Origin: Spirochaetota bacterium
GTDB lineage: Bacteria; Spirochaetota; UBA4802; UBA5550
Length of the DNA stretch: 38,283 nucleotides
Assembly: GCA_022709405.1 (NCBI GenBank)
Contig: JAKLIV010000015.1
Location: 1 to 38,283, forward strand
Direction of reading: 5' to 3'
Shown: piece after piece, positions 1 through 38,283 of the stretch
Numbering within the stretch: position 1 is the stretch's first letter
Layout of the letters: every line of letters begins with the position of its first letter
Position numbers and translations under genes: made by a program
The notes under the pieces: model-generated
Seen by the model: the letters and a program-made list of their open reading frames with translations, nothing else
The model's database searches: none
Told to the model about the DNA's origin: nothing

Positions 1-1810
1 TCTGCTGTGTCATGCCGTCGAGGCTGGCGACGGCGTCGTTTATCTGGGCCATCCCCTGCCGCTGTTCCTCGGAGGCGGCGCTCATCTCGGCGATCAGTGA
101 CGCGATGTTCTTCGAGGATTCTGAAATTTCCATGAGCACCTGGCCGGTCTTGTTGACCATGGACGTGCCCCGCTCCACCTTGGTGATCGAATCCCGTATG
201 ATCCCCTCGATCTCCTTGGCCGCGCCGCCTGACCTCTGCGCCAGGCTGCGCACCTCTCCCGCAACCACCGCAAACCCCCGGCCCTGTTCTCCGGCCCGGG
301 CGGCCTCGACTGCCGCGTTGAGCGCGAGCAGGTTCGTCTGGAACGTTATCTCGTGTATCATGGTCAGCATTTCCATGATCTTCTTGCTCGAGGCGCTTAT
401 CTCGTTGATCGCGCCAACCGCGTCCCCGGCAATACGGTTTCCCTCCTCGGCGCGGGAAGCTCCCTGGCCAGTGATGTCCCTGGCCTTGCGCGCGTTGTCA
501 GCGTTCATCGAAAGCGATGCGGCGGCCTGTTCGAGCGTTGAGGCGATCTCCTCGAGGCTCGATGCCTGTTCCGATGTTCGCTGCGAAAGGTTCTGGTTTC
601 CCTCGTTTATGTCCTCAACCGCGAGGACGAGGTTGCGTCCCGCCTGCATTATATCGCCGATCATTTTCTCGAGATCGTCGAGAAACTTGTTGAAGCTGCG
701 TGCGAGCGTCCCGATTTCGTCCTCGCCGGTGAAGTCAAGGCGCACGGTGAGGTCTCCTTCGCCTTCGGACAGGTCGCGCACGATGGTATTGAGCTGGTTG
801 AATCGCTCGGTGATTATTTTTCTGACCGCCCAGTACAGGACGGCCAGGATCACGATGCTGCACAGGAAAAATCCCAGTGAAAGATAATTGCGCAGGGCCA
901 GGCCGTCCGAGATAAGCTCGTCCTCCCGTGCGCTCGATGCGATGATCCAGTTCCATTCATCGTAATAATCGTATGCGGCGTATTTGACGTGCACGCCCGA
1001 CCCGTCCTGGTCTTTCCAGTCGTAGCTCATGACGCCCGTGAGTTCCTCGACCATCTTCGCCACGAAGCTCCGCCCGTTCTCGTCTTTCAGCCCGAGAAGG
1101 TTCCTGCCTTCCATCTTGTCCGAAACATGAACGATGCACCTGCCCTTGTCCTTGCTCCTGGGGCCCTCGAGGATGTATATATACCCGGTATCACCGACCT
1201 TTATCGCGCGAATCTTCTCCTTGAGGTTTTTTATTCCGTCGGTGAAATCGAGGCCGATGAAATTGATGCCGGCAACCTGGCCGTTGCGCATGATCGGCTC
1301 GTAGTGGGTCATGTAGTTCCGGCCGAAAAGCACTGCGGGTCCGGTATAGGGCTCCCCGCTCAGGACCTTTTTATATCCGGGGTGCCCGCGGTCGAGAAGA
1401 GTGCCCACCGCCCTTGCACCGTCCTCCTTTCTCAGCGATGTGCTCACCCTGAGGAAATCATCCCCCCTTCTCTCGAACAGCGTGGCGACCGCGCCGGTGA
1501 TCCTGGTGAAACGGTCGATGCCGTCCTGGGTTATCTCCCGGCCGACCCCCTCACCGGCGCCGTATTTGACCAGCACGCCGCCGAGGCTCACGGCATGCTC
1601 CTTGAGCTTGATGTTATATACGTCGATCATCTCGATTATTCTCTTGTTGAGGTCGCTCATCTCTTTCGTGCTCTTGTCGGTAAACCTGCCCTTAATGAGC
1701 TGCCCGGCGGCGATCGCCAGTGTCAGCAGAACTACGACGATCGCCGCAGCCTGGAAAAGGATCAGCTTGCTTCCCAGCCCGAGATTGTTGTCCTTAAGAA
1801 AATTTTTCAT
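1..1810 (-). CDS. Methyl-accepting chemotaxis protein (C-terminus cut by window start)
   Basis: This is a transmembrane chemoreceptor that senses a periplasmic ligand and controls the CheA kinase. The frame is open from the start at 1810 to the window edge, so about 603 residues are visible and the extreme C-terminus is missing. A first membrane helix lies near residues 13-35. A periplasmic Cache-like sensor fills about 40-300, and a second helix (FFLCSIVILAVLYW) lies near 305-327. A HAMP domain follows at about 328-385 (SEGEGDLTVRL). The conserved signalling hairpin is near 488-525 (TNLLALNAAVEAARAGEQ, then GRGFAVVA-EVR). The start is supported by GGGGAG 8 nt upstream. No che genes are nearby, so this is probably an orphan receptor. 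The Cache assignment comes from size and layout and is less certain than the signalling domain. Confidence 0.95.
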   Translation of the reverse strand, partial: MKNFLKDNNLGLGSKLILFQAAAIVVVLLTLAIAAGQLIKGRFTDKSTKEMSDLNKRIIEMIDVYNIKLKEHAVSLGGVLVKYGAGEGVGREITQDGIDRFTRITGAVATLFERRGDDFLRVSTSLRKEDGARAVGTLLDRGHPGYKKVLSGEPYTGPAVLFGRNYMTHYEPIMRNGQVAGINFIGLDFTDGIKNLKEKIRAIKVGDTGYIYILEGPRSKDKGRCIVHVSDKMEGRNLLGLKDENGRSFVAKMVEELTGVMSYDWKDQDGSGVHVKYAAYDYYDEWNWIIASSAREDELISDGLALRNYLSLGFFLCSIVILAVLYWAVRKIITERFNQLNTIVRDLSEGEGDLTVRLDFTGEDEIGTLARSFNKFLDDLEKMIGDIMQAGRNLVLAVEDINEGNQNLSQRTSEQASSLEEIASTLEQAAASLSMNADNARKARDITGQGASRAEEGNRIAGDAVGAINEISASSKKIMEMLTMIHEITFQTNLLALNAAVEAARAGEQGRGFAVVAGEVRSLAQRSGGAAKEIEGIIRDSITKVERGTSMVNKTGQVLMEISESSKNIASLIAEMSAASEEQRQGMAQINDAVASLDGMTQQ

Positions 1811-1910
1811 AATGATGACTCCCCGTGATTTAAAAATACGATCATGCAGCATCGCCGTCCGGAATTTACCGGTCCCGGCCTCCTGGTCCGCCCAGCGGTG
1901 ATGATGCTCT

Positions 1911-1939
1911 ATTATATCCCGAAAACAGCTTTTTAGAAA
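1911..1939 (-). promoter_or_regulatory. Possible promoter of the chemoreceptor gene
   Basis: On the minus strand there is a perfect TATAAT at 1916-1911. A weak -35 candidate, TTTCTA, lies 17 nt upstream of it (1939-1934). The chemoreceptor start is about 100 nt downstream. The -35 match is poor, so only the -10 is convincing. Confidence 0.35.
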
Positions 1940-2030
1940 GAAATTTTTTCGTCCGGTATTGCACCTGCCGCAGCGCTTGCACTGGGATGAAACTTGACAT
2001 TTTTCCGCACCCGGCCGATTCTGATCTCCT

Positions 2031-2786
2031 ATGAACCGCAATGCGGAAATGCAGGCCCTGCTCGATACAGCGGCGATCCTTAAAAAAACCTCACACTGCA
2101 TCGCGCTTACCGGAGCGGGGATTTCGGCAGAAAGCGGAGTCCCGCCCTTCAGGGGCCCGAACGGCCTGTGGTCCAGGTATGATCCGGCTGAATTCGCCCA
2201 TGTCAACGCATTCAGCAGCGACCCGGGCAGGGCATGGGTGATGTTCAGGGATATGCTCAAACCGGTGCTCGCTGCCCGCCCGAACCCGGCGCACCTGGCC
2301 CTGGCGCGTCTTGAATCCGCGGGCTTCATAAAAAGCATCGTGACCCAGAACGTCGACGGCCTGCACCAGGCCGCCGGAAGCAGGAGCGTTCTCGAATACC
2401 ACGGCAGCATGCTGCGGCTCGAATGCCCGGCCTGCGGGAACAAGCGCGCCTCTGCGGATCCGGATATCACTGCGCCGCCGTTTCCCCGGTGCGCCTGCGG
2501 CGCCGCGATGAGGCCCGATATCGTGTTATTCGGGGAGAGCATACCGGCGGGCATCGTGTGGGAAGGGCAGCTGCTGGCCTCATCGTGCGACGCCATACTG
2601 GTCATCGGGACCTCGGGGATGGTGCAACCGGCAGCGGAGCTTCCCTTCATCGCGAAAAAAAACCGGGCCGCGGTGGTCGAGTTCAACACGGCTGAAACCG
2701 GCCTTACCGGCGCGATCACCGACGTTTTCGTCCGGGGCCCGGCGGGGAAAACCCTGCCCGCGCTCGCGGAGATATTGCTGGATTGA
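2031..2786 (+). CDS. NAD-dependent protein deacylase, Sir2 family
   Basis: Sirtuins remove acyl groups from lysine side chains while cleaving NAD to nicotinamide and O-acyl-ADP-ribose. The 251-residue protein has the usual bacterial length. The NAD-binding motif GAGISAESGVPPFRG is at 28-42, TQNVDG at 105-110, and the catalytic His of EYHGS at 124. The structural zinc site is C132-x2-C135 and C154-x-C156. The helix that carries the Y-x-x-R acyl-specificity pair in SIRT5/CobB-type enzymes reads WVMFRDML here. It therefore lacks that pair and looks closer to the Thermotoga-type (class U) deacetylases; this is an inference from motif memory. The start at 2031 has no strong Shine-Dalgarno sequence; the next Met is at residue 7. 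The gene converges on the following minus-strand lipoprotein gene with a 12-nt gap. Confidence 0.93.
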   Translation: MNRNAEMQALLDTAAILKKTSHCIALTGAGISAESGVPPFRGPNGLWSRYDPAEFAHVNAFSSDPGRAWVMFRDMLKPVLAARPNPAHLALARLESAGFIKSIVTQNVDGLHQAAGSRSVLEYHGSMLRLECPACGNKRASADPDITAPPFPRCACGAAMRPDIVLFGESIPAGIVWEGQLLASSCDAILVIGTSGMVQPAAELPFIAKKNRAAVVEFNTAETGLTGAITDVFVRGPAGKTLPALAEILLD

Positions 2787-2798
2787 TATTACACTTCA

Positions 2799-4229
2799 CT
2801 AAAAAAAGCAGGGCCCGTCAGTCACCGGACCGGTCCCGTCAGCGGTCCCGTCAGACACGTAAAGGTTGTCATCACCGCCGGTGGTGGCCGCAAAAAACAT
2901 GAGGTCATTGCATGTTATAAACGTAAAGTTGTACACCTGGCACGTATAGTAGCCAGCATTGGGATTGCTCGAATCAGACCCGGAGTATATATCCTCGACA
3001 ATGGCAGCGGTGTTTCCATCGGTCGACCATAGTTCCATGCCTGTATATCCATCATCCGCCGTGAAATATAATTTGCCGTCATAAACGGTCAGGAAATCGG
3101 GGCTGCTGCTACCGGTATCGTTGATATTTGCAACCCTTTCGGTGCCGGACGCGGTGCCGTCGGTACTCCACAATTCCCTGTCACCGTCGCTGTCGGTTGC
3201 AACGAAATACAGCCTGTTGTTGAATTCCATGAAGCCCGAGGGTTCGCTGTCTCCATCGTCGGCGGTATTGATATCCAGATTCACAGCGGCCTGTTTATCT
3301 GGGTCGAATACCCAGAGTTCGTTTCCATTGCCGTCGTCGGCGGTCAGGCACAGCCTGCTGTCAAACACCCTCAGGTTATCGGGATTGCCGCTGCCGGTCG
3401 AATTGAATGCTTTAACCATGTATGTGTGACCATCACCGGCAATGCCGTCGGTCACCCACAACTCTCGGTCGCCGGAGCTGTCAGTGGCCGCAAAATACAG
3501 ACTGCCGCCAAGTTCGGTAAAACCGGCAGGTGAGCTGCCGCCGTTATCGACCGTATTGATATTGCAAAATATGACCGTACCGATTTCGGTGCCGTCGCTC
3601 ACCCAGAGTTCCTCGCCATTGGTTGTTCCGTCATTTGCCGAGAAATACAACTTTTTCCTGTACACCGTGAAATGATCCGGGTTGCTGGTCTCGTCTTTGC
3701 CCTCATAGATGTCCCTGACCATGAAGGTGCCGGCTTCAGTCCCGTCGCTCACCCACAGCTCCGCGCCGTTGGTCCCGTCGTTTGCCGCAAAATACAATTT
3801 ACTATTAAATATTTTGAAGTTATAGGGGATACTCGCGCCGTCGGGATTGATGTCTTTCACCAACATGGTGCCGCCTTTGGTGCCGTCGCTCACCCACAAC
3901 TCATTACCGTTCTCCCCGTCATCGGCGCTGAAAAAGACCCTGCCGCTACAAACGATAAAATATCCCGGATAGCTGCCTGCATTGTTGGTCGTGTTGATGT
4001 TCCGGACCATCGCTGTCCCATCCGGGGTCCCGTCCGAGGTCCAGAGCTCGCGCCCGTACAAGGCGTTGTCCGGGTCCTCGGCCGCGTAGAACAGCTTTCC
4101 GTTCAGGACCGGCGCGTACGAGTTGTACGGGGATTTTTTGCCGCCGCCTCCCTCATCGCAGGATACGGTTGTGATCAGCTGGACCATGATGACGGCAAGC
4201 ATGAAAAAACCGGACGATAATTTTTTCAT
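2799..4229 (-). CDS. ELWxxDGT-repeat lipoprotein
   Basis: This is a predicted exported lipoprotein of 476 residues. The N-terminus is a signal peptide (MKKLSSGFFMLAVIMVQ...) ending in a loose lipobox, TTVSC, followed by a Gly/Lys linker. The rest is built from about nine repeats of roughly 47-50 residues. Their core is LYFAA-DG-NG-ELWVSDGT--GT-MV-DIN, matching the ELWxxDGT repeat family, which is likely a beta-propeller-like structure. The fifth, sixth and eighth repeats are degenerate (ELWVTDGIAG, ELWVFDPDK, ELWSTDGNT). The start at 4229 is backed by GGGGAG about 9 nt upstream. No enzymatic residues can be named. A role in surface binding or adhesion is only a guess. It is divergent from the arsenic cluster and not obviously part of it. 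Confidence 0.9.
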   Translation of the reverse strand: MKKLSSGFFMLAVIMVQLITTVSCDEGGGGKKSPYNSYAPVLNGKLFYAAEDPDNALYGRELWTSDGTPDGTAMVRNINTTNNAGSYPGYFIVCSGRVFFSADDGENGNELWVSDGTKGGTMLVKDINPDGASIPYNFKIFNSKLYFAANDGTNGAELWVSDGTEAGTFMVRDIYEGKDETSNPDHFTVYRKKLYFSANDGTTNGEELWVSDGTEIGTVIFCNINTVDNGGSSPAGFTELGGSLYFAATDSSGDRELWVTDGIAGDGHTYMVKAFNSTGSGNPDNLRVFDSRLCLTADDGNGNELWVFDPDKQAAVNLDINTADDGDSEPSGFMEFNNRLYFVATDSDGDRELWSTDGTASGTERVANINDTGSSSPDFLTVYDGKLYFTADDGYTGMELWSTDGNTAAIVEDIYSGSDSSNPNAGYYTCQVYNFTFITCNDLMFFAATTGGDDNLYVSDGTADGTGPVTDGPCFF

Positions 4230-4442
4230 GATTTTTTACTCCCCATCGCAAATATTGTATATCCGCAATTTGTTATGCGGAATCCCTTTATGCATCCCGC
4301 AAACGCGCCTGTCAACAAAGTAATTCAGCGCATAGCGATATGCAATGGTCAGAAAAAAGGCGCGTCCGCTGAACATACTGCCGGGGCAGCCGCGAGGCCT
4401 GCCGGGAAAATATACCCGATCATGGCGGCCGACAAAAATTGT

Positions 4443-4479
4443 TTGACATTATTTTCATATTTGGCTAAATTGCCAAATA
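4443..4479 (+). promoter_or_regulatory. ars operon promoter with palindromic ArsR operator
   Basis: The -35 is TTGACA at 4443-4448 and the -10 is TAAATT at 4466-4471, with a 17-bp spacer. The -10 hexamer is exactly the 6-nt centre of a perfect 8-bp inverted repeat, TATTTGGC (4458-4465) and GCCAAATA (4472-4479). A repressor dimer bound here would block RNA polymerase. arsR starts at 4491, so the leader is very short. The link to ArsR is inferred from position and the usual autoregulation of this family. Confidence 0.85.
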
Positions 4480-4490
4480 GGAAAATAACC

Positions 4491-4835
4491 ATGAAAACGG
4501 CAAACAAAAAAAACTACGAGGCCAGGGCCTCCATAATCAAGGCCATGGCCCACCCGGCACGGCTGTTCATCATAGAGGAGCTCGATAAGAAAGAACGCTG
4601 CGTAGGCGAGCTCACCGAAATGATCGGAGCCGACACGTCCACCGTGTCAAAGCACCTCACGGTGCTCAAAAACGCAGGCCTTGTCTCTGATGAAAGAAAG
4701 GGGACCACGGTTTACTACCGTTTGCTTTGCCCATGCATACTCGACTTCATCGGATGCATCGAGACCGTCATCGAGTCAAAGGCGCAGCACCACATGGAAA
4801 TGCTCAGGTGCTGCAAGGCCAACTCCAGGGCCTGA
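4491..4835 (+). CDS. arsR: ArsR-family metalloid-responsive repressor
   Basis: This 114-residue winged-helix repressor probably releases the ars promoter when As(III) or a similar metalloid binds its cysteines. The recognition helix region is TSTVSKHLTVLKNAGLV (residues 49-65). Cysteines lie at 37 (ERCVGEL), 80 and 82 (LCPC), 89, 107 and 108. The classical E. coli site is CVC in helix alpha-3; here only one Cys remains there and the cluster is C-terminal, so the inducer site probably differs. The start at 4491 was chosen although the frame extends upstream to 4275, because the promoter and operator lie inside that extension and AGGA precedes 4491. It is the first gene of the operon, with 37 nt to the permease. 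Confidence 0.93.
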   Translation: MKTANKKNYEARASIIKAMAHPARLFIIEELDKKERCVGELTEMIGADTSTVSKHLTVLKNAGLVSDERKGTTVYYRLLCPCILDFIGCIETVIESKAQHHMEMLRCCKANSRA

Positions 4836-4872
4836 TGCCGGCCCGCCGTAGTATGGTGACCGTGGAGGATTT

Positions 4873-6177
4873 ATGAAAGTTGACTGGAAAATTGAATGGA
4901 AGCCGCTGCTCTGGATTACGGGATTTTTCACCGTCCTGTACTATATGCCGGTGGGGACAGGCCGCTTCGACAACGCGGTGTTCGAGGCACTGAGGCTGGC
5001 CCAATGGTACGCCCGTGAGCACGTACTGCTGTGCCTGGTGCCCGCCTTTTTCATCGCCGGGGCCATAGCCACGTTCGTGCGACAGGAAGCGGTGATGAAA
5101 TATCTGGGCCCCACGGCGAACAGGGCCCTCGCCTATGGTGTGGGTTCGGTATCCGGGTCGATTCTTGCAGTGTGCTCGTGCACGGTACTGCCGCTTTTTT
5201 CGGGTATATACCGCATGGGTGCGGGCCTGGGCCCCGCAATTGCATTTCTTTATTCAGGCCCGGCGATCAATGTGCTGGCTATCATTCTCACCGCCCGGGT
5301 CATCGGCGTCGACATCGGCATAGCGCGGGCGATCGGGGCCGTGGGGTTCAGCGTCGTGATCGGCGGGATCATGCATTTCATCTATCGCAATGAGGAAACC
5401 GCGAAGGTGAAGGCCGCGATGAATATGCCCGCACCGGAGGTGAAACGCCCACTCTGGAAAGACATCGTATATTTTACTTCCATGGTCGCTATCCTGATTT
5501 TCGCCAACTGGGCAAAGCCGGGAGACACCGGTGGATTCTTTCATGCGATATATGCACACAAATGGATGATCACCGCCGTCTCTGCCGGCATTTTTGCCGT
5601 GGTGCTCGTGCTCTGGTACGAGATGGCCTGGTGGAAGATGGCGATCCTGGCGGCCATTGTAACGGCCCTGTCTGTTTTATTCGGCGAACATCCCGTGGTG
5701 CCCTTTGCCGCGGGAGCCATTGGCCTGGCGCTGATCACGGCTACCGATGCGGGCGAACAGGGCGAATGGTTCTCGTCTACCTGGGATTTCGCCAAACAGA
5801 TCACCCCGCTTCTGCTGGGCGGGATACTGGTATCGGGATTCCTGCTGGGCAGGCCGGGCAGCGAGGGGATCATACCCGCCGAATGGGTGAGCGCGGCCGT
5901 TGGGGGGAACTCCTTTGCCGCGAACTTCTTCGCATCAGTCGTAGGCGCGTTCATGTACTTCGCCACGCTGACCGAAATCCCCATCGTGCAGGCGCTGCTG
6001 GGCGCAGGAATGGGAAAAGGCCCGGCCCTTGCACTGCTGCTCGCCGGACCGGCGCTCTCGCTGCCCAACATGCTGGTTATCAGGAGCTATATCGGCACGC
6101 AGAAAACGGTCGTGTACTGCTCGCTGGTTGTTGTCATGGCCACGATAAGCGGCATGGTTTTCGGGACGTTTTTTTGA
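4873..6177 (+). CDS. arsP: ArsP-type permease (DUF318 family)
   Basis: This is an inner-membrane permease of 434 residues with about 10 hydrophobic segments. It carries the family signature around residues 99-135: AVCSCTVLPLFSGIYR, then FLYSGPAINVLA. A second copy of this logic lies near the C-terminus (LLAGPALSLPNMLVI). The vicinal C101-S-C103 pair at a membrane entrance is a candidate metalloid ligand. Campylobacter ArsP exports trivalent organoarsenicals such as methylarsenite and reduced roxarsone; the same substrate is inferred here from family and context. GGAGG (4864-4868) sits 4 nt before the ATG. Related permeases occur outside arsenic loci, so the symbol rests mainly on the arsR/acr3/arsC context. 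Confidence 0.85.
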   Translation: MKVDWKIEWKPLLWITGFFTVLYYMPVGTGRFDNAVFEALRLAQWYAREHVLLCLVPAFFIAGAIATFVRQEAVMKYLGPTANRALAYGVGSVSGSILAVCSCTVLPLFSGIYRMGAGLGPAIAFLYSGPAINVLAIILTARVIGVDIGIARAIGAVGFSVVIGGIMHFIYRNEETAKVKAAMNMPAPEVKRPLWKDIVYFTSMVAILIFANWAKPGDTGGFFHAIYAHKWMITAVSAGIFAVVLVLWYEMAWWKMAILAAIVTALSVLFGEHPVVPFAAGAIGLALITATDAGEQGEWFSSTWDFAKQITPLLLGGILVSGFLLGRPGSEGIIPAEWVSAAVGGNSFAANFFASVVGAFMYFATLTEIPIVQALLGAGMGKGPALALLLAGPALSLPNMLVIRSYIGTQKTVVYCSLVVVMATISGMVFGTFF

Positions 6178-6189
6178 AGATTTAATTGC

Positions 6190-6227
6190 CCCCTGAGGGG
6201 CGCGGTCGTGACCGCACCCCTCAGGGG
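6190..6227 (+). repeat. Long intercistronic hairpin in the ars operon
   Basis: The two outer arms CCCCTGAGGGG (6190-6200) and CCCCTCAGGGG (6217-6227) pair perfectly. The inner arms GCGGTC (6202-6207) and GACCGC (6210-6215) extend the stem after one C/A mismatch, giving about 17 bp in 38 nt. Each outer arm can also fold alone (CCCC-TGA-GGGG). There is no T-run, so it is not a standard terminator. It lies between the permease gene and the first thioredoxin gene, where it could stabilise or partly attenuate the mRNA. Confidence 0.85.
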
Positions 6228-6257
6228 ATGTCTTACACACATTTTTTGGAGGACGAC

Positions 6258-6491
6258 ATGAAACTTGAAATACTGGGCACCGGATGCCCAAAATGCACCA
6301 AGCTTGAAGAGGTGACCCGGAAGGCCGCCGGGGAACTTGGCATTGACGCTGAAATTTCCAAAGTCAAAGAAATCGACAAAATCATGGGCTACGGCGTGAT
6401 GATCACCCCTGCCCTGGTTGTCGACGGAGTCGTAAAAGTCGCCGGGAAGGTGCCTTCGGTCGATGAAATCAAAAAAATGATATCAAAATAA
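6258..6491 (+). CDS. Small redox-active thioredoxin-fold protein
   Basis: This is a 77-residue cytoplasmic thioredoxin-like protein of the redox-active disulfide protein 2 (MTH895-like) type. The active site is C10-P-K-C13 after a beta strand (MKLEILGTGCPKC). The cis-proline region is TPALVVDG, with a following strand VVKVAGKVPS. The family is about 75-80 residues, so it is complete. The start at 6258 is preceded by GGAGGA 6 nt upstream. The frame is open further upstream, but that segment crosses the hairpin. The stop is 14 nt before the DGC gene. A plausible role is dithiol supply to the membrane partner or arsenate/organoarsenical reduction; the exact partner cannot be read from sequence. 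Confidence 0.88.
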   Translation: MKLEILGTGCPKCTKLEEVTRKAAGELGIDAEISKVKEIDKIMGYGVMITPALVVDGVVKVAGKVPSVDEIKKMISK

Positions 6492-6505
6492 CAGGGGGTC
6501 TGGTT

Positions 6506-6919
6506 ATGGCTGATTGTTGTTCAGGCGGAACTAAATTATTGTATTCATGCTCGGGTTCGGCCGATGTCGGAAAGCTGGCCGATCTGGTTACGAGAAAGCT
6601 GCGCGACGACGGATACGCGCGCATGACCTGCCTTGCCGGCATTGGCGCTGATATTTCAGGGTTTGTCGTTTCGGCCCGGGGAGCGGACGAAAACATAACC
6701 GTTGACGGATGCCCGCAGGCGTGTGCGCGCAAATCGCTCGAACGCATCGGGGTCGCGCCCCTTTCGATCGTGCTCTCAGATATGGGCTATGAAAAGGGCA
6801 AGACCCCTGTCACCGACGAGCTGGTCAGGACCGTTGCCGTGAAAATCATGGCCGGTGAAACCGTAAAGACCCGGCCTGTAAACACCGGCAGCGCGTGCGG
6901 CTGCGGCGGGAACTGCTGA
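6506..6919 (+). CDS. DGC-domain putative zinc-binding protein
   Basis: This 137-residue protein matches the DGC domain family (named for a conserved Asp-Gly-Cys), usually annotated as putative zinc-binding and of unknown biochemical function. Visible conserved cysteines are C4-C5, C15 (YSCSG), C42 (MTCLAGIGA), DGC at 67-69 and C73 (DGCPQACARK). The C-terminus ends in an extra CGCGGNC tail (C131, C133, C137) that looks like a soft-metal or metalloid binding site. GGGGGT precedes the start. It lies between two thioredoxin-fold genes, which suggests that its cysteines are redox partners or cargo in the same pathway; that is inference from context. Confidence 0.85.
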   Translation: MADCCSGGTKLLYSCSGSADVGKLADLVTRKLRDDGYARMTCLAGIGADISGFVVSARGADENITVDGCPQACARKSLERIGVAPLSIVLSDMGYEKGKTPVTDELVRTVAVKIMAGETVKTRPVNTGSACGCGGNC

Positions 6920-6946
6920 ATAATTTACATAAGGAGAAGAATCAAC

Positions 6947-7477
6947 ATGAATCGAAGAATGAAACTGTTTTTGCCCCTGGCCGCGGCCGCCATTGTAATC
7001 ATCGCCGGATCGAGCATACGCAACGGCGGGTGCTCGTGCAACGCCCCCTTTGCCCTGTTCGGCAGCATCATGGGCTGCAGCGGTCCGGCATCTGATGAAT
7101 CTGCGAGGCAAACCGAGTCAGTTCAAACTGCTGAAGCATCAAATGGCCAGCTCATCGCCGCCCAATCAAGGACCCCGGTGAAATACACCGGCCCTGTCAA
7201 GGTTACTTTTATCGAGCTCGGTTCGGTAAACTGCATCCCCTGCAAAATGATGCAGCCGGTCATGCGCCAGATCGAAGAATCCTATCCCGGCCAGGTAAAA
7301 GTTGTATTTTACGATGTATGGACAGAACAGGGCCAGCCATTCGGCGTTAAGTACGGCATCAGGGCCATTCCCACGCAGGTATTTCTGGACGCAAAGGGAG
7401 CTGAGTATTACAGGCATGCCGGCTACTTTCCTTTCGAGGAAATCGACAAAATACTTAAAATGAAGGGAGTCGAGTAA
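6947..7477 (+). CDS. Exported (membrane-anchored) thioredoxin
   Basis: This is a 176-residue thioredoxin-fold protein with an N-terminal signal anchor (residues 6-22, LFLPLAAAAIVIIAGS). The active site is C96-I-P-C99 (NCIPCKMMQPV), with the cis-proline loop GIRAIPTQVFLD further on. Three extra cysteines lie just after the anchor (GGCSC at 29 and 31, GCSG at 44), followed by a polar linker to about 80. The fold therefore acts on the periplasmic side. AAGGAG (6931-6936) supports the start. The stop overlaps the ccdA start (TAATG), so the pair is translationally coupled, as expected if CcdA keeps this thioredoxin reduced. Confidence 0.9.
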   Translation: MNRRMKLFLPLAAAAIVIIAGSSIRNGGCSCNAPFALFGSIMGCSGPASDESARQTESVQTAEASNGQLIAAQSRTPVKYTGPVKVTFIELGSVNCIPCKMMQPVMRQIEESYPGQVKVVFYDVWTEQGQPFGVKYGIRAIPTQVFLDAKGAEYYRHAGYFPFEEIDKILKMKGVE

Positions 7478-8190
7478 TGCTGCTTGAACTCTTCAACACG
7501 CTCTCTGCCATGCTGGGAGCCTCCCCGCACATGGCCCTGGCCGCCTCTTTCGTCTGGGGAGTGCTATCGATCGTGCTGTCCCCATGCCACCTGGCCAGCA
7601 TCCCCCTCATTGTGGGCTTTATCGACGAACAGGGACGCATCAGCACCGCCAGGGCCTTTCTTCTGGCCCTGCTCTTTTCGACCGGCATACTCATCACCAT
7701 AGGACTGATCGGCCTGGTCACCGGCCTTGCGGGCCGCATGCTTGGCGACATCGGCAGGTGGGGGAACTATTTCGTCGCCGTGATCTTCTTCATCGTGGGC
7801 CTGCATCTCATAGGCTTCATCCCACTGCCCTTTCTCGAAAAAGGGGCCAATGCTGCGGGCTTTAAACGCCGGGGCCTTCTCGCGGCCCTGGTGCTCGGCC
7901 TGGTTTTCGGCGTGGCCCTGGGCCCCTGCACGTTCGCGTACATGGCGCCCATGCTGGGCGTGGTCTTCACCGTGGCCGCAGAGCAGCTCGTCTTTGCCGT
8001 GTCGCTCATCTTCGCCTACGCGATCGGCCACTGCTCGGTCATCGTGCTTGCCGGTACCTTCACGGGCGCGGTACAGCGCTACCTTGACTGGAACGAACGA
8101 TCGAAGGGCGCACTGGTTCTCAGGAAGGCCTGCGGCGCGCTGGTCGTACTCGGGGGGATATATCTCGCTGCATCTGCATGGATATACTGA
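7477..8190 (+). CDS. ccdA: CcdA-family transmembrane thiol-disulfide carrier
   Basis: CcdA/DsbD-beta proteins move reducing equivalents from cytoplasmic thioredoxin across the inner membrane to periplasmic thioredoxin-fold partners. This 237-residue protein has about six hydrophobic helices. It has the two expected membrane cysteines, C37 in VLSPCHLASIPL and C151 in ALGPCTFAYMAPM. The start codon overlaps the stop of the exported thioredoxin gene by one base. CcdA usually serves cytochrome c maturation, but no cytochrome or heme-lyase gene is visible here. The context is arsenic resistance, so its output is probably the coupled thioredoxin. The symbol is used as a family name. Confidence 0.88.
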   Translation: MLLELFNTLSAMLGASPHMALAASFVWGVLSIVLSPCHLASIPLIVGFIDEQGRISTARAFLLALLFSTGILITIGLIGLVTGLAGRMLGDIGRWGNYFVAVIFFIVGLHLIGFIPLPFLEKGANAAGFKRRGLLAALVLGLVFGVALGPCTFAYMAPMLGVVFTVAAEQLVFAVSLIFAYAIGHCSVIVLAGTFTGAVQRYLDWNERSKGALVLRKACGALVVLGGIYLAASAWIY

Positions 8191-8211
8191 GAAACAATGA
8201 ATGTAAAATGT

Positions 8212-8239
8212 GCCACAGAGACACAAAGGCACAGAGAGA
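8212..8239. repeat. CACAGAG-type short tandem motif
   Basis: The 144-nt gap between ccdA and acr3 contains a purine-rich run of near-repeats (GCCACAGAGACA, then CAAAGGCACAGAGAGA). I know this motif type as a dispersed intergenic repeat in many environmental bacterial genomes. The rest of the gap (8240-8334) is AT-rich. A TTGATT lies in it without a good -10 partner, so I see no firm internal promoter. Confidence 0.5.
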
Positions 8240-8334
8240 ATAAATATTTCGAGATTAGGGATAATGAACGATGGGCACTGGCAGGATAGTAATTTGATTA
8301 TTTCGATAAATACATTATTGCAGGAGAACGCACC

Positions 8335-9381
8335 ATGACCGAACACATCGGGAAAAAACTTTCATTCCTCGACCGGTTTCTCACCCTGTGGATATTTCTC
8401 GCTATGTTCATCGGGGTGTTCGCGGGATATTTCTTTCCCGGCATCGTGAACTTCTGGAACCGGTTCCAGTCGGGAACGACCAATATCCCCATCGCCATCG
8501 GCCTGATACTCATGATGTACCCCCCTCTGGCCAAGGTAAAATACGAAGAGCTTGGGGATGTATTTAAAAACTGGAAGGTGCTCGCCCTTTCGCTCGTCCA
8601 GAACTGGATCATCGGCCCGATACTCATGTTCCTGCTGGCTATTGCATTCCTGAACGGATACCCGGAGTACATGGTCGGCCTTATCATGATCGGCCTCGCG
8701 CGCTGTATAGCCATGGTGATCGTATGGAATGACCTTGCGCGCGGCGATACCGAATACGCGGCGGGCCTGGTCGCGTTCAACAGTATTTTCCAGGTGCTGT
8801 TCTTCAGCGTGTATGCGTGGTTCTTCATCACCATACTGCCGCCGCTGTTCGGGCTCGCGGGCGGCACGGTCAATATCACCATCATGCAGATCGCCGAAAG
8901 CGTGTTCGTCTACCTGGGAATACCGTTCATCGCGGGGATCGTGTCCCGTTTTTCCCTCATCCACCTGAAAGGGAAAGACTGGTACCAGAATAAATTTATC
9001 CCGAAAATCAGCCCCATGACCCTTATCGCGCTGCTGTTCACCATCCTGGTCATGTTCAGCCTGAAGGGCGAGTACATAGTGAAGATTCCGCTTGACGTTG
9101 TCCGAATCGCGGTGCCGCTCCTCATCTACTTTGTGGTGATGTTCCTGGTCAGCTTTTACCTGAGCAGAAAAATCGGCGCGGGCTATCCCGTTGCCGCCAC
9201 CCTTTCGTTTACTGCGGCATCGAACAACTTCGAGCTCGCCATAGCGGTCGCAGTCGCTGTCTTCGGCATCAACTCGGGGGCGGCCTTCGCGGCTGTAATA
9301 GGCCCGCTGGTTGAGGTTCCGGTTCTCATCGGCCTGGTCAACGTGGCCCTGTATTTCAGGCGGAAGTATTTCACTTCTTAA
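8335..9381 (+). CDS. acr3: ACR3-family arsenite efflux permease
   Basis: This is an inner-membrane As(OH)3/antimonite exporter driven by the proton gradient. The 348-residue length and about 10 membrane helices fit the bacterial ACR3 family. The key residues are present: the helix-4 cysteine C124 in [20 protein letters not shown], and the conserved glutamate E300 in [21 protein letters not shown]. Both are required for transport in characterised members. AGGAG lies 9 nt before the ATG (GCAGGAGAACGCACC). The gene is separated from ccdA by 144 nt and from arsC by 123 nt. Both gaps hold repeats, so it may have joined the operon as its own unit. Confidence 0.96.
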
Positions 9382-9459
9382 CAAAAAATTAACAACTCCG
9401 TCGTTGTCATTCGATACATTGGATGCAATTGACAATCTTATGAATGCCCCATCAATACT

Positions 9460-9491
9460 CCCCTCCCTCGATGGGAGGGGCCAGGGGAGGG
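9460..9491 (+). repeat. Hairpin-CC-G-rich dispersed repeat, copy A
   Basis: CCCCTCCC (9460-9467) pairs with GGGAGGGG (9473-9480) around a 5-nt loop, followed by CC and AGGGGAGGG (9483-9491). A nearly identical copy is at 35058-35089. The element ends 13 nt before the arsC ATG and contains the only plausible Shine-Dalgarno sequence for that gene. The right half has four G-runs with loops A, CCA and A, so it also fits a G-quadruplex pattern. Confidence 0.85.
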
Positions 9492-9504
9492 TGAAAAAAC
9501 AATC

Positions 9505-9957
9505 ATGAACAAACTGAAAATCCTCTTTCTCTGCACCGGAAATTCCTGCCGAAGCCAGATGGCAGAAGGCTTCACCCGCGCCCTCAAGGGCGGCGTCATC
9601 GAGGCGTATTCAGCAGGCACCGAGCCCAAAACGCTCGACCAGCGCGCAGTCAAGGTCATGGCCGAGGCCGGCATCGATATCTCGTCGCATACATCGAAAA
9701 GAGTGAGCGATCTCGGTGATATCCCATTCGACCACGTGATCACCGTGTGCGGCCACGCGGCCGAGACATGTCCCTTCTTTCCGGGAAAGACCAGGGTGAC
9801 CCATGCCGGGTTCGAGGACCCTCCCCTTCTCGCGCGCGAAGCACGAACCGAGGAAGAGGCGCTCGCCCACTACCGCAGGGTGCGGGACGAGATCAGGGCC
9901 TACGTCGAATCCCTGCCAGGCTCGCTGGACCGGGGCGGTTTTATAATAAATACGTGA
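9505..9957 (+). CDS. arsC: Arsenate reductase, thioredoxin-coupled LMW-PTPase type
   Basis: This enzyme reduces arsenate to arsenite using an internal cysteine relay regenerated by thioredoxin. The 150-residue protein has the P-loop FLCTGNSCRSQMAEGF with nucleophile C10 and C15, and the relay pair C82 and C89 in TVCGHAAETCPFFPG. The numbering matches the S. aureus pI258-type enzyme. The DP general-acid motif is present in GFEDPP. The product arsenite would leave through the upstream Acr3 pump. The start is the only one in frame near the conserved N-terminus. The ribosome-binding site appears to be supplied by the repeat at 9460-9491. The radical SAM gene follows after 10 nt. Confidence 0.96.
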   Translation: MNKLKILFLCTGNSCRSQMAEGFTRALKGGVIEAYSAGTEPKTLDQRAVKVMAEAGIDISSHTSKRVSDLGDIPFDHVITVCGHAAETCPFFPGKTRVTHAGFEDPPLLAREARTEEEALAHYRRVRDEIRAYVESLPGSLDRGGFIINT

Positions 9958-9967
9958 AGAAATCCGC

Positions 9968-11083
9968 ATGATCCTGAAAACCAACAAAAACGCGACGTTC
10001 AGGTGGATGTCGAGGACCGAGTCCCAGGATGTCTCTGGGGAGATAACCAGGGTGCAGGTCGAATTATCGACCTTCTGCAACATGAGCTGCAGGGCGTGCG
10101 TCCGCAGCTCGATCAGGGACTTCGCTCCCCGTCACCTCACCACCGCAACGGCGAAAAAAATCGCCGCCTCGCTCGCGGGCCTTCCCTCGCTCGAAACGAT
10201 CGTGCTCCTCGGGTTCGGCGAGCCGCTGTGCAACCCCTCGTTCAAAAAGATCCTGGCGGGCTTCACCGCCCTGAATAAACGCATGACCCTCGTGTCGAAC
10301 GGCGCGCTCATGGACGCATCGACCGCAGATTTCCTGTTCTCGATCCCGCTTTCCGAGCTGTATCTCTCGTGGGACGACGACATCACCGGCACCGACCCCC
10401 TGCGCAACAGGGAGGGCCTCGCGGCGCAGGTCTTCAGGGAAAGGCTCTCGGGGATTTGCGACGCAAGAAACCGGGCCGGCGGACGCACGGCGCTCGGGAT
10501 CGAAATCGTCGCCACGTCTGCAAACCTCGACCGTCTGCATGAAACGATCGCTTTCGGCCGCGATCTCGGCGTCGAGAGCTTCATCGTGTCCAACATGTAC
10601 CCCTACAGCGAGCAGAGCGTCCGGATCATACTGTACGGGAAAGGCAAAAAGCTGCAAAAAAAAGCCGGGAAGATATTCGATTCGCTGCGCAGGCATCCGG
10701 GCGTGACCGCCGCGGGTGTCAGGATGGACGCGCCGCGCGCATGCCCGTTCATCGAGCGCGGTACGGTATTCATCTCTTCATCGGGCGACGTATCGCCCTG
10801 CCCGGAGCTCGCCTACACCCATGACGCGTTCAATCCCCACCGGCGCACGCACAACGCATTGCGGTTCGGAAACGTCGCGCGCCGGAGCCTCGGCTCGATC
10901 TGGAGCTGCGAGGAGTTCGCCGCGTTCAGGAAAGATTTCGAGTACTACGAGTTTCCTGACTGCTCGGACTGCACGAGCCCGGAGGCGTGCTGGCACCGGA
11001 ACATGGACGAGGAGGACTGCTACGGCAACAGGACTCCCTGCGGCGAATGCCTCTGGGCCAAGGGAATCATCGTGTGCCCGTGA
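9968..11083 (+). CDS. Radical SAM protein with C-terminal SPASM-like cysteine region
   Basis: This 371-residue radical SAM enzyme has the SAM cluster motif C37-x3-C41-x2-C44 (STFCNMSCRACVRSS) and a GFGEPL stretch early in the barrel. The C-terminal third is SPASM-like. It has SSSGDVSPCPE, then a cluster of cysteines in FPDCSDC, EACWHR, DCYGNRTPCGECLW and finally GIIVCP. This ending resembles the maturases that accompany tungsten aldehyde:ferredoxin oxidoreductases, but no such oxidoreductase is in the window, so that link is tentative. It starts 10 nt after arsC with only a weak ribosome site (GAAGAAA) and is probably co-transcribed. It lacks the DUF3641 domain of the arsenosugar enzyme ArsS as far as I can see. 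Confidence 0.85.
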   Translation: MILKTNKNATFRWMSRTESQDVSGEITRVQVELSTFCNMSCRACVRSSIRDFAPRHLTTATAKKIAASLAGLPSLETIVLLGFGEPLCNPSFKKILAGFTALNKRMTLVSNGALMDASTADFLFSIPLSELYLSWDDDITGTDPLRNREGLAAQVFRERLSGICDARNRAGGRTALGIEIVATSANLDRLHETIAFGRDLGVESFIVSNMYPYSEQSVRIILYGKGKKLQKKAGKIFDSLRRHPGVTAAGVRMDAPRACPFIERGTVFISSSGDVSPCPELAYTHDAFNPHRRTHNALRFGNVARRSLGSIWSCEEFAAFRKDFEYYEFPDCSDCTSPEACWHRNMDEEDCYGNRTPCGECLWAKGIIVCP

Positions 11084-11107
11084 CGCCGCCCGCCGCATCG
11101 TGAACCT

Positions 11108-12979
11108 TCAATTCTCGTACGCGCCTATATCGTAATCCCCCGCGGGCCGGGCATCGCCGTCCATGTCCTCATAAACGGGCACCGGCACGCCCGCATCGAT
11201 CGCGGCCGATCCCGGAAGCAGAGAGAAATCGGTAACGTACGGATCGTCGGCGTACACGTTGTCGGGGGACGTAAAGCCCGGCGTCCCGGTGAGAAGGTTG
11301 CCGGCTTCAACCAGATCGGGGCTCGAGTTGTACACGGCCGATGTCTGCACCGTCGAGCCGGGATTCGGAAACGACACCAGGTTGTTCTTCACGATCGTTT
11401 TCCTCGCCGACGCCCCGACCGATATGCCGGTCCTGGACCAGCCCGAGGCGTTGTCAGACCGGTATATGGTGTTGTTGTACACCTCGACTCCGACCGGCCT
11501 CGGGATGTCGCCCTGGCTCCATATTTCCACTGCCGCATAATCGTCGCCCGAACCGGTCCCGTCGAAAACATTGTTGCGCACGGTCGCGAACCTGGCCGCA
11601 ACATGCAGGGCCACATTGACGTTCTGGGACAGGACGCTCTTTTCGCCGTAATTCGTGATTATCCTGTTTCTTTCGAAAATGATATCGGTCAGCAGCGAGT
11701 CGGTTGCGGTGTCCTGCGGACCTATCGCCACCGGCCACGGTCCCGAGCTCCCGAAAACATTGTCCGACACCACGGCAAACTCGGTCCTGTGCGCGAGCAG
11801 CCCGGTGCCCTCCCTGGGCGGCCCGTACTCGTTGGTATGGCCGAAAGAGCTGTAGCCGGGGCCGTGCAGCTTGAGGGCGTGCCTGCCCGAATCGGATTCG
11901 AGGCTCGAGCCCGACATGATGTTGTCGCTGATCACGCCGAGATACGCCTGCCACACCCTGGTGACGTGCGTGTCCATGGAATTTCTGATGAGGCTTCCCA
12001 GCAGGGCGATCCTCTCGCCGCCGATGTACACGGTGCAGTTCTGCGTATCGCTCAGGTCGCAGTCGCTGATCGTCATCTGGTCTATGGTCATGAGGTCTGC
12101 CCCGTTCCAGTGCGACCACCCGAGCGCGACATGAAATCCCTCGACCCTGAGGCGCTGGAACAGGATCCGCTGCATGTTGATCGCCCCGCCGAAAGTGCCG
12201 GCTGTCCTGTCGCCGTTGACCAGGTGCAGGTCGGTGATGCGCCAGTCCTGCTTGTAGTCAAGGGCGAAGACCTCGCCGCCTGCGGCCACGTTTATCAGCG
12301 GGGCGTTGTCGCAGATGCCCAGATCATCCACGGTCCCCGCGGCGCCGTACGCGCCGAACGTCACCGGTCCAGCGTTCCCGGGCACCGTCAATCCTCCTGT
12401 CGTCCATGACGATCCGCGCCTGAGCAGGATGCGCGTTCCCGCCCCGATATACTGCACGATGTCTTCAAGATCGTCGGCCGCGACATGCGCCGCACCGTCA
12501 GGACATCCTGCAAAATCATTGCTCGTCCCGTCCGAAACGCAGACCGTGTTCGCGCCTGCGTAAATATCGTCAGGGTCCAGCACTTCTATATCGAAGGATT
12601 GCGTCTCGGCCACGGCCGCTTCGTCAGTCACCGTCAGGTTCACGGTATATTCGCCCGGGGATTCGAACACATGGACCGCGACCGGGCCCTTTGCCGTGTT
12701 CTTCGATTTGCCGGTGGTCCCCCAGACCGCGGCGTCGTCGTCTCCGAAATCCCAGGCGTAATCGCGATTATGGAACTCCCGCGACTTGCAGGTGCTGTTG
12801 GAATACCCGGCAGTGAAGTGCACGCTCAGGGGCGCGACCCCCGACGTTCTCGACGCCGCCGCTTCGACGCGCACGTGATAGGCGCCGTTGTCCCGGCGAT
12901 CGCTGATGCCGCATCCGCACAACAATGCCAGCGGCAATATGATATACAGCATTTTTGCCACAGCCCGAACCGCCTTCAT
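11108..12979 (-). CDS. PKD-domain, right-handed beta-helix lipoprotein
   Basis: This is an exported lipoprotein of 623 residues. The signal peptide ends in a lipobox-like LALLCGCG. A PKD domain occupies about residues 40-135 (GVAPLSVHFTA, then YAWDFGDDD and FESPGEYTVNLTVTD). The rest is a repetitive parallel beta-helix rich in turns such as DNIMSG, NRIITNYG and NNVFDGTG. It closes with the common C-terminal motif DIGAYEN. Such proteins often bind or cleave polysaccharide, but no catalytic triad can be named. The start at 12979 overlaps the stop of the upstream Fe-S gene (ATGA), implying translational coupling. The open frame continues upstream to 13477, but that part lies wholly inside the Fe-S gene and was rejected. 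Confidence 0.85.
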   Translation of the reverse strand: MKAVRAVAKMLYIILPLALLCGCGISDRRDNGAYHVRVEAAASRTSGVAPLSVHFTAGYSNSTCKSREFHNRDYAWDFGDDDAAVWGTTGKSKNTAKGPVAVHVFESPGEYTVNLTVTDEAAVAETQSFDIEVLDPDDIYAGANTVCVSDGTSNDFAGCPDGAAHVAADDLEDIVQYIGAGTRILLRRGSSWTTGGLTVPGNAGPVTFGAYGAAGTVDDLGICDNAPLINVAAGGEVFALDYKQDWRITDLHLVNGDRTAGTFGGAINMQRILFQRLRVEGFHVALGWSHWNGADLMTIDQMTISDCDLSDTQNCTVYIGGERIALLGSLIRNSMDTHVTRVWQAYLGVISDNIMSGSSLESDSGRHALKLHGPGYSSFGHTNEYGPPREGTGLLAHRTEFAVVSDNVFGSSGPWPVAIGPQDTATDSLLTDIIFERNRIITNYGEKSVLSQNVNVALHVAARFATVRNNVFDGTGSGDDYAAVEIWSQGDIPRPVGVEVYNNTIYRSDNASGWSRTGISVGASARKTIVKNNLVSFPNPGSTVQTSAVYNSSPDLVEAGNLLTGTPGFTSPDNVYADDPYVTDFSLLPGSAAIDAGVPVPVYEDMDGDARPAGDYDIGAYEN

Positions 12980-13683
12980 GACCGCTTCCCGTACGGGCAT
13001 GCCTGCAGGCACATCCCGCAGACGGGATATGCCCGGTGTTTTTTCAGCCCCTCGAAATACTTCTGGCATTTCATGAAATCGAGACGGTCCTCGCGCTCCT
13101 CGCCAGTCACGTAATTCCTGCCCTTTATGGCCCCGACAGGGCAGGCCTTCACGCATTCTTCGCATTCGCCGCATTCCTGCGGCAGCGGATCGTCCACGGT
13201 CCTGAGGGGAGCGTCGGTCAGCACCGAAATGAACCTGACCCTGGGGCCGTGCGTTCTCGTGATGAGCAGGCAGTTCTTGCCGATCCATCCCAGGCCCGCG
13301 ATATGCGCGATCATCTTGTGTGACACGGTCGGCAGCGCGTTTTCCTCGTCGGTCCTGTCTGCGACCGCGATCGGAAGGGTCCGGTAATTTCTGTTGTTCA
13401 AATACGACGACAGGAACGAGGCGGTCAGGTTCAGACGCTGGTTCAGCACCTCGTATCCGTGGGTCCTGTATTCGCACGACACGTTCGCGTCGCTCCTGTC
13501 GGGCAGGTGGTCCACGATGGAACCGGGGATCGCGATCCCGATGCTGACAGCGCTTTTATAACCGCGAACGATCTCGCCGCCGAACCGGGCCAACTCGTCC
13601 TGGTACCGCGTGATGTCGGCGAACCCGATATAATCCACAAGGTGGGATTTCAGCAGCCTGGTAATTTTTCCGTTCATCTTCAT
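12976..13683 (-). CDS. QueG-like double 4Fe-4S protein
   Basis: This 235-residue protein resembles the epoxyqueuosine reductase (QueG) superfamily. It has the motif HKMIAHIAGLGWIGKNCLLI (residues about 122-141) of the corrinoid-binding reductase fold. A ferredoxin-like pair follows: CGECEECVKACP near 170-182 and VCGMCLQACPYG at the C-terminus. True QueG is about 310-390 residues with extra C-terminal repeats, and those are missing. The protein is therefore a short paralogue, and I do not assign tRNA modification. It may be an electron-transfer or cobalamin-dependent reductase. AAGG lies about 8 nt before the ATG at 13683. It is the promoter-proximal gene of a two-gene unit with the beta-helix lipoprotein, sharing an ATGA overlap. 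Confidence 0.82.
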   Translation of the reverse strand: MKMNGKITRLLKSHLVDYIGFADITRYQDELARFGGEIVRGYKSAVSIGIAIPGSIVDHLPDRSDANVSCEYRTHGYEVLNQRLNLTASFLSSYLNNRNYRTLPIAVADRTDEENALPTVSHKMIAHIAGLGWIGKNCLLITRTHGPRVRFISVLTDAPLRTVDDPLPQECGECEECVKACPVGAIKGRNYVTGEEREDRLDFMKCQKYFEGLKKHRAYPVCGMCLQACPYGKRS

Positions 13684-13698
13684 GGAGTTTGCCTTGTT

Positions 13699-14538
13699 TC
13701 ATTTCTTTCGCGCGACTAGGGCGAATTCGTCCGCATCGGCGTCATACTCCGTTCCTGAAACGTCCCCGAGGAATTCAACTATGCGCAGGCCGGATCTTTC
13801 GAACTCATCCGCTATCTCTTCCCTGTCATAACACTGCGCCCAGTTGAATATCTGCTTCTTTTCCTTCGCTGTATAAACCGTGTATTTGTCAAGCAGCACC
13901 TTTTCGTTTTCGTACCTGAACGTATTCAGGAAACAGTAGTAGTCATCGCGCGACCAGAAACCGTTCATCGAGTTGAATCCGTACACCGCCTGTTCTTTTT
14001 TACTGTTGAACCAGGCCAGCGTGTATACATCGAGCAGCACCGATCCCCCGGGCTTCAGGAGACCATGGAATTTAAGAAGCAGGTTCTTTCTCTGGAGCGG
14101 GCTCAGTGCGGTAAAATCGCACATGATCATCGTTATGAGGTCAAATTTTCGGTCTGACGAATAATATAGATAATTGTCATGGATATAGTCGATCTTCAGG
14201 CTGTTTTCGTTCGCCTTCTTAACTGCGTAGTCGAGGGAGTTCCTCGAGAAATCTATTCCGGTCACCTCCGCGCCGGCAGCCGCGAATCGCATGGTGTAAA
14301 GGCCCGGGCCGCAGCCGAAATCAACGACCGAAGCGCCTCCGTCAAGGCCGAAATTTCCGATAATCCACTTCGCCGACCTGTCGATGAATTTACCGCTGCG
14401 GGAAGCCGCATCGACCGAGTCGTCAAGATGCAGCCCGAGCATCTTTTGCGCGATATGAGGGTCTGTCCACAGCCTGTCCGCGGTGTAGAATTCGAACGGC
14501 TCAGGCCTTCTATTAATATGACTCAGTTCGTGAAACAT
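13699..14538 (-). CDS. Class I SAM-dependent methyltransferase
   Basis: This is a predicted methyltransferase of 279 residues. Motif I is VVDFGCGPGLYTMRFAAAG (residues about 70-88), motif II is EVTGIDFS, and a later strand reads FDLITMIMCDFTALS. After the core, LLKPGGSVLLDVYT is the usual motif VI region. The substrate is unknown; the C-terminal half is rich in aromatic residues and could form a small-molecule site. The frame is open up to 14640. I chose the start at 14538 (MFHELSHINRRPEP) because GGAG lies upstream and the longer version would overlap the vapC 3' end. It ends 15 nt before the Fe-S gene, so all three minus-strand genes may be one transcript. Confidence 0.87.
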   Translation of the reverse strand: MFHELSHINRRPEPFEFYTADRLWTDPHIAQKMLGLHLDDSVDAASRSGKFIDRSAKWIIGNFGLDGGASVVDFGCGPGLYTMRFAAAGAEVTGIDFSRNSLDYAVKKANENSLKIDYIHDNYLYYSSDRKFDLITMIMCDFTALSPLQRKNLLLKFHGLLKPGGSVLLDVYTLAWFNSKKEQAVYGFNSMNGFWSRDDYYCFLNTFRYENEKVLLDKYTVYTAKEKKQIFNWAQCYDREEIADEFERSGLRIVEFLGDVSGTEYDADADEFALVARKK

Positions 14539-14624
14539 GGGTGCCGTTCTCCGATCCCTGCCTTCACCCGAATCCTCCGGGATTTCTCCGAACAAAAGTC
14601 CAGGCAAAGGAACTGTTATATCGC

Positions 14625-15029
14625 TTACGCAACAGTCCAATTTTCAATTTTTAAATTCTTTATATTTTTGAATTCCCTGGCATTGTTCGTCACGAGAATC
14701 CCGTTCCAGGCGATTACCGTGGCCGCTATGATGTAATCATTCGGTCCTATTATGGTCCCTTTGATCTCCATCGCGGCCCTGATTGTCGAATATGCAATAG
14801 AGCAGTCGTCATCGAATGGAACGATTTCGAATGGCGCGAGAAATTTGCCGATGCTGGACAGATTTTTCTTTCTCAGCCGGCTCTTCTCCGCTCCGTAAAG
14901 AAGCTCGGCTTTTACGATGGATGGGATTTTTATGTTGTTCGGGTTCGTGTTCCGGATGTTTTCCAATACCGAAGGGTGCGACCCCTTGAGAAAATAGACG
15001 CATATATTCGTATCCAGAAAATACGTCAT
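14625..15029 (-). CDS. vapC: VapC-family PIN-domain toxin
   Basis: PIN-domain toxins are Mg-dependent ribonucleases, typically cleaving initiator tRNA or the sarcin-ricin loop. This 134-residue protein has the first acidic residue in YFLDTN (D6) and Glu in VKAELLYGAEK (residue about 42). A third Asp lies in the GPNDYIIAATV segment. The usual fourth position in LVTxN reads LVTNNAREF. Size and order of motifs are typical. It overlaps the antitoxin gene by 4 nt (ATGA), as in most vapBC operons. The region is visibly more AT-rich than its neighbours, consistent with acquisition by transfer. Confidence 0.93.
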   Translation of the reverse strand: MTYFLDTNICVYFLKGSHPSVLENIRNTNPNNIKIPSIVKAELLYGAEKSRLRKKNLSSIGKFLAPFEIVPFDDDCSIAYSTIRAAMEIKGTIIGPNDYIIAATVIAWNGILVTNNAREFKNIKNLKIENWTVA

Positions 15030-15253
15030 AACCGTTCCCTTGGGGAATCATGCTTGAAAGACTGAGAATCGATTTTAAATGATTTATCGGAGATCGATCC
15101 GAACAGATCAAAATATCCCTGAGGATAGTCTTCCTGTATCGCTTTTTTTATTTTCCTGCCGACCCATCTGGAAATGGACATCTTTTCCCTGCTTGCGGCC
15201 TTCTCCACCTTTGACAGGGTTTCTTTATCGATATATAACGATATCTGCGGCAT
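15026..15253 (-). CDS. vapB: VapB-type ribbon-helix-helix antitoxin
   Basis: This 75-residue antitoxin has an N-terminal ribbon-helix-helix (PQISLYIDKETLSKVEKAA, then MSISRWVGRKIKKAI) for DNA binding. Its charged, flexible C-terminus (residues about 48-75) should wrap the toxin. AGGAGG lies about 8 nt before the start. It is the first gene of the vapBC pair and presumably represses its own promoter, where direct repeats are visible. Confidence 0.88.
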   Translation of the reverse strand: MPQISLYIDKETLSKVEKAASREKMSISRWVGRKIKKAIQEDYPQGYFDLFGSISDKSFKIDSQSFKHDSPRERL

Positions 15254-15271
15254 AAAACGCCTCCTGTTTGA

Positions 15272-15317
15272 AAGTTATCCAGCCAGAGGAAAAAGTCAAG
15301 TATATTAGCAAGTATAT
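15272..15317 (-). promoter_or_regulatory. vapBC promoter with direct-repeat operator
   Basis: On the minus strand TTGACT (15299-15294) and TAACTT (15277-15272) are separated by 16 bp. Two identical 9-mers, CAAGTATAT on the plus strand, lie at 15297-15305 and 15309-15317. They have a 12-bp period and overlap the upstream edge of the -35. Ribbon-helix-helix antitoxins commonly bind such repeated half-sites, so autoregulation is inferred. Confidence 0.65.
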
Positions 15318-15384
15318 ATTGCGGATTGCCGGATGCATCCTTTTGCCGTCCGGCCGAGGGGATGACGCGCCCCGCAAATCACAA

Positions 15385-15909
15385 TCAATTGCTTTGAGGC
15401 CGCGCCGATATGGCATAATTCTTCCCGTCCCACGATATCACGTCGAAATCATCGGTATCCGGAAAATAGCAGACTTTTATATCATGGCTTCTCCCGTGTC
15501 TGGACAGATAGAACATGCCCCTGACCCTGATTATCGCGATGAATCGATACCATTTGTTGCGGACATTCCTGAAAATGACGACGTAATAACCGTCCCTGTT
15601 TTTGCAGGCAAGCGCAGTTTCGTCATGGTCGTCATTATCGAAATCATCGGTCAGATAGGGGGCATATTCACCCGTTTCGAGGTAATCGCGGACCGCGTAA
15701 TAATACCACGGCGTGTCGGTCTCGAGCCCGTACCAGACCGCATCTCCCCGCTCGATCATTTCCAGGTCGGCCTTGATGACATCCCTGTTCAGTTTCAGCA
15801 GCTCATTGCAGCGATCGATGATGGCGTCGTTTCCCGGATACGCCGGGCCGCCCTGGAACAAAGCGAGCAGAATAATTATCAACAAATAACCATGTACTCT
15901 CAGATTCAT
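15385..15909 (-). CDS. Hypothetical exported protein
   Basis: I do not recognise this family. The 174-residue product starts with a signal peptide (MNLRVHGYLLIIILLALFQG, cleavage likely after PAYPG or nearby). The mature part is acidic and rich in Asp and Tyr (TDTPWYYYAV, then TDDFDNDDHDE). It ends in short beta-like segments (YYVVIFRNVRNKWYRFIAII). The frame extends to 15954, but the start at 15909 was preferred because it places the signal peptide at the N-terminus. It may form a unit with the small lipoprotein encoded just upstream on the same strand, with an 85-nt gap. Confidence 0.65.
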   Translation of the reverse strand: MNLRVHGYLLIIILLALFQGGPAYPGNDAIIDRCNELLKLNRDVIKADLEMIERGDAVWYGLETDTPWYYYAVRDYLETGEYAPYLTDDFDNDDHDETALACKNRDGYYVVIFRNVRNKWYRFIAIIRVRGMFYLSRHGRSHDIKVCYFPDTDDFDVISWDGKNYAISARPQSN

Positions 15910-15994
15910 ATCGCCGCACCCGTCATCAAGCTCCGGCAAAATCCGCGAAAACAACCGTCGTCATCGCTTTAAAGCGCAATCCGCCGACAGGACA

Positions 15995-16348
15995 TCATTT
16001 TTTATTTTCCAGCCCGAAGTCTTTTTCCCAGACGAATGTATCCGCCTTCACCCATCGGATTTTGATGATTTTATTGTTTAAATAATACACGGATACCCGG
16101 CTTTTTTCATCATCCCCCGGTGCGAGCCATACCGGACGCACCGTTCCGGAACCCTTGTATACCGGCCCCAGAATGGCGATCAGCTGCTTCACGGTGAGAT
16201 CGGGCGTGATTTTCTGCAACGACTCGTCCAGGTATTTCTTCTCGGCATCGTTCATTTTCTCGACGGCATTGTCCCCGGACGCCATGCCGCACGTCAGCAG
16301 AAGAAACGAAAGTGAAGCCATCTTGAAGAAAGCGGCGAGATTTTTCAT
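15995..16348 (-). CDS. Small lipoprotein, possibly BamE/SmpA-like fold
   Basis: This 117-residue protein has a short signal peptide ending in a lipobox (SFLLLTCG). The mature region has a helix-rich start (AEKKYLDESLQKI), then DLTVKQLIAILGPVYKGSG. That segment recalls the helix-turn that opens the SmpA/OmlA (BamE) fold. Strands with VSVYYLNNKIIKIRWVK follow. The fold suggestion is weak. GGGGGC about 8 nt before the start supports the call. Its function is unknown; lipidation predicts attachment to a membrane facing the periplasm. Confidence 0.7.
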   Translation of the reverse strand: MKNLAAFFKMASLSFLLLTCGMASGDNAVEKMNDAEKKYLDESLQKITPDLTVKQLIAILGPVYKGSGTVRPVWLAPGDDEKSRVSVYYLNNKIIKIRWVKADTFVWEKDFGLENKK

Positions 16349-16496
16349 TATTGCGCCCCCTGGATCGTAATCGGCAGTGCGTTTGTCGATGCATCAACCC
16401 GTGTTGTTGATCAATAATCACGAATGGATCCGCCCGTCCTTACCATCTCCCGAATCCGCCCGGCAGTCAAGAATTAAACGGGGGGGATGATTATGC

Positions 16497-16511
16497 AGGG
16501 GCTTCGCCCCT
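16497..16511. repeat. Compact hairpin at the end of the doc gene
   Basis: AGGGGC (16497-16502), loop TTC, GCCCCT (16506-16511) forms a tight hairpin that begins within the doc stop codon. No T-run follows on the minus strand (a C-rich run follows instead), so it is at best a weak terminator or a 3'-end stabiliser. The rest of the gap to the lipoprotein gene (16349-16496) shows no gene. Confidence 0.6.
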
Positions 16512-16906
16512 CATTCAACAGCCAGTTTTTTCAGGACTCCGGCGATATATTTTTTGTCACCCCTGCCGGACGCTACTTTCATCATCATTGGATATAATTC
16601 TTCATGGGGATCGCGAATTTCAACTCCATTGAAATCAAGAAACAACAGGCCTGCGACCAGCGCGACACGTTTATTCCCATCAATAAAGGGATGATTCTGG
16701 CATATATGGTATATATACGCCGCCGCCATATCGAACAACCCGTCATGGAGATAGCGGCCGTCAAAAGAGGCGAGAGGCATCGACAGGGCCGAACTCAAAA
16801 GAGAAATATCGCGAATGCCGTATTCTCCGCCGTATAATCCGATCTGATTATTGTGGATTTCGATCAGCTCCGCGAGCGACAGGAATTCTATTTCCCGTTT
16901 TTTCAT
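16511..16906 (-). CDS. doc: Doc-type (Fic fold) toxin
   Basis: Doc toxins phosphorylate EF-Tu and halt translation. This 131-residue protein has the Fic/Doc catalytic motif HPFIDGNKRVAL (residues about 77-88), with the catalytic His and the nucleotide-binding GNK. The preceding helix AAAYIYHICQ is typical. Its N-terminus (FLSLAELIEIHNNQI) matches death-on-curing proteins. Length and motif position agree with Doc rather than with larger AMPylating Fic enzymes. It overlaps the upstream antitoxin gene by 4 nt (ATGA). The partner is an AbrB-type protein rather than the classical Phd. Confidence 0.92.
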   Translation of the reverse strand: MKKREIEFLSLAELIEIHNNQIGLYGGEYGIRDISLLSSALSMPLASFDGRYLHDGLFDMAAAYIYHICQNHPFIDGNKRVALVAGLLFLDFNGVEIRDPHEELYPMMMKVASGRGDKKYIAGVLKKLAVE

Positions 16907-17130
16907 TCGGCGAGCTTTTCGAGGGTCGATTTGTGCCTGGTGTTGATCTTATCGAGGGACTTGCCGAGCCGGTTCAACCTGTTCCCTGATTTTACCGGAG
17001 AAATGATTATGTTTTTCCCGTCGGTCGTCATCTCAAGCGGCGTGCCGCTATCGATGTTAAGCAGTTCCATTATGGGCTTGTCGATTACTATGGCCGAGCT
17101 ATTTCCGTGCCGGATCAGTTTTTTTATCAT
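16903..17130 (-). CDS. AbrB/MazE-type antitoxin of the Doc toxin
   Basis: This 75-residue protein has an N-terminal swapped-hairpin AbrB-type DNA-binding domain: MIKKLIRHGNSSAIVIDKPI, then MELLNIDSGTPLEMTTDGKNIII. A basic, helical tail (NRLNRLGKSLDKINTRHKST) probably neutralises Doc. AbrB-type antitoxins paired with Doc are known but less usual than Phd. GAGGAGG lies about 9 nt before the start. It is the first gene of the pair and presumably represses the promoter at 17155-17183. Confidence 0.85.
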   Translation of the reverse strand: MIKKLIRHGNSSAIVIDKPIMELLNIDSGTPLEMTTDGKNIIISPVKSGNRLNRLGKSLDKINTRHKSTLEKLAE

Positions 17131-17145
17131 GACGCAGCCTCCTCT

Positions 17146-17183
17146 CCCGTATACACGATATATACACGGGAAACCATTGTCAA
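17146..17183 (-). promoter_or_regulatory. Promoter and operator of the antitoxin-doc pair
   Basis: On the minus strand TTGACA (17183-17178) and TATCGT (17160-17155) are separated by 17 bp. The -10 sits inside an imperfect palindrome (CCCGT at 17146-17150, ACGGG at 17166-17170). It also lies between two direct TATACAC copies (17150-17156 and 17161-17167, 11-bp period). This fits binding by the AbrB-type antitoxin. Confidence 0.7.
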
Positions 17184-17230
17184 TGAATTATTTCAGGAAG
17201 GCCAGCCTGCACACTCCTGAGTACGCCATC

Positions 17231-17620
17231 CTACACCCCGCGTTTACCGTCCATGAACAGCACCGAAACGTATCCTGCCGCGATGATCAGGCACACGACC
17301 CAGATCGCGAGCTCCCCGTAATTGAATCCGAAAAAGGGATATCCCGCGATCATGCGTATCAGGTAAAACACCGCGATCAGCACGATGATCGACTTGCCGT
17401 AGAAGCCTGTTTTGCCGCGCCTGGCCATGATGAACGACATGACCGCGAAGTAGAGGATGACGGCGATGATGATTATGTTCGCGGTCTGGAGTATGCCCTG
17501 GTTGTCTTTCGAGAGTTTCGGCAGCTCCCCGGCCCAGTTCAGCATCTTCCAGAACGTCATGTGAAAAAGCGCGAGCATGAGGTTTATCGCAGAGCCGGTA
17601 TAGAGGATGAAGGATTTCAT
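17231..17620 (-). CDS. Small four-helix membrane protein of unknown function
   Basis: I do not recognise a named family. The 129-residue protein has four hydrophobic helices: about residues 5-22, 48-66 (IIIIAVILYFAVMSFIMARR), 76-94 and 101-122. It has short loops and a basic C-terminus (DGKRGV). The layout resembles small DoxX-like or DUF4345-like proteins, but no diagnostic motif is visible. GAGG about 7 nt before the start supports it. It follows the DUF3788 gene by 24 nt on the same strand, so the two are probably co-transcribed. Confidence 0.7.
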   Translation of the reverse strand: MKSFILYTGSAINLMLALFHMTFWKMLNWAGELPKLSKDNQGILQTANIIIIAVILYFAVMSFIMARRGKTGFYGKSIIVLIAVFYLIRMIAGYPFFGFNYGELAIWVVCLIIAAGYVSVLFMDGKRGV

Positions 17621-17644
17621 GGGGCGCCTCGGGTGTATTTAATG

Positions 17645-18070
17645 TTATTTGGCGGCAATTTTAAACTCTATTACTTTGCCGATATCTTTCAGAATTGCCG
17701 TGTTCCGTATCTCAAAAATACACGGCTTTGATTTCCCCGTATTTTTCGTGTTTTTTATCCTGTGAATCATTTCTTCACTGATATCAAGCCTGTAGATTTC
17801 ATCAATATATTTTTCAGGAAAATATATCGTCGCTTTCACGTATCCTTTCCATGCGGACATCCAGACGATCGTCCTCTTCTTTTTCTGGACTTTGCACAGC
17901 CACGCCCTGCCGTCTCTATAATATCTCCAGGTATATTCCATTTCATAATCGTCGTAGAGTTTCAATAGACGGCAATAAGCGTCATAAGATTTTCCGAGTA
18001 CGCTTCGCAAAACCTGTTCATCCGGGTAGACTGTCGCGTCAGTCAGGCCAATAGTGCTTGTTGTATCCAT
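17645..18070 (-). CDS. DUF3788 family protein
   Basis: This 141-residue soluble protein matches DUF3788. It has an N-terminal LTDATVYPDEQVLRSVLG, followed by the aromatic-rich core YTWRYYRDGRAWLCKVQKKK, then TIVWMSAWKGYVKATIYFPE. Its biochemical role is unknown. DUF3788 proteins are scattered in Firmicutes, Bacteroidetes and environmental genomes and are often in accessory regions, as here. The start at 18070 has GGATAA about 8 nt upstream. No signal peptide is present, so it acts in the cytoplasm. Confidence 0.82.
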   Translation of the reverse strand: MDTTSTIGLTDATVYPDEQVLRSVLGKSYDAYCRLLKLYDDYEMEYTWRYYRDGRAWLCKVQKKKRTIVWMSAWKGYVKATIYFPEKYIDEIYRLDISEEMIHRIKNTKNTGKSKPCIFEIRNTAILKDIGKVIEFKIAAK

Positions 18071-18293
18071 TGTTTTGCTTTATCCATATCATCAAAATAT
18101 CTTTTTCGCACACCCGGTCAAGAACTATATCTACCGCCAATACTGATTGAAGTACTATAACCATTGAGCATTCCCACTCCCGATCCCGGCAATCCCGAAA
18201 TCCTGTCCTGACTTTTCCCCATTTTTTTGTCACAAATCCTTCCTCCCGCTGCCTATATAATGATCGCACAACTTGACGCGCAGGAGGCCCATC
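18071..18293. other. Gap without a confident gene
   Basis: This gap lies between the divergent DUF3788 gene and the next plus-strand gene. A minus-strand frame ends in YFDDMDKAKQWIQQALLA just before the DUF3788 start. It is interrupted by a stop about 24 codons earlier, so it could be the tail of a decayed gene, but nothing supports it further. A TATAAT at 18256-18261 lacks a -35 at proper spacing. Confidence 0.3.
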
Positions 18294-18881
18294 ATGGCGA
18301 CAGCACAATTGAACCCCATCATAACATCACTCAGCGGCAGCGTGGGCGGGATGGTCATCTACACCAGATTCGGCAGGACCGTGATGCGGATATGGATAAA
18401 GCCTCCCAATCCGCGCACCGATAAGCAGCAGTCAAACCGCGCGCGCTTTGCGCAGGCAATGGCCGCATGGCAGGGCCTCGATGGGAACCAGAAGAAAGCA
18501 TATAACGCAAAGGCCCGCAGGCTCGGGATGACGGGTCACAATTTATTTATCTCGCGGTACATGAAAGACCACACGGATGGTAATTCATGCGTGCCCCCTG
18601 TGGGGGGCAGGGGGCAGCTTAAGCGCATGAAGGGGCGGATACAAGAAAGCTGCGCCGGGGACACGGGGCAACAGGATTCCACCCCCTTCTCCCTTCGGGA
18701 GAAGGGGGCCGGGGGGATGAGGGCATCTTCCCTTCACCCGGCCTTCCGATCCGTCACCGCTCCGTCTCACGTTCTATCCCGGCCGGGAGCATTGTCTCCT
18801 GATGACCTCACTCCCTTTCCCCCTCTCCCGGAGGGAGAGGGGGTCGTGTCATATATGTCATTCATATTACGGGATTATTGA
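18294..18881 (+). CDS. Small uncharacterised protein with a repeat-derived C-terminal extension
   Basis: AGGAGG (about 5 nt before the ATG) marks this gene clearly. Residues 1 to about 93 look like a complete small protein. They read SLSGSVGGMVIYTRFGRTVMR, then PPNPRTDKQQSNRARFAQAM, AWQGLDGNQKKAYNAKA and TGHNLFISRYMK. I know relatives of about 95 residues with this order; it resembles DUF6266-like proteins, function unknown. After that the frame runs through GC-rich palindromes at 18593, 18682 and 18819, giving low-complexity text (STPFSLREKGAGGMR, PFPPLPEGEG). I infer that the original stop was lost when repeats inserted. The stop at 18881 abuts the DUF559 gene. Confidence 0.65.
   Translation: MATAQLNPIITSLSGSVGGMVIYTRFGRTVMRIWIKPPNPRTDKQQSNRARFAQAMAAWQGLDGNQKKAYNAKARRLGMTGHNLFISRYMKDHTDGNSCVPPVGGRGQLKRMKGRIQESCAGDTGQQDSTPFSLREKGAGGMRASSLHPAFRSVTAPSHVLSRPGALSPDDLTPFPPLPEGEGVVSYMSFILRDY
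18593..18615. repeat. GC-rich palindrome inside the small-protein gene
   Basis: GCCCCCTG (18593-18600) and CAGGGGGC (18608-18615) pair around a G-rich 7-nt loop. It lies at the point where the conserved part of the overlapping protein ends. Confidence 0.7.
18682..18735 (+). repeat. Hairpin-CC-G-rich repeat, copy R2
   Basis: A perfect 12-bp stem, CCCCCTTCTCCC (18682-18693) with GGGAGAAGGGGG (18697-18708), is followed by CC, GGGGGG, ATGAGGG and CATCTTCCCTT. The tail and stem match the copy at 19226-19277 in the same orientation. The differences are paired single-base insertions in the stem, the loop and a few tail bases. Confidence 0.9.
18801..18843 (-). repeat. Hairpin-CC-G-rich repeat, inverted copy R3 (left end of DUF559 unit)
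   Basis: This is an opposite-orientation copy. The 11-bp stem is CCCCCTCTCCC (18819-18829) with GGGAGAGGGGG (18833-18843), and the tail lies on its left. Compared with the reverse complement of 19226-19268 it is identical at 37 of 43 positions. Together the two copies form imperfect terminal inverted repeats around the DUF559 gene. Confidence 0.88.
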
Positions 18882-18892
18882 ACGAAAACATA

Positions 18893-19261
18893 ATGCATCA
18901 CATTAAAAAACTATTCACCCGGCGACTCAGGAAAGAATCCACTCCTGAAGAAGTTACGGTATGGGCTGCTCTTCGAAACAGGAACTTCAGAGGCTTGAAG
19001 TTCAGGCGCCAGCATGTGATTGAAGGATTTGTCGTGGATTTCTACTGCCATGAATTGCGGCTTGCCATAGAAATCGACGGCCCAGTGCACCGGAGACAAA
19101 ATGACTATGATGAACTTCGACAATATCTTATCGAAGGGAAAAATATCAGATTTATACGGGTATCAAATGCAGAAATTGCCAGAGACTTTCAGATATTGCT
19201 TCATCAAATAGAAACATTTCTACCTCCCCCTCTCCCTGCGGGAGAGGGGGCCGGGGGGTGA
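18893..19261 (+). CDS. DUF559 endonuclease-like protein
   Basis: This is a 122-residue protein of the DUF559 family, which has a Vsr/restriction-endonuclease-like fold; its cellular substrate is not established. Recognisable parts are RRLRKESTPEEVTVWAALR, the core GLKFRRQHVIEGFVVDFYC, then LAIEIDGPVH. D49, E60 and D62 are candidate metal-binding residues. The C-terminal PPPLPAGEGAGG and the stop codon are encoded by the flanking repeat R4. The start at 18893 is used; an in-frame TTG at 18878 overlaps the previous stop and is an alternative. The whole gene lies inside a 468-bp unit bounded by inverted repeats (18801-19268), an arrangement that suggests a small mobile or repeat-associated element. 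Confidence 0.88.
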   Translation: MHHIKKLFTRRLRKESTPEEVTVWAALRNRNFRGLKFRRQHVIEGFVVDFYCHELRLAIEIDGPVHRRQNDYDELRQYLIEGKNIRFIRVSNAEIARDFQILLHQIETFLPPPLPAGEGAGG

Positions 19262-19277
19262 GGGCATCTTGCCTTAT
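19226..19277 (+). repeat. Hairpin-CC-G-rich repeat, copy R4 (right end of DUF559 unit)
   Basis: The 11-bp stem CCCCCTCTCCC (19226-19236) and GGGAGAGGGGG (19240-19250) is followed by CC, GGGGGG, TGAGGG and CATCTTGCCTT. The TGA is the stop codon of the DUF559 gene. The tail also reaches the stop codon of the converging DUF2459 gene at 19274-19276. Confidence 0.9.
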
Positions 19278-19930
19278 TTCATCTCCACGCCGAACTTCCG
19301 GGCGCGCCTGAACAGCTCGTGCGCGGTGTACACGCCCACCGGGGATATGGGGTATCCGGCCCGCTTCAGGCCGAGCGCTATCCAGGTATTGCAGGTGTTG
19401 AACAGGTGGTAGGTCCCGTTGGATTTATAGAACAGCACCGCCCCTCCCGCGCTCTTCGACGCGATTACCGGGCCTCCGTCTTCACCGCGCGTGAAAGCGT
19501 CACGGATAAAGACGCACAGCCTGATGAACGACGCGCGGTCCATGTCGATCCTGGTTCCCTGATCTGACCAGTGCACCACGTCGTCGACCGATACGTTGAA
19601 CCCCTCGATCCTGATCACGCTCGTGGACGGGATGAACAGGGCCCTGGCCGCCTTGGCCACGGTGAATTCCGGGTTCTGGTAATACTCCTCCTGGCCCCAG
19701 CCTATGTCGGCGTACTGGTACGGGCCCAGGTCTTTCAGCGCGGGGATCAGGCCATCGGGAACATACCTCATCTCCAAGATGAACCCGGTGTGGAACGCGC
19801 TGTTCACGAGATATACCGGGACAACGTCGTCCGCGTCTCTGGCGGATTCGGCCTGCGCCCCGGCATGCATGGGGCCCAGCGCCATGAGCGCCATGCACAG
19901 GCCGATGATTTTGAGCTCGGGAGTTTTCAT
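19274..19930 (-). CDS. DUF2459 family exported protein
   Basis: This 218-residue protein has a signal peptide (MKTPELKIIGLCMALMALGP, cleavage probably after AGAQA). The mature part matches DUF2459: a near-N-terminal SAFHTGFILE, then YQYADIGWGQEEYYQNPEFT and the C-terminal TCNTWIALGLKRAGYPI. The His, the GWG-E segment and the TCNTW motif are the conserved landmarks and suggest a cysteine/histidine hydrolase-like fold. Activity is not established for the family. The frame extends to a TTG at 19972; I chose the ATG at 19930 because it begins the signal peptide. It is divergent from the GH18 gene; the 130-nt region between them shows no strong promoter. Confidence 0.82.
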   Translation of the reverse strand: MKTPELKIIGLCMALMALGPMHAGAQAESARDADDVVPVYLVNSAFHTGFILEMRYVPDGLIPALKDLGPYQYADIGWGQEEYYQNPEFTVAKAARALFIPSTSVIRIEGFNVSVDDVVHWSDQGTRIDMDRASFIRLCVFIRDAFTRGEDGGPVIASKSAGGAVLFYKSNGTYHLFNTCNTWIALGLKRAGYPISPVGVYTAHELFRRARKFGVEMK

Positions 19931-20060
19931 ACGGATTCGATATAGTGTTGACAGTACGTGATAAAAAATCAAGGATATATTCTCTGTAATTTTTATACGC
20001 GGTCCGGGGCCAAAGACCCGATAAGTAAATATAGACCGTAATTCCGTGTCCGGGTATCAA

Positions 20061-21215
20061 ATGAAAAAAATACTGTTCGTGTCCCTGATCCTCGCAGCCA
20101 TGACCGCGTCCGTTCCCTCGGGCCTTTCAGCGCAGCCCCTTGACCGCATCGACTCCATACCGGCGGACACCATCGAACCGACATCCCCCGGCAAAAGCGA
20201 CGCAGAGTCGGTTAGGTCACAGTCCCCGGTCCAGTTCCGGGAGGTATGGGGATACCTCATGCGCGACTGCGAGAAATCCTTCAAGGGCGACGAGCAGGTG
20301 ACCGATGTATGCTACTTCTGCTGCGGAGTGAGCAGGAGCGGCAGGGTAAACGTGAACGTGAATCCCCCCTCCCTGCCCGACCTGAACGGCAAAAGACGGC
20401 GCATCCACATCGTGATCGCCGACCTCAGGAACACAAAACTGATGCGCCGCGTCCTCGATTCATCGACAGGGGCGCGGGGGCTTCTCGTCGGCGACATCGT
20501 CGAGCTGTCGAAGAAATTCGACGGCGTGCAGATCGACTTCGAGGCCGTTGCGTCCCGGGACGGGTCGAATTTCGTCGAGTTCCTGGGGGAGATAAAATCC
20601 GGCCTCGAGCCGGGCAAGGTATTGAGCGTCGCGCTGCCCCCCAAGACGAGAAAGGTCAACGACGCCTATGACTACGCCGCCATATCCGCCGTGGCCGACC
20701 GCATATACATCATGGCCTATGACCAGCACTGGAGCAAGAGCAAGCCCGGGCCGGTAGCCTCGCTTTCATGGTGCAAGAGCATCATGGCCTACGCGAAAAC
20801 CGAGATCCCTGCCGACAGGCTCGTCATGGGAATCCCGTTGTACGGCAGGTCCTGGAAGGAAACGAAGGTCACGAAGCGCGTCAGGGTGAAGAACAAGCAG
20901 GCGAAGGGAGCAAAGAGCGGCAAACCCGGGCGCACGGTGGTCGTCACGAAGCGCATCAAAAAAAGCAAGTCGGTGAAAACCGAGCATATCGACGACCTCA
21001 TAAGCAGAAAGAACGCCTCGAAGGAATATTCTCCCGAGACCGGGTACAGGATCAGGTTCGGCGGAAAGTCGAAGGTGACCGTGTACTGCGACGACATAAA
21101 CGCGATCATGGAAAAGTTCCTGTTCTACCGCGAATTCACCGACTCCATCGGCTTCTGGCGCCTGGGCATGGAAAGCCGGGACATGTGGAAAGAGATCGAG
21201 ATCCGCACCAACTGA
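20061..21215 (+). CDS. Exported glycoside hydrolase family 18-like protein
   Basis: This 384-residue protein has a signal peptide (MKKILFVSLILAAMTASVPS, cleavage near LSAQ). The GH18 barrel has the catalytic motif in FDGVQIDFE (residues about 153-161, DxxxDxE with the acid E161). Barrel strands ADRIYIMAYDQHW and LVMGIPLYGRSW follow, and the end reads SIGFWRLGMES. This is the spore-coat/YaaH-like branch that acts on chitin or N-acetylglucosamine linkages in peptidoglycan. A striking insertion of basic residues (about 268-310, with repeated VTKR and KKSK) follows the YGRSW strand. The start at 20061 was taken over an upstream in-frame GTG. It ends 6 nt from the converging histidine kinase gene. 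Confidence 0.87.
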   Translation: MKKILFVSLILAAMTASVPSGLSAQPLDRIDSIPADTIEPTSPGKSDAESVRSQSPVQFREVWGYLMRDCEKSFKGDEQVTDVCYFCCGVSRSGRVNVNVNPPSLPDLNGKRRRIHIVIADLRNTKLMRRVLDSSTGARGLLVGDIVELSKKFDGVQIDFEAVASRDGSNFVEFLGEIKSGLEPGKVLSVALPPKTRKVNDAYDYAAISAVADRIYIMAYDQHWSKSKPGPVASLSWCKSIMAYAKTEIPADRLVMGIPLYGRSWKETKVTKRVRVKNKQAKGAKSGKPGRTVVVTKRIKKSKSVKTEHIDDLISRKNASKEYSPETGYRIRFGGKSKVTVYCDDINAIMEKFLFYREFTDSIGFWRLGMESRDMWKEIEIRTN

Positions 21216-21221
21216 CGTCCC

Positions 21222-24200
21222 TCATCGGCTGACAATTTCCAGTAGACGGTCGGTTACCTCGATCGCCTTCTTGAAATCGAACCGGTCAACATGCGCGCCA
21301 AGCTCGTTTAATTCATTCTCGGGCAGCGCGCCTCCGGCCTTCACGAGCTCCCTGAACACGCCGAGCGAATCGAACCTGCTCGCGGCGAGCCGGCCGCGCA
21401 GCCTCACGAGTATCTCCCTCAGCTCCGCCGGGCCGGCGCTCTTTTCGGGCCTGGGCGCCGCGTGCGCGCCGCCGGGCGCGAGGATGCGCCTGCACGAAAG
21501 CACCTTTCCGAACTCCCGGTCAAGAGCAAGGGACGCCCGCGCCAGCACGCTGTCGTCCTTTTCCCTGATCGCCTTCTCCATCCCCAGGGCGGCGTCCTGG
21601 AGGCCCCTGGCCCCGATGTTTCCGGCCGTGCCCTTGATCGTGTGGATGAGCCGGGCCGCTCCGCCGGAGTCTCCGGCGCCAAGCATCCTGCCGATTTCAG
21701 CCGGCGCCTCTGCGTATCTCACGCAGAAATCGAGCAGGATCTCCCGATACAGGTCGGCATTCCCGCCGAGCCGGCCCAGCCCGTCGTCGATGTCGATTCC
21801 CGGGAGCTCGGCGGGCAGCGCCCTTCCCGACCGGGGCCTTCCGGAAGTCCTTAAGCCCTCGGCCAGCCTGGACGGGACGAGCCAGCGCCGCAATGTTTCG
21901 TACAGGGCCTCGGGGTCTATCGGTTTGGCCGTATAGTCGTTCATCCCGGCCTCGAGGCAGCGCTCGCGGTCCCCGCTCAGGGCGTGCGCGGTCATCGCTA
22001 TGATCGGCAGGTTCAGGTAGCGGTCATCCGATCGGATCACCCTGACGGTCTCGAAGCCGTCCATTTCGGGCATCTGAAGATCCATGAGCACCAGGTCGAA
22101 CCTGCGCTCGTTCAGCAGCTCGAGGGCCTCCCTTCCGTTGCCCGCAGGTACGACCCCGAGCCCGGCGTTCCCGAGTATCTCCATCGCGACCTGCTGGTTG
22201 ATCACGTTGTCCTCCACGAGCAGGATGGTCCTTCCGGCATAGGGCGCCATCGCCCTCGTGTCTGGCCTGGCCCTGGACGGCGACCATGCGCGCTCGCGGC
22301 CGGCGATGATTGCCGTAAGCGCGTCGACGAACGACGATATCGACACCGGTTTGGGCAGGTATCCGGCCACGCCCAGCGCGTCGGCCTGCTCCCGTATCTC
22401 CTCCATGGCGTACGCCGAGGACATGATGACCGACAGGGCGCGCGGCATCAGGCCGTCCTCCCGGATGCGCCTGATGGTGTCCATCCCGTCGAGTCCCGGC
22501 ATCTTCCAATCCATGATGATCAGGTCGAAAGCCTTCCCGCCGCCCCTCATGATGTTTATCGCATCGAGACCCGACTTCGCGCAGACGGGATCGATACCAA
22601 CCGAGCGGCAGTAGCCTTCGAATACCTCGAGCGACGAGGAATTGTCGTCGACGATAAGCGCCCGTATGCCCTGCAGGCTGTCGGGCGATATGGCCGGCTG
22701 GTTCACATCGCCGCTCACCGAAACGGGCGCCGTGAAGTAAAACGTGCTTCCCCTGCCCGGCTCGCTCGTGACCCCGATCTCGCCGCCCATGAGCTCCACC
22801 AGCCTGCGGGATATCGTCAGCCCCAGGCCCGTGCCGCCGAAACGCCTCGTGATCGATGAATCCGCCTGCGTGAACGAGGCGAATATACGCTGTATCTGCT
22901 CCGCAGTGAGGCCGATGCCCGTGTCGGACACCTCGAAGCGCAGCACCCGGCGGCCGCTCTCATCCGCGGGACTCTCGACCAGAATGCGAAGCATCACTGT
23001 ACCGCGTTCGGTGAACTTGATCGCGTTGCCGGCGAGGTTGATGATGACCTGCTGTATGCGCAGGGGATCGCCCACCAGGCCCAGCGGCACGTTCGCCTCG
23101 ACCCTGAACAGGAACTCGAGCCCCTTGTTCTCGGCAGGCCGCGAGAACATGTTCGACACGTTCCTGAGCACGGTCTCGAGGTTGAACGCGACCGATTCTA
23201 TCTCGAGGCGCCCGGCCTCGATCTTCGAAAAATCGAGGATATCGTTGATGATCCCGAGCAGCAGCTGCGCCGACTCCTGGATTTTCGTCACGTAATCGCG
23301 CTGCTTGTCGCCGAGATCCGACTGCTGCAGCAGGTGGGCCAGGCCCAGTATGGGATTCATGGGAGTGCGGATTTCATGGCTCATGTTGGCGAGAAACTCG
23401 CTCTTGGCCCTGCTCGCTATCTCGGCCGCCTCCTTGGCCTCCTTGAGCGCCTCCTCGGCCATACCCGCGATGATCACCTGCGAGCCGATGGATGCGAAAT
23501 TCTCGAGCAGGCCCTCCTCGTCGGGACGTATCGGCCTGCGGCTGAAAAGGGCCAGGGTCCCGACCGGCGTCCCTTCCGAAGACACCAGCGGATAGGCGGC
23601 GAAAGACACCAGCCCGGCCTTTACGGCCTCTTGGCGGTTCAATATCCTTTCATCGTTGATGAGGTCATTTGTTATAAAGCTTGAATACTCGCTCCGGGCG
23701 ATCCTGCCTATGGTCGATGAACCGACCGGGAGCCTCCCGAAACCGCCTTCCTTGCCCGCCAGTCGGCCCGAACTGGCGGCCAGATGCATGCACGATGTCC
23801 GATCCGTGCAGAGATAAGACCCGTCCTGCGCCGAAGCGAAACGGCAGCCGCTGTCGCAGCAGTCTCCGGGCCTGATCATCCATATGCCGGTAAAGTCAGC
23901 GTCCAATACCAGAGCGGCCTCTTCAGTTATATAGGAAAGTTTAATATCGAGGTCCCCGACCTCCAGCAGCTTCCTGTAGAGCCTGTTCAGGGCGATGCGG
24001 TGCCTCTCGATTCGCTTGCGCTCAGTGACGTCCCTGACGATGAGAACCATGCTGGTCGGCTTCCCGTCCTTTCCGCGGATGAGATCGGCGTTGACCTCCA
24101 TGTCGAACAGGCTGCCGTCGGCGCGCAGCCCCCGGTATTCAACCGTGCCCAAAGGGCTCCCGCCCCTAAACCTTCTCGCGAGGTTCGTTCTGGCGAACTC

Positions 24201-26126
24201 CCTGTCTTCGGGCACGATGAATTCCAGCGCATCCCGGCCCAGGATTTCCTCTTCGCTCGCATATCCGAACATTTTCACCGCCATGGGCGATCCGGCGGTG
24301 ATCCTGCCCGAAAGGTCAACGATGGTGATGTCATCCGGCGAAGCGGTCAGTATCGACCGGTACAGCTCCTCGCTCCTGACCAGCGCCTCCTCCGCGCGCT
24401 TTCTGTCGGTGATGTCGATCTCGATGCCGTCCCACACCAGGTGGTTGTTGGCGAGCCGCCGCGGCGCAGATGTGAGCAGGCACCACCTGATGTCTCCCGA
24501 CGGGAGCCTGAACCGGGCCTCGGCCCTGAACAGGGACATGGTCTCCTGGGCGCGGGCCTCGAGTTCGGCAACCAAGACCCGGTCCTCGTCGAGCATCTGC
24601 CCGTACAGGGCCCCGGCGTCGTTCAAAACCTGTTCCACGGTCAGGCCGTGCATTTTCTCCACACCGGCGCTGATATAGGTGAAACGCCGCAGCTCTCCAT
24701 GCTCTCCGAAATCGACCTGATATACATGGCCGCCAGGCAGATTGTCGCTCAGGGTGCGCAGCCGCGTTGCGTTCTCAAGCAGCGCCTCCTCGACCAGCTT
24801 GCGCCTGGTGATGTCGATCATGACCGTGAGCAGGTACCGTTTCCCCTGGCTTACGATGATCTCCCCTGAAAAAAGACCGTCAACCAGCACGCCGTCCTTG
24901 CGCCGCACCTGCAGCTCGAAATCCGACAGGCGCCCGGTCTTGAAAAGCATGTCGGCGGCCCGTTGCTTGTCTTTACCGTCGATGAACAGGCCGATCTCGT
25001 CCGAGGTCCTGCCGATGACCTCGTCGCGTGAAAAACCGAGCCTCCTGATGAAGGTATCGTTGACGTCCACGAACCGCTGCCGCTCGATGTCGGTCAGGGC
25101 CATCAGCGCCGGATTGTTGCGGAACAGGCGCTCGAAGCGCTGTTGCGCCTCCTCCTCCGCGGAGAGGTCCTTGCTTACGCCGAAAATGCAGTCCCGGCCG
25201 TTCCATCTGCCGGACCACACCCTCGTCTCTACCGGGACCAGAACCCCGTCCCTGCGAGCCAGGGGCAAGGGACAGCTGCTGCGTTCGCCCCTGAACATGG
25301 CGGTCAGGATTTCCTGCGCCTCCCGCCTCCTGTCGGGCGGATGCAGGTCGAGCACGTACAGGTCGGCGAATTCATCGGCCGTGTAAAGGAGCTTGTCCTC
25401 ATATGCCTTGTTGGTCAGAATTATCTTGCCCTCCGGCGTGGCCACCAGTATCAGGTCCCGGATCGTGTTGAAAAGGGTGCGGAAGTTCGCTTCGCTCTCA
25501 CGCAGCTTCTCCTCTGCGAGCCTGCGGTCGTGTATTTCCCTGGCTATTCCCTGGAACCCGGTCAGGTTACCGTCCCTGTCGAACAGGGGCACGATGCTCG
25601 ACATGTGCCAGCGCCACGAGCCGTCGGCATGCCTGACCCGGTATTCGACCCCTTCCTGCCGGCAGCGCGTCGTCACGGCTTTTTCGAGAAAGGCCTCGCA
25701 CGCCCCGACGTCATCGCTGTGAACATAATCCCTGACGTTCTTTCCGATTATCGCATCTGCGGCGTTTCCGAGCAGGGTTTGCCATGCAGGAGACACATAG
25801 GTAAAGACGCCGCCGACCGTTATGATGTAAATGATGTCGTGGCTGTTTTCGATCATGAGCCGGTGCTTTTCCTCGCTGTCTCGCAGCTCGCGCTTTTTGC
25901 GAAGCGTCAGAAACAATAATGCGCCCAGAACCAGAATAAGCAGAAGCACGACGATCGAGGCGAACAGGAGAATTTCATGATGGTAGCGCGTGTAAAAAGC
26001 CGAAACGTATCCGGTGTCCGAATTCACGTGCGCATAGGCCGGGCATTTCCATGAATACAAAACGGCAATGCTTGATCCGAATGACGCAATTCTCGAAAAA
26101 CCCTGCCCAGGGAAAAAAAATCCCAT
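21222..26126 (-). CDS. Giant hybrid sensor histidine kinase (5 PAS, GAF, HisKA, HATPase, 2 REC, Hpt)
   Basis: This is a 1634-residue membrane-anchored phosphorelay kinase. After a signal-like N-terminus and one clear helix (51-75) come five PAS domains (about 84-715) and a GAF domain (about 716-890). The GAF has an unusual cysteine group (CCDSGC at about 754, then YLCTDRTSCMHL to about 780). The HisKA box FLANMSHEIRTPMNPILGL has its His near 915. The ATPase N-box NLAGNAIKFT is near 1030, with DTGIGL and GGTGLGL after it. Two receivers have phospho-Asp near 1204 (IIMDWKMPGLDG) and 1350 (VLMDLQMPEMDG). The Hpt His lies in LIHTIKGTAGNIG (about 1492). The start at 26126 has GGAGGG 8 nt upstream; the frame opens to 26213 without a site. 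No response-regulator gene is adjacent. Confidence 0.95.
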   Translation of the reverse strand: MGFFFPGQGFSRIASFGSSIAVLYSWKCPAYAHVNSDTGYVSAFYTRYHHEILLFASIVVLLLILVLGALLFLTLRKKRELRDSEEKHRLMIENSHDIIYIITVGGVFTYVSPAWQTLLGNAADAIIGKNVRDYVHSDDVGACEAFLEKAVTTRCRQEGVEYRVRHADGSWRWHMSSIVPLFDRDGNLTGFQGIAREIHDRRLAEEKLRESEANFRTLFNTIRDLILVATPEGKIILTNKAYEDKLLYTADEFADLYVLDLHPPDRRREAQEILTAMFRGERSSCPLPLARRDGVLVPVETRVWSGRWNGRDCIFGVSKDLSAEEEAQQRFERLFRNNPALMALTDIERQRFVDVNDTFIRRLGFSRDEVIGRTSDEIGLFIDGKDKQRAADMLFKTGRLSDFELQVRRKDGVLVDGLFSGEIIVSQGKRYLLTVMIDITRRKLVEEALLENATRLRTLSDNLPGGHVYQVDFGEHGELRRFTYISAGVEKMHGLTVEQVLNDAGALYGQMLDEDRVLVAELEARAQETMSLFRAEARFRLPSGDIRWCLLTSAPRRLANNHLVWDGIEIDITDRKRAEEALVRSEELYRSILTASPDDITIVDLSGRITAGSPMAVKMFGYASEEEILGRDALEFIVPEDREFARTNLARRFRGGSPLGTVEYRGLRADGSLFDMEVNADLIRGKDGKPTSMVLIVRDVTERKRIERHRIALNRLYRKLLEVGDLDIKLSYITEEAALVLDADFTGIWMIRPGDCCDSGCRFASAQDGSYLCTDRTSCMHLAASSGRLAGKEGGFGRLPVGSSTIGRIARSEYSSFITNDLINDERILNRQEAVKAGLVSFAAYPLVSSEGTPVGTLALFSRRPIRPDEEGLLENFASIGSQVIIAGMAEEALKEAKEAAEIASRAKSEFLANMSHEIRTPMNPILGLAHLLQQSDLGDKQRDYVTKIQESAQLLLGIINDILDFSKIEAGRLEIESVAFNLETVLRNVSNMFSRPAENKGLEFLFRVEANVPLGLVGDPLRIQQVIINLAGNAIKFTERGTVMLRILVESPADESGRRVLRFEVSDTGIGLTAEQIQRIFASFTQADSSITRRFGGTGLGLTISRRLVELMGGEIGVTSEPGRGSTFYFTAPVSVSGDVNQPAISPDSLQGIRALIVDDNSSSLEVFEGYCRSVGIDPVCAKSGLDAINIMRGGGKAFDLIIMDWKMPGLDGMDTIRRIREDGLMPRALSVIMSSAYAMEEIREQADALGVAGYLPKPVSISSFVDALTAIIAGRERAWSPSRARPDTRAMAPYAGRTILLVEDNVINQQVAMEILGNAGLGVVPAGNGREALELLNERRFDLVLMDLQMPEMDGFETVRVIRSDDRYLNLPIIAMTAHALSGDRERCLEAGMNDYTAKPIDPEALYETLRRWLVPSRLAEGLRTSGRPRSGRALPAELPGIDIDDGLGRLGGNADLYREILLDFCVRYAEAPAEIGRMLGAGDSGGAARLIHTIKGTAGNIGARGLQDAALGMEKAIREKDDSVLARASLALDREFGKVLSCRRILAPGGAHAAPRPEKSAGPAELREILVRLRGRLAASRFDSLGVFRELVKAGGALPENELNELGAHVDRFDFKKAIEVTDRLLEIVSR

Positions 26127-26256
26127 GAATGGATCCCTCCATTGGTCCTGAAAACAGGCATGAGTCGGTGAAATACAATGTATGATTGTACACCCGGTAC
26201 ATAAAAAAGTCAAATGCTCGAAAGGCTTTTTGCGGGGCGGTGTGCAGCACCAGACG

Positions 26257-26286
26257 AAAACGGGCCCCTCCGTCTGGAGGGGCCCG
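26257..26286 (-). terminator. Rho-independent terminator of the aldehyde dehydrogenase gene
   Basis: CGGGCCCCTCC (26261-26271) pairs perfectly with GGAGGGGCCCG (26276-26286) around a 4-nt loop. On the minus strand the stem is followed by TTTT. It lies 40 nt downstream of the dehydrogenase stop and upstream of the giant kinase gene, so it separates the two transcripts. Confidence 0.88.
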
Positions 26287-26325
26287 GTGCTTAATTCATG
26301 GCGGCAGCATGCTTCTGAATCAGTT

Positions 26326-27924
26326 TCATTTCCAGCTCGTGAATGTCCTGAAGAACACCTTCATGAGATTCATCCCCCCGCGAAGCCTGCGTACGAGACC
26401 CGGGCCGTAGAGCAATTCAACGACGCCCCTGACCCCCTCGTACACGGCCCTGCTGTGGGGATGCCACCAGAAGTCCCTCTTCACAAACGGCAGGATGTCG
26501 TTCACGATGACCTGCGGCTGGGTCATCTCGGCGAAGCCTATGTCCCCGTGGGAGCGTCCGATGGCCGACTGCTTGAACCCGCCCCAGGGTGTCTCGGCCA
26601 GGCCATGGCTCATCAGGTGATCGTTGACGGTGACCGCTCCCGCCTGGATTTTTCTGGCGATCCTCCCGGCCCTGCTCCAGTTCCTGGACCACACGGAACC
26701 GGTGAGGCCGAGGTACGAATCGTTGGCAAGCTCGATCGCCTCGTCGATGTCCTTCACCTTCATGACAGCGAGCACCGGCCCGAATGTTTCGTCGCGCATC
26801 ACATCCATGGTATGATCGACGTCAGCCAGCACCGTACAGGGAATGAACTGGCCTTGGGAATTCTTCGGCGATTTCGACCGGGCGTAAATGGTCGCGCCCT
26901 TGGCCATCGCGTCGTCGATATGGGCCTTGACGGTCCTGATCTGCCGCTCGGTTGTCATGGCGCCGATGTCCATGTTGTAATCCGTGTCGTACCCCACCCG
27001 CAGGGACTCGACCTTTCCCGCGAGCATGTCCATGAACCGGTCATAGACCTTTTCGTGCACGTAGATACGCTCGACCCCGCCGCACGACTGGCCCGCGTTC
27101 TGGAGGCCGGCCCACACGGCGCCGTTCGTTGCTCGCTCGAGATCCGCGTCCTCGCACACGATCATGGGGTCGTTTCCGCCGAGCTCGAGCGAGAGGGGTG
27201 TGAGCGTCTCGGACGCCTTCTTCATGAGATATTTGCCGACCGCAACAGACCCGGTGAAGAAAAGCTTGTCGAGTCCGGCGTTGAGGAACGCGTCGCCCGC
27301 AAACCGTCCCGGGATGTTCACGTACTGGAACACTCCGTTCGGGAGTCCGGCGGATTCTATGCAGTTTTTAAGGTGGTGGCCTATCACCTGAGTCTCGTCC
27401 GACGTTTTCAGGAGAACGGTGTTGCCGGCAAGCAGGGCCATGACCACCTCGGAAAAAGGTATGGAAAAAGGATAATTCCACGGCCCGATGATGCCCACGA
27501 CCCCCCATGGTACGCGGACGATCTTACTCCGCTTGTTGATAAAAAGAATATTGCCCATTGCGAGGGGCCTGTCTTTCAGAAAGCGCTTCGCGTTCTTGCA
27601 GTAGTAGCTCACCCCCATCGCAGCCGGAACGATCTCCGCGACCATTGCGTCGACGCGGGTCTTGCCGTTGTCGCGGGCGGTCGCCTCTGCCAGCTCGTCC
27701 AGATTGTTCATTATATAATCACGGAATTTTATGACATAGGATATTCTCTTTTTCAGGGGAACGGCCTGCCAGCTTTTTTGTACATAACGTGCTTTTTGCA
27801 CCATTTTAGCGATCTCTTCGACCGATGTTCTGGAATATTCGCCTAAAGCTTCCCCTGTGCCGGGGTTAATCGAACGAGTAACATTTTCATATGCCGGAGT
27901 ATTAAGCGCCTGAGACTTTTTCAT
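26326..27924 (-). CDS. NAD(P)-dependent aldehyde dehydrogenase
   Basis: This 532-residue aldehyde dehydrogenase oxidises an aldehyde to a carboxylate. The catalytic Cys is in NAGQSCGGVERIYV and the general-base Glu in LSLELGGNDPMIV. The cofactor and substrate-tunnel motif is GVVGIIGPWNYPFSIPF, and the NAD-fold stretch FFTGSVAVGKYLMKKA is present. FGPVLAV and PWGGFKQSAIGR complete the family set. A C-terminal tail of about 55 residues (WWHPHSRAVYEGVRGVVELL onward) is longer than in standard members and may contact membrane or partner. AGGAGGG 5 nt before the ATG supports the start. It is transcribed alone: a 302-nt divergent region upstream and a terminator downstream. The substrate cannot be read from sequence. 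Confidence 0.94.
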   Translation of the reverse strand: MKKSQALNTPAYENVTRSINPGTGEALGEYSRTSVEEIAKMVQKARYVQKSWQAVPLKKRISYVIKFRDYIMNNLDELAEATARDNGKTRVDAMVAEIVPAAMGVSYYCKNAKRFLKDRPLAMGNILFINKRSKIVRVPWGVVGIIGPWNYPFSIPFSEVVMALLAGNTVLLKTSDETQVIGHHLKNCIESAGLPNGVFQYVNIPGRFAGDAFLNAGLDKLFFTGSVAVGKYLMKKASETLTPLSLELGGNDPMIVCEDADLERATNGAVWAGLQNAGQSCGGVERIYVHEKVYDRFMDMLAGKVESLRVGYDTDYNMDIGAMTTERQIRTVKAHIDDAMAKGATIYARSKSPKNSQGQFIPCTVLADVDHTMDVMRDETFGPVLAVMKVKDIDEAIELANDSYLGLTGSVWSRNWSRAGRIARKIQAGAVTVNDHLMSHGLAETPWGGFKQSAIGRSHGDIGFAEMTQPQVIVNDILPFVKRDFWWHPHSRAVYEGVRGVVELLYGPGLVRRLRGGMNLMKVFFRTFTSWK

Positions 27925-28226
27925 AGAACCCTCCTAATATTTATTTATGGAAAATATTGAAAACTCTATGCGGGAAATATCGCAAATAATCATTTATTAT
28001 TACAAATAATCAAGATTAATTACATATTCTTACAATATGTTTCGGTCCTGACTTATAACTCAGCACTTTTTAACCGCAAAAACCGACATTTCCCCGGAGT
28101 GATTGACATTTTTTACCCCCCTTAGTATTCAATGTTGCGCGATTAATATACCGTCATATGAGTGGAAAATCCTTCATCAATTATTGATGGATCATATAAC
28201 AATAGAAAAAATCTGCGCATATCAAC
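27925..28226. promoter_or_regulatory. AT-rich divergent control region (dehydrogenase / radical SAM)
   Basis: This 302-nt region holds no gene. It contains two identical CAAATAATCA sequences (27983-27992 and 28003-28012) with a 20-bp period, near the dehydrogenase side. It also has a TTGACA at 28103-28108, with only a weak -10 (TATTCA, 28126-28131) 17 bp on, facing the radical SAM gene. A palindrome, CATCAAT-T-ATTGATG (28175-28189), lies between that promoter and the radical SAM start. A regulator acting on both genes is possible but inferred. Confidence 0.5.
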
Positions 28227-29666
28227 ATGTTTGAAGACCCGCGAACATTCAGGGAAGCCAACCGGAAAGAATACGGCGGCCTCTTTTACCAGATGCGATG
28301 GCTTGACAGGCCCGGCGCGGATGAAGCGACTGTCAGGCGCAGGGAGATCCTCGACAGGCTCGAGGGCAGGGCGGATTTCCTGTGCGAGGGAAGCAAGCCG
28401 TGTTACGGAGAGCTTTCTCCCGGATGCAGGCATTGTTCAGGAGGAACATGGTCGTGCCTGTTCATAAACAACAGGTGCAATGCCGCCTGCTTCTTCTGCC
28501 CTGCCCCACAGGAGGTCGACGGCATGCCCTCGACCTCGGCCCTCACCTTCGCGACGCCCGGCGAATATGCCGATTACTGCGCCGAAACCGGGGTGCGCGG
28601 CATCAGCATCAGCGGCGGAGAGCCCCTTCTCTCGCCCGACCGCACCCTCGCTTACCTCCGCGAGTGCAAGAAACGTTTCGGCGACGGGTGCCATTTCTGG
28701 CTGTACACCAACGGGACCCTTGTCGACTCGGACACGTTCAGGCGCCTGGCTGACGAGGGGCTTGATGAAATACGGTTCAACATCATCGCCCGCGACTACC
28801 GCACCGACATGGTAGGCCTGGCGGCGAAAAGCATACCGGTCGTCACCGTCGAAATACCGGCCGTGCCCGAAGACTCCTCCCTGCTCCGCAGGGCGATGCA
28901 CGAAATGGCGTCCGCCGGCGCGAAGCACCTCAACCTTCACCAGATCAGGTGCACGCCCTACAACTGCCGCAACCTCATCGAGCGCGACTACACCTTTCTT
29001 CACGGGCCTCACGCCTCGGTGCTCGAGTCGGAGCTGGCCGCGCTCGACGCCATGACCTTCGCCGCCGAAAACCGGCTGCCGCTGCCGGTCAATTACTGCT
29101 CGTTCATATACCGGCACCGCTACCAGGGCGACGCCGCAGCGCGGCGCGCGGCAATAAAAACCGTCACATCGACCGAAAGCGTGACCGCTCGCGGACTTAT
29201 CCGGCGCTGTTCGCTCGGTGGAGATCCTGAACGTCTCGCGCACGCGTCTGCGGCCTTAGGGCGGGACCCGCAAAACGCCGGGCAATGGAGCAGGTCCCCT
29301 CAAGGCGGGCCGATCACCGCTGTTCCCGAACTGCTCGCGGGAATCACCCTGGACGGCCTGGAGCTGCATATCGAATACGAACGCGCCTTCTTCTCGGATA
29401 AAGATACCGGCGTAGCAGCGCTGGTGCTCGATTCGGGCAACAAAATATTCATCAGCCGAAGCCGCAGGCTCGCGGCCGATCTGACCGATAAAGAAGCCGG
29501 GATGTTTCTTGACCTTTGCCTCGGCCGAAATACTACGGCCGGTTTGGCGGGGAACGACGCTCTTTCCGGGGAATACGGCGGCCCATGGACCGATATTGCG
29601 GCGTGCGAAAAAGTACCGTACGGGTTGCAGGACTATGAAAGTTCATCCATGGATACCGGGGAATGA
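28227..29666 (+). CDS. Cysteine-rich radical SAM protein
   Basis: This is a 479-residue radical SAM enzyme. The cluster motif is C84-x3-C88-x2-C91 (NNRCNAACFFCPAPQE), followed by ISISGGEPLLSPDRTLAYL (the GGEP strand). Five further cysteines precede it (C53, C59, C67, C70, C77 in FLCEGSKPCYGE, PGCRHCSGGTWSC). They could hold an auxiliary Fe-S cluster or a zinc. The arrangement recalls COG2108-type uncharacterised radical SAM proteins. The C-terminal region (about 340-479) has no motif I can name. No clear Shine-Dalgarno precedes the ATG at 28227. It is divergent from the dehydrogenase gene and is followed by a separate promoter, so it is probably monocistronic. Its substrate is unknown. Confidence 0.86.
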   Translation: MFEDPRTFREANRKEYGGLFYQMRWLDRPGADEATVRRREILDRLEGRADFLCEGSKPCYGELSPGCRHCSGGTWSCLFINNRCNAACFFCPAPQEVDGMPSTSALTFATPGEYADYCAETGVRGISISGGEPLLSPDRTLAYLRECKKRFGDGCHFWLYTNGTLVDSDTFRRLADEGLDEIRFNIIARDYRTDMVGLAAKSIPVVTVEIPAVPEDSSLLRRAMHEMASAGAKHLNLHQIRCTPYNCRNLIERDYTFLHGPHASVLESELAALDAMTFAAENRLPLPVNYCSFIYRHRYQGDAAARRAAIKTVTSTESVTARGLIRRCSLGGDPERLAHASAALGRDPQNAGQWSRSPQGGPITAVPELLAGITLDGLELHIEYERAFFSDKDTGVAALVLDSGNKIFISRSRRLAADLTDKEAGMFLDLCLGRNTTAGLAGNDALSGEYGGPWTDIAACEKVPYGLQDYESSSMDTGE

Positions 29667-29695
29667 ACCCCCGCTCACTTTTTCGAATAAAACCC

Positions 29696-29724
29696 TTGAC
29701 AACCGTCGGCCCAAATTTACTCTA
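29696..29724 (+). promoter_or_regulatory. Probable promoter of the EIIA/zinc-ribbon gene
   Basis: TTGACA at 29696-29701 is followed after 16 bp by TACTCT (29718-29723). The next gene starts at 29747 behind AGGAG (29734-29738). The -35 is perfect and the -10 is weak. Confidence 0.45.
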
Positions 29725-29746
29725 ACAACAAGCAGGAGTGTGCAAG

Positions 29747-30562
29747 ATGGATCTCGAACTATTCTTCACCAAAGATCAGGTCATAAAAGTTAAAGCGAAA
29801 GAAAAACAGCTCGTTTTCAAAGAAATGGTCGAGAAACTCCAGGATCTCGGTCTTATCGAGAACAAGGACCGTTACTACGCCCAGATAGTGCACCGGGAAT
29901 CGCTTGAAAACACCGGGATCGGCAACGGATTCGCCATCCCCCATAGCCGCACCGAAACCGTCTCGAAATTCGTCTCGATATTCGGCATCATGGAAACGCC
30001 GGTCGATTACCAGTCGGTCGACGGAACCCCGGTCGAATACGTCATGCTGAGCATCTTCCCTTCCGATCTGAGCACCAAGTACCTTTATCTCATCGGCATG
30101 ATGGCCCGTATATTCTCGAACCCCGAGAAGAAAAAGCATCTCGACGACAACAGGACCCCGGCAAAGCTCTATGCCATCCTGCACAAGGAGGCGGCCGGTT
30201 ATTTTAAATCCATATCCCATGTTGACGACGCCGAGTACAATCCCGTTGAAAACCTCCAGGGCGTACCGTCATCAGACCTGGACCTCATCATCAGGCTCGA
30301 CCGCCTGAACAACATGCGAAAGGAAAATGACAGCCCGGAAATTGGAAAAAAAATTGAAGAGTTGAGAAAGCTCGTCGACAACCGCTCGCTGGCCTACTAC
30401 GAGAGGATGAGCAAAAAAAACCACAACCCCTTCTCGATAGTGGAGAAAAACAGCTGCTCGGGCTGCCACATGCAGATACCGCCCATCCACCTCAAGGAAA
30501 TAAAAGACCGCAAAGGAATCCCGGTATGCACCCACTGCGGCCGCTTTCTGATCATAGTGTGA
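29747..30562 (+). CDS. PTS EIIA-Ntr-like domain fused to a C-terminal zinc ribbon
   Basis: This is a 271-residue protein with two parts. Residues 1 to about 150 form an EIIA domain of the fructose/nitrogen-regulatory type. The phospho-acceptor His is H66 in GIGNGFAIPHSRTE. The segment VEYVMLSIFPSDLSTKYLYLIGMMARIF matches the region that follows in EIIA-Ntr. A charged linker with a predicted coiled coil (about 185-225, IGKKIEELRKLVDNRSLAYYE) leads to a zinc ribbon. Its ligands are C237-x2-C240 and C261-x2-C264 (SCSGCHMQIPP, VCTHCGRFL). The ribbon resembles the C4 type of PF02591-like proteins, which bind nucleic acid or ribosomal partners. No EI, HPr, EIIB or EIIC gene is visible, so a regulatory role is more likely than transport. 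The start at 29747 fits AGGAG; an upstream GTG at 29738 is inside that site. Confidence 0.88.
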   Translation: MDLELFFTKDQVIKVKAKEKQLVFKEMVEKLQDLGLIENKDRYYAQIVHRESLENTGIGNGFAIPHSRTETVSKFVSIFGIMETPVDYQSVDGTPVEYVMLSIFPSDLSTKYLYLIGMMARIFSNPEKKKHLDDNRTPAKLYAILHKEAAGYFKSISHVDDAEYNPVENLQGVPSSDLDLIIRLDRLNNMRKENDSPEIGKKIEELRKLVDNRSLAYYERMSKKNHNPFSIVEKNSCSGCHMQIPPIHLKEIKDRKGIPVCTHCGRFLIIV

Positions 30563-30661
30563 TTCAGGCTTACCCGAGATTACCTGAAGGCGGCAAATAC
30601 TGTTTGGCAAACCATGAATATCGTGATATCCTGCTTCTAAACATCGGCTTCGCGGAATAGC

Positions 30662-32875
30662 ATGAAAATCAGGACCGAACTGCAGAAACTGGAAGACTAC
30701 TTCCTGGAATCCTACAGGGAGAGGGATTTCATCACCTATCAGAAGGCGAGAACGTTTCTCGCGATCCTTCTCACAATCCTGCTGGTCGTATGTCCGGTCT
30801 TTATCGTTTCGAACATACTGAGAGTGAGCGGCATATGGGAAAAAAGCAGCCCCTCTTTATTGCTCTTCACTTGTATCGCGATCCTCGTGCTTTTTAAAAA
30901 AGGCAAATTCACCCTGTCTACGCACCTGCTCCTGACAAGCACATTCCTGACTCTGTGGCTGTCGCTTTTCTTCGGCAACGATCTCGGCAACGCCATCGTA
31001 AGGATGGATTCAATCGCGCTGGTGCTCGCCCTGCTCACCATCGTTCCGCTGCTCATCACGCGCAGGGCGAGGGACATCCTGATATACTTCATCCTGAACT
31101 CGATCGTTCTGGGTTTGTTCTGCATCAAGCTCAAAATCGATTACGGCTACAGGCCCGGCCTTCTATCAGAGTATTTCCTGGACAACTTCATCGCAATGGT
31201 ATTCATAGGGGTCACTTCATACCTGATTTACCTGATCAACCGGCGGGCGCTCGAAAAGGCGAAAAAAGCCGAGAAGGAAGTCCAGGCGCAGAACGAAGAG
31301 CTCAGGGCATCGAACGAGGAATTCGAAGCGATCAACGAGGAGCTCATGCAGTCCCAGATGGATCTCAAGGATAGCGAAGAGCGTTACAGAAACATCATAC
31401 AGAGCATCGAAGAGGGATACTTCGAAACCGACCTCAAAGGCGGATTCACTTTCGTGAACAGCTCTCTTGAAAAAATTTCGGGCTACTCGAACGAAGAACT
31501 GATCTGCATGCGGCACACGGACTACACCACAGGGGAATGGACAAAAAGGATATACGCCATCTTCAACGAGCTTTATACCAACGGGAAGCCGGCCGAAGTA
31601 GTCGACTACGAAATCCTTACAAAGGGAGGCATAAAAAAAATTATCGAGATGTCGGCCTCGCTGATAAAAGACCCCGGAGGACGGACAACGGGTTTCAGGG
31701 GCATCGTAAGGGATGTCACGAGGAAGAAGAAAGAAGAGGATGAAAGGGAAAAAATAAAGCGTATCGAATCAATAGGCCTCCTTGCGGGAGGCATCGCCCA
31801 CGATTTCAACAACATACTCACCTCGATCACGGGAAACATCTCCCTTGCCAAGACCGAAACGAAAAGAGGAAGCGGCACGTACGACCTGCTCGACGCAGCC
31901 GAAAAGGCCTCACTGCGGGCCCGCGACCTGACCCAGCAGCTTCTGACTTTTTCCAAGGGCGGCGCGCCCATAAAGAAACTCACGTCGATCGCCGACCTTC
32001 TCATCGACACCGCGACTTTCGTGCTCCGCGGATCGAAGGTCGGCGCCCGCTTTTTCATCGACAGCGAACTCCGCAGCGTTGAAATCGACAGCGGGCAGAT
32101 CAGCCAGGTGATACACAACCTCATCATCAACGCAAGCCAGGCCATGCCGGACGGGGGCACCGTCACCATAACCGCCGACAACGCGACGATATCGGACGAT
32201 ACGCAGGTTCTTCTGCCTGCCGGGGACTATGTCGTGGTTTCGATACAGGACCAGGGGAGCGGCATACCGAAAAGCATCCTCAACATGATTTTTGACCCTT
32301 ACTTCACGACAAAAGAGGATGGAACGGGACTCGGTCTCACGATATCATATTCGATCGTCAAGAAGCACGGCGGCCACATTGCAGTGGATTCCTCAGCCGG
32401 CGAGGGCGCGTGCTTCAGAGTATATCTTCCCGCCTCGGATAAAACGCCGGTCAGGAACGAGGAGAACCCCTTCCCCGACAAAAAGACATCCAACGGAATA
32501 AAAAGAAGGGTCCTCGTGATGGAAGACGACGACATGGTCGCTGAAATCACGATAATCATGCTGAAACGGATCGGCTTCATGGTCGACCGCGTTACTAACG
32601 GAATGGACGCGATCGACATGTACAAAATGAAGTTCAGCGGCGGCGATCCATACGACCTTGTCATCATGGACCTCACCATTCCCGGAGGTATGGGCGGCAA
32701 GGAGGCGATAGCCGAGCTCAGGGAATTCGATCCCCGGATAAAGGCCGTGGTATCGAGCGGTTATTCAAACGATCCGGTCATGGCGGGATACAATGAGTAT
32801 GGCTTCTGCGGATTCATCGTCAAACCATACACGATCAACGACCTCGATCAGCTGATAAGGGGAATCCTCGACTGA
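30662..32875 (+). CDS. Hybrid histidine kinase with six-helix membrane sensor, PAS and receiver
   Basis: This is a 737-residue kinase. Residues about 26-195 hold six membrane helices (for example FLAILLTILLVVCPVFIVSN and YFILNSIVLGLFCIK), a MASE-like sensor. A coiled coil, QNEELRASNEEFEAINEEL, leads to a PAS domain (about 230-355). The phospho-acceptor is in IGLLAGGIAHDFNNILTSIT, with His near 378. The ATPase motifs are LIINASQAMPDGG, DQGSGIP and GTGLGLTISYS. The C-terminal receiver has its phospho-Asp in LVIMDLTIPGGMGGKEA (near 667), followed by VVSSGYSNDP and VKPYT. It starts 99 nt after the EIIA/zinc-ribbon gene. Only a weak GGAATA precedes the ATG. No partner regulator is adjacent. Confidence 0.94.
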   Translation: MKIRTELQKLEDYFLESYRERDFITYQKARTFLAILLTILLVVCPVFIVSNILRVSGIWEKSSPSLLLFTCIAILVLFKKGKFTLSTHLLLTSTFLTLWLSLFFGNDLGNAIVRMDSIALVLALLTIVPLLITRRARDILIYFILNSIVLGLFCIKLKIDYGYRPGLLSEYFLDNFIAMVFIGVTSYLIYLINRRALEKAKKAEKEVQAQNEELRASNEEFEAINEELMQSQMDLKDSEERYRNIIQSIEEGYFETDLKGGFTFVNSSLEKISGYSNEELICMRHTDYTTGEWTKRIYAIFNELYTNGKPAEVVDYEILTKGGIKKIIEMSASLIKDPGGRTTGFRGIVRDVTRKKKEEDEREKIKRIESIGLLAGGIAHDFNNILTSITGNISLAKTETKRGSGTYDLLDAAEKASLRARDLTQQLLTFSKGGAPIKKLTSIADLLIDTATFVLRGSKVGARFFIDSELRSVEIDSGQISQVIHNLIINASQAMPDGGTVTITADNATISDDTQVLLPAGDYVVVSIQDQGSGIPKSILNMIFDPYFTTKEDGTGLGLTISYSIVKKHGGHIAVDSSAGEGACFRVYLPASDKTPVRNEENPFPDKKTSNGIKRRVLVMEDDDMVAEITIIMLKRIGFMVDRVTNGMDAIDMYKMKFSGGDPYDLVIMDLTIPGGMGGKEAIAELREFDPRIKAVVSSGYSNDPVMAGYNEYGFCGFIVKPYTINDLDQLIRGILD

Positions 32876-32907
32876 ACCTTTCCGAACCGGCCATAATGAC
32901 AGCCCTT

Positions 32908-34113
32908 TCATCGCGGTAAAGGCGTCTTTCCGCCCGCATAGGGGCATTCCGCCTCGCCCTGATACATGGTGGCCACGCAGGTGTTGCACGGCCCGTCGCC
33001 CCCGCAGGTCTTGCAGAAGGAGACATGTCCGGGATCGCGCCTGATGCGGTTGATGAAATCGGGTTCACAGAGAAGGGGCCTGGCCATCTGCACGAAGTCG
33101 AATCCAGCGCCCAAAACTCGCTCGATCCCGTCGAGAGAGACCGCGCCGCCGACATACACCAGAGGCAGGCTCACTGACTCCCTGACCTTCAGCGCGTCCT
33201 CGAGAAAGTACAGCTCCCGGTAGGGATACTGCTTGAGCATTATCCGCGAGAAAAAAATCATCCCGGTCTTGATCAGAAGATCGGTCTGCCTGCTGATCAG
33301 ATCCCTGTGCGGGGTCATTCCCTTCATCATGAAAAAAGGCGTCTGGCTCACGAACCCGCCGCTCAGAACCAGCGCGTCGGCGCCGTAATCCTCGAGAAGA
33401 CGGGCGACCATGATTCCCTCTTTCTTCTGCATCCCCCTGGAAAAACCGTCCTCCATGTTCATCTTCACGATCAGGGCCATTTTCCCGCCTGCCGCCTCCC
33501 GGGCCGCGTCCATTATCCGCTTGAGAAAGCGCGTCCTGTTGTCGAAGGACCCGCCCCAGTGGTCCTTTCGCCTGTTGGTGTACGGCGACAGGAACTGGCT
33601 GATGAGGTACCCGTGACCCGCGTGAATCTCGACGGCGTCGAAGCCGGCCTCCCGCGCCATGCGCACCGCATCGCCGTGCGCGTCGATCATCGCCTCGATG
33701 TAGGCTTCGCTCATCTTCCTGGGAAGCGTGAGGCCGAACAGGGTGAAGACCGAGGAAGGGGCGACCGCCCTCTCGCCCGAGACCTTGCTGTCTCCCATGT
33801 TGCCCGCGTGGCCGAGCTGCACCGAGGCCAGCGCCCCCTCTGCGTGAACCGCGTCGGTGAGCTTTTTGAAATGAGGGATTACTCCGGGATGCATGTAGGC
33901 CTGGTGCGAAAAAGTCCTTCCTCCGTTGACGACCGAGACATATGCGACCGTCGTCATGCCGACGCCCCCCGCAGCCACCGAGCGGTGATAGTCTATCAGG
34001 GACCGCGAGGGTATGCCGTCCGGGCACATCCCCTCGAAAGCGGCGGACCTGATCGCCCGGTTTCGCAGCTTGATCGGGCCGATTTTTCCCGGAGTGAAAA
34101 GTCTGGTTTTCAT
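32908..34113 (-). CDS. NADH:flavin oxidoreductase, Old Yellow Enzyme family
   Basis: This is a 401-residue FMN-dependent ene-reductase-type barrel. Diagnostic segments are RNRAIRSAAFEGMCPDG, LASVQLGHAGNMGD and the substrate-binding EIHAGHGYLISQFLSPYTN, then RRKDHWGGSFDNR. The FMN-phosphate loop is YVGGAVSLDGIERVLGAGFD, with VQMARPLLCEPD after it. A C-terminal cysteine group (FCKTCGGDGPCNTCVA, then AECPY) may bind an Fe-S cluster, but the protein lacks the long NAD-binding domain of 2,4-dienoyl-CoA reductase. The start codon overlaps the stop of the upstream PHP gene (ATGA), so the two are translationally coupled. The substrate is unknown; alpha,beta-unsaturated carbonyl compounds are usual for the family. 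Confidence 0.9.
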   Translation of the reverse strand: MKTRLFTPGKIGPIKLRNRAIRSAAFEGMCPDGIPSRSLIDYHRSVAAGGVGMTTVAYVSVVNGGRTFSHQAYMHPGVIPHFKKLTDAVHAEGALASVQLGHAGNMGDSKVSGERAVAPSSVFTLFGLTLPRKMSEAYIEAMIDAHGDAVRMAREAGFDAVEIHAGHGYLISQFLSPYTNRRKDHWGGSFDNRTRFLKRIMDAAREAAGGKMALIVKMNMEDGFSRGMQKKEGIMVARLLEDYGADALVLSGGFVSQTPFFMMKGMTPHRDLISRQTDLLIKTGMIFFSRIMLKQYPYRELYFLEDALKVRESVSLPLVYVGGAVSLDGIERVLGAGFDFVQMARPLLCEPDFINRIRRDPGHVSFCKTCGGDGPCNTCVATMYQGEAECPYAGGKTPLPR

Positions 34114-34937
34114 AGTCTCTCCTTGAACGCATCATAGAGTTCGAACGGAATCACGTTGCCCGCGTAATGGCCGATTCTCTCGTTCTTGTCGCCGTGGTAA
34201 TCGCTGCCCCCGGTCATGAGCAGGCCGAGGTCCCGCGAGATTCCGGCGAACAGGGCGACGTCCTCCGGGGAATGCATGTCGGCGTACACCTCAACGCCGG
34301 CCAGGCCTTTGCGCTTGAGGTCGTCGATAAAGGCGGCGTACGCGCCCCTTTCGAGCTCCAGAGATATGGGGTGCGCCAGCACCGCGAACCCGCCCGATTT
34401 TTTGATCAGGCCGAACGCCTCGTCGAGCGCTATCTTTTCCTTGGGTGCATGTCCGGGTTTCCCCTTCTCGAAGAAATCCCTGAACACGCTGTCCCTGGTA
34501 GCGTAGCCCTTCCTGACAAGCACCCTCGCGGCGTGCGGTTTTCCTGTCACGCCGCCCGCCGCCTCGGCGGCCACTTCTTCAAGCGTGATGTCGTAACCGT
34601 GGCGGCGCAGGTCTTCCACCATCCTGGCTGCCCTGGTCTCCCTTTTCATGACCAGGTCGCGGGTGCGCGCGAGGAGATCGGCGTCCGAGCAGTCGATATT
34701 GTAGGCAAGCAGGTGAAAAGTGCCGGGTCCGAAATCGATGCTGAATTCTATACCCGGAACCACACGAATGCTTTCGTCTTCAGCGGCGGCCAGGGCTTCG
34801 GGAATACCGGCCACGGTGTCGTGGTCCGTTATCGCGAGGACAGCGACGCCGTTTTCAAGCGCGTACGCGACAAGGTCGCGGGGCGTCTTGCACCCGTCCG
34901 AGGCCCTGGTATGGGTGTGCAGGTCGATCAGTTTCAT
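34110..34937 (-). CDS. PHP-domain phosphoesterase (YciV/RNase AM-like)
   Basis: This is a 275-residue metal-dependent phosphoesterase. The four PHP motifs are clear: DLHTHTRASDG near the N-terminus, ITDHDTVAGIPEAL (about 36-49), VVPGIEFSIDF, and GGSDYHGD near the C-terminus. A further metal-ligand His lies in VLAHPISLE. The length and motif spacing fit the YciV/TrpH group, which hydrolyses 3',5'-bisphosphonucleotides or trims RNA 5' ends. It is the first gene of the pair with the OYE gene. AGGA precedes the start closely. A minus-strand TATAAT (34984-34979) with a poorly spaced TTGATG at 35005-35000 is a weak promoter candidate. Confidence 0.92.
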   Translation of the reverse strand: MKLIDLHTHTRASDGCKTPRDLVAYALENGVAVLAITDHDTVAGIPEALAAAEDESIRVVPGIEFSIDFGPGTFHLLAYNIDCSDADLLARTRDLVMKRETRAARMVEDLRRHGYDITLEEVAAEAAGGVTGKPHAARVLVRKGYATRDSVFRDFFEKGKPGHAPKEKIALDEAFGLIKKSGGFAVLAHPISLELERGAYAAFIDDLKRKGLAGVEVYADMHSPEDVALFAGISRDLGLLMTGGSDYHGDKNERIGHYAGNVIPFELYDAFKERL

Positions 34938-35057
34938 ATGTCCTGTTTCAGGAGGTCCCTTTCTGCCAGATCATCGATATTATATCAAGCACATTAATCC
35001 ATCAAAAAATGCTTTACTTATGAGACATATCGTTTATTAAGAATTAAGGTATCGTTC

Positions 35058-35089
35058 CCCCTCCCTTGACGGGAGGGGCCAGGGGAGGG
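35058..35089 (+). repeat. Hairpin-CC-G-rich dispersed repeat, copy B
   Basis: CCCCTCCC (35058-35065) pairs with GGGAGGGG (35071-35078), followed by CC and AGGGGAGGG (35081-35089). It differs from the copy before arsC (9460-9491) only in the 5-nt loop. It ends 12 nt before the ROK kinase start and provides the only G-rich ribosome site there. Confidence 0.85.
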
Positions 35090-35101
35090 AGTTAAACCAT
35101 C

Positions 35102-36061
35102 ATGTTTGTCGGTATAGATCTCGGGGGAACCGCGATCAAGGGCGCGCTCATCGACGGAAAAGGAGCAATGCTCTCGTTCGCTCAGATCGAAACACCGGGC
35201 TCGGCGAAAAAGATCGACGACGGGATTCTCGGCCTCATGGCAATTCTCGCTTCATCGGCAAAGATATCGGAAACTGATATTCAGGGTGTGGGAATCGGCT
35301 CCGCGGGTTCGATCGATAAAAGCAGGGGCAGGATAATCACCAGCCCGAACATCCCCGCGCTGAAAAACCATCCCCTTGCGAGAAACCTCGAAAAAGCCGC
35401 AGGCGCCAGGGTGTTCCTTGAAAACGACGCCACAGTGGCCCTGATGGGAGCTTCCTGGAAAGGAAAATCCGGATTCAGGAACTGGATCATGCTGACGCTG
35501 GGCACGGGCATCGGCGGCGGAGCGGTCATCGACGGAAGAGTGTACACCGGACAGTCGGGCAACGCGATGGAGGTCGGCCACATGAGCATCGACCACGCCG
35601 GCCGGGAATGCCCGTGCGGCAACAGGGGTTGCCTTGAGCGCTACGCGTCCGCCTCGGCGCTCGCCCGTGACGCGGAAGCGCTGGCAAAGACTAATCCCGG
35701 GTCTTCGCTCAACGGGAGGATGAAGAACGGCAGCCTCACCGCGCTTGCGGTCTACGAGGAGGCGCTGAAAAAAGACCGGGCCGCGCTCGCCGCCATACGC
35801 GAAGCAGCACGGTATCTCGGATACGGGATCGCGGCCCTCGTCAACCTTTTCAATCCCGAGGCGGTGGTCCTCGGCGGCGGGCTTTCCAACGCCCACAGCA
35901 TGCTCATCCCCGTCATCGAAGATACTGTAAGGCTCAGGGCTCTCCCGGGCCTCAAGGAAAACGTCAGGATCATCCCCGTGAAAGATCCCTCGAGGGTTCC
36001 CTCGATCGGGGCCGCGAAAATGGCCATGGACGCGCTGTCCGGAATCCCTGAAACCCGCTGA
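35102..36061 (+). CDS. ROK-family sugar kinase (glucokinase-like)
   Basis: This is a 319-residue ATP-dependent kinase, likely for glucose or another hexose. The phosphate-1 loop is IDLGGTAIKGALID. The catalytic Asp is in FLENDATVALMGA. The ATP-site segment is LTLGTGIGGGAVIDG. The sugar-binding EVGHMSID is followed by the ROK zinc signature CPCGNRGCLERYASASAL. The C-terminal segment NLFNPEAVVLGGGLSN is typical. Length and all motifs match bacterial ROK glucokinases, and there is no N-terminal DNA-binding domain, so it is an enzyme and not a repressor. The start is fixed by the conserved MFVGIDLGGT. Its ribosome-binding site lies in repeat copy B. The following kinase gene starts 97 nt downstream. 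Confidence 0.93.
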   Translation: MFVGIDLGGTAIKGALIDGKGAMLSFAQIETPGSAKKIDDGILGLMAILASSAKISETDIQGVGIGSAGSIDKSRGRIITSPNIPALKNHPLARNLEKAAGARVFLENDATVALMGASWKGKSGFRNWIMLTLGTGIGGGAVIDGRVYTGQSGNAMEVGHMSIDHAGRECPCGNRGCLERYASASALARDAEALAKTNPGSSLNGRMKNGSLTALAVYEEALKKDRAALAAIREAARYLGYGIAALVNLFNPEAVVLGGGLSNAHSMLIPVIEDTVRLRALPGLKENVRIIPVKDPSRVPSIGAAKMAMDALSGIPETR

Positions 36062-36158
36062 GAGAGACTCAATCCGGCGAAACAGATTCCGGGAATGCTG
36101 AAATCCGCTCGACCTGCCCCACATCAACTCCTTGACCCGTCACCGATAATATGATATC

Positions 36159-38283
36159 ATGCCATTTATGCCGTCCGACAAAAACATTTCCCCCGGGATA
36201 AAAAGCGGCAATCTTTTTTTTCTGGCTGCCGCGGTGGTCTGTACTGTTACGGCAGTTTCACTCATCATTCTTGCCGAATATCAGAGGTATCATCATCATC
36301 TTCTGAACCGTTTTCTGATCCTGAGCGCGGCAATCACGACAGTCATAGCACTGGCATTGGCAGGCCTGGCATATCACTTCTTCAGGAAAAAAAGAAAAAC
36401 GTTCGAAAACGAGACGGCTGAAAAACAGAGGATCGAACTTGCGCTCAGGGAGTCCGAGCAGAGACTCTTCGACATCATCAATTTCCTGCCCGACGCGACT
36501 TTCGCCGTCGACCTGGAGCACAGGGTGATCATCTGGAACCGGGCGATGGAAGAACTCACCGGAGTCAGGGCGCAGAACATGCTCGGCAGAGGCGATTACG
36601 AATACGCAATCCCGTTTTACGGCGAGCGCAGGCCGGTTCTCATCGATTACTGTCTCGACCCCTACAGATCAAGGCAAACCGAAATCCTCGGGAGGTATCC
36701 CGAAATCACCCTGGACAAAAGCAGGCTCACCGCTGAAGCGATGGTGCCCGGCACCGTAAGAAAAGGCGCTCATATCTGGGCGATCGCGCAACCCCTTCAC
36801 GACGCCCAGGGGGAAATAATCGGCGCGATCGAGTCGATGAGGGACGTGACCGACCGGAAGCTCTCCGAGGAAAAATACGCGACCATCTTCAGGCTGAGCC
36901 CCTTCGTGCTCAGCATATCCTCCCTGAGCGACGGCAAGTACCTCGAAGTGAGCGACAGGTTCTACGAGCTGACCGGCTACACAAAAGACGAGGTCATCGG
37001 CCGCACGGCATTCGACCTGAACATCTGGGCCGATCCGAACGACCGCGAGAGGATCGTGAAGGAGCTCCAGGCCGCTGGAAGAGTGGTCAACGACGAGATA
37101 AAATTCAGGTCAAAATCGGGCGAGATAAAGGTCATGTTCTTCTCGGCTGAAATCGTGGTCATCGCCGGGAGTCCCTGCCTGCTGGCGGTCAATGTCGACA
37201 TTACCGACCGCAAGATGGAGCAGGAAATCATCAGGCGGCAGAACGAGGAGCTGGTCGCGTCAAACGAGGAGTTCGAGGCCCTCAACGAGGAGCTCGTCAG
37301 GTCGCAGAACGAACTCATGACGACAAACCAGAAGCTCATGCAGTCGGAGGAAAAAGTGACGACGGCGTTCAATCTCGCGCCGATCATCCTGACCCTGTCG
37401 AGAGTATCCGACGGCAAATATGTCGAGGTCAGCGAATACTTTCTGAAAACGACAGAATACACGCGCGATGAAGTCATCGGGCGTACGTCGCTGGAGCTGA
37501 ACATCTGGGCCAATCTCGACGACCGCAGAAGGGTCCTGGAGAAGCTCGGCAGGGGAACCCCTGTCAGAGACGAGGAAATCATGTTCCAGTCGAAGACGGG
37601 CATTCAATACCTGATGCTTTTTTCGGCGGAGATAATCAACATATTCGACGTTCCCCACCTCATAAGCACCGCCATCGACATTACCGAACACAGGCGCGCG
37701 CAGGAGGAAAAACGCCGGCTTGAACAGCAGCTCATCCAGGCCCAGAAAATGGAGTCGATCGGGAGGCTCGCCGGCGGAGTCGCGCACGATTTCAACAACC
37801 TGCTGACCGCGATCATCGGAAACATCGATATGGCCCTGGAGAGCATCGGGAACCCCGGAGAGACGGCCCCCCGCCTTGAAGTCGTTAAAAAGGCGGCGAC
37901 GAGCGCGTCGCAACTCACCAGGCAGCTGCTCGCATTTTCCCGAAAGGAGACCATAGAGCCGGTCGTCATGGATCTCAACGAAACAATCGAGCGCACCCGG
38001 CTGATGCTTTCCCGGCTCATCAGTGAAAACATCAGCCTGAAGACGATATACAAGGCCACGGGATGCATCAAGGCCGACACCGGACAGATCGAGCAGATCA
38101 TCATCAACCTCGTTGTCAACTCCCGCGACGCCATGCCCGACGGCGGGACCCTCGTTATCAGGACCGAAGATGCGGTCCTCGACGAGCACTACTGCAAAAT
38201 CCACACTTCCATGGTTCCGGGCGAGTATGTGATGATGTCGATAACCGATACCGGGTACGGCATGAGCGATGAAACCAAAAAAA
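36159..38283 (+). CDS. Multi-PAS sensor histidine kinase (cut by window end)
   Basis: The frame is open from 36159 to the window edge, with about 708 codons visible. Two membrane helices lie near residues 22-42 and 53-74. A first PAS domain (about 95-235) is followed by two more of nearly the same sequence (about 238-350 and 400-510). Both carry VSDGKY or LSDGKY and EVIGRT, then LNIWA. They are separated by the coiled coil QNEELVASNEEFEALNEEL. The phospho-acceptor box is LAGGVAHDFNNLLTAIIGN (His near 545). The ATPase domain begins with NLVVNSRDAMPDGG and DTGYGMSD and is then truncated. A start at 36168 (second Met) is an alternative; no clear ribosome site was seen. Any receiver domain would lie outside the window. 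Confidence 0.93.
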   Translation, partial: MPFMPSDKNISPGIKSGNLFFLAAAVVCTVTAVSLIILAEYQRYHHHLLNRFLILSAAITTVIALALAGLAYHFFRKKRKTFENETAEKQRIELALRESEQRLFDIINFLPDATFAVDLEHRVIIWNRAMEELTGVRAQNMLGRGDYEYAIPFYGERRPVLIDYCLDPYRSRQTEILGRYPEITLDKSRLTAEAMVPGTVRKGAHIWAIAQPLHDAQGEIIGAIESMRDVTDRKLSEEKYATIFRLSPFVLSISSLSDGKYLEVSDRFYELTGYTKDEVIGRTAFDLNIWADPNDRERIVKELQAAGRVVNDEIKFRSKSGEIKVMFFSAEIVVIAGSPCLLAVNVDITDRKMEQEIIRRQNEELVASNEEFEALNEELVRSQNELMTTNQKLMQSEEKVTTAFNLAPIILTLSRVSDGKYVEVSEYFLKTTEYTRDEVIGRTSLELNIWANLDDRRRVLEKLGRGTPVRDEEIMFQSKTGIQYLMLFSAEIINIFDVPHLISTAIDITEHRRAQEEKRRLEQQLIQAQKMESIGRLAGGVAHDFNNLLTAIIGNIDMALESIGNPGETAPRLEVVKKAATSASQLTRQLLAFSRKETIEPVVMDLNETIERTRLMLSRLISENISLKTIYKATGCIKADTGQIEQIIINLVVNSRDAMPDGGTLVIRTEDAVLDEHYCKIHTSMVPGEYVMMSITDTGYGMSDETKK

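What the first reader, a model, noticed from the sequence alone, without database searches (positions are those of the whole stretch)
18801..19268. DUF559 nuclease-like gene packaged between 43-bp inverted repeats
The DUF559 gene lies in a 468-bp unit. Its ends (18801-18843 and 19226-19268) are inverted copies, identical at 37 of 43 positions, and each end folds into its own 11-bp hairpin. The stop codon and the last dozen residues of the protein are encoded by the right repeat. This looks like a repeat-associated gene in the sense of REP/RAYT elements, with a Vsr-fold nuclease in place of a transposase. It may be a minimal mobile unit whose protein acts on its own palindromes.
Basis: partly seen in the sequence, partly recalled or inferred. 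Interest (0 to 1): 0.75.

Follow-up and report, generated by a model that had tools for sequence, protein, structure and literature searches.

The report
Palindrome-borne nuclease gene that invades genes
A tiny bacterial gene for a predicted DNA-cutting enzyme sits between mirror-image repeats, and the same gene-plus-repeat package occurs in many distant bacteria, sometimes in frame inside housekeeping genes that lack it in close relatives, so it is likely a mobile element of a kind not yet described.

Summary
Window 18801-19268 holds a DUF559 gene (Vsr-like fold) between 43-bp inverted repeats (37/43), each with an 11-bp hairpin. The pattern is general: inverted repeats flank 52 of 79 DUF559 genes in Spirochaetota (1 of 162 control ORFs) and, with the gene core cut to 300 nt, 52 of 80 in a multi-phylum sample (9 of 373). 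RAYT-type transposase genes often carry palindromes too, but 0 of 40 carry this one.

The decisive addition is insertion inside genes. In Runella zeae, [palindrome doublet]-[DUF559]-[doublet] (550 bp) lies in frame inside mnmE. In that genus the same site is full, doublet-only, remnant or empty. A tree of 105 MnmE proteins needs at least 19 changes of DUF559 presence. A site in metH is full, palindrome-only or empty in 11, 2 and 16 of 29 loci. No intron or intein was found in the copies scanned.

So this is a mobile palindromic element that encodes its own nuclease. It works like REPIN/RAYT elements and like homing endonuclease genes, but fails a defining test of each. Shown: association, in-frame insertion, variable presence, conserved active-site residues, fold relation to homing nuclease I-Bth0305I. 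Inferred: that the nuclease drives movement and cuts palindromes.

The parts
18801..18843 (+). Left end: outward head (GATGACCTCACTCCCTTT, 18801-18818) plus 11-bp hairpin (18819-18843)
18878..19261 (+). DUF559 gene, Vsr-like fold; TTG start at 18878 or ATG at 18893; homologue alignment keeps D49, E60, D62, H66, D73 (numbered from the ATG)
   Evidence: Pfam E 1.9e-28; ORF; invariant columns; model and fold matches
19226..19268 (-). Right end: inverted copy of the left end; hairpin 19226-19250, head 19251-19268; encodes the last 11 residues and the stop of the DUF559 protein
18682..18740 (-). Third palindrome of the same family without a nuclease gene of its own (hairpin plus head), in the 3' part of the upstream ORF; related palindromes lie at the 3' ends of four paralogues of that ORF
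18294..18881 (+). Upstream ORF (MATAQLNP...), host context: its frame reads through the third palindrome and the left end of the unit
   Evidence: no Pfam or NCBIfam family

Best explanation
The 468-bp unit is one copy of a widespread palindromic element that carries a DUF559 gene, and it likely spreads by homing-like copying, in which the predicted Vsr/EDxHD-type nuclease would cut DNA at its own palindromes or at empty sites and repair would copy the element in. Shown: each end is a head (core CCTCAC) plus a C-rich hairpin, in inverted orientation. Palindromes of the same kind occur without the gene, as singles or as inverted doublets like REPINs. DUF559 genes in many phyla sit between them. 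Whole [doublet]-DUF559-[doublet] units lie in frame inside conserved genes (mnmE, metH, DNA methylases); at the mnmE and metH sites near relatives hold only a doublet, a remnant, or nothing. Inferred: the nuclease causes the movement; palindromes serve as target and as homology arms; doublet-only sites are substrates or leftovers; inserts persist because they fall in tolerant places and stay in frame, so no splicing is needed.
Against: No activity data. 27 of 79 and 28 of 80 DUF559 genes do not reach the inverted-repeat threshold. Eight of 158 genomes without detected DUF559 have five or more pattern copies (two of them GC-rich ones where the reversed pattern also rings), and 17 of 40 DUF559 genomes have none. 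RAYT-type genes occur in 24 of 27 of these genomes. Gains and losses cannot be told apart by the tree count, and the insert tree does not contradict shared descent of the R. zeae-group inserts. No target duplication could be read. The window's own locus has no demonstrated empty site.
Confidence: 0.6

Rival explanations
1. The palindromes are ordinary REPs or REPINs moved by RAYT (Y1 HUH) transposases present in most of these genomes; the DUF559 gene is a passenger that tends to land in them.
For: Y1_Tnp genes in 24 of 27 genomes examined. REPs inside coding genes are known (PMC3733652, passages). Some genomes have the palindromes without detected DUF559.
Against: 0 of 40 Y1_Tnp genes have the DUF559-type palindromes on either flank, although 17 of 40 have inverted repeats of other sequences (40 of 107 matches examined). 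G214 has two DUF559 genes and 17 pattern copies, and no Y1_Tnp match at E 1e-5.
Confidence: 0.13
2. The unit is a minimal transposon: the DUF559 protein is a transposase-like nuclease that cuts the ends of its own element and inserts it at new sites without homology.
Against: The same site in mnmE is occupied over and over in a family of bacteria, and doublet-only alleles occur there, which fits site-specific homing better. The protein has no other domain. No target duplication was seen, but none could be tested well.
Confidence: 0.17
3. DUF559 is a host repair or restriction enzyme (Vsr-like), fused to or parked beside host genes; the palindromes are transcription terminators or neutral repeats that gather there.
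For: A DUF559 protein of Caulobacter, VsrA, is linked to cytosine methylation (PMC12907096, passages). Many in-frame hosts are DNA methylases, where a fused nuclease would make sense. One terminator-like match overlaps the right end (19255-19275).
Against: Fusion to MnmE and MetH makes no such sense. Presence flips among congeners. At both sites the palindromes also occur without the gene. No T-run follows the hairpins 18819-18843 or 19226-19250.
Confidence: 0.08

Closest known systems
REP/REPIN elements with RAYT transposases (REPtrons)
   Same: Short head-plus-hairpin repeats, inverted doublets, a single gene with the repeats at its flanks, gene-less copies elsewhere in the genome (PMC3116915 and PMC3733652, passages)
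   Different: The gene is a PD-(D/E)XK/Vsr-type nuclease (DUF559), not a Y1 HUH transposase; heads are CCTCAC-like, not GTAG or CGTC; full units occur inside genes
EDxHD homing endonucleases (I-Bth0305I)
   Same: Fold and sequence similarity of the catalytic domain; sporadic presence at a fixed site in a conserved gene. A DUF559 gene has been assigned to EDxHD in print (PMC9403480, passages)
   Different: No intron or intein around it in the copies scanned; palindromes at both ends; protein about 110-125 aa without extra DNA-binding domain
ShiLan-type homing insertion in a phage methylase
   Same: In-frame, non-splicing insertion that hides an endonuclease (PMC11855218, outline and abstract)
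   Different: HNH nuclease read out of frame, in phages; the abstract tells of no palindromic ends
Rickettsia palindromic elements and other intragenic REPs
   Same: Palindromes inserted in frame in conserved genes (PMC3733652, passages)
   Different: Described there as short repeats without a nuclease gene; other sequences
Vsr mismatch endonuclease
   Different: T:G mismatch activity not known here; mobile palindromic ends not part of what I know of Vsr (recalled)

Membership tests
REP/RAYT (REPtron) | Head-plus-hairpin repeats, also as inverted doublets | tested here: met
REP/RAYT (REPtron) | Enzyme is a Y1 HUH tyrosine transposase (PF01797) | tested here: not met
   The window protein is PF04480; Y1_Tnp genes are separate genes and 0 of 40 have these palindromes
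REP/RAYT (REPtron) | GTAG or CGTC tag at one end | tested here: not met
   Window ends begin GATGxCCTCAC; Runella doublet ends are AACCTCACC/GGTGAGGTT or near variants
EDxHD homing endonuclease | Catalytic fold and conserved acidic/His residues | tested here: met
   the motif name is from PMC3943268, the matching of residues to it is mine
EDxHD homing endonuclease | Carried in a group I intron or intein | tested here: not met
   No intron RNA in six sources; no intein domain in 11 scanned proteins
EDxHD homing endonuclease | Site-specific cleavage of the empty allele | not testable with these tools
   Needs a bench assay
EDxHD homing endonuclease | Sporadic presence at one site among close relatives | tested here: met
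   mnmE, metH
Rickettsia palindromic element / intragenic REP | Palindrome in frame inside protein genes | tested here: met
Rickettsia palindromic element / intragenic REP | Short non-autonomous repeat without its own gene | tested here: not met
   The unit carries DUF559; gene-less copies do fit
Insertion sequence (IS) | Terminal inverted repeats plus target-site duplication | tested here: inconclusive
   Inverted ends are there; empty alleles are too diverged to read a duplication
Vsr endonuclease | Vsr fold | tested here: met
Vsr endonuclease | Nicks beside T:G mismatches of a methylated motif | not testable with these tools
   Needs a bench assay

The most novel reading that the evidence does not exclude
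A new class of bacterial mobile element: a REPIN-like palindrome that carries its own homing-type nuclease, is spread over ten phylum-level groups, invades the reading frames of conserved genes, and survives without any splicing because palindromes and nuclease are translated as a tolerated insert; gene-less palindromes are its non-autonomous offspring.
Probability: 0.5. Interest if true: 0.92.

Novelty: new variant of a known kind. Interest (0 to 1): 0.84.

Why it matters
How palindromic repeats that are not tied to RAYTs spread is open; [quoted passage not shown] This gives a candidate enzyme for another large palindrome family, testable in a cultured species (Runella zeae DSM 19591). It would add a further way, besides introns, inteins and the hidden phage HNH insertion, for a homing-type nuclease to live inside conserved genes, and would explain recurrent PLPLGEG- and RRGxGG-like peptides in otherwise unrelated proteins.

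Tried and rejected
Palindromes as plain terminators: no T-run follows the two hairpins, though one terminator-like match overlaps the right head; and they occur inside open frames. RAYT-driven spread: weakened, not excluded.

Precedent in print: 'DUF559' gives 14 papers (listing); with palindrome and repeat words 2, neither on the subject by title and abstract start. Searches on REP/RAYT, palindromic elements, EDxHD/Vsr, MnmE and REPIN (25 of 41, 12 of 121, 12 of 15, 10 of 266, 12 of 27, 20 of 59 papers listed), one search without hits and sequence strings (30 of 133 listed) show no description of this association in what was listed. Most subscription papers are not held, so absence from print is not proven. 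PMC12308824 (passages) reports repeated segments with a transposase and DUF559 as recombination hot spots in another bacterium; not followed.

Technical dead ends: a fixed-loop pattern missed the window's own copies because its loop was one base too long; replaced by a DNA search. With the whole tblastn match as core only 23 of 80 named loci reach score 14, since the match covers the right palindrome; cut to 300 nt it is 52 of 80. A first metH tally miscalled full sites as palindrome-only; corrected. A model of MnmE with its insert was poor (pLDDT 61.8) and is not used. For the window's own locus, none of five relatives with the neighbouring DUF2459 gene has a DUF559 match within 1.5 kb, but that gene is only 31-46% identical. 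Plasmid hits were read for context only. In the MnmE tree 16 of 121 proteins were dropped because flanking motifs were not found. Four contig-edge places were dropped.

Full report
Observation. The DUF559 gene at 18878-19261 (PF04480, E 1.9e-28) lies between inverted 43-bp copies identical at 37 positions. Each end is a head (GATGxCCTCAC...) facing outward plus an 11-bp hairpin facing the gene. The right end supplies the last 11 residues and the stop. A third palindrome lies at 18682-18740. The genome has 4.38 Mb in 301 contigs; public records with contigs of the same length as its relatives' are titled Spirochaetes or Spirochaetia. It has two more DUF559 genes: one with the same palindrome pair, one flanked by a different palindrome, CTCCCCCTTGCCAAGGGGGAG. 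A DNA search with the right end gives 20 matches in this genome, the weakest at E 3.3 and some on both strands of one palindrome. Besides the DUF559 units, four stand at 3' ends of paralogues of the upstream ORF, two stand alone, and one of those inspected (L018) is coding-sequence background.

Generality. I scored the best inverted match between 300 bp left and right of each gene. In 198 genomes of the phylum, 40 have DUF559, with 83 matches. Of 79 not cut by contig ends, 52 score 14 or more, against 1 of 328 random positions and 32 of 395 left/right pairs taken from different genomes, and 1 of 162 ORFs away from DUF559 (6 of 267 if ORFs next to the unit are kept). In 80 loci from named records, the best 80 of 317, the count is 23 of 80 with the full match as core and 52 of 80 with the core cut to 300 nt, against 9 of 373 ORFs (16 of 471 with near ones). 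A regular expression for C-rich hairpins finds one on at least one side in 73 of 80 and on both in 45 of 80; ORF controls 19 and 2 of 373. In the phylum set it finds 24 and 9 of 79 against 4 and 0 of 162, where other palindromes occur (listed). By record title the named loci fall into ten phylum-level groups plus two loci left over; a hairpin on at least one side occurs in all ten, on both sides in nine (none of five Spirochaetota rows of this sample by this expression). Of the 120 listed homologous proteins (of 947), a loose expression flags 19 with palindrome-like C-terminal peptides such as PLPLGEG.

Specificity. Y1_Tnp (RAYT-type) genes occur in 24 of 27 such genomes. I fetched 40 of 107. 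Of these, 17 of 40 have inverted repeats scoring 14 or more, of other sequences, but 0 of 40 have the DUF559-type palindromes; DUF559 genes in eleven of the same genomes score 14 or more in 25 of 30. So the inverted repeat as such is not special to DUF559; this palindrome is. Across the 198 genomes, three or more copies of GGAGAGGG-N(0-12)-GGTGAGG occur in 19 of 40 DUF559-bearing and 10 of 158 other genomes (Fisher p 5e-9, no phylogenetic correction). Exceptions count against a strict link: eight of the 158 have five or more copies, for example G095 (23) and G176 (18), two of the eight being GC-rich genomes where the reversed pattern also rings; and 17 of 40 DUF559 genomes have none of this pattern.

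Insertion inside genes. In 13 of 163 loci (the two sets share at least four) the unit is inside a longer open frame with host sequence on both sides. Nine of the 13 were scanned with Pfam: type I, IIG and other DNA methylases, an ISP-type restriction enzyme, methionine synthase MetH (L180) and the tRNA-modification GTPase MnmE (L168); four (L037, L175, L191, L192) I judged by eye from the translations. The MnmE helical domain model spans the insert, residues 125-615. Against solved MetH the insert lies between query residues 691 and 883, where chain 8ssc_A runs from 654 to 662; that metH has a SAM riboswitch upstream. No intron RNA was found in six sources and no intein domain in 11 scanned proteins.

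Polymorphic sites. In Runella, 12 of 13 genomes match MnmE. Four carry DUF559 in it (G207, G214, G217, G218). G220, 97% identical over residues 1-339, carries only a doublet of about 79 bp: AACCTCACC head, hairpin, spacer, hairpin, inverted head. G209 has a degenerate doublet; G210, G211 and G216 have short remnants of the heads; G212, G213 and G215 have nothing recognisable. In R. zeae (G207) the whole insert, doublet-gene-doublet, is 550 bp. In the 11 of 12 sites read, the frame is open throughout. In the protein database (the 120 best listed), 105 MnmE proteins could be classed as 32 full, 10 palindrome-only and 63 none (the last including head remnants); the host tree needs at least 19 changes of DUF559 presence, 12 of them forced by starred branches of a quick tree. 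One protein with host part 99% identical to that of R. zeae has only the palindrome (P0132). Alleles about 99% identical in the host part have inserts that differ by 10-19%, which suggests replacement after the host alleles split; but two of the three come from short contigs, and the insert tree weakly keeps the three together, so I do not rest on it. At the metH site, 52 of 61 genomes of the family match; of 30 loci fetched, 29 cover the site: 11 full, 2 palindrome-only, 16 none. A genome 92% identical over residues 3-693 lacks it (G222).

Mechanism and limits. I commit to homing-like spread: cut at a palindrome or empty site, repair from a filled copy, with palindromes as target and homology arms. 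Shown are association, in-frame insertion, variable occupancy and conserved active-site residues. Inferred are cleavage, the role of palindromes, and the direction of change. Transposition by the same protein, and RAYT-driven spread with DUF559 as passenger, remain possible.

Comparison. It works like a REPIN/RAYT system and like a homing endonuclease gene, but by the tests above it is a member of neither. The listings of my paper searches show no description of it. A DUF559 gene has been called an EDxHD family member (PMC9403480, passages), a Caulobacter DUF559 protein, VsrA, is studied as a repair enzyme (PMC12907096, passages), and a non-splicing homing insertion with a hidden HNH nuclease is known in phages (PMC11855218, outline and abstract).

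Noticed in passing
window 18294-18881; L013, L014, L015, L016: Multicopy gene family (MATAQLNP...; four paralogues at 60-75% identity in this genome) with related palindromes at its 3' ends; no Pfam or NCBIfam match.
   Followed up: partly
window 14625-15253 and 16511-17130, minus strand: Two toxin-antitoxin-like pairs: a PIN-domain protein with a small partner (weak RHH match below cut-off), and a Fic/Doc protein with a MazE-type antitoxin.
   Followed up: no
L146, L152, L157: DUF559 fused in frame at the N-terminus of an amidohydrolase-family protein in three Bacteroidota genomes (L157 by eye).
   Followed up: partly
L196, L199, L200: DUF559 genes on cyanobacterial plasmids stand close to DUF1156, DUF499 or PglX-type methylase genes, a defence-like context.
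   Followed up: no
L280, L283-L285, L287, L289: RAYT-type genes flanked by palindromes centred on a GGTTTAAACC-like core in several Spirochaetota.
   Followed up: no
L175, L180, L181: Host proteins hold several further palindrome-like peptides (such as LTPNPLSKxERGPGGE) besides the DUF559 unit, so one gene can collect more than one insertion.
   Followed up: no
L180:3093-3249: SAM riboswitch upstream of the metH gene that carries the DUF559 insert.
   Followed up: no
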